Assembly: GCF_009690625.1 (NCBI RefSeq)
Contig: NZ_CP033878.1
Location: forward strand, 1,116,001-1,180,000
Length of the DNA: 64,000 nt
DNA from: Halorhabdus sp. CBA1104
GTDB taxonomy: Archaea; Halobacteriota; Halobacteria; Halobacteriales; Haloarculaceae
Direction: 5' to 3'
The notes below the pieces were generated by a model. The model saw only the letters and a list, made by a program, of their open reading frames with translations. It made no database searches and had not been told where the DNA came from. The position numbers and the translations under genes are program-made. Position 1 is the stretch's first letter; every line of letters starts with the position of its first letter. Positions 1 to 64,000 of this stretch are shown here, one piece after another.

Positions 1-60
1 GGTGAGAAACTGACCGCTCCATAACAATCTTGGTCTCTGGGCCGTCACCCACCGAATGGG

Positions 61-177
61 ATGTCGGACTTCGAAACGTACACCTGCAACGGTTGTGGCG
101 AATCGTTCAACGCACACCCCGATTCGAACGCCGCCGAGACGGGCTACTGTAGTCCCGCGTGTGCTAACGCTGACTAG
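61..177 (+). CDS. Small CxxC zinc-finger protein (38 aa)
   Basis: A 38-residue ORF beginning MSDFETYTCNGCG contains two cysteine pairs, CNGC at residues 9-12 and CSPAC at residues 30-34. This fits a single zinc-binding finger of the small-protein type common in haloarchaea. The protein is acidic and mostly uses G/C-ending codons, unlike the longer overlapping ORF that starts five bases upstream in another frame. Its partners and role are unknown; such proteins are often assumed to bind nucleic acid or protein. The next gene starts about 215 bases downstream behind its own TATA box, so this gene is probably transcribed alone. Confidence 0.72.
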   Translation: MSDFETYTCNGCGESFNAHPDSNAAETGYCSPACANAD

Positions 178-361
178 CACTTCAGGAAACCACAACTCCT
201 ACTGGGGCAGTTGGCTTTTCGAGCGAGGCCCAGTACCGCCGCATATAGAACGGACCCGCTTTTCGACGAGCACACCGTCTGGACACTTTCAGCCATCGCG
301 GACCTCATCCACTGGAAAGGGAGTACATGAAACACATCTGCGAAACTTATTTTAATCGTAG

Positions 362-371
362 TATTTAAATA
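362..371 (+). promoter_or_regulatory. TATA box of the PQQ-propeller lipoprotein gene
   Basis: TATTTAAATA is centred about 26 nt before the ATG at 392. That spacing fits a leaderless transcript and supports 392 over the upstream in-frame ATG at 371, which would overlap the TATA box. Confidence 0.6.
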
Positions 372-391
372 TGTTTATACATTCTGCCAGT

Positions 392-1573
392 ATGTCCAAA
401 TTGCGTCTCCACTACTATCGGCGCGAAGTACTTGGTACCTGTTGTGGGCTCGCTCTCGCGGGCTGTACGCAACCGATCTTCTCTGCAGAACAGCACCTAG
501 AAGCATCATATACGGAGGATTGGCCGTCAGTCCAGTTCGATCCACAGAACACGGGCACCGTGTCGGGCACAGTCCCACGCGAGATCGAACGCCAGTGGCT
601 GAAAGAGACCGGCGGTGAAGGCGTCTCCTCCATCGTCGTCGACGACGGCGTCCTCGTGGCGACGGGCGACGTTGCCACCCAGTATCACGGTGTCGCCCAG
701 TACGAATTGAACGGCGGGTTACGATGGAAGAACGAACTCCCGGGACCCGTCAGCGCGAGTCCAGTTGGACACGGCCAGGTGGTCTACGTCCCGACTGAAA
801 CGTCCGGTGGCGGCCGGCTGCTGGCCTTTCGAACGACCGACGGTGAACGGCTGTGGACTGTCGACGTACAGGGCGAGCAGTTGTTCTCGCCGACGGTCGC
901 CGACGAGACGGTGTTCCTGCGCACGACAGACCGGCTGCTGACCGTCGACGCTGAATCGGGAGAGATCTCGCGTTCCCGGCGTCTGCCGACCTTCGAGGTC
1001 GACACGTTGCAGGCACGGATGGACATCGCGCCGGCGGTGATCGAGAACACAGTGTGCGTCCCGAGCGAGAACGAGGTCTGGGCTATCGACCGAGACTCGA
1101 ACGAGCGTCGGTGGAGAGTCCCCTTACAGAAGGTGCGAGCTGGGCCCACCGTAGCCGGCCAAATAGCAGTACTGTCGAGCGTGAAAGGAGGTATCGTGGC
1201 CGTGGACGTCGAGAGCGGCCAGCAGCGGTGGCGACGGAGCGACCTCACGTCGTGGACATCTCCAGCGGTAACGGAGACCGCACTCTACGCGACCGACGGG
1301 TTCGATCTCGTCAAACTGGATCGCGAGAGTGGCGAAGGCAGTGCGAAGCGATCACTCCAGGGCGACATCTACTCGTCGCCGATCGTCGTCGGCGACACTG
1401 TCATCGCCGGTTCGATCGATACGGACGTGGCGGCGTTCGATACCGACCTGCAGACCGAACGGTGGTCGGTCGCGGAATCCTCTATAGTCCACTCGTCTCA
1501 CGCTGTTGCAGGTCAAAGTATCCTCGTGACGAGTCGGGACGGAAAGCTCCGGGCATTCCAACCACCAGCGTGA
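392..1573 (+). CDS. PQQ-like beta-propeller lipoprotein (Tat substrate)
   Basis: The 393-residue protein starts with a twin-arginine signal (RREVLG, residues 10-15) followed by a lipobox LAGC at residues 22-25. It should therefore be exported folded and lipid-anchored at Cys25. The rest consists of repeated strands with the W-x-V / SPTV-x-x-x-x-V-F/Y pattern of PQQ-like (PQQ_2) eight-bladed propellers, for example around GLRWKN, ERLWTV, RRWRVP and QRWRRS. Whether a cofactor binds cannot be told; many haloarchaeal members are probably surface scaffolds. The ATG at 392 is preferred to 371 because of the TATA spacing and because it places the RR motif near the N-terminus. Confidence 0.85.
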   Translation: MSKLRLHYYRREVLGTCCGLALAGCTQPIFSAEQHLEASYTEDWPSVQFDPQNTGTVSGTVPREIERQWLKETGGEGVSSIVVDDGVLVATGDVATQYHGVAQYELNGGLRWKNELPGPVSASPVGHGQVVYVPTETSGGGRLLAFRTTDGERLWTVDVQGEQLFSPTVADETVFLRTTDRLLTVDAESGEISRSRRLPTFEVDTLQARMDIAPAVIENTVCVPSENEVWAIDRDSNERRWRVPLQKVRAGPTVAGQIAVLSSVKGGIVAVDVESGQQRWRRSDLTSWTSPAVTETALYATDGFDLVKLDRESGEGSAKRSLQGDIYSSPIVVGDTVIAGSIDTDVAAFDTDLQTERWSVAESSIVHSSHAVAGQSILVTSRDGKLRAFQPPA

Positions 1574-1640
1574 TCTTGATCACACGCTGTTCTCGCTCTA
1601 CAGAACCATCCAATAGTCGGCGAGATATTGGCTGACAGCG

Positions 1641-3131
1641 CTACTCGTCGGGCCGGTAATTGGGCGCTTCGTCGGTAATGACGACGTCGTGGGGGTGATT
1701 CTCCTGTTGACCCGCCCCGGAGACCCGGACGAACTCGGCTCGCTCTTTGAACGCCGGGATCGACTCGGCACCGACATAGCCCATCCCTGACTTCATGCCG
1801 CCGACGAGCTGGTGGAGTTCGTCCTCGACGGGCCCCTTGTAGGGCGTCGCGGCCTCGACGCCTTCCGGGACGTACTCCTCGTCGTCTTGTCCCTCCTCGA
1901 CGTCTTTCAGGTAGCGGTCGCCGCCGCCGGATTTCATCGCACCGACAGAGCCCATCCCGCGGTACTGTTTGTACTTCTTGCCGTTCATCGTGATGACGCG
2001 GCCGGGTGCCTCGTCGGTCCCCGCGAAATAGGACCCGAGCATCACCGCGTCGGCACCGGCGGCGATGGCCTTGATCGCGTCACCGGAGTATCGAATCCCA
2101 CCGTCGGCGATCACCGGCACATCGTGATCGGCAGCCACATCTGCGACCTCGGCGGTCGCCGTCAGCTGTGGCATCCCTGCACCCGAGACGATTCGGGTCG
2201 TACAGATGCTGCCCGGGCCAATACCGACCTTGAGCCCGTCGGCGAAGTCGACGAGATCCTCGGCGGCCTCCCGCGTCCCGATGTTGCCGACCACGACGTC
2301 GGCTTCGACCTGGGATTTGATCTCCCGAGCGCTCTCGACGACATCCAAGTTGTGCGCGTGGGCACAGTCGATGAAGAGAACGTCCGCGCCGGCCTCGTCG
2401 GCGGCGACAGCACGGTCCTGTTCGAAGGGTCCGACCGCGACCCCACAGAGAAGGCGGCCGTTTTCGTCCCGGGCAGCCTGATCGTACTCGCGGCGCTGGA
2501 GGATCCCCTGCATCGTCACGAGGCCGATGAGGCGCTCCTCGTCGTCGACGATCGGCACGCGCTCGATCTTGTGATCGTACATCAGTTCGAGGGCATCTCG
2601 GGGCGTGATGTCCTCGCTCGCAGTGATAACCTCGCCGGTCATCGCCTCACGGACCGCATCCGATTCGCCGACTTCCAGGTACGGTCGGATGTCAGTCGCC
2701 GAAATGATGCCCAGCACTTCGTCGTCGTCGTCGATAACAGGTGCGCCACTGACACCCCTCTGATCCATCAGCGCGTCGACCTCCCGAACTGTCTGGTCCG
2801 GGCTAGCCGTCACGACATCCCGGATGATCAGCTCGTCAGCCTGCTTGACACGCTCGATTTCGGCGGCCATCCGGTCGACATCCATATTCCGGTGGATAAC
2901 GCCCAGGCCCCCATGGCGTGCCATCGCAATCGCCATATCGCCCGTGGTGACGGTATCCATCGCCGCCGAGAGGACCGGGACGTTCAGTGAGACGGTTTTC
3001 GAGACCCGCGTCTCCGTCGCCGCGTCGTCGGGCTCGACGCGACTCTCTTTGGGTCGCAAAAGTACGTCGTCGAAAGTCAACGCTTCCGGTTCGTCCAGTT
3101 TCGCCGAAAACTGTCGCTCGTTGTTCGCCAT
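1641..3131 (-). CDS. guaB: Inosine-5'-monophosphate dehydrogenase
   Basis: GuaB oxidises IMP to XMP with NAD+, the committed step of GMP synthesis. The 496-residue protein has the (beta/alpha)8 barrel interrupted by two CBS domains at about residues 95-215. It shows the catalytic loop GPGSICTTR, the NAD/IMP region [10 protein letters not shown] and the flap segment [10 protein letters not shown]. The start MANNERQF matches the family; an ATG 14 codons upstream in frame gives an atypical extension. It is transcribed toward the lipoprotein gene (convergent, 67-nt gap). A TATA-like CGTTTTTGG on the minus strand lies about 27 nt before the start, suggesting a leaderless mRNA. Confidence 0.97.
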
Positions 3132-3591
3132 GTAAACCGTCGGAACACTCACACCAAAAACGTTGCGAGTCACGATGGAATCGCGCCTTGCTACTTCGTC
3201 ACAGAGCCTCGAAGAAAGTAGACGAATGAGTGGGATTTGCGGAGTGAGACGAACAGTCCGGGCGAGCTGTCCCGGAATTGTCTTGGGAATCGATATCTTT
3301 GCGGGCGCTTCTCACGCAACGTTTTTACCCCCATCCTTCATTGTTTCGCACATGGCTTCCGCCATCCCCATCCGAACGCGGACCGCCTGCAAGCTGCGCG
3401 GCGACTCTTCCCGACAGAATACATTTTCGAAATCGATGGGGAATGCGTTCACACGCGGGGACAAAACAAATACAGGACACTGGCACGTCCCCCGATCCGG
3501 ACGCGAGGCGGAGCATGCCCACCCCGACCGGCGACGCTATCGGGGCAGGCGCTATCACCCACGGGCCACGGGAGACGGCCGCCCCTAGGTG
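3132..3591. other. Intergenic region without a convincing gene
   Basis: This 460-nt stretch lies between the divergent guaB and DUF5794-type genes. It carries a TATA-like GTTTTTACCC at 3321-3330, about 27 nt before an ATG at 3352. That ATG opens a 78-codon ORF ending at 3588, directly before the DUF5794-type start. The predicted peptide is strongly arginine-rich, unlike the acidic proteins around it, so I do not call it a gene. The region may instead be a long leader for the downstream membrane protein. Confidence 0.5.
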
Positions 3592-4485
3592 ATGAGTAGC
3601 TCCAGACATCCGATCGCGCTGGCCATCGAGCGACGGGTCGGTGGCGCCGGTCGATTACTCGCGACTGTCATGTGTCTCCCTCTGGTTGACGGCGTCTTCC
3701 CGGCACTGATACTTGCCGGTGCTGTGAGCAACGCGGCCGGCATTCTCGAAGTCGGCTTGCTCGTCTTCGGCGGCAGTGCGACCGTGGCCGTCATCCTCGC
3801 TGATTTCGATGGAACGCCCCGTGAACAAGTCTTGACCGTTCTAGGTGTCGGGGCGATCGTACTTCCCGTCGCGGCGATCGAAGCCGCCCTCGCCCCAGCG
3901 ATCAAGAGTATGCTCGATCTGGCGATCTTCGAGCGATTTGCCGGACTGGTCATCCTCGCGATTGCCGCCAAAACCGCGAGTGCCCGCATCGGTGACTGGC
4001 TCCCCCGGCCGGGAGTCGTCGTTGCCCTTGGATTGGTAGCGAGCCTCGATCTCTCCGGGGCACAACTGGCCGTCACGACCGACATAGGGCTGATCGCGCG
4101 CGGGACGGCCGCGGCGGGTGTTGGCGTCGGGTTCGCCCTGTTGGTCGCGATATTCGGCCCGTGGCTGCGAACGACCATCGACATCGACCGCTTCCGATTC
4201 GGTAGCGCCGTCGCACTGGGCGTGCTGGTACTGTCGATCTACGGGCTGATCCCGACGGACGCCCCCCTCCCGCTTGCAGTACTGGTGATCGCTGTCCTCC
4301 TGTCCCTGGACCCCGGTTCGGATCCGGAACCACGCCGGTCCGAGCCAGCCACTGACGGCGGTCAGCCGACAGTCCACAGAGACGATGAAGGCGACTCGAA
4401 ACCGCCCGCGGCCGATTCGTCGCCGGGAGTCCCGGACGTCTCTGATGACGATGAGTCGCGTTCTCGACAGGCCCCGTGGCTGTGA
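3592..4485 (+). CDS. DUF5794-type haloarchaeal membrane protein
   Basis: The 297-residue protein has about seven hydrophobic segments between residues 20 and 245. A soluble, acidic, proline-rich tail of about 55 residues follows. It resembles the haloarchaea-specific DUF5794 family, usually followed by a DUF5795 gene as here. Function is unknown. The ATG at 3592 (MSSSRHPIALAIERRVGG) is chosen; a GTG one codon earlier is possible. The family assignment is from memory of the sequence pattern, not a search. Confidence 0.75.
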   Translation: MSSSRHPIALAIERRVGGAGRLLATVMCLPLVDGVFPALILAGAVSNAAGILEVGLLVFGGSATVAVILADFDGTPREQVLTVLGVGAIVLPVAAIEAALAPAIKSMLDLAIFERFAGLVILAIAAKTASARIGDWLPRPGVVVALGLVASLDLSGAQLAVTTDIGLIARGTAAAGVGVGFALLVAIFGPWLRTTIDIDRFRFGSAVALGVLVLSIYGLIPTDAPLPLAVLVIAVLLSLDPGSDPEPRRSEPATDGGQPTVHRDDEGDSKPPAADSSPGVPDVSDDDESRSRQAPWL

Positions 4486-4560
4486 TCGAACGCACAAACG
4501 AGACCACTGCTGGTCGGCGCTGACGAGAAGGTTTAGGATCATCGACCTCCAGGCGTTCGT

Positions 4561-4788
4561 ATGGCTGAAAACCGCGTCGTCGAGGGCCGGATGGTTACCG
4601 CTGTCAGTCTGGCCGAAATTGTCGAAGGCGAGGACGTCATGGACGCCGAATCGATAGCCGATGCCGACCGAGACTGCCCCGATTGTGGCGGTGACGTCCT
4701 GGAAGTCGGATACATGCCCTCAGTCACCGAATTCGTCACTGGGTATAAGTGCCAGGAGTGTGCCTGGCAAGCGACCGACAGAGACTGA
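4561..4788 (+). CDS. DUF5795-type zinc-ribbon protein
   Basis: The 75-residue acidic protein has a C-terminal zinc ribbon: CPDCG at residues 39-43 pairs with CQEC at 64-67. The N-terminal half (VVEGRMVTAVSLAEIVEGEDVMDAES) is not membrane-associated. It follows the DUF5794-type gene by 75 nt on the same strand, the usual order of this haloarchaeal pair, suggesting joint function. The role is unknown; zinc ribbons of this kind often bind RNA or protein partners. Confidence 0.8.
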   Translation: MAENRVVEGRMVTAVSLAEIVEGEDVMDAESIADADRDCPDCGGDVLEVGYMPSVTEFVTGYKCQECAWQATDRD

Positions 4789-4797
4789 ATCGAAATC

Positions 4798-4806
4798 CAT
4801 TTACGG
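4798..4806 (+). promoter_or_regulatory. TATA-like box for tRNA-Trp
   Basis: CATTTACGG is centred about 27 nt upstream of the tRNA 5' end at 4830, the normal distance for an archaeal tRNA promoter. Confidence 0.5.
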
Positions 4807-4829
4807 CGAATCGTCCTACGCCGGAGCGC

Positions 4830-5006
4830 GGGGTCGTGGCCAAGTCCGGCATGGCGACTGACTCCAGAGGCTATCGCGCCCGGGACGACACTCCAGACTG
4901 ATATACTGAGCGACCGGCTGATCACCGGCGCTTTGATGACCCTCTGGAGTTCCGAGGCGCAACCGGAGATATCAGTCGATCGGGGGTTCAAATCCCTCCG
5001 ACCCCA
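4830..5006 (+). tRNA. tRNA-Trp (CCA anticodon) with 103-nt intron
   Basis: The acceptor arms GGGGTCG (4830-4836) and CGACCCC (4999-5005) pair perfectly over 7 bp, with discriminator A at 5006. The D-stem GCC/GGC is 4839-4841/4853-4855. The anticodon stem is ACTGA (4857-4861) with TCAGT (4972-4976), and the anticodon CCA is 4864-4866. A canonical T-arm with GGTTCAAATCC follows. A bulge-helix-bulge can be drawn: helix CTCC (4862-4865) with GGAG (4965-4968), flanked by 3-nt bulges AGA and ATA. This puts splice sites after 4867 and before 4971, the 37/38 position typical of archaeal tRNA introns. Terminal CCA is not encoded. Confidence 0.96.
4868..4970 (+). ncRNA. tRNA-Trp intron acting as box C/D 2'-O-methylation guide
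   Basis: The intron contains box C TGATGA (4934-4939), a CCGA D'-type box (4952-4955) and CTGA D boxes, including 4906-4909. The guide CTCTGGAGT (4942-4950) is complementary to 4861-4869; the fifth nucleotide before the CCGA box (4947) pairs with C4864, anticodon base C34. The guide ACTGATAT (4897-4904) is complementary to 4969-4976; the fifth nucleotide before the CTGA at 4906 pairs with T4972, tRNA position 39. Intron-guided methylation of C34 and U39 is established for haloarchaeal tRNA-Trp; both assignments here follow directly from the bases. Confidence 0.9.
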
Positions 5007-5017
5007 TACTAACCTCC

Positions 5018-5027
5018 AATTTTATTT
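5018..5027 (+). terminator. T-rich terminator after tRNA-Trp
   Basis: AATTTTATTT begins 12 nt after the tRNA 3' end. Archaeal RNA polymerase terminates at T-rich tracts without needing a hairpin. Confidence 0.45.
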
Positions 5028-5080
5028 ACGTTCGAGTATTGAGCGACCGGTTTTCGGTGCTTTCAGAAATATCGAAGAAA

Positions 5081-5090
5081 TCTTATTTTT
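5081..5090 (+). promoter_or_regulatory. TATA-like box in AT-rich gap
   Basis: CTTATTTTTC lies about 22-27 nt upstream of the ATG at 5107 and could start either a leaderless mRNA or a small RNA containing the hairpin at 5124-5146. Confidence 0.4.
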
Positions 5091-5106
5091 CTGGGGGAAG
5101 GTCGAT

Positions 5107-5319
5107 ATGATCACCCGCACGTGCCACCGAGACGTTCCCTCGGTGGGCTTCACTGGTCACGGGTCGGCAGACACACGTTCACGGTTCGACGGCGACGACG
5201 AGACCGTCTGCGGCCACCAGTTGTGTGCGATCGCTCGTGGCCCTGCCCCGTACGATGTTTTCTTGGAGACAACCGCCGTTCATCACCGTCCGCGTGAGGG
5301 ATGGCGAGACCTTGACTAA
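5107..5319 (+). CDS. Possible small leaderless ORF (70 aa)
   Basis: The ORF starts MITRTCHRDVPSVGF and ends at a TAA. Its only support is the TATA-like box at leaderless distance. About two thirds of codons end in G/C, which is lower than neighbouring genes. The hairpin at 5124-5146 lies inside it. No motif is recognised. It competes with a minus-strand ORF at 5179-5367. Confidence 0.25.
   Translation: MITRTCHRDVPSVGFTGHGSADTRSRFDGDDETVCGHQLCAIARGPAPYDVFLETTAVHHRPREGWRDLD
5124..5146 (+). repeat. Perfect 8-bp hairpin CCACCGAG/CTCGGTGG
   Basis: The arms 5124-5131 and 5139-5146 are exact reverse complements with a 7-nt loop. The hairpin lies about 40 nt downstream of the TATA-like box at 5081, so it would sit near the 5' end of any RNA made from it. 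Confidence 0.6.
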
Positions 5320-5367
5320 TCCGTCCACGTCGATCGAAGCCCCACAGACGACGCGCGGATCTGCCAC
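5179..5367 (-). CDS. Possible hypothetical protein (62 aa, GTG start)
   Basis: The peptide (MADPRVVCGASIDVDGLVKV at the N-terminus) looks protein-like, with alternating hydrophobic residues, and about 70% of codons end in G/C. No domain is recognised and no clear TATA box or Shine-Dalgarno supports the GTG. It lies downstream of the pilin gene on the same strand with a 190-nt gap. It overlaps a plus-strand ORF, so at most one is real. Confidence 0.3.
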   Translation of the reverse strand: MADPRVVCGASIDVDGLVKVSPSLTRTVMNGGCLQENIVRGRATSDRTQLVAADGLVVAVEP

Positions 5368-5559
5368 CGTGACGTGACTACGGAACTCTCGTGTGGAGTT
5401 GTACTTGACCGCTGCCGATTCGCGTGAGCATCACCATCTCTTCGACGAGTGTGGCCTGACTGCAGAGAAATCGTGGGCTAATCTCACCCGTTCGTTCAAC
5501 TGGCGCTGTCGGGTACCGATCGAGAAACGAAAAACGCGAGTCGTCGCCTCGTCGCTACG

Positions 5560-6042
5560 TCAGTTTTCCCACTTCTTCAGCGTACTGGACTTGTCCGCGC
5601 TGCTGGACTCCCAGATGAGTTCGACCGAGGTGACGTTGCCCATGTCCAGTCCCGGACTGGTTTTGTTCTTGGAAGTCACAGCATCGCCATCGCCGATCGA
5701 AAAGTCCGTCGACGATGCTGAGATTTCAGCATCTTCGGCGAAGGGGGCACCAGAGCTATTTGAGTACTCGTATGTGTCCACAACAGAACCATTCACTGCG
5801 AGTTTGACACTCAGTTCTTTTGCCTGAGCCGCCTCCCCGTTATCGTGCGAAATGGTCACGTTGTCGTTCTCGTAGTCGATCGACCAGCTGGCCTGGGGTG
5901 CCTGATCCTCGGGCGGCCCCATGTTCATCACGAAGGTTGCAATGACGGCAGCCAGAATTACTGTAATCGCGACCATCAGGATAACCCCGATGACCGGCGA
6001 AACGCCTCGATCGTCCGCGTCGAATAGTCGTTTCAGATCCAT
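5560..6042 (-). CDS. Type IV pilin-like protein
   Basis: The 160-residue protein begins with a short charged leader ending DDRG, followed by VSPVIGVILMVAITVILAAV. This is the class III signal peptide of archaeal pilins (DUF1628-type N-terminus). A PibD-type peptidase should cut after Gly13 and the hydrophobic helix would form the pilus core. The remainder is a small beta-rich, N-glycosylation-rich domain (NVT, NGS, NSS, NKT sequons), probably cell-surface exposed. It appears monocistronic. A TATA-like ATCATTAAAG (6071-6080) and a 12-bp palindrome lie upstream. Confidence 0.9.
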   Translation of the reverse strand: MDLKRLFDADDRGVSPVIGVILMVAITVILAAVIATFVMNMGPPEDQAPQASWSIDYENDNVTISHDNGEAAQAKELSVKLAVNGSVVDTYEYSNSSGAPFAEDAEISASSTDFSIGDGDAVTSKNKTSPGLDMGNVTSVELIWESSSADKSSTLKKWEN

Positions 6043-6070
6043 GCTGCAATCGATTCATTGTGAGAGTACA

Positions 6071-6080
6071 CTTTAATGAT
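6071..6080 (-). promoter_or_regulatory. TATA-like box of the pilin gene
   Basis: The minus-strand sequence ATCATTAAAG is centred about 33 nt before the pilin ATG, which allows a very short 5' leader. Confidence 0.45.
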
Positions 6081-6089
6081 TGCGGACAG

Positions 6090-6101
6090 TTCAGGCCTGA
6101 A
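6090..6101. promoter_or_regulatory. 12-bp palindrome TTCAGGCCTGAA upstream of pilin promoter
   Basis: The sequence is a perfect palindrome located about 10 nt upstream (minus orientation) of the pilin TATA-like box, where an archaeal activator or repressor could bind. No known regulator is matched. Confidence 0.35.
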
Positions 6102-6349
6102 TGGTCTTTTCACAGTCAGAAAAAGCTTCGCTTGGGGGCGATTTGCTCGAATGAATCCGTTTCAATCGCAGCGTGACATGTAGACCGGGTGTTTGACTGT
6201 CCCGTGTCGAATGACTGGGCGCTCTCACAGACCACCCAACAAGAGAAGCAAATCGAGTTGGAACAGACCCGATTGTGGTGAACGCCAACCGCTGAAGGCA
6301 CGTACTGACTACTGGCACTACGTCGACGGTTCGAGCCCGCGTCGAGCAC

Positions 6350-8020
6350 TCACTCACTCGCCTCGACGAAGGAGTCCTCGACGGCGCGGACGTACGTTTC
6401 GAGGTCGTCGGGATCGAGGTCTTCGGGACCCCGTTTTTCCAACAGCGTTTCTAACCGGTAATCGTAAGCGCCCTGGCCGACGTGCTCGATGAGGTCTTTC
6501 GTCCGGAGCGTTCGATTCCGGGCGTAGGCGTGGGTCCGGTCGCCCGAGCCCCCGGCGACAAAGTGGGCGTCCAGCGGCGAGGCCGGTCCCTGTTCGCGGT
6601 AGTAATCGAGCATCTTCTGTGTCTTCGGTTCGAGTGTGCGAATCTCGGCCCGGACGCGGCCGACGAACTCCGGCAGTTCCTCGATCGACGGTGTCGTGTG
6701 ATCGCTGGGGGCTTGGGACGCAGTAACGGTCTCTGACCCGTCGGAGTCTGTTTCAGCGCCACCAGCGCTTGCAGGGTCGAATTCCTCGAAGGATTCGATT
6801 GCATCGGCCACCACGTCCGCTGAATCGGCACCGTTCGAATCCGCGGTTGTCGCGTCGCCGTCGGCCACCAGTTCCCGTTGAACCGGGTCCTCGCCGGCGT
6901 CACTTTCGGTTGTCCGTGAGTGGCTGGCGCGTAGCTTCTGTTGTTCAGTCCGTCCGGGATTTGCCCCGTCGACGTGATCGACGAGTGCATCGACGAACTG
7001 GTCTGCCATCCGACTCATGTCCCGGGCGTCCTGTAGCTCGCGTTCGAGTTCGGCGATCCGAGAGTTTTTGCGGTCGAGTTGTTCTTTCAGCTCCGCGATG
7101 CGGTCTTCGGTCTCTTGCTGGTGGTCGCTGATCGACTGGAGTTCCGAGACCAGATCGTCGCTGACTGACTTGAGATCGGGCCGCTCGAAGTCGTCGAGAC
7201 CGGGCGTCGCCCCGGCGTCGAACGTCTGCTTGCGGTGAAACTGAACGCGCTGGACGCGTTCGTTCCAGTCGTTCATCATGAACGCTTCGCCGTCATCGAG
7301 CGATTCGACGGCGTCGGCGTAGCCGGCATCGAGAATCCGGCGGACGACTTTCGTGTCGTTGTTCCAGGTGAGGCGGTGCCAGACGAGCCAGTCACACTGC
7401 GTGATAAAGTCCTTTTTGACGTCGGCGGGCCGCTGGCTGATTCCCGCGATCCCGAGACCGTGTTTGCGCCCCCGCTTGCCGATCTTGATGAGCATTTGCC
7501 CACACTCGTCGACGCCCCCTTTCTCGGGGATGTACTCGTGGATTTCCTCGACGAGCATGAGGAACGGCTGTTTGCACTTTTTGGCTTTTGCGAACAGTTG
7601 GCGGGAAACGGCCGTCAGCAACTCCTGGGCCGTCGTCTCGTCGAGAAAGCTCGAAACGTCCAGAATGATCGGGACGTTCTGCTCTAAGGCAAGCGATGCG
7701 AGTTTCTCGGCGTGATCGGTCGTGACCTGGATGTCACACTCCTCGTCGCCGCCGGCGTGGAGTATCTCGTATTCTTCTTTGAGACCGTAGTATTCGCCGT
7801 CGATGTCGACGATGAGGAGACCAAATCCTTCGTCCAGCAATTTTTCGGCGATCACGGACGCGGAGTTACTCTTCCCACTCCCGCTCTTGCCAGTGATAAA
7901 TCCGCGTCCGGTCAGCAGTTCGACGACTGGTAGCGAAACCGACTGGCCCGGTTCGGTCGTCCCTCCGTGGCCGTCGGAGGTTTCGGCGACCGTGATCGTC
8001 CGCGTGTCGTCTTCGCCCAT
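6350..8020 (-). CDS. HerA/DUF87-like ATPase with coiled coil
   Basis: This 556-residue ATPase has Walker A GKSGSGKS at residues 44-51, an aspartate-rich strand LLIVDIDGEYYGL near 68-80, and a Walker B-like LVEEIHEY at 156-163. A sensor-like ISQRP follows at 194-198, as in HerA/FtsK-type hexameric motors. It lacks the N-terminal HAS-barrel of true HerA, so DNA pumping with NurA is not assured; no nurA is adjacent. Residues about 290-345 form a heptad coiled coil. A disordered acidic stretch follows, then a conserved C-terminal domain from about 455. It is transcribed divergently from the hypothetical gene at 8148. Confidence 0.82.
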   Translation of the reverse strand: MGEDDTRTITVAETSDGHGGTTEPGQSVSLPVVELLTGRGFITGKSGSGKSNSASVIAEKLLDEGFGLLIVDIDGEYYGLKEEYEILHAGGDEECDIQVTTDHAEKLASLALEQNVPIILDVSSFLDETTAQELLTAVSRQLFAKAKKCKQPFLMLVEEIHEYIPEKGGVDECGQMLIKIGKRGRKHGLGIAGISQRPADVKKDFITQCDWLVWHRLTWNNDTKVVRRILDAGYADAVESLDDGEAFMMNDWNERVQRVQFHRKQTFDAGATPGLDDFERPDLKSVSDDLVSELQSISDHQQETEDRIAELKEQLDRKNSRIAELERELQDARDMSRMADQFVDALVDHVDGANPGRTEQQKLRASHSRTTESDAGEDPVQRELVADGDATTADSNGADSADVVADAIESFEEFDPASAGGAETDSDGSETVTASQAPSDHTTPSIEELPEFVGRVRAEIRTLEPKTQKMLDYYREQGPASPLDAHFVAGGSGDRTHAYARNRTLRTKDLIEHVGQGAYDYRLETLLEKRGPEDLDPDDLETYVRAVEDSFVEASE

Positions 8021-8097
8021 GCGTCTCTTGTGGATACATAGAGCCCAACGCCCATAACTCTCCGTCAGACAGTGGTCCGACGCGGCAGGTGCCCGTG

Positions 8098-8108
8098 GGT
8101 ATATATCG
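8098..8108 (+). promoter_or_regulatory. TATA box GGTATATATCG
   Basis: A near-ideal TATA box centred at 8103 predicts transcription from about 8128-8130. That gives the gene at 8148 a leader of about 20 nt and argues against the upstream GTG at 8118. Confidence 0.55.
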
Positions 8109-8147
8109 CACGGCCGTGTGAAGACACTTATAGCAGTCGCCGAGACA

Positions 8148-8501
8148 ATGCCACGATACGAGACGATCGTCGAAGACGGAACGGTCTACGTGGCCAGCGA
8201 TGCAGATCGACTCGAAATCGGGACTGTCCAAGACGTGCTTGCAGTAGTCGGCGGGCCGTCCTGGACGATTCGGTACACTGACGAAGAGAAAACCCGCCAT
8301 CCGGAACTGGATACCGCCGACGAGGGCCTCACTGTCGACGTCGTCGACATGATGCAAGCGATGACCCACGGCGAGCAATTCGTCACCGCACTCGCCGCCC
8401 AGCCGGCCGATCCACCTGGTGGCGATCCCGACGCGATCGCGCCTCGTCTGGGTCTGTTTGCCGGGAAACTACTGGAGAACCTCGACAGTGGTCTCGATTG
8501 A
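8148..8501 (+). CDS. Conserved haloarchaeal hypothetical protein (117 aa)
   Basis: The acidic protein begins MPRYETIVEDGTVYVASDADRL; no signal peptide or membrane helix is visible. The N-terminal half is beta-rich and the C-terminal half helical (VVDMMQAMTHGEQFVTALAA). I do not recognise the family. The start at 8148 is preferred over the GTG at 8118 because the TATA box would put the transcript start between them. It ends 38 nt from the convergent dinB gene. Confidence 0.7.
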   Translation: MPRYETIVEDGTVYVASDADRLEIGTVQDVLAVVGGPSWTIRYTDEEKTRHPELDTADEGLTVDVVDMMQAMTHGEQFVTALAAQPADPPGGDPDAIAPRLGLFAGKLLENLDSGLD

Positions 8502-8539
8502 GAACGGGTAGTTTCGGCAAGCCCGAGACCACAGCCACT

Positions 8540-9856
8540 CTAGCCGAAATCGGACAACGTCGTCTGTCCGCTCAAATGCGGGCTGTCCGTGGGCTCCGGC
8601 GAGGTCGCGCCCTCGTCGGCGTCGGCAGGCGTGGCCTCGGTCGCGGCGACGCCGTCGCTGTGCTCGCCGGGCGGGGTTCTCTCGGTTGCCGTCGTTTCCG
8701 TATCGTCACTCGCCGCCCCCGTGTCGAACCCGCTGAGGGCAACCTGCTCGCGGTCGGTGAACGACAGCTTCGAGACGCGGACGCCAACTTTCCGGACGCG
8801 TGTCCCTTCGAACTCGGTGAGCAAGTCACGGGCAACGTCTTCGAGGAGCGCTGGATCGGCGACCGGACCTGACAGCGAGCGGGCGCGGGTGTGGACATCG
8901 TAGGGCGGTTCGACGACTTTGATGCCGATGGTCTGATAGAGTGCTCCGTTTCGAGCGGCCCGGTCAGCGACAGCCGACGCGAGTGTCTGGACACGCTCTT
9001 TGAGTTGGTCGTGATCAGCGACTGGTTGGGAAAAGGCAGATTCCCGCGAGAAGCTCTTGGGGTCGTCTCTGGGCGTCACGTCGCGTCCGTCCTCACCGCG
9101 AGCATACCGATAGATCGCCCGGCCGCGCTCGCCGAACTGCGCTGTGAGTCGGTCGGGATCTGCACTCGCGAGATCCGCCGCCGTTTCGATACCCAGTCCC
9201 CGGAGTTTCCGTGCAGTCGCCGGGCCGACGTTGTGAATCGCTTCGACATCCAGCGGGGCGAGGAACGATCGGACCTCACCGGGCTCGACGAGCGTCAGTC
9301 CGTCCGGCTTTTGGGCATCACTGGCGATCTTGGCGGCACTCATCGTCGGGGCGATACCCACGCTGACGACGATCCCCGCACGCTCTCGAATCGTGGCCTT
9401 GAGCTCGGCGCCGAACGACGCCACAGTTTCCCAGTCCGTTCGGTCAGTGACGTCCAGATACGCCTCGTCGATGCTCACCGGACGCACCACGTCAGCGGAC
9501 GCCTCGAGGACAGTTCGGATGTCGTCGCTCACTGACTCATAGAAGTCCATATCGACTGGCCGATAGTAGGCCGTAGGCTCGTCGGTGTCAGCGTCACCTC
9601 GGCGAGGCAGCGTTTCCAGTGCTGCATCGATCGACTGGGCGCTCTGGACACCGTGCTCGCGGGCCTCGTAACTCGCCGTCGCGACGGCCCCGTGTGACTC
9701 CCCTGCTTCGTAGCCCATGCCAACGATGACTGGCTCACCCCGCAGTGTCGGTTCGCGCAACCGCTCGCAGGCGACATAAAAGCAGTCCGCATCGACGTGG
9801 CAGACGATCTGCTCGTCAGTGGGCGCATCGATAGGGAGCGTGCTCGGCCGCGCCAT
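8540..9856 (-). CDS. dinB: Y-family DNA polymerase IV (translesion)
   Basis: The 438-residue protein has the Y-family catalytic motifs HVDADCFY (metal-binding Asp22) and SIDEAYLDV. These are followed by helix-hairpin-helix thumb elements (IHNVGPATARKLRGLGI) and the little-finger domain. The C-terminus ends QTTLSDFG, a PCNA-interacting (PIP-box) motif after a long acidic linker. It copies past damaged bases, recruited by the sliding clamp. The ATG at 9856 is favoured by a TATA-like box centred 26 nt upstream and by family alignment of MARPST...IVCHVDAD. The open frame continues upstream of 9856 for more than 150 codons without resembling DinB. Confidence 0.95.
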   Translation of the reverse strand: MARPSTLPIDAPTDEQIVCHVDADCFYVACERLREPTLRGEPVIVGMGYEAGESHGAVATASYEAREHGVQSAQSIDAALETLPRRGDADTDEPTAYYRPVDMDFYESVSDDIRTVLEASADVVRPVSIDEAYLDVTDRTDWETVASFGAELKATIRERAGIVVSVGIAPTMSAAKIASDAQKPDGLTLVEPGEVRSFLAPLDVEAIHNVGPATARKLRGLGIETAADLASADPDRLTAQFGERGRAIYRYARGEDGRDVTPRDDPKSFSRESAFSQPVADHDQLKERVQTLASAVADRAARNGALYQTIGIKVVEPPYDVHTRARSLSGPVADPALLEDVARDLLTEFEGTRVRKVGVRVSKLSFTDREQVALSGFDTGAASDDTETTATERTPPGEHSDGVAATEATPADADEGATSPEPTDSPHLSGQTTLSDFG

Positions 9857-9877
9857 ACACACTGGTTCGCCCGCGCC

Positions 9878-9887
9878 GATAAGGAAG
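9878..9887 (-). promoter_or_regulatory. TATA-like box of dinB
   Basis: The minus-strand TTCCTTATCG is centred about 26 nt before the ATG at 9856, consistent with a leaderless mRNA. Confidence 0.45.
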
Positions 9888-10018
9888 TTGCTGCTCCGGC
9901 ACGGATGCCAGGCCACCGCATGGCTGGCCAGTGAAATACGCAAAAACCCGCCGGGGTCGCGTGCCGGCGGTCGAGGCGTCGCTTGCGCACGGTTCGTCTC
10001 CCGGACGTTCACGACGGT

Positions 10019-10035
10019 GGTTCCCGTCGGGAACC
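10019..10035. repeat. Inverted repeat GGTTCCC-N3-GGGAACC
   Basis: The 7-bp arms are perfect with a 3-nt spacer. It lies downstream of tpiA and upstream of dinB, so it may be a transcript hairpin after tpiA or a protein-binding site. Confidence 0.45.
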
Positions 10036-10202
10036 CACAGCGAGGTTCCATGTTGATGTTACACAGTGACACACTTAACGGTTTCCCCGCCTGTCCGACA
10101 CTGAGACACCGACGGACCACTCTGGCGGGAGGGCGGAGACACGACTGAGACAGTCGGGGCGCAAAATGGGAGCAGCCGCCGGATCGATCGCTGGCGACGT
10201 GA

Positions 10203-10850
10203 TCAGGAAAGCGGTTCGACGAGGTCTTCGAGGGCAGCGCGCGGATCGTCGGCTTTCGCAACACCACTTGCCAGGAGGACACCGGTCGCACCGAGGTCAC
10301 CGGCAGACTCGACGTCTTCGCCGGTCGAGATCCCGGCCCCACAGTAGACGTCGACGTCGGCGTCGACAGCCCCAGCGGCCTCGACAGCATCAGTGACGAT
10401 GTCGGGGTCGGCACTCGCCACGGAGACGTCGCCACCGATGAGTTCCGGCGGTTCGACAGCGACGGAGTCCGGTTGTAGGGCGGTTACGGCACCGATCTGT
10501 GCAGGGTTGTTTGCACAGACGCAGGTTTCCAGTCCGGCTCGTTTGGCAGCCCCAACCGATCCATCGATGTCCGAGAGCTTGAGTCGGTGCTCGGAGTGGT
10601 TGATGAGCGTTCCCACGGCACCGGCATCAGCGACACTTTCTGCGAGCGTGTGGCCAGTGTTCGAACCATACTCGATCGGGTCGACGTGTTGGGCCCAGGT
10701 TTCGACGCCAGTGTCGGCGACTGCTTTGAGGTCGGCTGCCTGTGCGGCGACGCCGATACGGACGCCCGATTCGTCGCTTACGTCCCGTGCGGCCTCGGCG
10801 ACTGCGACCGGGTCACAGGGGTAGGTCTTGAGGTTGACGAGAACGAACAT
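10203..10850 (-). CDS. tpiA: Triosephosphate isomerase
   Basis: The enzyme interconverts dihydroxyacetone phosphate and glyceraldehyde 3-phosphate. The 215-residue length fits archaeal TIMs, which are shorter than bacterial ones and usually tetrameric. Visible active-site segments are NLKTYP (substrate Lys), INHSEHR (catalytic His) and [11 protein letters not shown] (catalytic Glu). Phosphate-binding loops GAGIST and LLASGVAKA follow. The start [11 protein letters not shown] fits the family; a TATA-like CCTATTTTCG is centred 30 nt upstream. It is divergent from the response regulator, sharing a short promoter region. Confidence 0.97.
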
Positions 10851-10875
10851 TGCGTTTCCAATTGTGTCGACCGGG

Positions 10876-10885
10876 CGAAAATAGG
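10876..10885 (-). promoter_or_regulatory. TATA-like box of tpiA
   Basis: CCTATTTTCG on the minus strand is centred about 30 nt before the tpiA ATG. Confidence 0.45.
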
Positions 10886-10933
10886 TTTCGAACCGCCGCG
10901 TCCGTGACAGCACCGGGGCACAGCCAAACAGTG

Positions 10934-10943
10934 ACGGTTAAGG
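10934..10943 (+). promoter_or_regulatory. TATA-like box of the HalX response regulator
   Basis: ACGGTTAAGG is centred 28 nt before the GTG at 10967 and so supports that start over upstream in-frame codons. Confidence 0.5.
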
Positions 10944-10966
10944 CACACTCGGCGCAATCGTACGCC

Positions 10967-11524
10967 GTGACCGACCGGAGCGAGGCGACAACTGTCCTCA
11001 TCGTCGAAGACGAACAGCACCTGGCAGACCTATACGCGGAGTATCTCACCGATCAATACGACGTTCGGACAGCCTACGGTGGCCAGCAAGCGATCGACAC
11101 ACTCGATGCGACAGTCGATGTGGTCCTCCTCGATCGTCGGATGCCCGTCGTCTCGGGGAACGAAGTACTGGCAACTATCGAACAGCGCGGACTGGACGTC
11201 CAGGTGGCGATGGTGACGGCTGTCGATCCCGACTTCGACATCATCGACTTGGGTGTCGACGATTACGTCGTCAAGCCAGTCAGTAAGGGCACTCTTCGTG
11301 ACATCGTCGACCGCCTGGAGACGATTTCACAATACAACGAGCAGCGCCGCAAGCTCACAGCCAAGACGCTCAAACGGAACGTCCTCGAAGTCGAGAAGAC
11401 ACGCTCGGAGCTGGCAGATAGCGATCGATTTGCCGCCCTCGAAGCGGATATCGAACGGCTCGAAGCCGACGTCGAAGAACTCGCCGAGTCACTCGAAGAA
11501 CGCCAGGTTACGCGGGGCAGTTGA
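10967..11524 (+). CDS. HalX-type response regulator
   Basis: The 185-residue protein has a receiver domain with acidic residues VEDE (14-16), phospho-acceptor Asp56 in LLDRRMP, and the switch lysine in YVVKPVS. After residue 120 comes a helical HalX output domain (ETISQYNEQRRKL...LADSDRFAALEADIERLEADVEELAE) ending in a coiled coil. It has no DNA-binding HTH, so the output is probably protein interaction. No histidine kinase is adjacent, making it an orphan regulator in this window. Start is GTG; upstream in-frame residues are not family-like. Confidence 0.92.
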   Translation: MTDRSEATTVLIVEDEQHLADLYAEYLTDQYDVRTAYGGQQAIDTLDATVDVVLLDRRMPVVSGNEVLATIEQRGLDVQVAMVTAVDPDFDIIDLGVDDYVVKPVSKGTLRDIVDRLETISQYNEQRRKLTAKTLKRNVLEVEKTRSELADSDRFAALEADIERLEADVEELAESLEERQVTRGS

Positions 11525-11537
11525 TCGCCCCGCCGTT

Positions 11538-12077
11538 TCAGGAATCCTTGCGCTCGACAACGTCGCCAAGCGTGTATTCGCCGACATCTGAGCCGCCATC
11601 CCAGTCAGTGTCACTCTCATCACCGCTCTCAGTCAGCGTGATATCGAGCGCGTGTTCGAGTTTTCCCTGAACGTCGTCGCTGGGCAGGTGATCACCGTGT
11701 TCGAGCTTCCGGATGAGACTCGCTTTCTCGTTGAGCTGGTCGGCAAGGTCGCTCTGGCTGAGTCCAGCTGATTCGCGGGCAGACCGGATACGATCGTCGA
11801 AGTCTTGGACGAGCTCGTCCATCTCGTCGAACATATCCTGTCGACGGCCGCCGCTGGATTGACTCGACGAACTCGACGTTGCCGAGCCGCCAGCGTCCGA
11901 GGCGCTCGAACTCGAAGAACTTCCCGTCGAGTACTTCGTCGACGCCGACCCCGAGTCCGCAGTCGTGACTTCAGTCCCGAAGTCAGTACACTCATCACAG
12001 ACGTCCAGTTCCGCACCCTCCACTTTGATCGTGTTAGGCGACTGGGTCTCCGCCCCGCACATCTCACACTGTACCAT
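11538..12077 (-). CDS. Multiprotein bridging factor 1 (MBF1)-type HTH protein
   Basis: The 179-residue protein has an N-terminal zinc ribbon (MVQCEMCGAE with CDEC near residue 27) and a long Ser/Gly linker. A Cro/C1-type helix-turn-helix lies at about residues 90-150 (LDELV..IRSARESAGLSQSDLADQLNEKASLIRKLEHG). This is the archaeal MBF1 architecture, a protein thought to associate with the basal transcription machinery or ribosome. The start is fixed by the conserved Cys motif and a TATA-like box 28 nt upstream. The gene is convergent with the HalX regulator and divergent from the lut operon. Confidence 0.93.
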   Translation of the reverse strand: MVQCEMCGAETQSPNTIKVEGAELDVCDECTDFGTEVTTADSGSASTKYSTGSSSSSSASDAGGSATSSSSSQSSGGRRQDMFDEMDELVQDFDDRIRSARESAGLSQSDLADQLNEKASLIRKLEHGDHLPSDDVQGKLEHALDITLTESGDESDTDWDGGSDVGEYTLGDVVERKDS

Positions 12078-12100
12078 GTGGTCCCCTTGCCTTCGCCGGG

Positions 12101-12110
12101 GCATAAATCG
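12101..12110 (-). promoter_or_regulatory. TATA-like box of the MBF1 gene
   Basis: The minus-strand CGATTTATGC is centred 28 nt before the ATG at 12077. Confidence 0.5.
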
Positions 12111-12152
12111 TACGCCTACCTGGGTGGCGAGGGGATTCCAGCGAAAGTGACA

Positions 12153-12170
12153 CACTCGACCCATCGAGTG
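12153..12170. promoter_or_regulatory. Inverted repeat CACTCGA-N4-TCGAGTG in the MBF1-lut gap
   Basis: The 7-bp arms match perfectly. The repeat lies between the two divergent promoters, about 35 nt upstream of the lut TATA-like element and about 45 nt upstream of the MBF1 one. It is a candidate operator. Confidence 0.4.
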
Positions 12171-12227
12171 CCCGCGGATCCTGCCGGTTTCCGTATCCTC
12201 ATGGCAATTTAGGACTGAAGCTGAGCA

Positions 12228-12743
12228 ATGTCACAGTCGATGAATAAGTCGCCACTCGACCAGTTTACCACCTCGCTGGGAGAGATCGAGGCCGACTGGA
12301 CGACGACCGGCCCAGACAGCCTCGAATCGACACTTACGGGACGTATCGAGTCGCCAGCAGTCGGCGTCGACATGTCGATCGACGGCGCGACACTCCCGGA
12401 GGTTGTCGAAACTGAGCCGGATCCGGAGACGATCCGAACGGCCGCGACCGGGATCACTCCGGCGAGCCTCGCTATTGCCGAGTACGGCAGCGTCGTCCTC
12501 GAATCCGATCCCGACGGCTCCGAGCTGCTGAGTCTCTTTTCGGGAACGCACATCGTCGTCCTCGAGCAGTCGGATATCGTTGGATCGATGGCCGACGCCT
12601 TCGGGGAGCTCGGCCCGCGGTTGCGTGAGGATCGCGGCGACGCCATCGTGGCGACGGGAGCCAGCGCAACGTCTGATATGGGTGCACTCGTCCGTGGCGT
12701 CCACGGGCCGAAAGATGTCCACGTCGTCATCGTCGAATCATGA
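12228..12743 (+). CDS. lutC: LUD-domain protein, LutC/YkgG type
   Basis: The 171-residue protein has the LUD fold, including GITPASLAIAEYGSVVLES and VLEQSDIVGSMADAF and ending VHGPKDVHVVIVES, typical of LutC. In bacteria, LutABC oxidise L-lactate to pyruvate through an iron-sulfur complex. The stop overlaps the next start by ATGA, so the two are co-translated. The start may be ATG 12228 or the in-frame ATG 12240; a TATA-like CAATTTAGGA centred at 12209 suits 12240 better for a leaderless mRNA. Confidence 0.88.
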   Translation: MSQSMNKSPLDQFTTSLGEIEADWTTTGPDSLESTLTGRIESPAVGVDMSIDGATLPEVVETEPDPETIRTAATGITPASLAIAEYGSVVLESDPDGSELLSLFSGTHIVVLEQSDIVGSMADAFGELGPRLREDRGDAIVATGASATSDMGALVRGVHGPKDVHVVIVES

Positions 12744-14932
12744 GCGGGAAAACCTCGAAACGTGCCAAAGCGGCCAAAATCCGCGACGTCCTCGACACTG
12801 AGGGTGCCGCCATCGAGTCAAACACCCAGGGGTTCAACGACGGTCGCTACGAGTCCGTCGCCGACCTAGAGAATTACGAGGCCCTGAAAGACGAGGCACG
12901 CACGATCAAGGAAGACGCCATCGAGCGACTGCCCGAGTTGATCGACAAACTCACGGCCACAATCGAGGAAAACGGCGGCACAGTCTATCTGGCCGACGAC
13001 GCCGCAGACGCAAACGCGCACATCGAATCACTCCTCGACGACGCAGACGCCGACAACGTGGCAAAGAGCAAGTCGATGACGACCGAGGAACTCGGCGTCA
13101 ACGAACACCTCGAACGCGCTGGTGTCGATGTCGTCGAAACCGACCTGGGCGAGTGGGTGTTGCAGGTGGCCGAGGAGGCCCCGTCCCACCTCGTCGCCCC
13201 CGCGATCCACAAGTCACGGGCGGAAATCGCTGAACTGTTCGAGGACCACTTCGACCCCGACGTCCCCTTGGAGACGGCCGAGGACCTCACGAACTTCGCC
13301 CGCGAGCAACTGGCCGATCAGATCGCCGCCGCCGACGTCGGCATGACGGGTGCGAACTTCCTGACGGCCGACTCGGGGACGATGGCGCTCGTGACCAGCG
13401 AAGGCAACGCTCGCAAGACCGTCGCCAGCGCGGATACCCACATCGCGGTCGCAGGTGTCGAAAAGATACTCCCTAGCGTCGAGGACCTCCAGCCGTTCGT
13501 CGAGTTGATCGGACGCTCTGGAACCGGCCAGGACATCACGTCCTACATTTCGCTGTTGACACCGCCCATCGACGCACCCACCTTCGACGGCGACCACTTG
13601 GGCGACCCAGACGACCGGGAGTTCCACCTCGTCCTCGTCGACAACGGCCGCATGGCGATGCGCGAGGACGACGACCTCCGGGAGACGCTGTACTGCATCC
13701 GGTGTTCGGCGTGTGCTAACTCGTGTGCGAACTTCCAACAGGTCGGCGGCCACGCTTTCGGCGGGGAGACCTACACTGGCGGGATCGCCACCGGTTGGGA
13801 GGCCGGCATCGGCGGCGAGGAGGCTGCCGACGAGTTCAACGACCTCTGTACCGGCTGCAGTCGCTGTACCGAGGCGTGTCCCGTCAAAATCGATATCCCG
13901 TGGATCAACACCGTCGTCCGGGATCGACTCAACCGTGGGGATGATCCGGGCGCGTTCGATCACCTCGTCACCGGATTGACGCCAGACGAGGAGCCGGCGG
14001 GCCTGGACCTCCAGAAGCGCTTCTTCGGGAACTTCGCGACCGTCGCAAAACTCGGCAGCGCGTTCACACCGGTGTCGAACTGGGCCGCCGCGGCCCCGCC
14101 ATCCCGGTGGATCGCTGAGAAACTGCTCGGGGTCGATCGCCGCCGTGAGATGCCGACATTCACGCGCGGGACCCTCCGCAAGTGGGCCAAGGGCCGAGAG
14201 TCACCGGCAGATCCCGAACGGGAAGTCGTCTTGCTTGCAGACACCTACACCAACTACATGCACGTCGAGCGGGGCAAGGCCGCGATCCGGACGCTCGAAG
14301 CCCTCGACGTGGACGTCCACGTCGCAGACGTGACCGAAAGCGGCCGGGCAGCCCTCTCTCAGGGGATGGTCGAGACGGCTCGTGACCACGCCGAAGACGT
14401 GGCCGACGCCCTGGAGCCCCACCTCGACGCTGGGCGAGACGTCGTCATGGTTGAGCCGTCCGACCTCGCGATGCTCCGGGACGATTACCGCCGGCTGCTC
14501 CCCGAGGAAACGTTCGATCGTCTCTCGACGAACAGTTACGAGATCTTGGAGTACGTCTATGGCCTCCTCGAAAACGGGGCCGACATCGATGCCCTGGCCG
14601 ACGGCGAGGGCGAAGAAATCGCGTACCACAGCCACTGCCAGCAACGAACCCTCGGGTTGGCGGCCCACACTGAAGCGATCCTCGACGAAGTGGGCTACGA
14701 CATGGTGACCTCGGAGGTCGAGTGCTGTGGGATGGCCGGCTCCTTTGGCTTCAAACAGCAGTATTACGACGTCAGCATGGCCGTCGGCGACGACCTGGCC
14801 GAGCAGTTTACGACCCCCGAGACCGCGGATCGTCGGGTCGTGGCAAGCGGAACCTCCTGTCACGATCAACTGACCGATCTACTCGACCGACCGGCAACTC
14901 ACCCGGTCGAGTTGGTCGCACCCGAGAACTAA
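12740..14932 (+). CDS. lutB: LutB-LutA fusion: LUD, 4Fe-4S and CCG domains
   Basis: This 730-residue protein joins functions that bacteria split between LutB and LutA. Residues about 30-300 are a LUD domain. Two 4Fe-4S motifs follow: CIRCSACANSCAN from about residue 319 and CTGCSRCTEACPV from about 370. Residues about 480-730 form two CCG (heterodisulfide reductase-like) repeats, one with CHCQQRT-like cysteines and the other with ECCGMAGSFG at about 662. With LutC it probably oxidises lactate or a related 2-hydroxy acid in the cytoplasm and passes electrons to the chain. It overlaps lutC by 4 nt. The exact substrate is inferred. Confidence 0.9.
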   Translation: MSGKTSKRAKAAKIRDVLDTEGAAIESNTQGFNDGRYESVADLENYEALKDEARTIKEDAIERLPELIDKLTATIEENGGTVYLADDAADANAHIESLLDDADADNVAKSKSMTTEELGVNEHLERAGVDVVETDLGEWVLQVAEEAPSHLVAPAIHKSRAEIAELFEDHFDPDVPLETAEDLTNFAREQLADQIAAADVGMTGANFLTADSGTMALVTSEGNARKTVASADTHIAVAGVEKILPSVEDLQPFVELIGRSGTGQDITSYISLLTPPIDAPTFDGDHLGDPDDREFHLVLVDNGRMAMREDDDLRETLYCIRCSACANSCANFQQVGGHAFGGETYTGGIATGWEAGIGGEEAADEFNDLCTGCSRCTEACPVKIDIPWINTVVRDRLNRGDDPGAFDHLVTGLTPDEEPAGLDLQKRFFGNFATVAKLGSAFTPVSNWAAAAPPSRWIAEKLLGVDRRREMPTFTRGTLRKWAKGRESPADPEREVVLLADTYTNYMHVERGKAAIRTLEALDVDVHVADVTESGRAALSQGMVETARDHAEDVADALEPHLDAGRDVVMVEPSDLAMLRDDYRRLLPEETFDRLSTNSYEILEYVYGLLENGADIDALADGEGEEIAYHSHCQQRTLGLAAHTEAILDEVGYDMVTSEVECCGMAGSFGFKQQYYDVSMAVGDDLAEQFTTPETADRRVVASGTSCHDQLTDLLDRPATHPVELVAPEN

Positions 14933-14991
14933 CGGTCACGGCCCGTTGTTTCGTGGCACGTCGCCAAGGCCTTCGAACTGTCTGAGAGGAC

Positions 14992-15600
14992 TCAATCCAG
15001 ATTCCGAAGCGAGCTGACGAGTCGCTGGATCGCCGTGAAATGGCCGACGACGGCAAAGAAGACCAGCAACCAGCCGATCACGGTGAGACCCCGGATCGGC
15101 TCGGTGTAGACGAACACGGCAACACCGGCGACACCGGTCAAGGCGAGTCGGTCGGCCCGGCCGAGAAGTCCGCCATAGACCCGATCCAGCCCGACCGCCT
15201 GGGCCTGAGTGCCCAGATAGGAAGTCATCAACACGCCCGTGATCGCCGCAACGCCGAGGTCCCAGCGGTCGATACCGCCGGCGAGTCCGACGAGCAACAG
15301 TAGGTCGGCATAGCGATCGAAGACGTGATCGAGGAGATCACCCGCCGCCGATTCGGTCCCCAGTTCCCGCGCGATCGCGCCGTCGAGCAGGTCGAGGAGG
15401 CCGTTGAGAAACACGAGGAACGCACCCGCAAGATACCAGACCGGCGTCGATGGACCGATCGAGAACGCGCCGGCCGCCCCACCGGCGACGAGCAACGCCA
15501 GCACGCTAACGCTGTTTGGCGTCAGCCCGAGTCGGACACTTGCCGTCACGAACGGCTCCAGGAGTCGATCCGTCAGTGGCCGCAGTCGATCGAGTGTCAT
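14992..15600 (-). CDS. CDP-alcohol phosphatidyltransferase family enzyme
   Basis: The 202-residue membrane protein carries the full family signature D-x2-D-G-x2-A-R-x8-G-x3-D-x3-D, visible as DLLDGAIAR through DLLDHVFD at about residues 70-92. About six hydrophobic segments follow. Such enzymes join a CDP-activated lipid to an alcohol such as glycerol phosphate, inositol phosphate or serine during archaeal phospholipid synthesis. The alcohol cannot be read from the sequence. It is last in a minus-strand operon; its ATG (15600) overlaps the preceding stop by 4 nt. Confidence 0.93.
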   Translation of the reverse strand: MTLDRLRPLTDRLLEPFVTASVRLGLTPNSVSVLALLVAGGAAGAFSIGPSTPVWYLAGAFLVFLNGLLDLLDGAIARELGTESAAGDLLDHVFDRYADLLLLVGLAGGIDRWDLGVAAITGVLMTSYLGTQAQAVGLDRVYGGLLGRADRLALTGVAGVAVFVYTEPIRGLTVIGWLLVFFAVVGHFTAIQRLVSSLRNLD

Positions 15601-16103
15601 AGGTAGTCGATATACGAGACTGCTCCGGCCCCAGGTTCGCGTTCGCCTTCGAGGACGGCTTCGATCTCCGTGGCGACTGCCTCGGGCGAGCGGTCCGTGG
15701 TCTCGATCTCGTAGACGGACTCCTCGCCGTGTTCCTCGATGGCCTCGACGAGGATGACGTCCAGGGCCTCGCTCTCGGCGTTTTCCTGTGCGCTGGCTTC
15801 GCTTTCGCCACGGTCGTCCAGGCGCTGTTCGATTGTCTCTGGGTGACAGCGAAGCACGACGACACGATCGACTGAGAGGTGGTGGGCGAGGTGAGACTCG
15901 ACGAGATCGTCGTCGCGGCCATCGAACCACTCTCTGATGGCATCGAGATCGGCGATCGTGGAGTCACGTTCGTCGTCGGTACCCTGTGAAAGTCCCTCCT
16001 GTGTGATGACCTCGTTGAGGTGAACGACGTCGAAGTCTGACTCCAGGTGTTCGGTGGCGCTCGTTTTGCCAGTGCCGGGCGTTCCGGTCACCGCGACTCT
16101 CAC
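15597..16103 (-). CDS. Adenylate kinase-like NTPase, AK6/Fap7 family
   Basis: The 168-residue protein begins MRVAVTGTPGTGKTSATEHL, a P-loop at residues 7-14. HLNEVITQEGL and a LID-type RCHPETIEQRL segment follow, as in the AK6/hCINAP/Fap7 family. Eukaryotic Fap7 acts in small-subunit ribosome maturation with Rps14; archaeal homologues can act as adenylate kinases. It sits between hisC and the CDP-alcohol transferase with 4-nt overlaps on both sides, indicating a single mRNA. Confidence 0.92.
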   Translation of the reverse strand: MRVAVTGTPGTGKTSATEHLESDFDVVHLNEVITQEGLSQGTDDERDSTIADLDAIREWFDGRDDDLVESHLAHHLSVDRVVVLRCHPETIEQRLDDRGESEASAQENAESEALDVILVEAIEEHGEESVYEIETTDRSPEAVATEIEAVLEGEREPGAGAVSYIDYL

Positions 16104-17173
16104 GATTCGAGCACCTCGTTGATGGTCTCGACAGCCGTCTTCGTTTCCTCACGGGTCCCGCAGGTGATCCGGACGTGTTCGGGCAAGCCGAAGCTCGAAC
16201 AGTCCCGGATGATCACGCCGTTCTCTTTGCTCGCCTGGGCGAGGCGTGTCGCGTCACCGACCGCCGCGAGGACGAAGTTCCCGCCGCTTTCGTAGGTTTT
16301 GGCCGCGAGATTGTCGTGATAGTACTCTCGACTCCACTCGACGAGCTCGCGGATCTGCTGGACGTGCCCCTCGTCGTCCAGTGCGGCCAGTCCGGCCCGG
16401 CACGCGATCTCACTCGCCGAAAAGGGCGTGTTGATTCGATCGTAGGCGTCGGCCCACTCCACGGGTGTGATCGCGTAGCCGAGTCGGAGCCCCGCGAGAC
16501 CGTATGCTTTCGAGAAGGTTCGGATGATAGCCACGTCGTCACGATCATCGAGCAACCGAACGGCACTCGGTCGGTCGGCGAACTCGTTGTAGGCCTCGTC
16601 GACGACCACGAGCGTCTCCTCGTCGGTCCGTTCGGCAATCGCCTCGATCTCGTCGAGGGAGACCTGCGATCCGGTGGGGTTGTGTGGACTCGTCAAGTAG
16701 ACCATTCGCTCGCCATCGTAGCCATCGAGGACGCGATCGGGAGATTGGCTGAAGCCGTCGGCCTCCTCCAAGGGATAGGTGTGGATCTCACCGTGGTGGT
16801 ACCGGACGCTCATCGAGTGATAGGTAAAGTCCGGGTCGGGGACCAGCGCGGCCTGGCCGGGCTCGAGCAGTGCGCGAGCCAGCGCATCCATCGCGCCGTC
16901 GCCGCCGTTTGCCGGCCAGATCTGGGCCGGTTCGACGCCCCAGCGCTCGGCGAGCCGGTCGACGAGATCGGCCCGAGAGGCTTTCGGATAGGCGTGAATC
17001 CGTTCGGCGTGCTCGCGGATCGCCGCGACGGCATCCGGACTCGGGCCGATGGCGTTCTCGTTCGAGGAGAGTTTGATCAGATCGTCGGGATCGACGCCGA
17101 GTTCGCGGGCAGTCTCTTCGATCCCGCGCCCGGCACGATAGACAGTGTGGGCCGAGAGGTCCCGTGGGTTCAT
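16100..17173 (-). CDS. hisC: Histidinol-phosphate aminotransferase
   Basis: This 357-residue class I/II PLP aminotransferase catalyses histidinol phosphate formation in histidine synthesis. The N-terminal IKLSSNENAIGPSP is characteristic of HisC. Other landmarks are YLTSPHNPTGSQV, VVVDEAYNEFAD (PLP-contacting Asp and Tyr), TFSKAYGLAGLRLGYAI (Schiff-base Lys) and a C-terminal VRITCGTREE. It is first in an operon with the AK6-like and CDP-alcohol genes, each overlapping by 4 nt. No other his genes are nearby, as is common for scattered haloarchaeal his genes. Confidence 0.95.
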   Translation of the reverse strand: MNPRDLSAHTVYRAGRGIEETARELGVDPDDLIKLSSNENAIGPSPDAVAAIREHAERIHAYPKASRADLVDRLAERWGVEPAQIWPANGGDGAMDALARALLEPGQAALVPDPDFTYHSMSVRYHHGEIHTYPLEEADGFSQSPDRVLDGYDGERMVYLTSPHNPTGSQVSLDEIEAIAERTDEETLVVVDEAYNEFADRPSAVRLLDDRDDVAIIRTFSKAYGLAGLRLGYAITPVEWADAYDRINTPFSASEIACRAGLAALDDEGHVQQIRELVEWSREYYHDNLAAKTYESGGNFVLAAVGDATRLAQASKENGVIIRDCSSFGLPEHVRITCGTREETKTAVETINEVLES

Positions 17174-17253
17174 ACCCGAAGGGTGAGAGGCGGGTACTCT
17201 TAAGCGTGCATACCTGTCGCTACGGGGCTTCGAATCGAGAAAACAGACCCCAC

Positions 17254-18465
17254 TCAGGCGAACGTCTTCGAGACTTCGTCGTCTTCCTCTTCGGCCTGGA
17301 TCTTCTCCCAGGCGTCGACGAAGTCGGCTTCGGTGACCTCGGTACGGTCGTCGCGGATGGCCAACATCCCTGCCTCGGTACAGATCGCCTTGACGTCGGC
17401 CCCGCTGGCTTCGGTCGCTTCTTCGGCCAGGCGAGCGAAGTCGACGTCTTCGGCGAGGTTCATCTCGCGGGTGTGGATCTCGAAGATCTGCTCGCGACCC
17501 TGGATTTCCGGTTTTGGCACTTCGATGAGACGGTCGAAGCGACCGGGCCGGAGGATGGCGCGATCGAGCATGTCGAAGCGATTGGTGGCGGCGATGATGC
17601 GGATCTCCCCGCGGTCGTCAAAGCCATCCATTTCGCTGAGGAGTTGCATCATCGTCCGCTGGACTTCGGCGTCCCCGGAGGTCTTCGAGTCCGTTCGCTT
17701 CGAGGCGATGGCGTCGATCTCGTCGATGAAGATGACCGCGGGTTCGTGCTGGCGGGCGAGTTCGAACAGATCACGGACGAGCTTCGCGCCCTCGCCGATG
17801 AATTTGTGGACCAGTTCCGAGCCGGCCATCTTGATGAAGGTAGCGTCGGTCTGGTTGGCGACTGCTTTGGCCAGCATCGTCTTCCCGGTTCCCGGCGGGC
17901 CGTGCAAGAGAACGCCACTGGGCGGATCGATCCCGACCTCGTCGAACATTCCCGGATTCTTCAGGGGCATCTCGACGGTCTCGCGGACCTCCGACACCTG
18001 GTCGTCGAGGCCACCGATATCCTGGTAGGTCACCTGCGGGCTCTGATCGACCTGCATCACGCGAGCACGGACGTCCGTCTCGTCGTCTAAGGTTTTGACG
18101 ATCGACAAGGAGTTGTTGACCGCGACGCGTTCGTCGGGTTCGATCTCCTCGCGCATCTCGTCGGTGACCTCGGTGAGGGCTTCCTGATTGTTACCGTGCT
18201 GTTTGATGATGACGCCCTCCTCGGTCAGCTCTTGGACCGTCGCCACGAACAGCGGCGACTGCTTGAGTTTCTTGTTCTCGTGGGTGAGTCGTTCGAGTTT
18301 CTGCTGGTACTTGTTGTTCTCGGCGTTGGCGTCCAGCAATTTGTCTCGCATCTCCTCGTTTTGGTCTTCGAGGATTTCGAGCTGTTCTTCGAGCGCTTCC
18401 AGTTTCTCTTGCTGGGACGCGTCTTCGTCGTACGGTTGCTCGACGTCGTCCACCGTATCCGTCAT
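17254..18465 (-). CDS. pan: Proteasome-activating nucleotidase (PAN)
   Basis: PAN is the AAA+ unfoldase that feeds substrates to the 20S proteasome. The 403-residue protein has an N-terminal coiled coil (about residues 20-70) and an OB domain (71-140). The AAA+ domain has Walker A GPPGTGKT at 189-196, Walker B IFIDEID at 245-251, and the pore-loop region KFIGEGAKLVRDLF. Arginine-finger regions ILRPGRFDR follow. The extreme C-terminus is SKTFA, with Phe where the classic HbYX gate-opening motif has Tyr. It is divergent from the small winged-helix gene, with a 193-nt gap. Confidence 0.97.
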   Translation of the reverse strand: MTDTVDDVEQPYDEDASQQEKLEALEEQLEILEDQNEEMRDKLLDANAENNKYQQKLERLTHENKKLKQSPLFVATVQELTEEGVIIKQHGNNQEALTEVTDEMREEIEPDERVAVNNSLSIVKTLDDETDVRARVMQVDQSPQVTYQDIGGLDDQVSEVRETVEMPLKNPGMFDEVGIDPPSGVLLHGPPGTGKTMLAKAVANQTDATFIKMAGSELVHKFIGEGAKLVRDLFELARQHEPAVIFIDEIDAIASKRTDSKTSGDAEVQRTMMQLLSEMDGFDDRGEIRIIAATNRFDMLDRAILRPGRFDRLIEVPKPEIQGREQIFEIHTREMNLAEDVDFARLAEEATEASGADVKAICTEAGMLAIRDDRTEVTEADFVDAWEKIQAEEEDDEVSKTFA

Positions 18466-18593
18466 TGAACCCGCCTAAGGGATCTGCCAGTAAGAGGCTT
18501 CGGGTCACGACGAAAACTCGCCCAATCCGGCAGTTGAGGCAAATCCTGACCGCTCTCCAGCCAGGCCGACGAGGCGAGACGGTGGACCGAGAG

Positions 18594-18608
18594 ATAACTT
18601 TGAGTTAT
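18594..18608. promoter_or_regulatory. Inverted repeat ATAACT-N3-AGTTAT upstream of winged-helix gene
   Basis: Perfect 6-bp arms lie about 20-30 nt upstream of the AT-rich TATA region (18621-18632), where an activator or autoregulator could bind. The next gene encodes a small winged-helix protein. Confidence 0.35.
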
Positions 18609-18620
18609 TAATAGGAATAG

Positions 18621-18632
18621 AAAATATTATTA
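18621..18632 (+). promoter_or_regulatory. TATA-rich promoter element
   Basis: AAAATATTATTA is centred about 33 nt before the ATG at 18659. Confidence 0.5.
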
Positions 18633-18658
18633 CCCCGTATGCGTTACGACGGGATACG

Positions 18659-18925
18659 ATGAGCGTCACGGACTCACCACAGGTCGAGCCAGCACAGGAG
18701 CCCGGCTGGGAAGCCGTCGAAGAGTTGCCACCGAGTGCGAAACTCGTTGCCAAGTCGCTGGAATACAACGACAGTCTCACACAGAGCCAACTCGCCGACG
18801 AGACGCTGCTGCCGGCACGGACGGTCCGGTACGCGCTGAACCGGCTCGAAGACGTCGGCGTCGTCGACTCGCGGTTCTCGTTTGCCGACGCCCGCAAGCG
18901 CGTCTACACGTTGTCGATCGAGTGA
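18659..18925 (+). CDS. Small MarR-like winged-helix protein
   Basis: The 88-residue protein is almost entirely one winged helix. Residues about 30-88 read KLVAKSLEYNDSLTQSQLADETLLPARTVRYALNRLEDVGVVDSRF, with a recognition helix at ARTVRYALNRL and a wing FADARKRVYTL. Similar single-domain MarR-type proteins are widespread in haloarchaea and likely regulate transcription. It precedes mre11-rad50 on the same strand but mre11 has its own TATA box, so the target is unknown. An inverted repeat upstream may be an autoregulatory site. Confidence 0.85.
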   Translation: MSVTDSPQVEPAQEPGWEAVEELPPSAKLVAKSLEYNDSLTQSQLADETLLPARTVRYALNRLEDVGVVDSRFSFADARKRVYTLSIE

Positions 18926-18963
18926 TCGCGAGCTACCCGATCACGTTCACCGCGCTCGCGGAA

Positions 18964-18972
18964 CGACTTTAG
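18964..18972 (+). promoter_or_regulatory. TATA-like box of mre11-rad50
   Basis: GACTTTAGG is centred about 29 nt before the mre11 ATG, consistent with a leaderless operon mRNA. Confidence 0.5.
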
Positions 18973-18996
18973 GATCCGGTCGCGTAGCCGCCGGCA

Positions 18997-20382
18997 ATGA
19001 CGCAGGTGATACACACCGGCGACACCCACCTGGGCTATCGGCAATATCATTCCGCCCAGCGCCAGTCTGACTTCTTGGATGGGTTTGACAACGTCGTGAC
19101 CGACGCCATCGAGGCGGACGTCGACGCAGTCGTGCACGCCGGCGATCTGTTTCACGACCGTCGCCCCAGGCTGCAAGACATCATGGGGGCGATGTCGATC
19201 CTTCGTGAGCTTGCAGAGGCTGCAATTCCGTTCTTGGCCGTCGTCGGCAACCACGAAGGCAAACGCGACGCCCAGTGGCTCGATCTGTTCGAGTCACTCG
19301 ATCTGGCGACACGACTGGACGAGACACCGACCGTGATCGGCGATACCGCCTTCTACGGCCTGGACTTCGTTGGGCGTGCCCAGCGAGACGCCTACGAATA
19401 CGACTTCGAACCTCACGACGCTGCTCACGCTGGGCTCGTCTCACACGGTCTGTTCGAACCGTTCGAGCACGGCGACTGGGACGCCCGCGAAATTCTCAGT
19501 GAGTCTGATGTGACCTTCGACGCCATGCTACTCGGTGACGATCACACCCCGGCAAAGCGCGAGGTCGAGGGCACCTGGCTCACCTACTGTGGCTCGACCG
19601 AGCGGGCGAGTGCGGACGAACGCGAGGCACGGGGATACAACATCGTCACCTTCGAAGACGAGGTGGACATCCGGCGACGCTCGATCGAGACTCGCGAGTT
19701 CGTCTTCGTCGACGTCGAACTCGCCGAAGGAGAAGGCCCAACACGAGTGCGCGAACGAGTCGGCCAGCACGATCTTACCGAGGCGGTCGTCATCGTCACG
19801 ATCGAAGGGGCGGGCGAGCCAGTTCCCCCAGCAAGGATCGAGGAGTTCGCCCGCGATCGCGGGGCCCTGATCGCCCGCGTCAACGATCGCCGCGAGATCG
19901 ACGAGGAATCCGCCTACGAGGTGAGTTTCGCCGATCCCGACGACGCGGTTCACGAGCGTATCCAGCAACTCGGCCTCAGCCCCGCCGCCCAGGAACTCGA
20001 CGAAGTTGTCCGGGCGAGCAAGGTTGCCGACTCGAACGTCGACGATTCCGTCGAGGATCGCGTTCGCGAACTGGTCGCCGAGGCCGACGAGGACGCCTTC
20101 GAACCAGCCCCGCCCGAGACTGATTCGGACGAGCAACAGACAGACGACTCCCCGGACGACAACGACGAGAGTGAGGCCGACCCATCAGACGTGGCCGACG
20201 AGAGCGCCGTCGACGCAGCTGGCGTGGCTACGGAAGATTCCGAGACGCACCCTCACGAGGAAGCCGACGACGCTGAAGTAAGCGACGAGTCGTCCGGCAC
20301 TGACGAGGACGACACCGATGGGGAACAGCCCCAGCCGGAGGCAGACGGCGAGGATCAGGCCACGATGGGGGAGTACCTATGA
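18997..20382 (+). CDS. mre11: DNA double-strand-break repair nuclease Mre11
   Basis: The calcineurin-type phosphodiesterase motifs appear in order: [37 protein letters not shown] and LLGDDHTP. The last replaces the usual G-H-x-H with G-D-D-H. With Rad50 the enzyme tethers and resects broken DNA ends and acts as a manganese-dependent exonuclease/endonuclease. Residues 1-300 hold the catalytic and capping domains. The C-terminal 100 residues are a very acidic linker, ending just before rad50, which overlaps it by 4 nt (ATGA). Confidence 0.96.
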
Positions 20383-23051
20383 GGTTCGAGCGGATCCATC
20401 TGGAGAACTTCAAGTGCTACGCCGACGCCGATCTGCGACTGGATCGCGGCGTGACGGTCATTCACGGCGTCAACGGCAGCGGAAAGTCATCGTTGCTCGA
20501 AGCCGCCTTTTTCGCCCTGTACGGGGCGCGAGCGCTCGACCGGACGCTCGAAGACCTGGTGACGATCGGGGCCGAAGAAGCGACGATCGAGCTGTGGTTC
20601 GCCCACGGCGGCGAGTCCTACCACATCAAGCGACGCCTCCGGGTCCGGGACGATCGGGCGACGACAGTCGAATGTGTCCTCGACGAACCGGACGGGACGG
20701 TCGAAGGTGCACGCGACGTCCGCGAGCGGGTCGCGACGCTGTTGCGGATGGATCACGCCGCGTTCGTCAACTGTGCGTACGTCCGTCAGGGCGAGGTCAA
20801 CAAGCTCATCAACGCGACGCCGAGGGAACGCCAGGACATGATCGACGACCTCCTCCAGTTGGGTCGTCTGGAAGAGTACCGCCAACGGGCCAGTGACGCG
20901 CGCGTCGGGGTCGGCCGCGTCCTGCAGGACAAGGACGGCTCGCTCTCACAGCTTGCAGAACAAATCGACGAAAAGGAAGCCAAAGACCTCCACGAGCAGC
21001 TCAACGCCACCGAGACGGACCTTACGTCCGTCAGCGAGGAACTCGAAAACTACGAACAGCAACGCGAAACTGCAAGGGAGACACTCGCTGACGCCGAAGC
21101 GGTCTTAGAGGAAGGCGAACAGCGACGCGAGGACCTCCAGGACGTCACAGCCGAGATCGACGACCTGACCGAGACAGTCGAAACGACAGCATCGAAACGC
21201 GAGCAGCTACAGACGGAGATCCGCGAGCACCGCGAGCGCCGCGATGAGTTACAGGAAACCATCGAGTCCGCGGTCGAGGCGACGGAACTGGCTGGGGATG
21301 CCGACCGCGAGACGCTGGAAAATCATCGCGAAGCACTGCGATCACAGGACGAGGACCTCCGCGACGACATCGAGAGTCACAGACTCGCTGCCCAGCGCCA
21401 CCGCGACGAGGCCGAATCACACCGCGAAGAAGCCGACGAGTGCGGGACGCGGGCCGCCGAGCAACGCGAACGCGCCGACGAACTCGAATCCGACCTCGAA
21501 GACACACGGGAGGATCTGGCCGACCGACGCGAGACACTTTCGGACATCGACGACCAGATCGCTGCGATCGAGGTGACGTTCGAGGACGCGCCGGTCGCCC
21601 GCGGCGAGGCAGACACGTTCCGCAAAGAGGTCCAGGCGAACCTAGACGACATCGACGACGACCTCATGTCGGTTCGTGCAGAAATCGAGCGCCTGGAAGC
21701 GACGATTGAGGAGGCAGAAGAACTGCTTGAGGCTGGCAAGTGCCCGGAATGTGGCCAGTCAATCGAGGGCGCGCCGCGTGTCGACACCCTCGAAGACGAT
21801 CGCGAGCGACGCCAAGAGCTGCAATCCGAACGCGAAGCCCTCGAAGACGAGCGGGCGACGCTCGAAGACGAGCTCGAACGCGCCAACGAGCTCCACGATC
21901 GGGAGAGCGAGTACGACCGCCTCAACGAGAAACGGGAGACACTCGCCGAATTGATCGGCGATCGGGAGACGACGATCGAGGAAACGAACGAGCGAATCGA
22001 GACGCTTCGGGACGAAGCCGCCCAACTGGACGAACAGGCCGAAAAACAGCGTGAACAGGCCGAGGAGGCAACAGCTGCCGCCGAGCAAGCCCGGCAAGCG
22101 ATCGCGGAGTGCAACGAGCGCCGCGCGGCGCTGTCGGATCGGATCGACACCATCGAGGAGATTTTGGAGTGGCTGGACGAACGCGACGACGTCGAGGACG
22201 CGATCGAGCAACGACGGGAGCGACGCGAGCAACTGGCCGAGATGAACGACGAGCGACGCGAGCGACTGACGGCGCTCCGGGAGCGACGCGCCGAACTCGA
22301 AGCAGCGATCGACGAGGAGCGCCTCGAAGAAGCCCGGGAAGACAAGGACCGAGCGGAGACGTATCTCGAAGAAGTCAGCGAGGAAATCGAGCGCCTCGAA
22401 AGCCGCCGCGACGACCTGCAGGCAAAGAAGGGTGCCATCGAAAACGAGATCGAGGAGTTACAGTCACTCAGGGACCGTCGCGAGGACCTCGCCGCGACGG
22501 TCGACCGGCTCGACACCCTCTACGAGGAGGCCGAGCAGCTACAGGAGATGTACGGCCAACTCCGGGCGGACCTCCGGCAGCGAAACGTCGAAACGTTAGA
22601 GCGGATGCTCAACGACACGTTCGATCTCGTTTACCGGAACGACTCCTACGCTCGGATCGAGCTCGACGAAGACTACCACCTGACGATCTACCAGAAAGAC
22701 GGACAGGCCCTCGATCCCGAACAGCTCTCGGGCGGGGAGCGAGCACTGTTCAACCTGAGTCTCCGGGCCGCGATCTATCGGCTCTTAGCCGAAGGGATCG
22801 AGGGGACGGCACCGACCCCGCCACTAATTCTTGACGAGCCGACCGTCTTCCTGGACTCGGGGCACGTCTCACAACTGCTCGAACTCGTCGCGTACATGCG
22901 CGAGGAAATCGGTGTCGAACAGATCGTCGTCGTCAGCCACGACGAGGAACTCGTGGATGCGGCCGACGACCTCGTCCACGTCAGCAAGGACGCCACGACC
23001 AACCGCTCGACTGTGAGCCGCCGCGAGGCGACTGCCCTGCCGATGGATTGA
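20379..23051 (+). CDS. rad50: DNA double-strand-break repair ATPase Rad50
   Basis: This 890-residue SMC-type ATPase has Walker [14 protein letters not shown] near residue 30 and a Q-loop region ([18 protein letters not shown]). Long antiparallel coiled coils flank a zinc hook CPECG whose Cys pair is at about residues 455 and 458. The C-terminal lobe shows signature [17 protein letters not shown] and Walker [15 protein letters not shown], followed by a D-loop/His switch (VVSHDEEL). It forms the Mre11-Rad50 complex. Translation is coupled to mre11 by ATGA overlap. The coiled coil gives long spurious ORFs on the opposite strand. Confidence 0.97.
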
Positions 23052-23091
23052 TTGTTCCTTCGGCAGCGTCACAGACGGACGGAAGATTGGT

Positions 23092-23517
23092 TCAATCCGC
23101 GTCGAGAATCGTCGCAAGCGCGTCCGTCGCTACGGCTGTCGTTTCGTAGCCCCGTTGTCCGGCAACCGACGCTTCCGCGATCAACTCGGCGGCCCGGAAC
23201 TCGGCCAGTTGGCCGTGCAAGTCGCTCTCACAATATTCGTAGCGATCGAGCAACGTCGTGACAGCAACCGGCCCGTCGCGGTCGATCTCGAGGAGTAAGC
23301 CGAGTGCCTGCTCGGTCCGGACCGCGGTCAGAACCGTCCGGACGGGATCGGAAACAGCTGTTGCGACCGCTTCCAGTGGGGACGCCTCGACCGGTTCGAG
23401 AGCCGATTCGGGTCGATACGTTTCCTGGCCGGTCTCGGGATCGCGGACGAGCCACTCCGATCCCGAGCGCTTCTCGAGGAGATACGTCCGTCCATGCTCG
23501 TCACGAACCGTCCGCAT
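23092..23517 (-). CDS. Conserved haloarchaeal protein, possible winged helix (141 aa)
   Basis: The protein begins MRTVRDEHGRTYLLEKRSGSEWLVRDPETG, a short beta-rich N-terminal module. The C-terminal half (PVAVTTLLDRYEYCESDLHGQLAEFRAAELIAEASVAGQRGYETTA) has the spacing of a winged helix-turn-helix ending in a wing. It could be a small regulator, but the DNA-binding assignment is inference. It is the last of three minus-strand genes between rad50 and polB. In-frame sequence upstream of the ATG is Arg/Gly/Cys-rich and not coding. Confidence 0.7.
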   Translation of the reverse strand: MRTVRDEHGRTYLLEKRSGSEWLVRDPETGQETYRPESALEPVEASPLEAVATAVSDPVRTVLTAVRTEQALGLLLEIDRDGPVAVTTLLDRYEYCESDLHGQLAEFRAAELIAEASVAGQRGYETTAVATDALATILDAD

Positions 23518-23570
23518 GGGCGCCCTTTCGCTCCCATCGCCATAGCACTTGTGACGGCTACCGGAGGCCG

Positions 23571-23933
23571 CTAGTCCGCACGCCGCTGGCGTTTGAACGC
23601 CACGTATCGAGCAAGTCCGACCCCGCCAGCCAGGAGTCCGATTACCAGCAACGCAGCCCCCGCCCGGATATTGCCCTCGAAATAGAGCACCATCGGCCCG
23701 ACAGTGACGCCCAACAGCGCCACGTTGAACAACAGGACGAGGCGCCAAAACAGCGCGGCGACCGCCGAGTCAAGATCGTCTTCGCCAGGTTCCGGTTCGG
23801 GTACGTCGACTGTTGGCACGAGATCGGCAGCCTGGTCGTCGTTTTCGCCGACGAGATCGTCGACCGGGTCGCGATCGGACACGCTCTGGATTCGGGGCCG
23901 CGCCGTCATATCGGCTTCGGGATAGGCGTGCAC
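23571..23933 (-). CDS. Small membrane protein with two TM helices
   Basis: The 120-residue protein has an acidic soluble N-terminal half (VGENDDQAADLVPTVDVPEPEPGEDDL). Two hydrophobic helices follow at about residues 61-84 and 91-112, then a basic tail FKRQRRAD. The GTG at 23933 lies 10 nt after the preceding stop; the ATG at 23909 is an alternative start eight codons in. The function is unknown. Its position with two other small genes beside rad50 and polB suggests a conserved haloarchaeal cluster. Confidence 0.7.
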   Translation of the reverse strand: MHAYPEADMTARPRIQSVSDRDPVDDLVGENDDQAADLVPTVDVPEPEPGEDDLDSAVAALFWRLVLLFNVALLGVTVGPMVLYFEGNIRAGAALLVIGLLAGGVGLARYVAFKRQRRAD

Positions 23934-23942
23934 GCGATGAGG

Positions 23943-24134
23943 CTATCGGTACGCAGAGAGCTCGATGGCGTCGTCGCTGCACACCCACGCTAAGGGATTG
24001 TCCGCATCGTAGAGTACAGTTTCGTCGTCAGTCTCGTAGAACTCGACGATCGGTGCCGTCTCGGACGGTTCAGGGAGCTGGTGCTCCCCGCTTGGCACGC
24101 CATCGCTCCGGCTTCCATCGGCAGGATTCGACAT
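23943..24134 (-). CDS. Small acidic hypothetical protein (63 aa)
   Basis: The protein begins MSNPADGSRSDGVPSGEHQL and ends WVCSDDAIELSAYR. The C-terminal half (PIVEFYETDDETVLYDADNPLAWV) looks like a compact beta-rich fold, and no zinc site or membrane helix is seen. It is first in a minus-strand set of three genes, divergent from polB. Two palindromes lie between its TATA-like box and its start codon, suggesting control of this small operon. Confidence 0.65.
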   Translation of the reverse strand: MSNPADGSRSDGVPSGEHQLPEPSETAPIVEFYETDDETVLYDADNPLAWVCSDDAIELSAYR

Positions 24135-24141
24135 GGCAACG

Positions 24142-24162
24142 ATACCTGGTATGGCATGCCAT
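24142..24162. promoter_or_regulatory. Two adjacent palindromes ATACC-T-GGTAT and ATGGCATGCCAT
   Basis: ATACCTGGTAT (24142-24152) and ATGGCATGCCAT (24151-24162) are each perfectly symmetric and overlap by two bases. They occupy the stretch between the TATA-like box (24163-24171, minus) and the ATG at 24134, the classic place for an archaeal repressor operator. Confidence 0.45.
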
Positions 24163-24171
24163 GACATAAGC
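24163..24171 (-). promoter_or_regulatory. TATA-like box of the 63-aa gene
   Basis: The minus-strand GCTTATGTC is centred about 33 nt before the ATG at 24134. Confidence 0.45.
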
Positions 24172-24196
24172 ATTGTTCCTCGGCAGCCGACCGGGG

Positions 24197-24205
24197 AGTT
24201 TTAGG
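24197..24205 (+). promoter_or_regulatory. TATA-like box of polB
   Basis: AGTTTTAGG is centred 28 nt before the polB ATG, consistent with a leaderless transcript. Confidence 0.5.
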
Positions 24206-24228
24206 ACGGCCAGGCGAACGCTACGCCA

Positions 24229-27200
24229 ATGGTAGATTCCGGGGAACAGATCGGCCTAGACGATTTCGACGGCGGGGTCGACAGACCGGACGAAGAGGCC
24301 CATGCCGTCGCCGGCAACGGCGGCCACCACGCTGGCGTCGTCGAGACCAGCGAGTGGCGGTATCCCGAGGCCGACGGGACTATCGAGATCTTCGTTACGC
24401 AGGTCGACTATACGATCGAGGGCAGTGGTGACGACGAGTATCCGGTCTTGCACGTCTTTGGCCGCACCAGCGACCACGAGCTAGAACATATCCGCGTCTA
24501 CGAGTTCAAACCGTACTTCTATGCGCCAGCAGCGGCCGTCGACGAGGAGCGACTCGCAAGTTACGACGCGATCACTGGCTGGGAGAGCACCGACGACAGC
24601 GACGAGCCCTACGAGTCGATTCGTGGCCAAGCGTTGCTGAAAATCTTCGGTCGGACACCGCGTGACGTCGGTCAGATCCGGGACGAGTTCGACCACTACG
24701 AGGCGGACATTCTCTTCCCGAATCGCCTGCTCATCGACAAGGACATCACCAGCGGCGTCCGCGTCCCCGAGCGACGCACGGACGACGGCTCGCTTCGCAT
24801 CCCACACGACGAGATCGAGGCAATCGATTACGACGCCCAAGCGCGGGTCAACACCTTCGACATCGAGGTTGAGGACCGCTCGGGCTTCCCGGAGGACGGC
24901 GAAGAGCCGATCATCTGTCTGACAAGTCACGACTCCTACCGGGACGAGTACATCGTCTGGCTGTACGACTCGCCGGTCGGGATCGATCCGCCCGAGGCGC
25001 TCGACCGGTACGAGCCACTCGAAGACGACTTCGAGGCAGACGTGCGGGTTTTCGAGGAAGAAGAAGCGATGCTCGGGGCCTTTCTGGAGTATATCGAGGA
25101 GACGGATCCGGACATCCTCACGGGCTGGAACTTCGGGGACTTCGACGCACCGTATTTCATCGACAGACTGGACGTGCTGGACGGCCACGCCGAAGAGAAC
25201 CTAGACATGAACCGACTGTCCCGCGTCAACGAAGTCTGGCGATCGGACTGGCAGGGGCCGGACATCAAGGGCCGGGTCGTTTTCGACCTCCTGCGGGCCT
25301 ACAAGCGGACACAGTTCACCGAACTCGATTCCTACCGGCTGGAAGACGTCGGCCAGGCCGAACTCGGGGCTGGCAAGGAGACCTATACCGGTGACATCGG
25401 GACACTCTGGGAGGAAGATCCCGAGCGCTTACTCGAGTACAACCTTCGTGACGTCGAGTTGTGCGTCGAACTCGATCGTAAACAAGACATCATCGCGTTC
25501 TTCGAGGAGGTAGCCTCTTTCGTCGGCTGCAAACTCGAAGACGCCCCGACGCCCGGCGATGCCGTCGACATGTACGTCCTGCACAAGGCCTTCGGGAACT
25601 TCGTCCTGCCGTCGAAGGGCACCGTCGAGTCCGGCGAGGAGTTCGAGGGCGGAGCCGTCTTCGAGCCGATCAGCGGGATCAAGGAGATGGTAAGTGTCCA
25701 CGATCTGAAATCTCTATATCCGATGTGCATGGTAACAATTAACGCATCCCCGGAGACGAAGGTCGATCCCGACACCTTCGATGGGGAGACGTTCCGTGCA
25801 CCGGACCCCAGCGGCCAGCATTACCGGAAGGAACCCGACGGGATCGTCCGGGAGATGGTCGAAGAATTGCTGTCGGAACGAGAAGAGAAGAAGGGTCTCC
25901 GAAACGATCACGAACCCGGGAGCGAACCGTACGAGCTCTATGACCGCCAGCAAGGAGCTGTAAAGGTTATTATGAACTGTTTCACGCCGGATACGGACGT
26001 GCTGACGCCCGGTGGCGTTCGAAACATCCGGGACGTGGAAGTTGGCGACGACGTGTACTCGATCGATCCGGACACGCTGGAGATGGAAGTCAAGCCGGTC
26101 ACCGATACGTGGGAGTATCCGGACTACGATGGGGAACTCGTCGACATCGAAACGAGCAAGATCGACTTCAGCGTGACGCCGAACCACCGGATGCTCGTCC
26201 GAAAGGACGAGACGAACGGGATCTCGTGGGACGAAGACGACTATAGATTCATCGAGGCTGGCGATCTCGACGACGCGACGAACTACCAACTCCCGCACGA
26301 CTGGGACGGTCCGGACGGCGAGCGGATCGACGAGGTGGATCTCACGGATCTCTACAGCAGCGGCGAATACGAGGTCTGGGCGGACAACGAGGTTCATGGG
26401 CATACGCTCGCTGCCGAAGTCGGGTTCTATCCCGACAAGGTACAGAAAGCCGACGAAAACACGACTGGATACGTCTTTGATCCTGAGACGTTCGAAGAAC
26501 ACAGGGAATACCTGGAGGAGGTCTGTTCGGCTTTCTACATCCACACCGAACCGAACCGGAAGTGGATACCGCGCCGGTACGACGGTGACGATTTCCTCGA
26601 ATTGCTGGCCTGGTACGTCACGGAGGGATCGATCTACACATCGGAGGACAAACAGTTCGGGGACAACTTCCGCGGGTCGGCAACGACGATCCAGATCGCG
26701 CAGGACGCCCCACTCGCTGATGGCGGGGAGAGCGACCACGCCGCTATCGGTTCTCTGCTTGACCGGATGGGACTTGACTACTACGTTGATGGGCAGGGAT
26801 TCCAGTTCACCTCGCGGTTACTCGGCTCGCTACTGGAGGAGATCGCCGGCGAGAACAGTTTCGAAAAGCGGATTCCGGAGTTCGTTTTCGATGCGAGCAG
26901 GGCCCAGAAACGGCAGTTCCTGGAGACACTCATCGATGGTGACGGGGACCGCCAGCCCAACTCCTGGCGATACAGCACCGCCAGCGAGCGACTCAGAGAT
27001 GACGTTCTGCGGCTCTGTGCGCACCTCGGGCTGACCGCAAGTTACAACGAGGATAGCGGTACCTACCGGATCTACGTGACCGAAAACGCGAAAAACACCG
27101 TTCGGATGCATCGAAGTGGCTCGTCCAGTACTGCCGAAAACGGCGTCTATTCGGTCACTGTCGCGGACAATCACACTGTCCTTGCGGGTCGAAACGGCAA

Positions 27201-29505
27201 GTTCCAGTGGGTCGGTCAGTCCCTATACGGCGTTTCGGGATGGGATCGATTCCGGCTCTACGACAAGGACAATGCGGCGGCCGTGACCGCGACGGGGCGG
27301 TCGGTGATCGAGTACACCGAATCGGCCGTCAACGATCTCGGCTACGACGTGACATATGGGGACAGCGTCACTGGCGACCGTCCGGTCGTCGTTCGCGATT
27401 CCTCGGACACGATTCGGATTCGCCCGATCGAGGACATTTTCGAGAAAGCGACAGCACGGTCGAACGGAAGCGTTCACGTCACCGCGGACGGCGGGGACCG
27501 TGTCTCGATCGAACCCGAAAAAGACCGCCGAGAGCTCGACGGTTGGGATGCGCTTTCGCTCAGTGAAGACGGCCAAGCCGAGTGGCAACCGATCGAGGCC
27601 GTGATCCGACACGAAACGGATGAAGATGTCGTCCGACTCCAGCACAAGTTCGGCGAGTCGCGGACGACTCGTGATCACTCCTACGTCGTCGAGGAAGACA
27701 GCGAGTACGTCGAGAGGGGTCCGGCTGACGTCACTGAACCGCTCCGGATTTCCGGGATGCCGGTCGAACAGCGAATCGAAGAAATTGATATTTACGAGGT
27801 TTTGAACGGTTACACACGGACGTACGAAGACGGTCGAAGTGTGGGTGGGGAACACGCTCGAACGAAGACAAAGCGGGTACACGCTGACGACGACCGGGTC
27901 TGGTTCGGTCACGAACACCACGACGACCTCGAGAAGACGGTCACGGTCAAACGGCACGTCGATATCGAGAGCGAGGACGGGCGGGCATTGATTCGTTTGC
28001 TTGCGGCCTACCTCGCCGAGGGAAGTGCGTCGACGGTCGAAACGACGAACAGCCGCTTCGGCGCGAGTATTTCCGAATCGCGTCGGGAGTGGCTCGAACG
28101 GCTCCAGGACGACTATCATCGACTGTTCGACGGGGCGAAGACTTCGATCATCGATTCGGATCGATCCGATCAACGAACAGTCGAGTACGAGACCCAGTCG
28201 GGTGATGGATCGGCCACCTACGACGACACGACGAAGAAACTCCAGATGATGAACGAACTCGCGGCAGTCTTCTTCCGCGAGTTCGCCGGCCAGACATCCC
28301 ACGGAAAGCGGATTCCCTCGTTCGTCTATCGCCTGCCCGATGCGGAGCAACAACTCTTCCTCGACGTGCTGGTCGAAGGGGATGGGTCTCGAGAGTTCCC
28401 GCGGTACAGTGAGGAGTACGCCACCGAGAACTTCGATTACGAGACGACCAGCCGCGAACTTGGAGCCGGGCTCTCGATGCTACTCACCCAGCGCGAGCAG
28501 AAACATTCACTCAAGTACCGCGACGAGAAGGGCTCCTACACGATCCGGACGTGTCAGTACTACCGATCCGGTCGAGATCCCGTTCTCGAAGAGCAATCCC
28601 ACGATGGGTACGTCTACGACCTGAGCGTCGCCGAAAACGACAACTTCGTCGACGCAGTCGGCGGGATCGTCCTCCACAATACTGACAGCGTGATGATCAG
28701 CATGGGAACGGATATGTCGATCGAGGACGCCATCGACCGTTCCTTCGAGATCGAGGAAGCGATCAACGCCTCCTACGACGAGTTCGCCCGGGAGACGTTG
28801 CAGGCCGACGAACACCGTTTCCAGATCGAGTTCGAGAAACTCTACCGGCGCTTTTTCCAGGCGGGCAAGAAGAAGCGCTACGCGGGCCACATCGTCTGGA
28901 AGGAGGGCAAAGACGTCGACGACATCGACATCACGGGCTTCGAGTACCAGCGCTCGGACATCGCCCCGATCACCAAGCGCGTCCAGAAAGAGGTCCTCGA
29001 TCTGATCGTCACCGAGGGCGACGTCGACGCCGTGACGGAGTACCTCCACGACGTGATCGAAGACTTCCAGGCTGGAAACGTCAATATAGAAGACGTGGGC
29101 ATCCCTGGTGGCATCGGCAAGCGATTGGATAACTACGACACTGACACCGCTCACGTCCGCGGGGCGAAGTACGCAAACGAGTTGCTCGGGACGAACTTCG
29201 ATCGCGGGAGCAAGCCCAAGCGCCTGTATTTGAAGAAGGTGCATCCGGACTACTTCCGACGGATCGAAGACGAACGCGGTCTCGATCCTTCCCGAGACCT
29301 CATCTATGGTGAGTTCAAACGCGATCCGGACGTCATCTGCTTCGACGTCGCCGAACAAATCCCCGCAGAGTTCGAGGTCGATTGGGAGAAGATGCTGGCA
29401 AAGACGCTCAAAGGCCCGATCGCCCGCGTCATCGAGGCACTCGACGTCACCTGGCAAGAGGTCAAAAGCGGCCAAGAGCAGACGGGCCTCGAGAGTTTCA
29501 TGTAG
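24229..29505 (+). CDS. polB: B-family replicative DNA polymerase with two inteins
   Basis: The 1758-residue precursor loses two inteins (414 and 439 residues) to give a polymerase of about 905 residues. Visible motifs are exonuclease I FDIEVED (about residue 210) and polymerase motif A DLKSLYP (492). Motif B KVIMN/SLYG is split by intein 1 and motif C YGD/TDS by intein 2, so the unspliced protein cannot be active. The N-terminal 100 residues include an acidic segment and the OB-like domain. It is the main haloarchaeal family B replicase or repair polymerase. It is divergent from three small genes and follows mre11-rad50, forming a DNA-maintenance neighbourhood. Confidence 0.97.
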   Translation: MVDSGEQIGLDDFDGGVDRPDEEAHAVAGNGGHHAGVVETSEWRYPEADGTIEIFVTQVDYTIEGSGDDEYPVLHVFGRTSDHELEHIRVYEFKPYFYAPAAAVDEERLASYDAITGWESTDDSDEPYESIRGQALLKIFGRTPRDVGQIRDEFDHYEADILFPNRLLIDKDITSGVRVPERRTDDGSLRIPHDEIEAIDYDAQARVNTFDIEVEDRSGFPEDGEEPIICLTSHDSYRDEYIVWLYDSPVGIDPPEALDRYEPLEDDFEADVRVFEEEEAMLGAFLEYIEETDPDILTGWNFGDFDAPYFIDRLDVLDGHAEENLDMNRLSRVNEVWRSDWQGPDIKGRVVFDLLRAYKRTQFTELDSYRLEDVGQAELGAGKETYTGDIGTLWEEDPERLLEYNLRDVELCVELDRKQDIIAFFEEVASFVGCKLEDAPTPGDAVDMYVLHKAFGNFVLPSKGTVESGEEFEGGAVFEPISGIKEMVSVHDLKSLYPMCMVTINASPETKVDPDTFDGETFRAPDPSGQHYRKEPDGIVREMVEELLSEREEKKGLRNDHEPGSEPYELYDRQQGAVKVIMNCFTPDTDVLTPGGVRNIRDVEVGDDVYSIDPDTLEMEVKPVTDTWEYPDYDGELVDIETSKIDFSVTPNHRMLVRKDETNGISWDEDDYRFIEAGDLDDATNYQLPHDWDGPDGERIDEVDLTDLYSSGEYEVWADNEVHGHTLAAEVGFYPDKVQKADENTTGYVFDPETFEEHREYLEEVCSAFYIHTEPNRKWIPRRYDGDDFLELLAWYVTEGSIYTSEDKQFGDNFRGSATTIQIAQDAPLADGGESDHAAIGSLLDRMGLDYYVDGQGFQFTSRLLGSLLEEIAGENSFEKRIPEFVFDASRAQKRQFLETLIDGDGDRQPNSWRYSTASERLRDDVLRLCAHLGLTASYNEDSGTYRIYVTENAKNTVRMHRSGSSSTAENGVYSVTVADNHTVLAGRNGKFQWVGQSLYGVSGWDRFRLYDKDNAAAVTATGRSVIEYTESAVNDLGYDVTYGDSVTGDRPVVVRDSSDTIRIRPIEDIFEKATARSNGSVHVTADGGDRVSIEPEKDRRELDGWDALSLSEDGQAEWQPIEAVIRHETDEDVVRLQHKFGESRTTRDHSYVVEEDSEYVERGPADVTEPLRISGMPVEQRIEEIDIYEVLNGYTRTYEDGRSVGGEHARTKTKRVHADDDRVWFGHEHHDDLEKTVTVKRHVDIESEDGRALIRLLAAYLAEGSASTVETTNSRFGASISESRREWLERLQDDYHRLFDGAKTSIIDSDRSDQRTVEYETQSGDGSATYDDTTKKLQMMNELAAVFFREFAGQTSHGKRIPSFVYRLPDAEQQLFLDVLVEGDGSREFPRYSEEYATENFDYETTSRELGAGLSMLLTQREQKHSLKYRDEKGSYTIRTCQYYRSGRDPVLEEQSHDGYVYDLSVAENDNFVDAVGGIVLHNTDSVMISMGTDMSIEDAIDRSFEIEEAINASYDEFARETLQADEHRFQIEFEKLYRRFFQAGKKKRYAGHIVWKEGKDVDDIDITGFEYQRSDIAPITKRVQKEVLDLIVTEGDVDAVTEYLHDVIEDFQAGNVNIEDVGIPGGIGKRLDNYDTDTAHVRGAKYANELLGTNFDRGSKPKRLYLKKVHPDYFRRIEDERGLDPSRDLIYGEFKRDPDVICFDVAEQIPAEFEVDWEKMLAKTLKGPIARVIEALDVTWQEVKSGQEQTGLESFM
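25978..27219 (+). mobile_element. PolB intein 1 (motif B site, 414 aa) with LAGLIDADG endonuclease
   Basis: The intein occupies residues 584-997. It starts with Cys (CFTPDTDVLTPGG) and has block B VTPNHRM. LAGLIDADG motifs appear as LLAWYVTEGS and LETLIDGDGD, so the homing endonuclease is probably intact. It ends NGKFQWVGQ before extein Ser. Removing it restores KVIMNSLYG. The C-terminal residues Gly-Gln replace the usual His-Asn, a rare but known junction type. Confidence 0.93.
27364..28680 (+). mobile_element. PolB intein 2 (motif C site, 439 aa) with LAGLIDADG endonuclease
   Basis: The intein occupies residues 1046-1484. It starts with Ser (SVTGDRPVVV), has block B TTRDHSYVV, and carries endonuclease motifs LLAAYLAEGS and LDVLVEGDGS. 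It ends with the canonical GGIVLHN before Thr. Removing it restores the catalytic YGDTDS. Intein lengths and motifs suggest an active homing endonuclease. Only 48 extein codons separate it from intein 1. Confidence 0.95.
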
Positions 29506-29527
29506 CGCCCGTCGGCCGGGGAAGTCC

Positions 29528-29550
29528 GCAAAATACAAACTAATTTTTGC
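29528..29550. promoter_or_regulatory. Inverted repeat GCAAAA-N11-TTTTGC upstream of suf
   Basis: The 6-bp arms are perfect and abut the TATA-like element of the suf operon on its upstream side. It is a candidate site for redox or iron control. Confidence 0.35.
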
Positions 29551-29563
29551 ATATTCTAAATCC
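29550..29563 (+). promoter_or_regulatory. TATA-like region of sufCBD
   Basis: CATATTCTAAATCC is AT-rich and centred about 69 nt before the sufC ATG, predicting a leader of roughly 40 nt. Confidence 0.4.
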
Positions 29564-29624
29564 GATTCTGCCGAGTGCGAAAGCTTCATGAACGACACAC
29601 TCCTGTTTTCGGTTGACCTAGAAC

Positions 29625-30536
29625 ATGGCAACACTCGAAATCAACAATCTCCACGCGAAGGTAGCTGAAGAGGGTGGCGAGCGGATTCTCGAAGGGGTCG
29701 AGTTGACGGTCGAGTCCGGCGAGATTCACGCACTGATGGGACCCAACGGCAGTGGGAAGTCGACGACGGCGAAGATCATCGCCGGGCACCCTGCCTACGA
29801 GGTAACCGACGGTGACGTACTGTTGCATCTCGACGGAGACGAATACGACGAGGAGATTCCCGAGGACTTACAGACGTGGGATCTACTCGATTTGGAACCG
29901 AACGAGCGAGCAGCCCTCGGGATCTTCCTCGGCTTCCAGTATCCTGCGGAAATCGAGGGCGTCACGATGGTGAACTTCCTCCGGACGGCATTGAACGCCA
30001 AGCTCGAAGAGCGCGAGGAACTCTTCGAAGACGAGGAGAAAGCAGATGCTGAGGAAGACAACGAAGAGGCCGGCTACGAAACCTCGCCGATGGAAGGCCC
30101 CGCAGACGAGGGCGAGGTCAGCGTCGCCGAGTTCCAGCAGCTCCTCAAAGAGAAAATGGAGCAACTGGACATGGCCGAGTCTTTCGCCGAGCGGTATCTC
30201 AACGTCGGGTTCTCCGGGGGCGAGAAAAAACAGAACGAGGTTCTGCAAGCAGCGATCCTCGAGCCCGAGATCGCCGTCCTCGACGAGATCGACTCCGGGC
30301 TGGACATCGACCGCCTCCAGGACGTTTCGAAGGGGATCAACTCCCTACGAGACGACCAGGGGACGGGTGTCCTCCAGATTACCCACTACCAGCGTATCCT
30401 CGATTACGTCGAGCCCGATCACGTCCACGTGATGCTCGACGGGAAAATCGCCAAGAGCGGCGGGCCGGAACTCGCCGAGAAACTCGAGGACGAGGGCTAC
30501 GACTGGGTTCGCGAGCAGGTCTACGAGGCGGCCTGA
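29625..30536 (+). CDS. sufC: Fe-S cluster assembly ATPase SufC
   Basis: SufC powers the SufBCD scaffold that builds iron-sulfur clusters. The 303-residue protein has Walker A GPNGSGKSTT at about residues 38-47 and signature NVGFSGGEKKQNEVLQ. Walker B ILEPEIAVLDEIDSGLD is followed by the typical HYQRILDY switch. An acidic insertion of about 50 residues (around 125-170) makes it longer than bacterial SufC, as in other haloarchaea. The next gene starts 12 nt downstream, with a GAGGTGA ribosome-binding site overlapping the stop. Confidence 0.96.
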   Translation: MATLEINNLHAKVAEEGGERILEGVELTVESGEIHALMGPNGSGKSTTAKIIAGHPAYEVTDGDVLLHLDGDEYDEEIPEDLQTWDLLDLEPNERAALGIFLGFQYPAEIEGVTMVNFLRTALNAKLEEREELFEDEEKADAEEDNEEAGYETSPMEGPADEGEVSVAEFQQLLKEKMEQLDMAESFAERYLNVGFSGGEKKQNEVLQAAILEPEIAVLDEIDSGLDIDRLQDVSKGINSLRDDQGTGVLQITHYQRILDYVEPDHVHVMLDGKIAKSGGPELAEKLEDEGYDWVREQVYEAA

Positions 30537-30548
30537 GGTGACCATCAC

Positions 30549-31976
30549 ATGAGTTCAGACAACGACCTCGAATCGACCGACACGGAGGCTCGATTCGAAT
30601 TCAAGAAAGAACAGAAGTCGGCCTACGAAGCTGAGGTAGGCCTCACAGAGGAGACTGTCCGGAAGATCAGCGAGGACAAAGACGAGCCCGAGTGGATGCT
30701 CGAACGGCGTCTCCGCGCCTTAGAGCAGTACAAGGAGATGCCGATGCCGACCGACTGGCCCGGCCAACCGGACCTTTCGGAGGTCAACATCGACGAGATC
30801 GTACCCTACATCCGACCGGACATCGAGACCCGCGGCGGCGAGGACGACTGGGACGATCTCCCCGACGAGATTCAAGACACCTTCGACAAGCTGGGTATCC
30901 CCGAGGCCGAACAGCAGGCGCTTTCGGGTGTCGGTGCCCAGTACGAATCCGAGATCGTCTACCAGAACATGCAAGAGCAGTGGGAGGAGAAGGGCGTCGT
31001 GTTCATGGACATGGACAAGGCTGTCCAGGAACACCCCGAACTCGTCCGCGAGCACTTCATGACGAAGGCCGTCCCGCCAAGCGACAACAAGTTCGCGGCG
31101 CTGCACGGCGCAGTCTGGTCGGGCGGGAGCTTCGTCTACATCCCCGAGGGCGTCACCGTTCAGATGCCCATTCAGGCCTATTTCCGGATGAATTCGGAGG
31201 GCATGGGCCAGTTCGAACACACCCTCATCATCGCCGAGGAGAACTCGGAAGTCCACTACATCGAAGGGTGTTCGGCCCCCCAATACGCCCGCCACAACCT
31301 CCACAGTGGTGGCGTCGAGGTCTTCGTCAAGGAAGGCGCTCACGTCCAGTACTCGACCGTCCAAAACTGGTCGAAGAACACCTACAACCTCAACACCAAG
31401 CGCGCCATCGTCGAAGCCGACGGCCGCATGGAGTGGATCTCCGGATCGATGGGCTCGAAGGCCACCATGCTGTACCCGAGTTCCATCCTCAAAGGCCCCG
31501 GCGCAAGCGACAATCACATCACCATCGCCTTCGCGGGCGAGGGCCAAGACATCGACACCGGCGCGAAGGTCTACCACAACGCGCCGAACACGAAGTCAAC
31601 CATCGAATCGAAGTCCATCGCCAAAGACGGTGGGCGGACGAACTATCGCGGCCTGGTCCACATCGCCAACGGCGCGAAAGGCTCCCAGACGAACGTCGAG
31701 TGTGACGCGCTGATGTTCGACAACGAGTCGACGAGCGACACCATGCCGTACATGGAGATCCAGGAGAACGAAGTCGACGTCGCCCACGAGGCGACGGTCG
31801 GCAAGATCGGCGACGAGGACATCTTCTACCTCCAATCGCGCGGCCTGGACGACGACGACGCAAAGCAGATGATCGTCGCCGGCTTCATCGAGCCGATCAC
31901 GGAAGAACTGCCCATCGAGTACGCAGTCGAACTCAACCGTCTCATCGAACTGGAGATGGAGGGGAGTCTCGGATGA
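30549..31976 (+). CDS. sufB: Fe-S cluster assembly scaffold SufB
   Basis: The 475-residue protein is a beta-helix scaffold subunit with the family segments KFAALHGAVWSGGSFVYIPEGV, EGCSAPQYARHNLHSG and MGSKATMLYPSSILKG. Conserved residues for nascent cluster binding include the Cys in YIEGCSAP. It pairs with SufD and SufC. The order sufC-sufB-sufD is standard, with a 4-nt overlap to sufD. The high conservation leaves little doubt about function. Confidence 0.97.
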   Translation: MSSDNDLESTDTEARFEFKKEQKSAYEAEVGLTEETVRKISEDKDEPEWMLERRLRALEQYKEMPMPTDWPGQPDLSEVNIDEIVPYIRPDIETRGGEDDWDDLPDEIQDTFDKLGIPEAEQQALSGVGAQYESEIVYQNMQEQWEEKGVVFMDMDKAVQEHPELVREHFMTKAVPPSDNKFAALHGAVWSGGSFVYIPEGVTVQMPIQAYFRMNSEGMGQFEHTLIIAEENSEVHYIEGCSAPQYARHNLHSGGVEVFVKEGAHVQYSTVQNWSKNTYNLNTKRAIVEADGRMEWISGSMGSKATMLYPSSILKGPGASDNHITIAFAGEGQDIDTGAKVYHNAPNTKSTIESKSIAKDGGRTNYRGLVHIANGAKGSQTNVECDALMFDNESTSDTMPYMEIQENEVDVAHEATVGKIGDEDIFYLQSRGLDDDDAKQMIVAGFIEPITEELPIEYAVELNRLIELEMEGSLG

Positions 31977-33184
31977 GCACGCAGGTACACGCAACCGTCA
32001 CCGAAGCGGACGTCGAGCAGATCTCCGCGGAGCTGGGCGAACCGGACTGGCTGACAGAGACACGCCTCGAAGCCTTCGAGGCACTCGAAGACCTGCCGAT
32101 GCCGTCGGTCATCCGTACGCCCGGCCGCGACTGGACGAACCTCGATGCACTGGACTACGAGGCACTCGTCGACCCCCTGGAGTGGGCCGAAGAGAAAGAC
32201 CGCGTCGAAGCCGAAGGCGTCGAAGTGCTCTCTTGGGCAGAAGCCTTAGAAGACCACGGCGACCTCATCGAGGAGCACTTCGGGAACGTCGTCGATCCCC
32301 AGCGGGACTATCTGACGGCGCTGTCGACGGCACTGTTCAGTGCCGGGACAGTCGTCTACGTTCCCGAGGGCGTCGACGCCGAGGACGTCAAGATCCGAAC
32401 GACGATGCACTCTCGGTCGCTGTTCAACTACACCCTGGTCGTCGCCGAGGAGTCGTCGTCGGTGACGATCCTGGAACGCCAGCGCACGGGCGAACACGTC
32501 GAAGGCGATCAGTACTATTCGGGCGTCGTCGAAGTCACTGCCGGCGAGAACGCCACCGTCCAGTACGGGGCGTTACAGAACCTCGCCGAGGACACGTACA
32601 ACTTCTCGGTCAAGCGTGGCCACGCCGATACCTACGGCACGATCAACTGGATCGAAGGGAATCTCGGTTCGCGACTCACGAAGACCAGCGTCGAGACTCG
32701 CTTGCTCGGCGACAGCTCGGAGTCGAAGATCGTCGGGGCCTTCTTCGGTCACGGCGACCAGCACTTCGATCTTGCCTCCCGCGTCTGGCACGAGGCCGAA
32801 CACACGACGGCCGATCTCGTCACGCGAGGCGTCCTCGATGACACCGCTCGGTCGGTCTACGAGGGTGTCCAAGACGTCGGCGAGGATGCGTGGGATACCA
32901 ACTCCTACCAGCGGGAAAACACACTACTGTTGAGCGACGACAGTGAGGCCGACGCCTCGCCGAAGCTGATCATCAACAACCACGACACCGAAGCCAGCCA
33001 CTCCGCGACGGTCGGACAGGTCGATCAGGAAGACCTGTTCTACATGACCTCCCGTGGCGTCGACGAAGAGCGAGCGACGAACATGCTCGTCGAGGGCTTC
33101 TTCGTGCCGGTATTAGAAGAAGTCGAAGTCGACGAACTTCGTGAGGACCTGGATGCGCTGGTCCTCGAACGCCTGGACGCGTAA
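31973..33184 (+). CDS. sufD: Fe-S cluster assembly protein SufD
   Basis: The 403-residue protein shares the beta-helix core with SufB (LSTALFSAGTVVYVPEGVDAED, FNYTLVVAEESSSVTILE, HNDTEASHSATVG-type C-terminal segment). It lacks the SufB-specific cysteine segment. The sequence INNHDTEASHSATVGQVDQEDLFYMTSRG retains the conserved His region. Its ATG overlaps the sufB stop by 4 nt. It completes the SufBC2D complex. Confidence 0.95.
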   Translation: MSTQVHATVTEADVEQISAELGEPDWLTETRLEAFEALEDLPMPSVIRTPGRDWTNLDALDYEALVDPLEWAEEKDRVEAEGVEVLSWAEALEDHGDLIEEHFGNVVDPQRDYLTALSTALFSAGTVVYVPEGVDAEDVKIRTTMHSRSLFNYTLVVAEESSSVTILERQRTGEHVEGDQYYSGVVEVTAGENATVQYGALQNLAEDTYNFSVKRGHADTYGTINWIEGNLGSRLTKTSVETRLLGDSSESKIVGAFFGHGDQHFDLASRVWHEAEHTTADLVTRGVLDDTARSVYEGVQDVGEDAWDTNSYQRENTLLLSDDSEADASPKLIINNHDTEASHSATVGQVDQEDLFYMTSRGVDEERATNMLVEGFFVPVLEEVEVDELREDLDALVLERLDA

Positions 33185-33209
33185 CTTCGGAGAGTGGGAT
33201 CCGGGAACG

Positions 33210-33218
33210 AGTTTAAGG
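33210..33218 (+). promoter_or_regulatory. TATA-like box of the ferritin-like/SirR operon
   Basis: AGTTTAAGG is centred 28 nt before the ATG at 33242. The predicted transcript would begin at the 13-codon ORF rather than at the ferritin-like gene. Confidence 0.5.
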
Positions 33219-33241
33219 GCGTGCCACACGGATCCCCACGC

Positions 33242-33283
33242 ATGACTCGTGGCCCCAATCGCATACCGGAGGTGAGCCAGTGA
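33242..33283 (+). CDS. 13-codon leader ORF (MTRGPNRIPEVSQ)
   Basis: The ORF starts at leaderless distance from a TATA-like box. Its stop overlaps the GTG start of the ferritin-like gene by four bases (GTGA). It contains GGAGG 7 nt before that GTG, so it carries the ribosome-binding site of the next gene. It may act as a translated leader that couples initiation downstream. The peptide itself has no known family; translation is inferred from spacing. Confidence 0.4.
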   Translation: MTRGPNRIPEVSQ

Positions 33284-33759
33284 GCCTCAGAGAGCCCATC
33301 GCCTCGGACCACCAGCTCGCTCGCCTCTTACAGATCGGCGTCGTCTTACAGGAAGTCATCGAAGCCAGGTCGAGCAAGCATATCGAGTCGAACGACGACC
33401 TCGATGGAGAACTGCACGGGCTCCTCGAAGACGCGATCGAGCAGGCGAATGCCCATCGGCAACGCTTGGAGACACTGATCGGCGATCTCGACGCAGACAG
33501 TGTGGCTTACGAGGACATCGAACCACTGGTCGAAGCCCAGTATCAGGCCGACCAAGACTTCGACGATATCGTGTACGACCAGCTCTGTAACGCCGAAACG
33601 GCCTACAAGTTCTTCGACGACCTCCTCGATGCACTCGCCGAAAGCGAGGCGACCGTTGGGATCGATAGCGACGACCTGGGACGGACGCTCGAGGACCTAC
33701 GCGAGGCCGAAGCCCGGGGCGTCGAGGCAGTAACGGACGTCATGGAGGAACGAGCATGA
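33280..33759 (+). CDS. Ferritin-like domain protein
   Basis: The 159-residue acidic, all-helical protein (RLLQIGVVLQEVIEARSSKHIES..., LHGLLEDAIEQANAHRQRLETLIGDL..., FDDIVYDQLCNAETAYKFFDDLLDAL) has the helix pattern of ferritin-like four-helix bundles. Glu/His pairs such as EVIEARSSKH and EQANAHRQ could bind metal. Iron storage or oxidation is inferred, not shown. It begins with GTG behind GGAGG and is followed by a 17-codon ORF and the SirR regulator, all overlapping by 4 nt. Confidence 0.75.
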   Translation: MSLREPIASDHQLARLLQIGVVLQEVIEARSSKHIESNDDLDGELHGLLEDAIEQANAHRQRLETLIGDLDADSVAYEDIEPLVEAQYQADQDFDDIVYDQLCNAETAYKFFDDLLDALAESEATVGIDSDDLGRTLEDLREAEARGVEAVTDVMEERA

Positions 33760-33809
33760 ACACTGGGGCAGCCACGATCGGAAACACGAGACGGAGGGGA
33801 GCGACGTGA
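33756..33809 (+). CDS. 17-codon linker ORF between ferritin-like and SirR genes
   Basis: The ORF (MNTGAATIGNTRRRGAT) starts within ATGA of the ferritin-like stop and ends within GTGA of the SirR start. It contains a GGAGGGGA ribosome-binding sequence just before the SirR GTG. The two exact 4-nt overlaps suggest a translational relay. Alternatively the peptide is a by-product of a short spacer. No family is recognised. Confidence 0.4.
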   Translation: MNTGAATIGNTRRRGAT

Positions 33810-34237
33810 ACACTGCAGACCAATATCTCAAGGCCATCTACCTCGTCCAACAACAGACAGACGAACCGGCCTCGACCGGCCGGATCGCGGATCGACTGGG
33901 TGTGAGTCCAGCCAGCGCCAACGAAATGGTCGGCAAACTCGAGGACCGCGGGCTGGCCGATCACGAGAAGTACAACGGCGTAACGTTGACTGACGAGGGC
34001 ATCATCCAGGCCAGAGACGCGCTCGAGACGTATTGTATCATCGAACGGTTCCTCTTTCAGGTTCTCGAAGTCGAAGAATTCCGGACCGAAGCCCGGCAAC
34101 TAGAGAGCGTCATCGACGAGACGGTCGCCGAACGCCTCGATACGATCGTCGAACGCAAATCGGAGTGTCCGGACTGCTTCGACGCCGAAAACGACGTCTG
34201 TGAGTGCTTGGACGTCGCGACGGGAGCCTCAGATTGA
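33806..34237 (+). CDS. SirR/DtxR-family metal-dependent transcription regulator
   Basis: The 143-residue protein has the DtxR winged helix at residues 1-65 (NTADQYLKAIYLVQQQTDEPASTGRIADRLGVSPASANEMVGKLEDRGLADHEKYNGVTLTDEG). A shortened helical metal-binding/dimer domain follows, ending in a cysteine-rich tail CPDC...CEC. Relatives control iron and manganese homeostasis. Its co-transcription with a ferritin-like gene, next to sufCBD, supports an iron role. The GTG start gives the canonical N-terminus. Confidence 0.92.
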   Translation: MNTADQYLKAIYLVQQQTDEPASTGRIADRLGVSPASANEMVGKLEDRGLADHEKYNGVTLTDEGIIQARDALETYCIIERFLFQVLEVEEFRTEARQLESVIDETVAERLDTIVERKSECPDCFDAENDVCECLDVATGASD

Positions 34238-34258
34238 GCGGCTCCGATCTGGTAGATG

Positions 34259-34744
34259 TTATCGGCGAAGCAGCGACTGGAGTCGATCGAAGATACTCTC
34301 GTCGTCGCCGAGTTTGAGGTAGTAAGCGTCGCCACCGTCCTCGTAATAGCCGTCGATGCGACGGACGATTTCGAAACCGATGTGCTGGTAGAACTGCATC
34401 GCTTCGCGGTTGGTCGTCCGGGCGTGACAGGAGACGTTCCGGTAGTCTTCGACGACCCGGGCGACGAGGCGCTGCCCGAGGCCCTGGCCACGGTAGTCCG
34501 GATCGACTGCCAAAAAGAGCATGTAGCCGTCTCGACGGACCGCCGCGAATCCGAGCAGCGTCGAGCGCCGCCCGCCATCATAGTAGACGTAAACGGTCGA
34601 TCGGCGATAGGCGTTTTCGAAGAATCGACGTCGCTGGCGGAGAACGCCATCTGCCTCACGGATGCGTTCTTTGAGCTGCCACGCGGCCTCGACGAAATCG
34701 TCGTCGCCACGTTCGACGCACGTTGACTCGACGGTGACGCTCAC
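34259..34744 (-). CDS. GNAT-family N-acetyltransferase (RimI-like)
   Basis: The 161-residue protein has the GNAT core: VYVYYDGGRRSTLLGFAAVRRDGYMLFLAVDPDYRGQGLGQRLVARVVEDY. It contains the acetyl-CoA loop Q/R-x-x-G-x-G/A as YRGQGLGQRL. This is followed by ARTTNREAMQFYQHIGFEIVRRIDGYYEDGGDAYYLKL, typical of RimI/Naa10-like enzymes that acetylate protein N-termini. The GTG start is supported by a TATA-like box centred 28 nt upstream; the open frame extends further but is not acetyltransferase-like. Confidence 0.9.
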   Translation of the reverse strand: MSVTVESTCVERGDDDFVEAAWQLKERIREADGVLRQRRRFFENAYRRSTVYVYYDGGRRSTLLGFAAVRRDGYMLFLAVDPDYRGQGLGQRLVARVVEDYRNVSCHARTTNREAMQFYQHIGFEIVRRIDGYYEDGGDAYYLKLGDDESIFDRLQSLLRR

Positions 34745-34767
34745 TATCGACCATAGTACGTTCCAGC

Positions 34768-34777
34768 CTATAATTCC
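34768..34777 (-). promoter_or_regulatory. TATA box of the GNAT gene
   Basis: The minus-strand GAATTATAGG is centred 28 nt before the GTG at 34744. Confidence 0.5.
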
Positions 34778-34852
34778 ACCGCCCGACGGAGGATTTGCCG
34801 GGCAGTGGATCGTCCCACAATGCTTTCGGGAGTGCCGCCAAACAGTGTCTGT

Positions 34853-35623
34853 ATGTCGTTGTCCGATCGATCCCGGGATCGCGCCACCGAGCTGCGCGAG
34901 CGCATCAAACAGTCGCTGTTTACCGGACTTACGATCACTGTGCCGCTGTTGATCACGCTGGTCGTGCTCAGTCTCGTCGCCGGGTTCGTCTTCGGCCAAC
35001 TGGATCCACTGGTCGGGGTGCTCGAAGACATCGCGGGCGAAGAGAACGGAACGCCCCGGATCCTCCTGGAGCTACTGGCGATCGTCCTCATCTTATTCGT
35101 GATCTTTCTGATCGGATTTGCCGCCGAGAGCCGGCAAGGAGACGGCCATCTCGAAGCCCGGTTCGACCGAGCAATGGGGAACATTCCCGGCGTCGGAACC
35201 GTCTATCGGACGTTCGACGAGATGAGCGAGATGGTCATGGATGCCGATACGGCCAGTTTCAAGGAAGTGAAACTCGTCGAGTTCCCGACGCCGAACTCCT
35301 ATGCGTTGGGATTCGTCACTGCGGAGACGCCAACTCGCTTCGAAGAACGGATCGACGACGGCGAGATGCTGACCCTGTACGTGCCGATGTCGCCGAACCC
35401 CGTCATGGGTGGCTACGTCATCTATGTCCCGAAAGACCGCTGTGTGGACGTCGATATGAGCGTCGAAGCAGGGATCAAGTCGATTATGACCAGCGGCGTC
35501 TCGATCGGTGAGGGAACGACAGCCGAGGAGATCGAAACCGTGCTCCCCGACGCCGAGGATTTCCCCGTCGACTTGCCGATGACCGACGAAGACGACGACT
35601 CGACGACGGGTGACAGCCAGTGA
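34853..35623 (+). CDS. DUF502-family membrane protein
   Basis: The 256-residue protein has two transmembrane helices, at about residues 25-50 and 70-92. A soluble domain with the DUF502 hallmark VPGVGTVYRTFDEM-like segment (IPGVGTVYRTFDEM) and MGGYVIYVPKD follows. The C-terminus is acidic. The function of the family is unknown; in plants a relative supports chloroplast/vesicle structure. ATG 34853 (MSLSDRSRDRATEL) is chosen over an ATG 16 codons upstream because the latter adds an unusual Cys/Pro segment. Its stop overlaps the archease start by 4 nt (GTGA). Confidence 0.85.
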   Translation: MSLSDRSRDRATELRERIKQSLFTGLTITVPLLITLVVLSLVAGFVFGQLDPLVGVLEDIAGEENGTPRILLELLAIVLILFVIFLIGFAAESRQGDGHLEARFDRAMGNIPGVGTVYRTFDEMSEMVMDADTASFKEVKLVEFPTPNSYALGFVTAETPTRFEERIDDGEMLTLYVPMSPNPVMGGYVIYVPKDRCVDVDMSVEAGIKSIMTSGVSIGEGTTAEEIETVLPDAEDFPVDLPMTDEDDDSTTGDSQ

Positions 35624-36030
35624 GCTTCGAACTGCGAGAGCACACGGCAGACGTGGCTGTCGAGGCGACGGGAGAGACACTCGGAGACGCATTTGCAGCG
35701 ACAGCCGACGGCATGGCTGCAGCGATGTGTGAGACGGTCCCGACAACTGGCGACCGGTTTCGTTGTACCGTCACTGCCGAAAGTCGGGATGCACTCCTGT
35801 TCGATTATCTCGACGAGCTCATCTACCAGCGAGACGTGCGGGGTGTCTTACCAGTCGATAATCGCGCGACTGTCAGCCAGTCTGCAGGCGAATGGCAGCT
35901 CGATGGCAGTACACGCGGTGTCCCCCTTGCCTCGATCACGGCCCGTGAGGTCAAGGCGGTGACGTATTCAGAGATGGTCGTCGAAGAAGTCCCGGAGGGC
36001 TGGTACACGTACGTCGTCGTCGACGTCTGA
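35620..36030 (+). CDS. Archease, activator of the RNA ligase RtcB
   Basis: The 136-residue protein begins with the archease signature FELREHTADVAVEATGETLGDAF and has RFRCTVTAESRDALLFDYLDELIY and a C-terminal ITAREVKAVTYSEMVVEE. Archease speeds guanylylation of RtcB so that it can ligate tRNA exons repeatedly. The GTG start overlaps the DUF502 stop (GTGA). rtcB is 2.4 kb downstream on the same strand, beyond katG. Confidence 0.94.
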   Translation: MSFELREHTADVAVEATGETLGDAFAATADGMAAAMCETVPTTGDRFRCTVTAESRDALLFDYLDELIYQRDVRGVLPVDNRATVSQSAGEWQLDGSTRGVPLASITAREVKAVTYSEMVVEEVPEGWYTYVVVDV

Positions 36031-36127
36031 GCGACGCCGAATCGAACCCAAGACGTCGAAACACCGGCCCTCAGCGGAGCAGCGTTTCCGGAGAGTGGCG
36101 ACTCGGCTACTGTCTGTAGTTGTCTGA

Positions 36128-38353
<2,226 letters not shown>

Positions 38354-38424
38354 TCGTCGAACCGCGTGCGGACGTCGTCTCGCAGTTCGAACCTTACTTT
38401 GTCTCCGGGTGCGAAGTGTCGGGT

Positions 38425-41349
38425 ATGACTACCTACGATGCCGGCGAGTTCACCTTAGAGAAAGTCCGGGAGTACGTCTGGGAGATTCCCCAGGAGGGCG
38501 ACATGCGTGTCCCGGCGCGTGTGCTCGCCAGCGAGGACCTCCTCGATGAAATCAGCGATGACCGTTCGCTCAAACAGCTGCAGCAGACGGCCCACCTCCC
38601 AGGAATTCAGGAGTATGCCTTGGCGATGCCGGACGCACACCAGGGCTATGGCTTCCCCGTCGGCGGTGTCGCTGGCATCGATGCCGAAAACGGGGTGATT
38701 TCGCCCGGAGCAGTTGGTTACGACATCAACTGCTTGCCGGGCTCGACAGACGTCCGGCTGTCGTTCGGGCGGCGAATACAACTGGAAGACCTTCGGGAAC
38801 GCTTCGAGGACGAGCGAGCGATCGTCGCCGGAAACGAACTGACGGACTCGCCGATTCGGCTGTTCACGGAGTCCGGCACGAAACCGGTATACCGCGTGGA
38901 AACGACGGAGGGGCGTTCGATCGAGGCAACGGATGACCATCCGTTTCTAACGCCGGACGGGATGGTCGAACTCGGAGATCTTGAATCCGGGGACGAAACG
39001 ATCGTCCAGCCGTTTCGGGGGCTGGAACACGAGGAACCCGAAGCGTTCACAATCCTCACCGAAGACGATTTCGCTGACACAAATCCGCAGTTGACGCGAG
39101 TGCTGAAGGATCGGGACTTGCTGCCGCTTCGATCGACCGACGAGGAACTGAACCATCTCCTGAAGATCATCGGATTCCACCTCGGCGACGGATCGCTCGG
39201 GGGAGAGGGTCAACTGTGGTTCTACGGCGAGCCGGAGGATCTCGAATCGATCCGCGAGGACGTCAGGGCGATCGGTTTCAAACCGTCGAAAGTCTACTCG
39301 CGGGATCGCCAGCACGAAATCGACGGATCGTCATTCGAGGCAACCGAGCACAGTTTCAAGACGACGTCGAAAGCACTCAGACGATTGCTCATTGAACTCG
39401 GCCTTCCAAACGGGTCGAAGATTTCGTCCGGGTTCTCGACGCCGTGGTATCTCGATCGCTTGACCGACTGGCAACGCGCGCTGTTCTACAGCGCGTTCTT
39501 CGGTGCGGAGATGAACGCGCCGACCGCCCAACACGACAAGAACCTCTACTGTCCGAAAGTCTCCCAGAACAGGACGGTCGAGACGGCTGAGGCAGGTCGA
39601 GCGTTCTTCGAAGACATGGCGGCGTTCCTCGCCGATGTTGGGATCGAAACGAACGAAATCGAATCGTTCGAGACGGATTCGAACCGCGATCACGACACGA
39701 TCCGGCTACGTCTGGGAATCAAAAACGACTCCAAGAACCTGATCCGTTTTTTCTCGACCGTGGGATATCGGTACAACCTGGACAAACAGCGACGGGCGAT
39801 CAAGGCTATCGAATATCTCGAACGAAAGGAGCGCGAGATCGAGCGACGGGAACGGACCGCCAGTGAGGTGCGAGCCCGAGCCGATGGTGGAGGGCCTGTC
39901 CGAGAGCTAAAAGACGAGTACGACATCAACGACCGATTCATCGAGCGGAGCGTTTGGAGCGGTCGCGAAGGCCGACCGCGACCGGGCGAGCGGTTCCCCG
40001 ACTTCGAAGACTTCGTTGAGGACTTCGAGGTTCGGGAAAACTTGACCGTCACGACAACCATCGAATCGATCGAACATGCCGGCGAGAAACCGGTCTACGA
40101 CATCGGTGTCGAACACGACGCTCACAACTTCCTCGCAGACGGGTTTGTCGTGTCGAACTGCGGAGTGAGAATGTTGAAAACGAATCTCACCTACAGCGAC
40201 GTTCAGGGTCGCGAGGAGGCACTCGTCGACGCACTGTTCGAGGCGATTCCGACCGGTCTCGGCGGCGGCGGCGTCGTCCAGACTGACGTCGACACGCTCG
40301 AAGCAGTGCTCGAACGCGGCGTCGACTGGGCACTGCAAGAGGGTTACGCCGTCGAAGGCGATCTGGCCCACTGTGAAGACGAGGGGGTCCGTCCGGAGGC
40401 AGACGCCGAGGCGGTTTCGAAGAAGGCCAAAGACAGGGGGCGACAACAACTCGGGAGTCTGGGCAGCGGGAACCACTTCCTCGAAGTCCAGCGCGTCACG
40501 GACGTCTACCGTGCAGATGTCGCCGAGAGCTTCGGACTCGAAGACGACCAGATCGTAGTACTGATCCACTGTGGCTCGCGGGGACTGGGCCACCAGATCT
40601 GTACCGACTACCTGCGAGAGATCGAACAGACCCACCAGGGCTTGCTAGAGCAACTGCCGAACAAGGAACTCGCGGCCGCCCCCGCCGGGAGTCACCTCGC
40701 CGAGGAGTACTACGCCGCGATGAACGCGGCGATCAACTTCGCGTGGGTCAACCGCCAGCTCATCATGCATCGGACGCGGGAGGTCTTTGCGGATGTCTTC
40801 GATCGGGACTGGCGAGACATGGAGATGGAATTACTGTACGACGTCGCCCACAACATCGCCAAAAAGGAGACCCACAGCGTCGACAGGGGCGACCCAGAAA
40901 ACAGCGGTGGCGCCGTCGAAAGCACAGAGCGTGAGCTGTTCGTCCACCGCAAGGGGGCGACACGGGCGTTCCCGGCCGGCCATCCCGAAGTGCCGGCCGC
41001 GTATCGCGACGTCGGTCAGCCGATCATCATTCCGGGAAGCATGGGATCGGGAAGTTACGTCCTCCGTGGTGGCCAGAATTCCATGGAGGAGACGTTCGGC
41101 TCGACAGCTCACGGAGCGGGCCGGCTGATGTCCCGGACGGAAGCGAAAGACACCTACTGGGGCGAAGACGTCCAAGACGAGCTACAGGACCACCAGCAGA
41201 TCTACGTCAGAGCCCAGAGCGGTGCGACCGTCGCCGAAGAGGCCCCAGGCGTCTACAAGGATGTCGACGGGGTGGTTCGGATCTCGGACGAACTCGGCAT
41301 CGGGGATCGGGTCGCCCGAACGTTCCCGGTCTGTAACATTAAGGGCTGA
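38425..41349 (+). CDS. rtcB: tRNA-splicing RNA ligase RtcB with intein
   Basis: The 974-residue precursor contains a 476-residue intein and yields a ligase of 498 residues. RtcB joins 2',3'-cyclic phosphate and 5'-OH ends using GTP and Mn2+, as in archaeal tRNA splicing. Visible residues include metal-binding Cys in GYDIN/CGVRML, Asn-His in LGSGNHFLEVQ, VLIHCGSRGLGHQ, YDVAHNIAKKE, and guanylylated His in STAHGAGRLMSR. The intein sits directly before the metal-binding Cys, so only spliced protein can work. ATG 38425 (MTTYDAGEFTLEKVREYVWEIP) is the family start. Confidence 0.97.
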   Translation: MTTYDAGEFTLEKVREYVWEIPQEGDMRVPARVLASEDLLDEISDDRSLKQLQQTAHLPGIQEYALAMPDAHQGYGFPVGGVAGIDAENGVISPGAVGYDINCLPGSTDVRLSFGRRIQLEDLRERFEDERAIVAGNELTDSPIRLFTESGTKPVYRVETTEGRSIEATDDHPFLTPDGMVELGDLESGDETIVQPFRGLEHEEPEAFTILTEDDFADTNPQLTRVLKDRDLLPLRSTDEELNHLLKIIGFHLGDGSLGGEGQLWFYGEPEDLESIREDVRAIGFKPSKVYSRDRQHEIDGSSFEATEHSFKTTSKALRRLLIELGLPNGSKISSGFSTPWYLDRLTDWQRALFYSAFFGAEMNAPTAQHDKNLYCPKVSQNRTVETAEAGRAFFEDMAAFLADVGIETNEIESFETDSNRDHDTIRLRLGIKNDSKNLIRFFSTVGYRYNLDKQRRAIKAIEYLERKEREIERRERTASEVRARADGGGPVRELKDEYDINDRFIERSVWSGREGRPRPGERFPDFEDFVEDFEVRENLTVTTTIESIEHAGEKPVYDIGVEHDAHNFLADGFVVSNCGVRMLKTNLTYSDVQGREEALVDALFEAIPTGLGGGGVVQTDVDTLEAVLERGVDWALQEGYAVEGDLAHCEDEGVRPEADAEAVSKKAKDRGRQQLGSLGSGNHFLEVQRVTDVYRADVAESFGLEDDQIVVLIHCGSRGLGHQICTDYLREIEQTHQGLLEQLPNKELAAAPAGSHLAEEYYAAMNAAINFAWVNRQLIMHRTREVFADVFDRDWRDMEMELLYDVAHNIAKKETHSVDRGDPENSGGAVESTERELFVHRKGATRAFPAGHPEVPAAYRDVGQPIIIPGSMGSGSYVLRGGQNSMEETFGSTAHGAGRLMSRTEAKDTYWGEDVQDELQDHQQIYVRAQSGATVAEEAPGVYKDVDGVVRISDELGIGDRVARTFPVCNIKG
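38731..40158 (+). mobile_element. RtcB intein (476 aa) with LAGLIDADG endonuclease
   Basis: The intein covers residues 103-578. It begins with Cys (CLPGSTDVRLSFG), has block B EATDDHPFLT and endonuclease-like motifs LLKIIGFHLGDGS and LFYSAFFGAEM. It ends HNFLADGFVVSN before Cys. Removing it restores GYDINCGVRML. The penultimate residue is Ser rather than His. The first endonuclease motif keeps its Asp; the second has Glu in a less typical context, so cutting activity is uncertain. Confidence 0.95.
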
Positions 41350-41356
41350 GCTGTCG

Positions 41357-41800
41357 TCACACACCGTCTGTGCCCGTCCAACGGTCCAGTTCCGCGGTTC
41401 CGTTCGCCGAGGCGTTCCACCAGACGATACTGAGCTGATCGCTCTGCTGGATCGGCGCGCCGTAGGCCCCGCCCTCGGCGACCTGGACGATGTCGCCTTC
41501 TTCGATCAGTCTCGAGTCCTCCCATCCGGCGAGGGCCGCCCACGTTACGTTCCCCTCTTGACCGTCGACGTAGACGTCTCCGGCCGGAAGGGCGTCGCCC
41601 TCTTCGTGTGTCACGATCAACGCACTGGTCTGCTCGACGTACCGGAACGTGAAGTTAGCATTGGGACCACTGGAATCGCTGGGCGCGAGCAAAAGGACGT
41701 TCAGACCGATCCCGACAACGAGTAACAAGGCCATCCCGACGAGCGTGACGACGGCCAGCATCTCGGATATCGCACGGTCATCGGATTCGGGCGCGCCCAT
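41357..41800 (-). CDS. Type IV pilin-like secreted protein
   Basis: The 147-residue protein has the class III signal: a charged leader ending DDRA, then ISEMLAVVTLVGMALLLVVG, matching PibD cleavage after Ala10. The exposed domain is beta-rich and acidic, with N-glycosylation sequons (NFT, NVT, NAS, NGT). It probably forms a minor pilin or surface protein. It is convergent with rtcB (7-nt gap) and divergent from the MscS gene. A TATA-like box is centred 26 nt upstream. Confidence 0.88.
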   Translation of the reverse strand: MGAPESDDRAISEMLAVVTLVGMALLLVVGIGLNVLLLAPSDSSGPNANFTFRYVEQTSALIVTHEEGDALPAGDVYVDGQEGNVTWAALAGWEDSRLIEEGDIVQVAEGGAYGAPIQQSDQLSIVWWNASANGTAELDRWTGTDGV

Positions 41801-41821
41801 GCGAGTCGATTTGGCTGCGTC

Positions 41822-41831
41822 ACTAAAAGAT
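41822..41831 (-). promoter_or_regulatory. TATA-like box of the 41.8-kb pilin gene
   Basis: The minus-strand ATCTTTTAGT is centred 26 nt before the ATG at 41800. Confidence 0.45.
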
Positions 41832-41946
41832 CACACGCCCTATCACCCCCCGAGATGGGACAATCGAATCACAGACGAGACGGGACTGACTGGAGTTGCG
41901 GTGGGCGGTCACAACCCTTTTTTCTACCGGGAGTGTCCCTGCTTGC

Positions 41947-42972
41947 ATGCAATCGCCCGTCGTTGCCCCCTCGTCGGTTTTTGCGACGCCACCCACCGAG
42001 GGGTCGGGCGTGACACGCGCCGCTGAAGTGGTACCGACCTGGGTCCCGAGCTGGGCGATCGATCTCGTCGCCGTGGTAGTCGTGTTGGTTGGTGCCTGGC
42101 TCCTTTCTCGGGGGCTGGTGACCCTTTTTGGCCGACGCATTGCCAGACACTTTCGCCGACCGAGCCTCACCCGGACGTTTCTCAGCGGGATTCGAGCCGG
42201 TGTGTCTGTCCTCGCGTTGCTGGTGATCCTGCGAATCTTTGGCTTGAAACTGGGTGATATTGCGCTCTCAGTGACCGTCTTCTCGGCCGTGGTCGGTGTC
42301 GTCCTCGCACCGATCGTCGGCAGCGTCATCAGCGGGATCTTCTTGCTGGCCGACCAGCCCTACGAAATCGGCGATATGGTGGAACTCGCCGATACGAATC
42401 GCCGAGGGTTCGTCGAAGATATTACGCTCCGGTACACGAAGATTTTCACGCTCGATAATACGTTTTTGGTCATCCCGAACGGAGCCATCCGCGACCGCGA
42501 CGTCGTGAACTATTCGGCCGAGGACCCACGAACCCGACAGTCAATCGATATCGTCGTCACCTACGAAGGAGATCTCGACACCGCCCGGGATCGCTTCGAA
42601 CGAGCGGCCCGCTCCGTCGACGGCGTTATCGGTGGCGGACCAGATATTCGCGTCGGCGCCGCCCGATACCCGGCCGGGCCGACCTGTTATATCAACGAGT
42701 TCGGCGATCACGGGATTACATTGACCCTGCGATTCTGGATCAAGGAACCGTACAAACTCTTGGCGACGCGATCACGCGTCCAGACGGCGATCTGGGAGAC
42801 ACTCGAAGACATCGACGTCGAGATCGCCTACCCACACTCCCATCTCGTCTTCGACGAAACTAGCGGCGAGTTACCGGTCCGGCAAGAGAGACACAGCGAA
42901 CGTCGAGCCGACACAGAATCGATGCGACCCGATACGAACCGAGAGTCACCGGCTGACTCGTCGTCAGACTAA
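41947..42972 (+). CDS. MscS-type mechanosensitive channel
   Basis: The 341-residue protein has three transmembrane helices (about residues 30-55, 75-95 and 100-130). The MscS pore and beta domain follow: VVGVVLAPIVGSVISGIFLLADQPYEIGDMVEL and LDNTFLVIPNGAIRDRDVVNYS. A C-terminal alpha/beta domain precedes a hydrophilic tail. It should open under membrane tension to release solutes on hypo-osmotic shock, relevant for a halophile. ATG 41947 is chosen; an upstream in-frame ATG at 41896 overlaps the promoter region. Confidence 0.92.
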   Translation: MQSPVVAPSSVFATPPTEGSGVTRAAEVVPTWVPSWAIDLVAVVVVLVGAWLLSRGLVTLFGRRIARHFRRPSLTRTFLSGIRAGVSVLALLVILRIFGLKLGDIALSVTVFSAVVGVVLAPIVGSVISGIFLLADQPYEIGDMVELADTNRRGFVEDITLRYTKIFTLDNTFLVIPNGAIRDRDVVNYSAEDPRTRQSIDIVVTYEGDLDTARDRFERAARSVDGVIGGGPDIRVGAARYPAGPTCYINEFGDHGITLTLRFWIKEPYKLLATRSRVQTAIWETLEDIDVEIAYPHSHLVFDETSGELPVRQERHSERRADTESMRPDTNRESPADSSSD

Positions 42973-43373
42973 TCGACCGAGGCCGTGACGACACGACAAT
43001 CTAGTTCCCCGTCGAGATAGGTGGCGATATCCGGATCGTCGGCGAGTCGGCGAACCATCTCCCGCCAGCGGCTGACTTGTTTCCGACCGATAACGACGAC
43101 GTCAGCATCCATAGCCGCCACTTCTTCGAGGATCGTCTCCTCGACGAGCAAGCCCGACCGGACGACGTACCGCGTCTTTGGCAGCTTCCCGAAGGTCTCT
43201 TCCACCGCAGACTTGAGTTCCGGTCGCGCTATGTGACCGTTGGTCTGGTGGAGGTTGACGTGTAATACGGCCAGGTCAGCATCTTCCTCGTGGGCGACTT
43301 CGATTGCCCGTGAAAGTGTCGCCCGGGAGTGATCGGAGAGAGGATAGCGAACAGGAGCCAGGACGGTCGACAT
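42969..43373 (-). CDS. UspA-family universal stress protein
   Basis: The 134-residue protein has the Usp alpha/beta fold: STVLAPVRYPLSDHSRATLSRAIEVAHEEDADLAVLHVNL, and VVRSGLLVEETILEEVAAMDADVVVIGRKQVSRWREM. The terminal G-x2-G-x9-G-(S/T) ATP loop is degenerate (VVIGRKQVSRWREMVRRLADDP), so it may not bind ATP. The end of MscS overlaps its stop by 4 nt on the opposite strand. The start MSTVLAPV is preferred to an ATG seven codons upstream. Confidence 0.85.
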   Translation of the reverse strand: MSTVLAPVRYPLSDHSRATLSRAIEVAHEEDADLAVLHVNLHQTNGHIARPELKSAVEETFGKLPKTRYVVRSGLLVEETILEEVAAMDADVVVIGRKQVSRWREMVRRLADDPDIATYLDGELDCRVVTASVD

Positions 43374-43517
43374 CACCGGGAGGTAGTTCGTCACCGATCC
43401 TCAACGTTTCGCTTCCCGGAGTAGAGTCAGCTGTCTCGGAATTCGGTCGTGAGCTGTCCCAGCGTACAGACAATCCAGCAGGGCCGAGCACCTGGCGGTA
43501 TCGTAGCCGAGCGAAAG

Positions 43518-43527
43518 CCATAACCCC
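43518..43527 (+). promoter_or_regulatory. TATA-like box of the DUF2150 gene
   Basis: CCATAACCCC is centred about 26 nt before the ATG at 43548. Confidence 0.4.
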
Positions 43528-43547
43528 GGAGGCACGAACGGAGTGGT

Positions 43548-44129
43548 ATGAGCGCACCACCGGGAGAATACTACACAGAGGAACGCTGGAAAAACTGGAT
43601 CGAACGAATCGAAGCCGAAAGTATCGATCCCGAAGAAGAAGATTCGGCCCGTCTGTTGTTGAACCTCCAGGACGATGCCGCGATCGCCGTCGCCAAGATC
43701 GTCACCGATTACGAGGACGGCGAACTCGACACCGAGACGGCCCTGGAAGAAATCGGGTCCGTCCGCGACATCGTGCTCAAAGAAGTCGAGATGGACGACG
43801 AGGAGAAACTGATGGTCGTCGACGGCGTCCAGACGTCGCTGGTCTGTGTCTTCTATGCAGCCGAGGAGTATGTCGCCGGTGATGTCGCCGAAGCATCGAT
43901 CGACGATCTCATCGAGGCAGCGGGCGACGCCGAAGCGAGCGAAGATATGGACGCCGCGCTCGGCTACTGTGTCCAGGCCGGGACGCGAATCTTCGCTGAC
44001 GAAGACGAATTGTCGATGGATGTCGTCGACGAACTCGAATTCGGACTCGTCGCCGAGTGGGTCAACGGCCTCGACAGCCTCCAGACGGCACTGAGCGATC
44101 CGGAAGTCGTCGAAGAAGACGAAGACTGA
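43548..44129 (+). CDS. DUF2150-family protein
   Basis: The 193-residue protein is very acidic and helical and begins MSAPPGEYYTEERWKNWIERIEAES, the conserved start of DUF2150, a haloarchaeal/euryarchaeal family of unknown function. No membrane helix or catalytic motif is seen. It precedes two large pilin-like genes by 63 nt but these have their own TATA box, so co-regulation is uncertain. Confidence 0.82.
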   Translation: MSAPPGEYYTEERWKNWIERIEAESIDPEEEDSARLLLNLQDDAAIAVAKIVTDYEDGELDTETALEEIGSVRDIVLKEVEMDDEEKLMVVDGVQTSLVCVFYAAEEYVAGDVAEASIDDLIEAAGDAEASEDMDAALGYCVQAGTRIFADEDELSMDVVDELEFGLVAEWVNGLDSLQTALSDPEVVEEDED

Positions 44130-44161
44130 TCGTCGGACGCCGTCCGGCAAGCGGCACACAC

Positions 44162-44171
44162 ATTTTTATCG
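44162..44171 (+). promoter_or_regulatory. TATA box of the pilin-like pair
   Basis: ATTTTTATCG is centred 27 nt before the ATG at 44193. Confidence 0.5.
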
Positions 44172-44192
44172 ACGACGACGAAAGGTCACTTA

Positions 44193-46262
44193 ATGCCGTT
44201 CCGGGACGACGACCGCGCCCAAGCGATCCAGATCGGAGCCGTCTTACTGTTTGCCGTACTGGTGATTGCCTTCTCGCTGTTTCAGGCGTTTGTCGTCCCA
44301 AATCAGAACCAGCAGGTCGAAGCAAATCACTTACAGACAGTCGCAGGCGACATGCAGGACCTGCGGAATGGGATCATCTCTATCCCGAGGACGGGGGAGG
44401 GACGATCGGTCGGGATCGCCCTGGGTACGAGTTATCCGGCACGACTGGTCGCGTTGAATCCGCCGCCGCCGGGCGGTCGCCTGCATACAGTCGGGACGAA
44501 CGACGACACGATCAACGTGACAGTCGCGAATGCACGCGCAACCGACGAGGAAACGGACGATTTCTGGACCGGGACGAACCAGACCCGGTATTCGGGAGCG
44601 ATCGCCTATACGCCGGACTACAGCGAATTTATCGATCCACCCACGATCGGCTACGATACCACAGCACTGTTCAGGCAGTTCGACGACGCAAGCTTGTGGT
44701 CGTCGGGACAGACGCTCGTCGATGGCCGTGAGATAACGCTCGTGGCGATCGAGGGGTCCTACGACCGGCGGTCGAGTCAATCGATTTCGCTCGATCTCGA
44801 AGCCCTCAGTGCCTCCCAGACTGACGTCGCGGTCACGAACGAAACAGGTGAGAACGTCACGATCGAGTTTGCGTCGATGCGCAACGCGAGCGACTGGCGG
44901 TCACTGTTGCGTGACTCCGGGCAATTTACCGACCAGAGCGGATATGTCGTCAGCGTCGATGGAACTTCGCTTCCTGAGGAATCGTTCGATCTGGTCTCGA
45001 TCGCATTCGAGCAATCGGAGACGTACACGCTTCGGATGGCGAAGGTGGGTGTCGGAACGAACACCGAGTCGGAATCGGCCCGATATATCACAGACGTTGC
45101 CGGTGACGGAGCTTCGATCGAAGAAGGGAGTGGACGGTCGCTGATCGTCGAGACCCGCGATCAGTTCAACAATCCCGTCTCAGGGGTGGAACTGTCTGCA
45201 AGCGTCGATGCAGGCCCCGAAAACGGGAGTCTCGTCAATTCGACGGTGGTTACTGGCGCCGACGGCCGCGCCGAGTTTGAGTATCTGGCCGACGATATTA
45301 CGGGCCAAGCCAGCCGAACGGTCCGGATCAACGTCAGCCTCGATGGGCAACCAACCAGCGCGTTCGATCCACAGGGGTCTGAGAACGTCTCGATGAGTGT
45401 TACGGTCCAGAACACGGACGGGAGTGGCCTGAACACGGGTGGCGGGAACGGGGCCGGTGCGTACGCGGTCGATTGGCTCGACCCGAGCGGCCAAGCGGCA
45501 ATCGACTGCCCGAACGGCCCAGACGAGGTCTGTACGTTCGATGCCGGCCAGGATCTGACAGCGACACTTGCGATGGAGACGACTCCCGTTGCCCAGGATG
45601 CCGCTGTCGAATACGCGCTCAACGACACGTCGATTGTCGAGCTAAGTCGAGCGACTGGTAGCACGAACAACACAGGGAACAATGCAACGGACGTCACTGC
45701 CCTCAAGGATGGCTTTGTCAACGTCTACGCCACGAGCGGGTCCGACGGGGATACGATCCTCTTGGAAGTGATTAACACGATTACTGACCTCGTGTACAAC
45801 GACGATGCCATCGCTGTGAACGGACCGGACGGCGATGGGACGACTGGTGGAGTCGAGTTAACCATGACGAACGCCTACGGACAGGACGTGATCATCAACG
45901 AAATAAAAGTAAACGAGACGTCGGGCGGGAACATCGCAGCGTTGAGTGATGACGTCGGCTCACCGAACGATGAACCGCAACGCACGGAATTATACGTCGA
46001 AGCCGATCAGAACAGCGGGTGGGTCGACATCAATGGCGGTGTCACACTACCATATCAATTCGACCTCGATACCGACGGGTTCAACAACGACGGGAATCCG
46101 CGACTGTCAAGGGGTACTGACGCACGGATCTATCTCTACGAATTCGAAAACAACGGCGGCAACGCAGTCGATATGTCCGGGGAAGCGTTTACACTCACAG
46201 TCTACTACGAAACGGCCGACGGCACCGCCCACACGAAGCAAGTTCGAGTGAACGTGCCGTAA
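44193..46262 (+). CDS. Large pilin-like surface protein with Ig-like segment
   Basis: The 689-residue protein has a class III-like N-terminus: DDDRAQ followed by a hydrophobic helix at about residues 12-33, consistent with PibD cleavage after Ala9. A QVEANHLQTVAGDMQDLRNGIISI segment typical of related haloarchaeal proteins follows. The body is beta-rich with many N-glycosylation sequons. Residues about 310-400 (SLIVETRDQFNNPVSGVEL..., VVTGADGRAEFEYLADD) resemble a bacterial Ig-like group 1 (invasin-type) domain. It is probably an envelope or appendage protein. It shares an operon with the LamG-type gene, 18 nt downstream. Confidence 0.8.
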   Translation: MPFRDDDRAQAIQIGAVLLFAVLVIAFSLFQAFVVPNQNQQVEANHLQTVAGDMQDLRNGIISIPRTGEGRSVGIALGTSYPARLVALNPPPPGGRLHTVGTNDDTINVTVANARATDEETDDFWTGTNQTRYSGAIAYTPDYSEFIDPPTIGYDTTALFRQFDDASLWSSGQTLVDGREITLVAIEGSYDRRSSQSISLDLEALSASQTDVAVTNETGENVTIEFASMRNASDWRSLLRDSGQFTDQSGYVVSVDGTSLPEESFDLVSIAFEQSETYTLRMAKVGVGTNTESESARYITDVAGDGASIEEGSGRSLIVETRDQFNNPVSGVELSASVDAGPENGSLVNSTVVTGADGRAEFEYLADDITGQASRTVRINVSLDGQPTSAFDPQGSENVSMSVTVQNTDGSGLNTGGGNGAGAYAVDWLDPSGQAAIDCPNGPDEVCTFDAGQDLTATLAMETTPVAQDAAVEYALNDTSIVELSRATGSTNNTGNNATDVTALKDGFVNVYATSGSDGDTILLEVINTITDLVYNDDAIAVNGPDGDGTTGGVELTMTNAYGQDVIINEIKVNETSGGNIAALSDDVGSPNDEPQRTELYVEADQNSGWVDINGGVTLPYQFDLDTDGFNNDGNPRLSRGTDARIYLYEFENNGGNAVDMSGEAFTLTVYYETADGTAHTKQVRVNVP

Positions 46263-46280
46263 CTCCCAGGTGAAAGTCTC

Positions 46281-47903
46281 GTGACGGAGCCGCAAGCTGG
46301 AACACGAATGGATGCCTCGAATATCCCGGCATCTGAACGTGAGAAGTCCGAACCTCAGTTCGGTAGCGATGGTCGCGCCCAATCCGAAGTCATCGGGACA
46401 ATTCTGCTCACAGCCGTCATCGTCATTCTCTCGGTCCTCGTCGGCGTCGTAATCTTGGGTACTGTCGATACGACAGACAATCCGGCAGCGAATCTGGGAG
46501 TTGACGTCAATGGAACCGAACTGACGATCAGTCACCTCGGGGGGACCTCGTTCGCGCGTGGGGACATCTCGATCGTCCTCCGAGACGGGAACACACAGCG
46601 ACTCACCTTAACATCGTTCACGGGCGGTGATGGAGACGACTCGTTTAGCCCCGGCGAACAACTCTTCTACACGCACGGACTCACCGACAGCGTTCGCGTG
46701 CTCGTCGTCCACGACCCGTCGAACACGGTTCTCTACGACAAGGCCTTCGATCTTCCCGAGTCGAGTGGCCCACTCGTCTGGGCAAGTGCCGGCGACTGGG
46801 ATAGGGCTGTCAGCGAGGGCGGGGTGGTCCATGCGGACTTCGGCGATCACAGCGCCGACCGCATTGACCTCGGCACGCCGGCGACTGATGATGCCCTGAT
46901 CGCGTACTGGCCGCTGGACGATCCGACCGACCCAATCGCCAACGCCGCGGGGAACGATCGGGACCTCACCGTCACCGGCGACCCGGCGCTCGACCGGCCG
47001 GGGCTGTTGAACACCTCTGCCGTGCAGTTCGACGGCACCACGGACCAGCTCGAAGATCAAAACGCCGACGAATACCTCAACGGGCGGTCCGCGGTCACGA
47101 TCTCTGTCTGGGTGCGATCGAACGTCACGGGTACTGACCACGGTATCCTGACCACGGCCGCGCCCGATAGCACCGACGACTACCTTGGACTGCGGTACGA
47201 CGAAGATGGGTGGGCTGGGGGTGGAGACGACCTAATAAAGGGGGCCGTTTCGGTCGATGGCCGAGTGGTCCAGTTCGAGAGTTCGAGCAACGTCCAGACC
47301 ACGGACTGGCAGCACGTCGTGCTGACGTGGGAGAGCGGGGAGCGCCCGCGCCTCTACCTGAACGGCAGCGAGGACGGACTCAGCTACCTCGGCGACGGCG
47401 ATGGCAACGAGAACGCCTACGACAGCGGCTTCCCGACGGGCACCACCAGCGCTGTCACCCAGCTCCTGGTCGGCCAGGGCACGAAGGACGACCGCTGGGA
47501 CGGCTCCATCGAGGAGCTCCGGGTCTACGACCAGCAGCTCACCGCGACGGAGGTGGCCCGGCTCTACAGCGGCACCTCGCCGGCAGCGTCAGAGGCCTGG
47601 CAGGGGAACCTGACCAGCGGCGTCAAACGGTTCGAGCGGAACGTCGATCCATCGAACCTATCGCTGACAGACGTCGAGGCGACGATTCCAACGGGAACCA
47701 CTGTCACCGTGACCGTCGAATCCGACCCCGGCGACAACGGGTCGTTCACCCAGAGTGACGTGATCAGTCTCGACGGGAGTGATTCCTACGACGTGACGGG
47801 CCTGTCAACCCCGAGTCGTCACTATCGACTCGTCGTCACTCTGGCAACAGATTCGCTGACGACCGGACCCCGATTCGGTGGTGGCACTCTCGAAGGCGAC
47901 TGA
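46281..47903 (+). CDS. Pilin-like protein with LamG/concanavalin-like domain
   Basis: The 540-residue protein has a long charged leader ending DGRAQ, then SEVIGTILLTAVIVILSVLV, a class III signal helix. After a small pilin-type beta domain, residues about 205-440 form a LamG-like lectin/laminin fold (LIAYWPLDDPTDPIANAAGNDRDLT, VTISVWVRSNV, WQHVVLTWESGERPRLYLNG, GSIEELRVYDQQLTATEVARLYSG). Such domains bind carbohydrates or proteins. GTG 46281 has AGGTGA 8 nt upstream; ATG 46308 is an alternative. Adhesion through a carbohydrate-binding pilin tip is an inference. Confidence 0.85.
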   Translation: MTEPQAGTRMDASNIPASEREKSEPQFGSDGRAQSEVIGTILLTAVIVILSVLVGVVILGTVDTTDNPAANLGVDVNGTELTISHLGGTSFARGDISIVLRDGNTQRLTLTSFTGGDGDDSFSPGEQLFYTHGLTDSVRVLVVHDPSNTVLYDKAFDLPESSGPLVWASAGDWDRAVSEGGVVHADFGDHSADRIDLGTPATDDALIAYWPLDDPTDPIANAAGNDRDLTVTGDPALDRPGLLNTSAVQFDGTTDQLEDQNADEYLNGRSAVTISVWVRSNVTGTDHGILTTAAPDSTDDYLGLRYDEDGWAGGGDDLIKGAVSVDGRVVQFESSSNVQTTDWQHVVLTWESGERPRLYLNGSEDGLSYLGDGDGNENAYDSGFPTGTTSAVTQLLVGQGTKDDRWDGSIEELRVYDQQLTATEVARLYSGTSPAASEAWQGNLTSGVKRFERNVDPSNLSLTDVEATIPTGTTVTVTVESDPGDNGSFTQSDVISLDGSDSYDVTGLSTPSRHYRLVVTLATDSLTTGPRFGGGTLEGD

Positions 47904-47948
47904 CGGTCGTCAGATTTTTCGACAATCGACGAAGTATTGATCGACAGA

Positions 47949-47958
47949 AACATAAGTC
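47949..47958 (+). promoter_or_regulatory. TATA-like box of HMG-CoA synthase gene
   Basis: AACATAAGTC is centred 30 nt before the ATG at 47984. Confidence 0.45.
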
Positions 47959-47983
47959 ACTTCGCCGTCAGTGAAACTGAACC

Positions 47984-49318
47984 ATGACTACCGCCGGCAT
48001 CGACGCCGTGGAAATCCGTACCGGCAATCTGAAACTCGACCTCGCTGAGACGTTTGCGCCCGTCAAAGACGAGGACCCCGCAAAGTACACGAAGGGGCTG
48101 GGGTTGCACGCCAGTTCGTTCCCCGACGCCTACGAGGATATCGTCACGATGGGGGCAAACGCAGCCAAGCGGCTGATGGATCGAAAGGGACTCACTCCCG
48201 AGGACATCGGCCGGATCGATGTCGCCACCGAGAGCGCGTTCGACCACTCCAAACCGGTGTCGACGTACATCGCCGGCTGCCTGGAGGACGTCTTCGAGGA
48301 CGACTTCCACCACGCGAACAAGGGCGAGCGGAAGTTCGCCTGTCTGGCCGGGACCCAGGCGATCGACGACGCCGTCAACTGGGTCACATCCGGGAAGAAC
48401 CGTGGTCGGGCCGCACTCGTCATCGCGACGGACACGGCACTGTACGAGCGCGGCGACTCCGGTGAGGCCACCCAGGGCGCTGGTGCGGTCGCCATGCTGA
48501 TCGACGAGGATCCCGATCTCACAGTGGTCGAACCCCTCCAGGGCTTTGGCAGTGCCGACGAGACGGACTTCCTCAAACCGAACCAGCAGTTCCCCAGCGT
48601 CGACGGCAAGCGCTCGATGCAAGTCTACCTCGCCCGGATGCGCGAGGCACTCCGCGATCTCGAAGAGCAACGTGACCTCCACCCCGATGACTTCGCCGTC
48701 GTACCCTTCCACATCCCCTTCCCCGGGATGGTCCGGAAAGGCGCCGCACTCGGCTATCGCCACATTTCGCGCGGGACGGACGTCGAGGATGCGCTGGCAG
48801 AGGAAATCGGACCACAGCCCCGACCCGACGACTTCGAGGACGACGAGGCGTTCCGGGATGCACTCTCAGAATACACCGACGACTTGACCGAGACCGATCG
48901 CTACCAGGAGTGGTACGATCTGACGGTGGAACCGACGCTTGGGATCTCCCGATACGTTGGCAACTGGTACACCGGCTCGGTCCATCTCGCACGGGCCGCC
49001 GCGCTCCGGGACGCCCGCGAGAACGGCCGCGACCTGGACGAACAGCAGATGCTCGTCTGTTCGTATGGCAGTGGTGCACAGGCCGAGGTCCACATCGAGA
49101 CCGTCCAGCCTGGTTGGGAAGAAGAGATCGCCCAGCTCAACGTCGAGGAGCAACTGCGCGAGCGCTACGATCTGAGCTTCACCGAGTACGAGCAGATCCA
49201 CGACGTCCACAATTACGACGAAAGCACCGATATCGACGCCTTCACCACGCCCGAAGAAGAGTTCGTCTTCGACGGTTGGGGTCGAATGGGCGAGCGCAAG
49301 TACACCTACGTCGAGTAA
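47984..49318 (+). CDS. Hydroxymethylglutaryl-CoA synthase
   Basis: The enzyme condenses acetoacetyl-CoA with acetyl-CoA to HMG-CoA for the mevalonate pathway and so supplies archaeal isoprenoid lipids. The 444-residue thiolase-fold protein has catalytic Cys120 in RKFACLAGTQA, the glutamate region DVATESAFDHSKPVSTYI, GAGAVAMLI, and a His-containing VVPFHIPFPGMVRKGA. The C-terminal half contains YVGNWYTGSVHLA and CSYGSGAQAEV. It appears monocistronic with its own TATA-like box. Confidence 0.95.
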   Translation: MTTAGIDAVEIRTGNLKLDLAETFAPVKDEDPAKYTKGLGLHASSFPDAYEDIVTMGANAAKRLMDRKGLTPEDIGRIDVATESAFDHSKPVSTYIAGCLEDVFEDDFHHANKGERKFACLAGTQAIDDAVNWVTSGKNRGRAALVIATDTALYERGDSGEATQGAGAVAMLIDEDPDLTVVEPLQGFGSADETDFLKPNQQFPSVDGKRSMQVYLARMREALRDLEEQRDLHPDDFAVVPFHIPFPGMVRKGAALGYRHISRGTDVEDALAEEIGPQPRPDDFEDDEAFRDALSEYTDDLTETDRYQEWYDLTVEPTLGISRYVGNWYTGSVHLARAAALRDARENGRDLDEQQMLVCSYGSGAQAEVHIETVQPGWEEEIAQLNVEEQLRERYDLSFTEYEQIHDVHNYDESTDIDAFTTPEEEFVFDGWGRMGERKYTYVE

Positions 49319-49434
49319 CGTCGTCGATTTTCACGCCGGGACGCCGCCGGTTGGGGTCTACCGCCCGGACGGCGGGACCGGGATGTGGTCGCCCTGGCCC
49401 ATCGTATCGCGGCCGCATCCCCTCGCCGTCTTTC

Positions 49435-50142
49435 TCAAAACTGTTCGTCACCAGCGTCGAGTACGGCCGAAAGCTCGGTCGTCGTCGTCGCAAGCGCGAA
49501 GCCATCGACGCGTGCCAGATCGGCTGCGTGCTCCCAGACGTCCGCGTTCTCGATCCCGTGGAGGACAACCGCGTTCGGGGTGGGATTGACCACGCGCATC
49601 GCCACGAGCGGTGACTCGCCCCGAGAGACGTTCGTGAACACGAGCACCCGGTTGGAACTCTGGCCGTACAGGCGATAGAATTCCTCACTAGAGAGGCGTC
49701 TGATCGCCGCAATAGAGTCGATAACCGTCTGGCCGACGACGGTCTCCTGAGTCCCAGCCGCCAGTTGGGTTGCATCGATCGCATCGAAATAGCGCTCGAT
49801 AGGGACCGCAGCCGAGAACTCCCGGAGGTCGAGCACACTGTCTCTGTCGTAGCCTGCAGAGATGACCCGTGCGTGCTGGCGGATGTGTCTCCCGCCGCGC
49901 CCTTCGTCGATATCGAGCAGTGCCTCGACCGTGCGTCTGACGACCGCGATCCCCGGATTGTCCCGCCGGCCGCTCTCGTAATCGGAGACGACGGACGGCG
50001 AGACGTCCAGTCGGTCTGCGAGTTCGGTCTGGGAGACTTCGAAGTCGGTCCGCCATTTCCGGATCGTCTCCCCTGAGCGCTCGCTACAGGCAATTTCGCC
50101 GGCGATGCGTTCGGCCAGCTGTGCACGTTCGCCCTGACTCAT
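49435..50142 (-). CDS. Cro/C1-type HTH transcription regulator (COG1709-like)
   Basis: The 235-residue protein has an N-terminal HTH at about residues 25-80 (ETIRKWRTDFEVSQTELADRLDVSPSVVSDYESGRRDNPGIAVVRRTVEALL). A C-terminal alpha/beta domain follows (YFDAIDATQLAAG, FYRLYGQSSNRVLVFTNVSRGESPLVAMRVVNPTPNAVVLHGI). This arrangement matches archaeal COG1709-type putative regulators. The ligand and targets are unknown. The ATG at 50142 has a TATA box centred 26 nt upstream. It is divergent from the membrane hydrolase gene. Confidence 0.87.
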   Translation of the reverse strand: MSQGERAQLAERIAGEIACSERSGETIRKWRTDFEVSQTELADRLDVSPSVVSDYESGRRDNPGIAVVRRTVEALLDIDEGRGGRHIRQHARVISAGYDRDSVLDLREFSAAVPIERYFDAIDATQLAAGTQETVVGQTVIDSIAAIRRLSSEEFYRLYGQSSNRVLVFTNVSRGESPLVAMRVVNPTPNAVVLHGIENADVWEHAADLARVDGFALATTTTELSAVLDAGDEQF

Positions 50143-50163
50143 GGGTTGTCGTCGGTGACCTGC

Positions 50164-50173
50164 GGATATAACT
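50164..50173 (-). promoter_or_regulatory. TATA box of the HTH regulator
   Basis: The minus-strand AGTTATATCC is centred 26 nt before the ATG at 50142. Confidence 0.5.
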
Positions 50174-50294
50174 CCTGTCGAATTGTTACTCGACTCCCGT
50201 CGAACCAGCCCTCTGGACGGAACCACTCGTCTGGGCAGATGTCCGACGATCGCCCCGAAAAAACTTGCCTATCCGTCACTCAGTACCAAACACC

Positions 50295-50972
50295 ATGCCC
50301 TCGACGGTGGTCCATCTCGCACTTGCAGGCTTGCTCGCGGCAGGACTGCTCGGGGCAGCGTTCGATCTCCGGGCGCTTGCCGTCGTATTCGTGGCGGCGG
50401 CGATTCCCGACCTCGACGCGTTCGCAAGCCTCGTGGTCGAGAGTGCACACCGTGCCGTCCTGCACACGTTCCTGTTACCGATGGCAATCGGGCTCGTCCT
50501 CTGGTACGATACTCGCTACCGGGAGACGTCGTTCGTCCGGGCCCGCTGGGACCACACAGGCGTTCGTGTCGCCTGGGTGAGTCTCCTCTCGCTTGCGATC
50601 GCAGGCATCGGGCTAGACATGTTTACCAACGGGGTCAACGTCTTCTACCCGGTCCACGACCAGTTCTACCAGCTCGACGGCGAAATACTGCTCTCGACCC
50701 ACGACGGGATCGTCCAGACGTTCGTCGACCTTTCACAATCGACGGCCGACGGTGCCAGCAGTGGCGGCGGGAGCGGCGGCGAGGTCGCCGTCGGCTCGAC
50801 GGACGAGACGTTCTACAGTTCGGGCGTCGATCCCTGGGAAGGGGAGGAGCCGGCGAACGTCGAACGGACTGTCCCCGTCGTCCGGTCGGGCCAGCAACTC
50901 CTGCTCGTTGTGACGAGCGCGGTAGTCGTCGGTGGCCGGCTGATCGAGCAACGCGTCGCCGGCGAGCGGTGA
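50295..50972 (+). CDS. Membrane metal-dependent hydrolase-like protein (YdjM/DUF457-type)
   Basis: The 225-residue protein has the family's conserved polar residues within helices: TVVHLALAG, AAIPDLDAF and ESAHRAVLHTFLLP. About four or five hydrophobic segments are present, including one near residue 205. A glycine/serine-rich acidic loop lies around 155-190. YdjM-type proteins are annotated as membrane-bound metal-dependent hydrolases, but substrates are unknown. The start MPSTVVHLA fits the family better than an upstream in-frame ATG at 50265. Confidence 0.83.
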   Translation: MPSTVVHLALAGLLAAGLLGAAFDLRALAVVFVAAAIPDLDAFASLVVESAHRAVLHTFLLPMAIGLVLWYDTRYRETSFVRARWDHTGVRVAWVSLLSLAIAGIGLDMFTNGVNVFYPVHDQFYQLDGEILLSTHDGIVQTFVDLSQSTADGASSGGGSGGEVAVGSTDETFYSSGVDPWEGEEPANVERTVPVVRSGQQLLLVVTSAVVVGGRLIEQRVAGER

Positions 50973-50999
50973 ACGACGGTGACCGAGCGGACGGGACGG

Positions 51000-52232
51000 C
51001 TACTGGGCGAAGTCCCGCCAGCGAGTCAGCCCAATCGCCACGGCGAGAAAGACCACGGCCAGGGCGCCAAGGGAGAGAAATGCCGGCCAGACGTCCTCAG
51101 TCGTCCCGTCGATCATGAGCCGGCGCAACCCGCGGTGGAACTGATAGAGTGGCAACAATCGGCCGATCGTTTGCAGCGTCTCGGGCATGATGTCCATCTC
51201 CCAGAAGACCCCCGAGAGGAACATCATCGGGAACGCGACGATCCCGCCCAGGCTCGTCGCGGCATCGGGATCCGGCAGGAGACTCCCCAGGGCCATCCCG
51301 AGCGCCGAGAAGCCAACGGCCCCGACCAGCAAGAGCGCGATCGAAAGCGGCCCTGGCACGACCGTGACGCCGAAGACGACCGCCGCGACGACCAGCATCA
51401 CCCCCGTCAGGACGAGGGCCAAAAGCGACTGCTGGATAACGTTCGCGAGGATCCAGTCGCGCTTCCGTAACGGCGTCGCGGCGAGTCGTTTGAGCGTACC
51501 GTCGTCGGTGAAGCCCGCGATCATACTCGGGACAGTCATCACGCCGTTGATCAACACTAGCGTGGCGATAAACGCCGGCAGGTAGTACTCGACGGCATCC
51601 AGCCCACCCGGTCCCCTCGTGGCCGAGGCCATCGTGACAGGCGGCTCCTCGACTCCGATCGCCGCCTGATTGAACTCCGCGACGACCTGTGCGAGGATTC
51701 CTCGGACGACAGGTGCCGATTCATCGTCAGGCGGCGCGTACAATTGCACCGTGGCACCGGTCGCGTTGGTCCCATTCATCTGTTCTCCGGCCGTCGCGAG
51801 GCCGCGTTGAATCGACTGTCGCTGACTCGCGTTCAACTGTCCCTGGACGGCTGCAACGGTGTCTCTGACGATCACCATCCGGGCACGCCCGGCCTGCTCG
51901 CGGACATCCTCGCCAAAGCCATCAGGAATCACCAGCACGCGACGAGTGTCGTCACTCTCAGTAACATTTTGGGACGCGTTGACATGCGTGACTGACAACG
52001 GATCGACGCTCTCTATGCTCTCGGCGAACTGTGCGGACAGTTCCGTGGGTTCGCCGTCGGGACCGAGATCCTGATTGTGCACGGCAATGCCGAACGCGGG
52101 CGCGCTGGCAGCGAAGACGCTGCTGAAGATCACCAACAGGATAATAGGAAAGAGGACGACGAAGAAGACAGTCTCCCGGGAACGCGACCAGTCTTTCAGG
52201 AGTGCGATCAAGAGGGCGAAAATGCGCGTCAC
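51000..52232 (-). CDS. ABC-2 type exporter permease
   Basis: The 410-residue protein has an N-terminal helix (about residues 20-42) followed by a large extracellular domain (45-215) with glycosylation sequons. Five more transmembrane helices follow from about residue 220, with the ABC-2 signature region (LGGIVAFPMMFLSGVFWEMDIMPETLQTIGRLLPLYQFHRGLRRLMIDG). It pairs with the ATPase encoded just upstream with a 4-nt overlap. The exported substrate, perhaps a drug, lipid or peptide, is unknown. Confidence 0.93.
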   Translation of the reverse strand: MTRIFALLIALLKDWSRSRETVFFVVLFPIILLVIFSSVFAASAPAFGIAVHNQDLGPDGEPTELSAQFAESIESVDPLSVTHVNASQNVTESDDTRRVLVIPDGFGEDVREQAGRARMVIVRDTVAAVQGQLNASQRQSIQRGLATAGEQMNGTNATGATVQLYAPPDDESAPVVRGILAQVVAEFNQAAIGVEEPPVTMASATRGPGGLDAVEYYLPAFIATLVLINGVMTVPSMIAGFTDDGTLKRLAATPLRKRDWILANVIQQSLLALVLTGVMLVVAAVVFGVTVVPGPLSIALLLVGAVGFSALGMALGSLLPDPDAATSLGGIVAFPMMFLSGVFWEMDIMPETLQTIGRLLPLYQFHRGLRRLMIDGTTEDVWPAFLSLGALAVVFLAVAIGLTRWRDFAQ

Positions 52233-53200
52233 GACAGCTCACCGCCTGGCTCCGGCGTCGAACCGGCCAATCGCAAGAACACGTCCTCCATGCCCGCACT
52301 CACCAGATCGATCGCCCGGTCGTCGCCTTCACGATGGAGGCGACTGAACGTCTCCTGTGCTCGCTCGCGGTCCTCGAAGAGGCCAACCACGTCGCCCTCG
52401 TCAGTCCGGTACGTGTCGGTTGCATCCGCCGCGAGGATCTCCTCGATCGTGTCGTCGTCAGTCGGTTCGTCTCGGCGGCCGTCGGCCCTGACGACGACTT
52501 TGATCGCACCGCCGTAGCGTTCGATCAGGTGCGGAACGGTGTCGACAGCCTCGATCGTGCCTTCGAGCAACAGGGCAGCCCGGTCGGCGAGTTGTTCGAC
52601 TTCCTCCATGTAGTGAGTCGTCAGAACGACCGTCGTCCCGCGGTCGGCCAGCGCCTCGATCCGGTCCCAGGTCTGGCGGCGCGCGTCCGGATCCAGGCCG
52701 GTCGTCGGTTCGTCGAGGAACAGCACGGACGGGTCCCCGACGAGCGCCATCGCGATTCCCGTCCGACGCTGTAGCCCGCCAGAGAGGGCCTCGAATCGAC
52801 GGTCGGCCCACTCCGCCAAATCGAGTTCGGAGAGGACTGTCTCGACAGCGAGACTGTCGGTGTACAGTTGCGCGATGAGTGTGACGTTCTCCCGGACCGT
52901 CAGTCGCTCGAAGGTGTGAAACGACTGGGGGACGACGCCGATCTCGGCTTTGATCGCACGGCCAGCAGTTCCAACGTCGTTCCCCAAGACCGTGGCCGAC
53001 CCACCGCTTGGCGTCCGGAGACATTCGAGCATCTCGACGGTCGTCGTCTTGCCCGCGCCGTTGGGTCCGACGAGGGCGAAAATCTCCTCCTCGCGGACCT
53101 CGAAGCTAACACCGTCGACGGCTGTTGTCTCTCCGTATGTTTTCTGTAAGTCTGTGACGGTGATGACCGCCCCAGCGGTTGGACTCTCTGGTACAGTCAT
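52229..53200 (-). CDS. ABC transporter ATP-binding protein (DrrA/NatA-like)
   Basis: The 323-residue protein has Walker A GPNGAGKTTT (about residues 42-51) and signature ALSGGLQRRTGIAMALVGDP. Walker B VLFLDEPTTGLDP and H-loop LTTHYMEE follow, then a C-terminal regulatory region typical of exporters with ABC-2 permeases. The start MTVPESPTAGAVITVTDLQKTYG is chosen over an ATG seven codons upstream. It forms a two-gene operon with the permease. Confidence 0.95.
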   Translation of the reverse strand: MTVPESPTAGAVITVTDLQKTYGETTAVDGVSFEVREEEIFALVGPNGAGKTTTVEMLECLRTPSGGSATVLGNDVGTAGRAIKAEIGVVPQSFHTFERLTVRENVTLIAQLYTDSLAVETVLSELDLAEWADRRFEALSGGLQRRTGIAMALVGDPSVLFLDEPTTGLDPDARRQTWDRIEALADRGTTVVLTTHYMEEVEQLADRAALLLEGTIEAVDTVPHLIERYGGAIKVVVRADGRRDEPTDDDTIEEILAADATDTYRTDEGDVVGLFEDRERAQETFSRLHREGDDRAIDLVSAGMEDVFLRLAGSTPEPGGELS

Positions 53201-53337
53201 TGGATCGCACGCTCTTGGCACGCTGACATCCGTAATCGTCTGTCACTATTGCCGGTAAACCTTAAAACTAGATGCAGACCGGTTCCGAGGAGATCCGCTC
53301 CGCAACATCTAACCGCCGTTCGCTCCAGGGTTCGGCA

Positions 53338-54831
53338 ATGACTGACTGGACGGAAAAACACCGCCCATCGACGCTCGCGGAGGTGCGGGGCAACGACAAG
53401 GCCCGCGACGCACTCGCCGAGTGGGCCGAAACCTGGCCCGACCACCGCGAAGCCGTCATTCTCCATGGCTCGCCGGGCGTCGGAAAGACCTCTGCAGCCC
53501 ACGCCCTTGCAGCCGATTTAGACTGGCCGACCATCGAGTTGAACGCAAGCGACGCCCGGACGAAAGCCGTCATCGAGCGCGTCGCCGGCGAAGCGGCCAA
53601 AAGCGGGACGCTGACCGAAGGCGGGGCTGGTCGACGCCTCCTCATCCTCGACGAGGCGGACAACCTCCATGGGAACGCCGATCGCGGAGGGGCACGGGCG
53701 ATCACCGGCGTGGTCAACGAGGCCAGCCAGCCGATGGTGCTGATCGCAAACGAGTTCTACGAGATGTCAAATGGCCTCCGGAACGCCTGCCGCGACATCG
53801 AATTTCGGGACGTTTCGACACGCTCGATCGTCCCTGTGTTGCGAGATATCTGTCGCCAGGAAGATGTCGGCTTCGAGGACGACGCCCTGCAGAAGATCGC
53901 CGAGGCCAACGACGGCGACCTCCGGGGAGCGATCAAGGACTTACAGGCGGCCGCGGACGGTCGGGAGACGATAACTGCCGAGGGCGTCGTCACTGGCGAT
54001 CGTGACCGGACGACGGGTATCTTCGACTATCTGGACGCCGTTCTCAAGGAAGCCGATGCCCAGCAAGCCCTGGAGGGATCCTACGACGTCGACGAGACGC
54101 CCGACGACCTCATCTCCTGGATCGAAGACAACATGCCAAAGGAGTACGAGGGCGCGGAACTGGCGCGGGCGTATCGGTCGCTATCGACTGCAGATCGCTG
54201 GCTCGGCCGGGTTCGGGCCACCCAGAACTACTCCTTCTGGCGGTACGCCGCCGACAACATGACGGCCGGCGTGGCGGCCGCCCGTGACGGCAAGAAAAGC
54301 GGGTGGACGCGCTATGGGCCACCGAGTTACTGGTCGAAACTCGGCCGGACAAAGGGGGCACGCGGGACCCGCGACGACGTGGCGCGGGCGATCGCCCAAA
54401 CCAGCGGCGTCAGCATGAGTACGGCCCGCCGGAAGATCCTTCCACATCTGGAAGTCATCACCCATCACTGCAAGAACCGCGAGGCGACGGTCGCGATGGC
54501 CGCCGCCTACGATCTGTCGGCCGAACACGTGGCTTTCGTCACCGGGAGCGGCGAAGACACGAACAAGGTCCAGTCGATCGTCGAAGACGCCCACCAATTG
54601 CGCGAGGAAGCTGCCGTCGAGGGCTCTGAAGGGGCGTTCGAGCCTGGTTCAGATGAAGGCGATCCAAGCGACGAGGCCGAGAGTGCCGCCGAGGGAGACA
54701 CCAGAGTGACAGCCGCGGACGAGGACGATACATCGACGAGTGTCGAGCGTGACGACGCGAGCGATTCCGGTCAGAGAGATGCCCAAGAGAACGAAGACGA
54801 CCAGCAGACCGGCCTCGGCGATTTCGTCTGA
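53338..54831 (+). CDS. rfcB: Replication factor C large subunit
   Basis: RfcB is the large clamp-loader subunit that opens PCNA. The 497-residue protein begins MTDWTEKHRPSTLAEVRGNDKARDAL. It has Walker A HGSPGVGKTSAAHALA, Walker B LLILDEADNLHG, and the large-subunit collar domain (WIEDNMPKEYEGAELARAYRSLSTADRWLGR...YWSKLGRTKGARGTRDDVARAIA). An acidic tail of about 75 residues ends in QTGLGDFV, a PCNA-interacting motif. The ATG at 53338 is the conserved start; a TTAAAAC element about 70 nt upstream could serve as TATA. Confidence 0.96.
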   Translation: MTDWTEKHRPSTLAEVRGNDKARDALAEWAETWPDHREAVILHGSPGVGKTSAAHALAADLDWPTIELNASDARTKAVIERVAGEAAKSGTLTEGGAGRRLLILDEADNLHGNADRGGARAITGVVNEASQPMVLIANEFYEMSNGLRNACRDIEFRDVSTRSIVPVLRDICRQEDVGFEDDALQKIAEANDGDLRGAIKDLQAAADGRETITAEGVVTGDRDRTTGIFDYLDAVLKEADAQQALEGSYDVDETPDDLISWIEDNMPKEYEGAELARAYRSLSTADRWLGRVRATQNYSFWRYAADNMTAGVAAARDGKKSGWTRYGPPSYWSKLGRTKGARGTRDDVARAIAQTSGVSMSTARRKILPHLEVITHHCKNREATVAMAAAYDLSAEHVAFVTGSGEDTNKVQSIVEDAHQLREEAAVEGSEGAFEPGSDEGDPSDEAESAAEGDTRVTAADEDDTSTSVERDDASDSGQRDAQENEDDQQTGLGDFV

Positions 54832-54936
54832 GGCTGAACGTTGCCCGGCCGATCCGGAACAGCTCCGGTGGTTCGAGTAGCTGATGGCTGGACGATTTCA
54901 TTGTCGCTACCCTTCTGAACGTGCTAAGAGCGGAGC

Positions 54937-55740
54937 CTAGTGTGCCGGATCCGCACTCCGCCAGGTCCCGATCGCACTCCCGACGAGTGCGCCGAAGACG
55001 ACGAGTCCAGCGAGCAGATAGACGATCCGATGGATGGTCGACCCGGCAAGCAGGTGCCGGCCCAGATAAACCGTCGGCACCAGCGCGACGATCGCGACGA
55101 CGGGCGCAGTCCGGTAGGCCGCCGGAAACGCCCGGCGACCGACGACCACCAGGGCGATCACCGAGAGTACCAACACGAGCAGGACAGCGTACTGCAGCGT
55201 CTGGAGGACTGGCGTGTAACTGCTGATGAACGGCGGCGTCAACAGGACTTGCACGGGAAAAAGCAGGAGAGCGAGGACGGCAGCACCTTTCAGCTGCGGA
55301 GTGTGGATTGCATCAGCCCAGGACGCGACCAGCGCGAAGGCAAAGGCCCCAAAGATCGTAAAGGCCGTCCAGAAGTGCGCCGTCAAGATTGGAAACGTGA
55401 AGTTGACGACTGTCTGCTGGCCGAGCAGGACTTGCAGCGGCGTCAACAGCGCCCCGACGATCAACGCGTTCCGGATCTTCGGTGCCACGTCTCGTCGCCA
55501 GGCTTCGAGTGCCGTCCCGACGATGAACAGGCCACCGACGCCAGCGACGACCCGGTGGATCCACTCGAAGAAACTCGGGAACGATTCGGGAAAGAGGTTC
55601 AGGATGCCGCCGTCACAGACCGGCCAGCGAGCCTGACAGGCCAGCCCAGCGCCGTAGGACTTCGTTGCGACTCCGAGAAGGATCGTCGCGAAGACGAACG
55701 CTGTCGTGACAGCAACGAGAGAGCGAAACCGCCGGTCCAT
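54937..55740 (-). CDS. ctaA: Heme A synthase-like protein (CtaA/COX15)
   Basis: The 267-residue protein has about eight transmembrane helices and CtaA hallmarks. These include a first helix followed by GAGLACQARWPVCDGG, a cysteine-containing extracellular loop, and heme-ligand histidines in FEWIHRVVAGVGGL, LTAHFWTAF and STIHRIVYL. It oxidises heme O to heme A for terminal oxidases. It is convergent with rfcB (105-nt gap) and divergent from the malic enzyme. In-frame sequence upstream of the ATG overlaps the promoter region. Confidence 0.92.
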   Translation of the reverse strand: MDRRFRSLVAVTTAFVFATILLGVATKSYGAGLACQARWPVCDGGILNLFPESFPSFFEWIHRVVAGVGGLFIVGTALEAWRRDVAPKIRNALIVGALLTPLQVLLGQQTVVNFTFPILTAHFWTAFTIFGAFAFALVASWADAIHTPQLKGAAVLALLLFPVQVLLTPPFISSYTPVLQTLQYAVLLVLVLSVIALVVVGRRAFPAAYRTAPVVAIVALVPTVYLGRHLLAGSTIHRIVYLLAGLVVFGALVGSAIGTWRSADPAH

Positions 55741-55850
55741 GCGCGACCGTTCGGTCGGGTCCCACTTAGCCTCCCGCATTCCGGCCGATCGGTCGGTTCG
55801 ACACTGGCCGGCAGGCAATCCTTTTTGGTACTGGCTAACAGGCATCTCGC

Positions 55851-58118
55851 ATGGGACTCGAAGACGACGCCCTGGAATATCACCGGCGCGACCCGCCCGG
55901 GAAACTCGAGATCGCCACGACCAAGCCGACCAACACCCAGCGGGATCTCAGCCTGGCGTACTCGCCGGGCGTTGCCGGTCCCTGCCGGGAGATCGACGCC
56001 GATCCGACCGATGCCTTCGAGTACACCTCGAAAGGGAACCTCGTCGCCGTCGTCTCCGATGGCAGCGCCACGCTCGGACTGGGGGACATCGGGCCACTCG
56101 CCTCGAAGCCGGTCATGGAAGGCAAGGGCGTGTTGTTCAAGCGATTCGCCGATATCGACGTCTTCGATCTGGAAGTCGACGTCGGCTCCGCCGAGGAGAT
56201 GATCGGCGTCGTCGAGGCACTGGAACCGACCTTCGGCGGCGTGAACCTCGAAGACATCGCTGCCCCGGCGTGTTTCCGGGTCGAAGAACACCTCAAGGAC
56301 TCGCTGTCGATCCCCGTCTTCCACGACGACCAGCACGGGACCGCGATCATCAGCGGGGCGGCACTGCTGAACGCCACAGATATCCTCGGCAAAGCCATCG
56401 ACGACCTCGAAGTCGTGTTTTCGGGTGCCGGGGCGAGTGCGATCGCCACAGCTCGATTTTTCGAGTCACTCGGTGTTCCCGCGTCCGGAATCACGATGGT
56501 CGACTCGGGCGGGATCGTCACCGCGGATCGAGCGGCGGCCGGGGACGTCAACGAGTACAAGGCCGAATTCGCGAGCGATCGACCGGCCGGGGACCTGGCC
56601 GAGGCGATGGTCGGGGCGGACGTCTTCGTTGGCCTGTCGGTCGGCGGCATCGTCGATCCGGAGATGGTGGCCGCGATGGCCGAAGACCCGATCGTCTTCC
56701 CGATGGCCAACCCCGACCCCGAGATCGACTATCCCGCGGCCAAGGCGGCCGGCGAGGGGACTACGGTCGTCGCGACGGGCCGGTCTGACTATCCCAACCA
56801 GGTCAACAACGTCCTGGGCTTTCCCTTCATCTTCCGTGGGGCACTCGATGCACGGGCCAGGACGATCAACGAGGAGATGAAAGTCGCCGCCGCCCAGGCC
56901 CTTGCCGCCCTCGCCCGCGAAGACGTCCCGGATGCGGTCGTGAAAGCCTACGGCGGCGAGGCGATCCAGTTCGGCCCGGAGTACGTCATTCCGAAGCCGC
57001 TGGATCCACGCGTGCTCTTCGAGGTCGCCCCCGCCGTGGCACGAGCAGCCATCGAGTCCGGCACGGCGCGACAACAGCCAGATCTGGACACTTACGTCGA
57101 GGGGCTGGAAGCTCGTCTCGGGAAATCCCGCGAGATGATGCGGGTCGTCCTCAACAAAGCCAAGAGCGATCCAAAGCGGGTCGTCCTCGCGGAGGGCAAC
57201 GACGACGCGATGCTCCGGGCGGCCTACCAACTGGCGGACCGCTCGATCGCCGACCCAGTGCTGGTCGGAGACCGAGAGTGGATCCGATCGAGCGCCGAAC
57301 GGCTCGGGCTCTCGTTTACCCCGGAGGTGGTCGATCTCGACGACGAAGACGTCGAGCGATACGCCGATCGGCTCTACGAGCTCCGCAAGCGAAAGGGGGT
57401 GACACGCCGGGAAGCCCGTGATTTGCTCGCCAATGGCGACTACCTCGCCAGCGTCATGGTCGAAGTGGGCGACGCCGACGCGATGCTGACTGGCGCGACC
57501 AACCACTATCCGTCGGCCCTTCGGCCGCCACTGGAAGTCATCGGCACGGCACCCGACGCCGAGTACGCCGCAGGCGTCTACATGCTCACGTTCCGCAATC
57601 AGGTGCTGTTCCTGGCCGATACAACTGTTAATCCGGACCCAGACGCCGAGGTGCTGACAGAGATTACGCGCCACACTGCCACACTCGCCCGGCGGTTCAA
57701 CGTCGATCCGCGCGCCGCACTACTCTCCTACAGCGACTTCGGGAGTGTCGATGACGAACGCACACACGCCCCGCGGGAGGCCGCCCGCCGGCTCAGGGCT
57801 GACCCGGAAGTCCAGTTCCCCGTCGACGGCGAGATGCAGGCGGATACGGCCGTCCTCAGGGAAATCCTCACAGGAACGTACGAATTCTCCGCTCTCGACG
57901 ATCCGGCCAACGTGTTGCTCTTCCCGAATTTGGAGGCTGGCAATATCGCCTACAAACTCCTGCAGACGCTCGGCGGTGCGGGCACCGTGGGGCCGATGCT
58001 TGCAGGCATGAATCGGCCAGTCCACGTCGTCCAGCGTGGTGACGACGTCGAGGATATCGTGAACCTGGCTGGCGTCGCCGTCGTCGACGCACAGGCAGCC
58101 AAGCACCGACAGAAGTGA
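55851..58118 (+). CDS. maeB: NADP-dependent malic enzyme fused to phosphotransacetylase-like domain
   Basis: The 755-residue protein resembles bacterial MaeB. Residues about 1-160 are the malic domain (SLAYSPGVAGPCREI, GNLVAVVSDGSATLGLGDIG, ERIAAPACF-like EDIAAPACFRVEE). About 160-420 is the NAD(P)-binding domain (VFSGAGASAIATARF, YPNQVNNVLGFPFIFRGALDARA). About 425-755 is a phosphate acetyltransferase-like domain (KRVVLAEGNDDAMLRAA, MLTGATNHYPSALRPPLEVIG), generally regulatory. It converts malate to pyruvate and CO2, giving NADPH. The order of domains and length match the family. Confidence 0.95.
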   Translation: MGLEDDALEYHRRDPPGKLEIATTKPTNTQRDLSLAYSPGVAGPCREIDADPTDAFEYTSKGNLVAVVSDGSATLGLGDIGPLASKPVMEGKGVLFKRFADIDVFDLEVDVGSAEEMIGVVEALEPTFGGVNLEDIAAPACFRVEEHLKDSLSIPVFHDDQHGTAIISGAALLNATDILGKAIDDLEVVFSGAGASAIATARFFESLGVPASGITMVDSGGIVTADRAAAGDVNEYKAEFASDRPAGDLAEAMVGADVFVGLSVGGIVDPEMVAAMAEDPIVFPMANPDPEIDYPAAKAAGEGTTVVATGRSDYPNQVNNVLGFPFIFRGALDARARTINEEMKVAAAQALAALAREDVPDAVVKAYGGEAIQFGPEYVIPKPLDPRVLFEVAPAVARAAIESGTARQQPDLDTYVEGLEARLGKSREMMRVVLNKAKSDPKRVVLAEGNDDAMLRAAYQLADRSIADPVLVGDREWIRSSAERLGLSFTPEVVDLDDEDVERYADRLYELRKRKGVTRREARDLLANGDYLASVMVEVGDADAMLTGATNHYPSALRPPLEVIGTAPDAEYAAGVYMLTFRNQVLFLADTTVNPDPDAEVLTEITRHTATLARRFNVDPRAALLSYSDFGSVDDERTHAPREAARRLRADPEVQFPVDGEMQADTAVLREILTGTYEFSALDDPANVLLFPNLEAGNIAYKLLQTLGGAGTVGPMLAGMNRPVHVVQRGDDVEDIVNLAGVAVVDAQAAKHRQK

Positions 58119-58136
58119 CGGCCACCGGAACCCGAA

Positions 58137-58760
58137 TCAATCGTCAGCCGCCCGGTCAGATCGTGAGGGGGGAGGGACACGCTGGTCGGTTGCCGTGGGC
58201 GGTTCCGGACGCAGACAGCGCTCACGCTCGTCGTTGACGTGGGCGTACTCCTCGGGCGCGTTGGCCAGCGGGTGGGCCGGATTGACGTCCGAGGCGATAC
58301 GGGCGGCCCGGAGGGAATCGAACTCGCGCATTCGTGCCCGGATACCGCGCCAGTGGTGTCGAGAGGCCGGCGGGATCGACAGCGTGTGTGGGGACTCGGC
58401 GACCGGATCCTCGAAGGCGAGCATCGCGGCGTTGACGTTGCCGGCGAGGTCGTCGTGATCGATGAGAACACCGATCTGTGCTCGGTTCGGTGCCCTGGCT
58501 GCGAGGACATCGAGGCCCAAATGGAGGGCTCGATACTCCGCGACGTTGTTGTCCGGCACCACGTCCGGCACCGAGAGGCGAGCGACACACTCGCCGTCTC
58601 GCGTTTCGATCACGACACCGAGGCCACCTTCGGACTCGCGAAACGACCCATCGGTCGCGAGATAGAAGTCCCGGTGATGGGTCCGTGGCGGGTGAGCGAT
58701 GTGTGGCGTCGGAGAATCGTCGAACAGGTCACGGAGTGTCGGCCGGCCATATGCGGCCAT
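58137..58760 (-). CDS. RNase H-like protein (type HI-like)
   Basis: The 207-residue protein contains an RNase H fold with acidic positions YLATDGSFRESEGGLG (Asp), NNVAEYRALHLGL (Glu), VLIDHDDLAGNVN (Asp) and a C-terminal SDVNPAHPLANAPEE segment. These match haloarchaeal/Sto-RNase HI-like enzymes that cut RNA in RNA-DNA hybrids. The N-terminal 30 residues and proline-rich tail are extensions. Activity is inferred from the family; a TATA-like box is centred 28 nt upstream. Confidence 0.8.
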   Translation of the reverse strand: MAAYGRPTLRDLFDDSPTPHIAHPPRTHHRDFYLATDGSFRESEGGLGVVIETRDGECVARLSVPDVVPDNNVAEYRALHLGLDVLAARAPNRAQIGVLIDHDDLAGNVNAAMLAFEDPVAESPHTLSIPPASRHHWRGIRARMREFDSLRAARIASDVNPAHPLANAPEEYAHVNDERERCLRPEPPTATDQRVPPPSRSDRAADD

Positions 58761-58782
58761 GTCTATCGGTCACGGTCGAGCC

Positions 58783-58793
58783 CTTGTAAATCT
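58783..58793 (-). promoter_or_regulatory. TATA-like box of the RNase H-like gene
   Basis: The minus-strand AGATTTACAAG is centred 28 nt before the ATG at 58760. Confidence 0.45.
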
Positions 58794-58806
58794 TCCTTGG
58801 ATGCTA

Positions 58807-58834
58807 ACTGTTGACAAACAAAGTGCTCAACAGT
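58807..58834. promoter_or_regulatory. Inverted repeat ACTGTTGA-N12-TCAACAGT
   Basis: The 8-bp arms are perfect reverse complements separated by 12 nt. The repeat lies between the divergent RNase H-like and Old Yellow Enzyme genes, 42 nt before the latter's ATG. Its size and symmetry suit a dimeric regulator, possibly one controlling the oxidoreductase. Confidence 0.5.
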
Positions 58835-59828
58835 AGTCGAGACGTTCTTGCGTCCGCCGACCGAAAGCAATCGGGATGACAGCAGATCTCTTCTCACCGC
58901 TCGAACTGCGTGACGTGACGGCTTCTAACCGCGTGATGGTCTCGCCGATGTGCCAGTACTCGTGTGAGGACCGCGATGGGGTCCCAACCGACTGGCACCA
59001 AACTCACCTCGGGAGTCGAGCTGTCGGCGGTGCCGGAATCGTCATGTCCGAAGCGACGGGTGTCGAGCCCCGCGGGCGGATCTCACCTGAAGACACCGGC
59101 ATCTGGTCGGCCGAACAGATCGAGGCGTGGCGACCGATCACCGACTTCATCACCGAACAGGGGTCCGTCCCGGCGATCCAACTCGCCCACGCCGGTCGGA
59201 AGGCCTCGAAGAGCCGTCCGTGGGACGGCAGCGAACCAGTCCAGCCCGCGGACGGCGGCTGGGAGACGATCGGGCCGAGCGGACAAGCTTGGCCGTACGA
59301 CCAGAAAGCCCCGCCACATCAGCGGCTGGACCAAGCAGCCATCGAGGACGTGATCGATGCGTTCCGGACGGGTGCCGAAAACGCTCTCGAAGCCGGCTTC
59401 GAGATCGCCGAGGTGCACGCTGCCCACGGCTATCTACTCCACGAATTTCTCTCACCAGTCACCAACGACCGCGACGACGCGTACGGCGGTGACTTCGAGT
59501 CCCGGACGCGACTGCTCAGAGAGGTCGTCACGGCTGTCCGTGACGTCTGGCCGGAGGAAAACCCTATCTTCGTGCGCATTTCGGCGACCGACTGGCTCTC
59601 GGATCGGGACTCTTGGACAGTCGATCAGTCCGTTCGACTGGCGGGCGACCTCGCCGATCGCGGCGTCGATCTTATCGACGTGAGTTCCGGCGGCATCGCG
59701 CCGGCGTCTCACCCCGACGACGCCGGCCCCGGCTATCAAGTCAGCTTTGCCGAGCGCATCGACGAGGGGACACCCGAGTCCCTGGTAGTCGGTGCCGTCG
59801 GCGCAATTACGGAAGTGCGAGGAGAAAG

Positions 59829-59848
59829 CCCCGTGCTTTAGCGCGGGG
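59829..59848 (+). repeat. Left-end subterminal hairpin of the IS element
   Basis: CCCCGTGC and GCGCGGGG pair over 8 bp (one G-T pair) around a TTTA loop, 18 nt from the left boundary. Such hairpins are recognised by TnpA on single-stranded DNA. Confidence 0.65.
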
Positions 59849-59909
59849 ATGAATCCGACACTCAACGACACAAACCCCGTTGACAGCACGGCCTGATATT
59901 CCAACAGAT

Positions 59910-59917
59910 ACTTATTA
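59910..59917 (+). promoter_or_regulatory. TATA-like box of tnpB
   Basis: ACTTATTA is centred 27 nt before the tnpB ATG, so tnpB can be expressed from its own promoter as a leaderless mRNA. Confidence 0.5.
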
Positions 59918-59940
59918 CAGCCCATTCAATTACATTTGTA

Positions 59941-61234
<1,294 letters not shown>

Positions 61235-61433
61235 GACGCCACAACAAGCCACCCAGTTGATCGAGAACGGACGGGCCGGCCTGGCGATCGTCGGGCGTGA
61301 GCACCTCCGCGATCCGTATTTCACCATTCGGGCCGCCGACGAACTCGATGCCCTCGATCGCGTCAGGGTGCCACCGCAGTACGACCGGGCGTTCTGAGAT
61401 AGTCTTTTGCCAACGGCGGTCATCATCGCCGGC

Positions 61434-62264
61434 ATGGTCGACCGGATCTTGTTTCCGACGGATGGCAGCGCGGGGGCGATGGCAGTGCTCGAACACGCCC
61501 TCGACCTCGCAACCGACCACGAGGCGAGCGTCCACCTGTTGACCGTCGACGAGTCGGGATTCGACTCTGCGGAACTACTTGCCCTCGCCGGCGACCGCGC
61601 GCGGGAACGTGGACTCGAGCCCGAAACAGTTCGTCGAGAGGGAGAAGTCTATCAGGAAATTCTCGCGTATGCACAAGAGGCAGCCGTCGACGCGATCGTG
61701 ATGCCGACCCACGGCCGATCGGGACTCGAACGACTGTTGCTTGGCAGCGTCACGGCCCGGATCATGCGTCTCGCGGACATCCCGGTGCTGACGGCGACGC
61801 CGGATGCGGAACTGCGCTACCCGTACCGACGGATTCTCGTCCCGACCGACGGAAGCCAGGCCGCCCAAGCAGCGGTCGAAGTGGGGGCGACACTCGCTCG
61901 CGTCGCGGCTGTCCCGTTGGCAGTGCTGTCGGTCGTCGAACAGACACAGCTCGGAGCCACCGTTCGTTCGACGACGAGTCGCGAGCACATGGAAGATCGC
62001 TCGCGAACAGCCGTCAAAGAAGCGACGGAGACGGCACGATCCGCAGGCGTTTCGGATATCTCGACAGCCGTCGTAACGGGCCGGTCGATCCCCGAGACGA
62101 TCCGGTCGTACGTCTCAGACCAACACAGTGATCTGGTCGTGCTTGGCACCCACGGTCGGACCGGATTGGACCGATATCTCTTCGGGAGTACCACAGAGGC
62201 ACTGGTCCGCACAGCGACGGTTCCAGTGATGACTGTGCGTCCGCCAGACAAGTGGAGTGGCTGA
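61434..62264 (+). CDS. Tandem UspA-domain universal stress protein
   Basis: The 276-residue protein has two Usp domains. Domain 1 is MVDRILFPTDGSAGAMAVLEHAL to IVMPTHGRSGLERLLLGSVTARIM; domain 2 is YRRILVPTDGSQAAQAAVEVG to VVLGTHGRTGLDRYLFGSTTEALV. Both keep the ATP-binding G-x2-G-x9-G-S/T pattern (GRSGLERLLLGSV, GRTGLDRYLFGST), so ATP binding is likely. The ATG is 37 nt after the broken oxidoreductase stop. Tandem Usp proteins are common in haloarchaea and linked to stress survival. Confidence 0.94.
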   Translation: MVDRILFPTDGSAGAMAVLEHALDLATDHEASVHLLTVDESGFDSAELLALAGDRARERGLEPETVRREGEVYQEILAYAQEAAVDAIVMPTHGRSGLERLLLGSVTARIMRLADIPVLTATPDAELRYPYRRILVPTDGSQAAQAAVEVGATLARVAAVPLAVLSVVEQTQLGATVRSTTSREHMEDRSRTAVKEATETARSAGVSDISTAVVTGRSIPETIRSYVSDQHSDLVVLGTHGRTGLDRYLFGSTTEALVRTATVPVMTVRPPDKWSG

Positions 62265-62437
62265 CTATGCGTGTCAGTGGGCCTTCCAAATCGACCGCCA
62301 TGTCGAGATATCGACGCGGTGCCCTATCGAATCTGGAGCTGTGCGATCCCGATACCGTCTGTCGATCACGCGCGCAAAATCACTCGTGATAATCTGGCCG
62401 ACAACCTTTTTACCGAAATCACCCACGCTGGATATGT

Positions 62438-62453
62438 GGCACCGCAAGGTGCC
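62438..62453 (+). repeat. Hairpin GGCACC-GCAA-GGTGCC
   Basis: A perfect 6-bp stem is capped by a GCAA (GNRA-type) tetraloop, which is a stable RNA motif. It lies about 25-30 nt downstream of a TATA-like element and just before a C-rich tract. Confidence 0.5.
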
Positions 62454-62458
62454 CACTT

Positions 62459-62482
62459 TCCCCCCACCCCCACCCCCCACCC
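62459..62482. repeat. C-rich low-complexity tract
   Basis: Runs of 5-6 C are interrupted by single A residues over about 24 nt. It is unlike any flanking sequence and may be prone to slippage. Confidence 0.6.
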
Positions 62483-62603
62483 CACTTTACTTTCCGCTCG
62501 CTCTGTACTGACTGGGCTGGTAGTCTGTCAGAGCCAGACCAGTCGCTCAGTGTCCGGCTCAGCGGAGAACGAACCAAACAGCGCCGGTCGACAGTACCTC
62601 GGG

Positions 62604-64000
62604 TCAGTAACTTCGATCGACCGGTTCGTAGGATTTGCTCTCACCGTCGAGGATAACCGGCACGTAATACAGATCCAGGTCGCCGTCGTTCCAGGCGATC
62701 ATCGTGTGTTTGAGCCACTCGTCGTCTTTGCGGGTCTGGTGTTCGGCCCGCCAATGAGCCCCGCGGAACTCAGTTCGAGCGAGTGCTCCCAGCGCGATCG
62801 TCTCGGCGAGGTCGATGATATTGCGCGTCTCTAAGGTGTGAATGAGGTCGGTGTTGAACGTCCGGGACGGATCCTCGACGGCCACGTCTTGGTAGTCCCG
62901 CCGGGCATCCTGTAAGTCTTCGAGGGCCGTTTCGAGGCCCTCTTCGGTCCGGAAGACGTTGACGTTTGCTGTCATCGTCTCTTGGACCGCTGCCCGGATA
63001 TCGGCGTGGTTTGTCCCATCGTCTTCGAGCAGGGCCTCGATCCGCTCGCGTTGGGTCTTGACTTCGTGCTCGACGACAGCCGTCGGATCGGCGAGCGAAC
63101 CGCCATCGGCAACCGCGTCCTCGTCGGCCCCGTCGATCGGCGTGTCGACTGCACCAGGCTCGACCGCTGGACTCACGTCACCGGCCTCGCTCCGGGCCGA
63201 GTGGCCGGTCGGGATCTCTGCCGTCTTCATGTCTCGGCCGGCGGCGTGATAGCCCGCGCGCTTCCCGAAGACGAACAGTTCGGGCAGGGCGTTGCCACCT
63301 AACCGATTCGCACCGTGAACCGAGACGCAGGCACACTCACCGGCGGCGTACAGCCCGTCGATGCACGTCTCGCCGTTCTCGTCGGTCTCGATGCCGCCCA
63401 TCTGGTAGTGCTGGCCGGGTTTGACCGGCATGGGCTCTTCTAAACCATCGACGCCCTCGAAGTCCGCCGCGAGGTGGAGGATGTTCTCTAAGCGATCCAT
63501 GATCCGCTCTTCACCCAGATGGCGCATGTCGAGGTGGACGTATTCGTCCTCGACACCGCGACCCTCGTTGATCTCGGTGAGTTCTGCCCGCGAAACCACG
63601 TCACGCGAGGCGAGTTCACCCTCGTTGTTGGCGTAACCGCGCTCGAACATGAATCGTTCACCCTCCGAATTGTAGAGGATCCCACCCTCCCCGCGGACGG
63701 CCTCGGAGATGAGGACGCCCGTCGACGGGAGAGATGTGGGATGGAACTGCACGAATTCCATGTCTTCTAAGGGCACGCCGGCACGGTAGGCCATCGCCTG
63801 GCCGTCGCCAGTGTTGGCGACGGCGTTGGTCGTGTGGTCGAACACCTGCCCGAGTCCACCGGTCGCCAGGATGACGCCATCGCGAGCACGGAATCCCTCG
63901 ACTGCGCCGGTCTTGATATCGTAGGCGGCGACACCGTGACAGGTCCGGTCCTCGGGATCGTCTTCGTCAGTCACCGCGAGATCGGTGACGTACCACTCCT
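62604..64000 (-). CDS. sdhA: Succinate dehydrogenase flavoprotein subunit (C-terminal part)
   Basis: The gene runs off the right edge; 465 C-terminal codons are visible. FAD-binding and catalytic segments include VILATGGLGQVFDHTTN, MEFVQFHPTSLPSTGVLISEAVRGEGG, catalytic Arg/His region PVKPGQHYQMGGIETD and LYAAGECACVSVHGANRLGGNALPELFVFG. The C-terminal domain ends YEPVDRSY with the usual RTEFRGAHWRAEHQTRKDDEWLKHTM. It oxidises succinate to fumarate in the TCA cycle and respiratory complex II. An acidic insertion (about SEAGDVSPAVEPGAVDTPIDG) is typical of haloarchaea. Confidence 0.96.
   Translation of the reverse strand, partial: EWYVTDLAVTDEDDPEDRTCHGVAAYDIKTGAVEGFRARDGVILATGGLGQVFDHTTNAVANTGDGQAMAYRAGVPLEDMEFVQFHPTSLPSTGVLISEAVRGEGGILYNSEGERFMFERGYANNEGELASRDVVSRAELTEINEGRGVEDEYVHLDMRHLGEERIMDRLENILHLAADFEGVDGLEEPMPVKPGQHYQMGGIETDENGETCIDGLYAAGECACVSVHGANRLGGNALPELFVFGKRAGYHAAGRDMKTAEIPTGHSARSEAGDVSPAVEPGAVDTPIDGADEDAVADGGSLADPTAVVEHEVKTQRERIEALLEDDGTNHADIRAAVQETMTANVNVFRTEEGLETALEDLQDARRDYQDVAVEDPSRTFNTDLIHTLETRNIIDLAETIALGALARTEFRGAHWRAEHQTRKDDEWLKHTMIAWNDGDLDLYYVPVILDGESKSYEPVDRSY

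Follow-up and report, generated by a model that had tools for sequence, protein, structure and literature searches.

Codon islands at intein homing sites in the polB gene of a Halorhabdus and other haloarchaea, with a possible origin in recurrent homing

What do runs of codons ending in A or T mean when they lie at the intein insertion sites of a gene whose other codons end mostly in G or C? The question arises at polB in the window, the 64,000-nucleotide stretch of DNA analysed here, which comes from a Halorhabdus genome of 2.63 Mb. An earlier note, made from the letters alone, had described such runs beside the two polB inteins and over motif A, where no intein is present. It ascribed them to co-conversion of flanking DNA during homing and, at motif A, to the scar of a lost intein or to a conversion that left the site resistant to cutting.

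The gene is a single open frame of 1758 aa, made up of a 905-aa extein and two inteins (Table 1), and its extein is 87–94% identical over long stretches to those of other Halorhabdus. Four intein alleles of polB in Halobacteria, polB-a, polB-b, polB-c and polB-d, were described by Soucy et al. 2014 (PMC4071816); we took the site names from that survey and assigned each, by its order along the gene, to motif A, B or C or to the exonuclease site. In its terms, the inteins of the window sit at polB-b and polB-c, and motif A is the polB-a site. Intein 1 is a polB-b allele, at a position identical to that of 74 other polB-b inteins, and is a predicted endonuclease, with Hint and LAGLIDADG_3 profile matches within residues 584–997. 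Intein 2 is inserted as polB-c alleles are. The pol-a site that the earlier note had placed in motif A is borne out: polB-a inteins of 29 other haloarchaea lie exactly at 25710|25711 (DLK|SLYP), which is empty in the window.

Table 1. Features of the polB locus, in positions of the window.
Feature	Position	Strand	Description	Basis
polB	24229..29505	+	family B DNA polymerase	open reading frame; Pfam/NCBIfam matches
Codon island over motif A	25687..25746	+	A/T-ending; contains the vacant polB-a homing site	z = 4.94
Motif B island, upstream half	25951..25977	+	CAA GGA GCT GTA AAG GTT ATT ATG AAC	z = 4.46 together with downstream half
Intein 1	25978..27219	+	polB-b site (MN|SLYG), 414 aa, Cys...Gln|Ser	boundaries from extein alignment
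Motif B island, downstream half	27220..27252	+	TCC CTA TAC GGC GTT TCG GGA TGG GAT CGA TTC	congener comparison; background z
polB-c upstream flank	27352..27363	+	ACA TAT GGG GAC; ordinary here	z about 1; junction GAC versus GAT in 6/6 congeners
Intein 2	27364..28680	+	polB-c site (YGD|TDS), 439 aa, Ser...Asn|Thr	extein alignment; Intein_splicing and intein_Cterm matches
polB-c downstream flank	28681..28716	+	G/C-ending GTG, ATC, AGC	congeners have GTT/GTC, ATA, AGT

The MCM gene of this genome (G000:C1:2317501-2327500) carries four inteins in one 2608-aa frame, and there are one in DP2, two in polB and one in rtcB; at 38122–41349 the window holds a gene of the RtcB family, matched by NF038162, in which both the N- and the C-terminal block of an intein are found. 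Gln, not Asn, is the last residue of almost every polB-a, polB-b and DP2 pol-IIa intein that we saw (..VGQ|S, ..Q|C). A few polB-b inteins (L034, L140, L141) are apparently Asn-ending, and in a few such alleles the alignment shifts the junction by one residue.

We compared the tracts with a background of 20-codon windows from 276 genes in a 464-kb sample of the same genome. The tracts over motifs A and B persist, ranking first and second among the windows of the 905-codon extein, and windows as extreme occur in only 0.7% (motif A) and 3.3% (motif B) of genes. Motif C (27352–27363 plus the 3′ flank from 28681) is not unusual against this background (z about 1.0–1.2). The A/T-ending tracts of the earlier note are thus upheld at motifs A and B and not at motif C. 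Its coordinates and codons are as it described them, except that GGG and AAG, listed there as A/T-ending, are not.

The relatives of the window speak against an origin of the tracts in its two inteins. Seven Halorhabdus genomes were compared, the window's own included; two of the others match H. salina FL145 and H. amylolytica H27. Four of the congener polB genes are intein-free, one has an intein at polB-b only and one at polB-d only; none of the seven genomes has a polB-a intein. The intein-free genes carry, partly or wholly, GTA AGT ... AAA TCT CTA TAT ... GTA ACA ATT AAC GCA at motif A; at motif B they read GGA GCT GTC AAG GTT ATT ATG AAT TCT; and at motif C they show a clear A/T-ending run, GAT ACT GAC AGY GTT ATG ATA AGT. 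Their tracts are often stronger than those of the window, whose upstream half of motif B they mostly have in common, GTA and the junction codon excepted. The earlier note had itself named the sharing of these codons by intein-free relatives as evidence against scars, and intein-free Halorhabdus do carry the same tracts, so the tracts are not scars of the resident inteins. The A/T-ending codons said to have come with the two inteins are found in the four intein-free congeners and in the two others, which are empty at the relevant sites.

Beside both inteins, the flanks of the window differ from those of intein-free congeners in the direction of G/C-ending codons (AAC/TCC at polB-b; GAC and GTG ATC AGC at polB-c). 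At the polB-b junction, empty Halorhabdus alleles read AAT TCT or AAT AGT, and the two occupied ones AAC TCC and AAC TCG. At motif C, where A/T-ending codons had been claimed beside the intein, the window lacks the run altogether (GAC|ACT GAC AGC GTG ATG ATC AGC) and is G/C-ending where its congeners are A/T-ending, the reverse of the claim. If anything, the resident inteins would seem to have removed some A/T-ending codons. The similarity of the window's tracts to those of other genomes is nearly unrelated to extein similarity (Spearman 0.01–0.13).

The survey was extended to 159 polB, 91 MCM and 50 DP2 genes of haloarchaea, from genomes that are not independent and were drawn partly by similarity to the window. 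Codons of the 159 polB genes were mapped to the extein, and the expected A/T-ending frequency was taken from gene and amino acid in a logistic model. The strongest excess of the whole gene falls at polB-b (0.316 observed versus 0.114 expected), accompanied by that at polB-c (0.316 versus 0.132, and 0.295 versus 0.130); the two class-wide peaks have z = 4.0 and 3.6. Of the windows in 50 MCM genes without any intein, the top two flank MCM-a and the next lies at MCM-b, and in vacant DP2 alleles the three strongest surround the pol-IIa site. Peaks at polB-b, polB-c, MCM-a and DP2 pol-IIa, which vacant alleles also show, thus support the view that the tracts mark intein homing sites. Fits place the middle of the excess at the insertion point, with centres from −2.5 to +1 codons and a sigma of 6–10 codons.

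As controls we used 2882 windows from four other genes (radA, sufC, EF-2 and sufB) and from off-site polB and MCM. They peak at 0.144 and none of them reaches the values of vacant polB-b (0.193), polB-c (0.210) or MCM-a (0.244). The remaining five sites fall within the top 0.3% to 8% of controls, polB-a being the weakest: 238 of the 2882 control windows are as high as vacant polB-a. At polB-b and polB-c, about 50% of vacant alleles carry more than three excess A/T-ending codons, versus 2.5% of off-site windows. There is no A/T-ending island at the same motifs A, B and C of the PolB2 paralogue and no excess at the radA and sufC P-loops; the EF-2 P-loop shows a mild excess, and the conserved exonuclease motif of polB (TFDIEVEDRSG) is among the lowest windows. 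The comparison with PolB2, radA, sufC, EF-2 and sufB supports the view that the tracts are not generic to conserved motifs, and it rules out a general use of rare codons at catalytic motifs.

Vacant and occupied alleles differ silently at these sites. Between nearest relatives, silent mismatch within 4 codons of polB-b, polB-c, MCM-a and MCM-b is about twice the gene average, and this holds for pairs of empty alleles too. In matched pairs, within ±3 codons, vacant alleles are farther than occupied ones from the occupied sequence at polB-b (Wilcoxon p = 0.0014), polB-c (p = 0.0013) and MCM-a (p = 0.00015), and at each of the three none of 106–139 pseudo-site controls is as extreme. A first pseudo-site test could have been inflated, real sites being more diverse than pseudo-sites, and it was repeated with matched pairs and a standardised effect. 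Divergence at polB-a is borderline in matched pairs, and no difference between vacant and occupied alleles is seen at MCM-b (n = 12). Vacant alleles thus diverge silently from the occupied sequence at polB-b, polB-c and MCM-a, and more weakly at polB-a. At the latter, the +1 serine is encoded by AGY in 0 of 29 occupied and 56 of 130 vacant alleles (p = 7.5e-7), and no control serine has a comparable split.

The direction of the difference does not agree with a simple model in which occupied means A/T-ending, which is ruled out at polB-c and MCM-a. At both sites A/T-ending codons are commoner in vacant alleles than in their occupied matches (p = 0.0096 and p = 0.046, respectively); just upstream of polB-c, A/T-ending codons amount to 38% in empty alleles, versus 12% expected, and to 16% in occupied ones. 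At polB-b, occupied and vacant islands are similar outside the junction codons. Haplotypes such as GTT ATT ATG AAT|TCT TTA TAT GGG GTA and AAT TAT CAG GTT GCT TAT GGT GAT recur across several genera. Among the common A/T-ending haplotypes of vacant alleles are AAT TAT CAG GTT GCT TAT GGT GAT|ACC GAC AGC GTT ATG TTA at polB-c and GGC AAA|TCG CAG ATG TTA TCA TAT at MCM-a. Sharing of haplotypes between distant genomes is enriched 2.4–2.5-fold near sites, a count that we take as support only, since genome pairs are not independent.

Co-conversion of the kind that the earlier note proposed, with an A/T-rich flank, does occur in these genes, but at another site, polB-d. In 15 of the 159 polB genes, among them L153 and that of the congener G006 (L093), an intein interrupts the exonuclease domain at polB-d (TGWN|C). 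Automatic alignment left its boundaries uncertain and they were read by hand; turnover and pseudo-site values for polB-d are not trustworthy. As the residue directly following the insertion point, 138 of 144 vacant alleles have Phe and none has Cys, and all 13 resolved occupied ones have Cys; arrival of the intein must therefore rewrite the neighbouring codon, i.e., co-conversion occurs. In three genomes of two genera (L182, L183 and L197) the polB-d intein is accompanied by an identical A/T-ending flank of 14 codons (ACT GGT TGG AAC .. GAT TTC GAC GCA CCA TAT CTC TTA), likely a recent co-conversion tract. Occupied polB-d alleles tend to higher A/T-ending usage, a tendency not significant in matched pairs. 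In this respect our data resemble what is known of flank co-conversion by inteins and introns: the polB intein of Haloferax volcanii homes by gene conversion (PMC3024317), and in haloarchaeal MCM-d a flanking Pro is co-converted to Ser (PMC10643990), so that flanking codons change with occupancy as in the Phe-to-Cys change here. Unlike in those cases, A/T-ending codons mark vacant sites at least as much as occupied ones, in three genes. Two DP2 genes (L449 and L450) are interrupted at a second site, which lies 29 codons beyond pol-IIa (extein position 969, S...N), and both genomes are empty at pol-IIa.

Could the islands nevertheless be left by inteins from A/T-richer donors, which would drag in A/T-ending flanks that outlast loss of the intein? 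A/T-ending codons are about twice as frequent in inteins as in exteins (0.23–0.34 versus 0.13–0.14), and the shared flank, residue change and codon tendency at polB-d are what such a process would leave. However, occupied polB-c alleles largely lack the island, occupied MCM-a alleles have a weaker 3′ half, and at polB-c of the window it is the intein-bearing flank that is G/C-ending. Codon choice in the islands is also unlike that of inteins: TTA makes up 8.8% of Leu codons in islands, against 2.3% in inteins and 1.4% off-site, and TCT 56% of A/T-ending Ser codons against 21% in inteins. We consider an origin of this kind unlikely. Mutagenic repair, in which recurrent breaks expose single-stranded DNA and deamination or error-prone repair raises C-to-T and G-to-A changes, visible at silent positions only, would account for an excess that is centred on the insertion point and decays on both sides, and for the raised diversity among empty alleles. 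It seems to us improbable, as the choice between AGY and TCN serine codons at polB-a is unreachable by single silent transitions and whole haplotypes recur across genera.

Equally little credit is given to a role of the motif DNA or mRNA that is independent of inteins (slow translation at catalytic motifs, for instance), with inteins merely targeting conserved motifs. The sites do lie in invariant protein motifs, and the mild excess at the EF-2 P-loop would agree with such a role; the motifs of PolB2, the P-loops of radA and sufC and the exonuclease motif of polB do not, the sites are silently hypervariable instead of constrained, and which codons stand at the insertion point depends on whether an intein is present. 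As to chance, A/T-ending runs are expected somewhere along a long gene, and motif C of the window is indeed ordinary. This would be a very improbable account of the whole, given that motifs A and B, the top two windows of the extein, already contradict it there and that the pattern recurs class-wide at identical sites in three genes. Phage and plasmid copies of PolB were also considered as donors of the tracts and rejected: even the closest haloviral PolBs share only about 37% identity over the region, too diverged for likely recombination donors, and plasmid copies are also below 60% identity.

The explanation that we favour, with slightly better than even confidence, is that the tracts are homing-site codon islands, where recurrent homing drives silent turnover through resistant recoding and short conversion tracts. 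Silent codons at intein target sites of haloarchaeal replication genes change at about twice the rate seen elsewhere, and A/T-ending codons, otherwise rare, accumulate within about 10 codons on each side of the insertion point in vacant and occupied alleles. The intein endonuclease is the likely cause. Alleles silently unlike its cognate target would escape cutting and persist empty, and repair of cut alleles would copy short flanks from intein-bearing or uncut empty donors, by which islands could be exchanged between genera. When an intein arrives, the junction codons would take the cognate form (AAC|TCG-type at polB-b, GAC|ACC-type at polB-c, AAG|TCC at MCM-a). In the window, motif B may be an older island that intein 1 entered, altering mainly the junction codons; at motif C, arrival of intein 2 would have swapped the island for G/C-ending codons on the 3′ side.

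Experiments in Haloferax, laboratory strains of which carry active polB-c (PMC3024317) and MCM-a (PMC10643990) inteins, are relevant to such escape: an Hfx. volcanii site with synonymous divergence was less completely cleaved by the MCM-a endonuclease, and the plasmids that escaped had point mutations (PMC10643990). One silent change by itself is reportedly tolerated by LAGLIDADG endonucleases (PMC3024317); resistance would therefore call for several at once, which would explain why codons change jointly. The excess of TTA (6-fold over off-site codons and 4-fold over inteins) is more in keeping with recoding than with arrival alongside an intein. Besides this tolerance, several points weigh against the endonuclease: the islands (sigma 18–30 bp) are somewhat wider than a 34–35 bp target, cognate junction codons in occupied alleles are equally obtainable by co-conversion, and the contrast between vacant and occupied alleles is small at polB-b outside the junction, borderline at polB-a and absent at MCM-b. 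The alternative of cut resistance, raised by the earlier note, gains partial support from the silent divergence of vacant alleles at the insertion points of polB-b, polB-c and MCM-a. That haloarchaea evade a natural gene drive by silent recoding of its target in polB, mcm and DP2, where clustered rare codons at vacant sites would block the endonuclease and leave the invariant protein motif intact, with resistant tracts spreading between genera via repair, is a wider proposal, which we put forward tentatively, as somewhat less than an even chance.

What, then, is motif A of the window? It is a vacant polB-a site with a codon island found at the level of the genus. The atypical tract at an empty intein site was correctly seen in the earlier note, but the scar of a lost intein is only possible, no polB-a intein being present in the seven Halorhabdus genomes: the 29 alleles that bear a polB-a intein show little or no excess, and most intein-free congeners carry much of the tract. 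Motif A may be a scar, the product of conversion or, as we prefer, a resistant haplotype. We take the finding as a way into a general phenomenon and not as a sign that an intein was lost.

We found no earlier report of such a codon footprint in the open-access literature; the survey by Soucy et al. used intein presence and sequence, and its text does not deal with codons or synonymous sites. A close parallel is target-site resistance to homing drives. Escaper mutations in plasmids with an endonuclease target (PMC10643990) are likewise changes of a cut site that preserve function, and functional resistance at a conserved site has been described for an engineered CRISPR gene drive (PMC8519452), again as a function-preserving change where the element targets a conserved motif. 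Unlike those resistance alleles, the islands described here, whose resistance is putative, are natural, class-wide, multi-codon and common to several genera.

Inteins are natural homing drives aimed at motifs where the protein cannot change. The islands bear on whether hosts can evade them by silent recoding and on the long coexistence of empty and occupied alleles. A codon footprint at vacant sites would make host evasion directly testable, and it would let homing sites, past or present, be recognised from intein-free sequence. If true, evasion by silent recoding would provide a precedent in nature for resistance to engineered gene drives through synonymous change.
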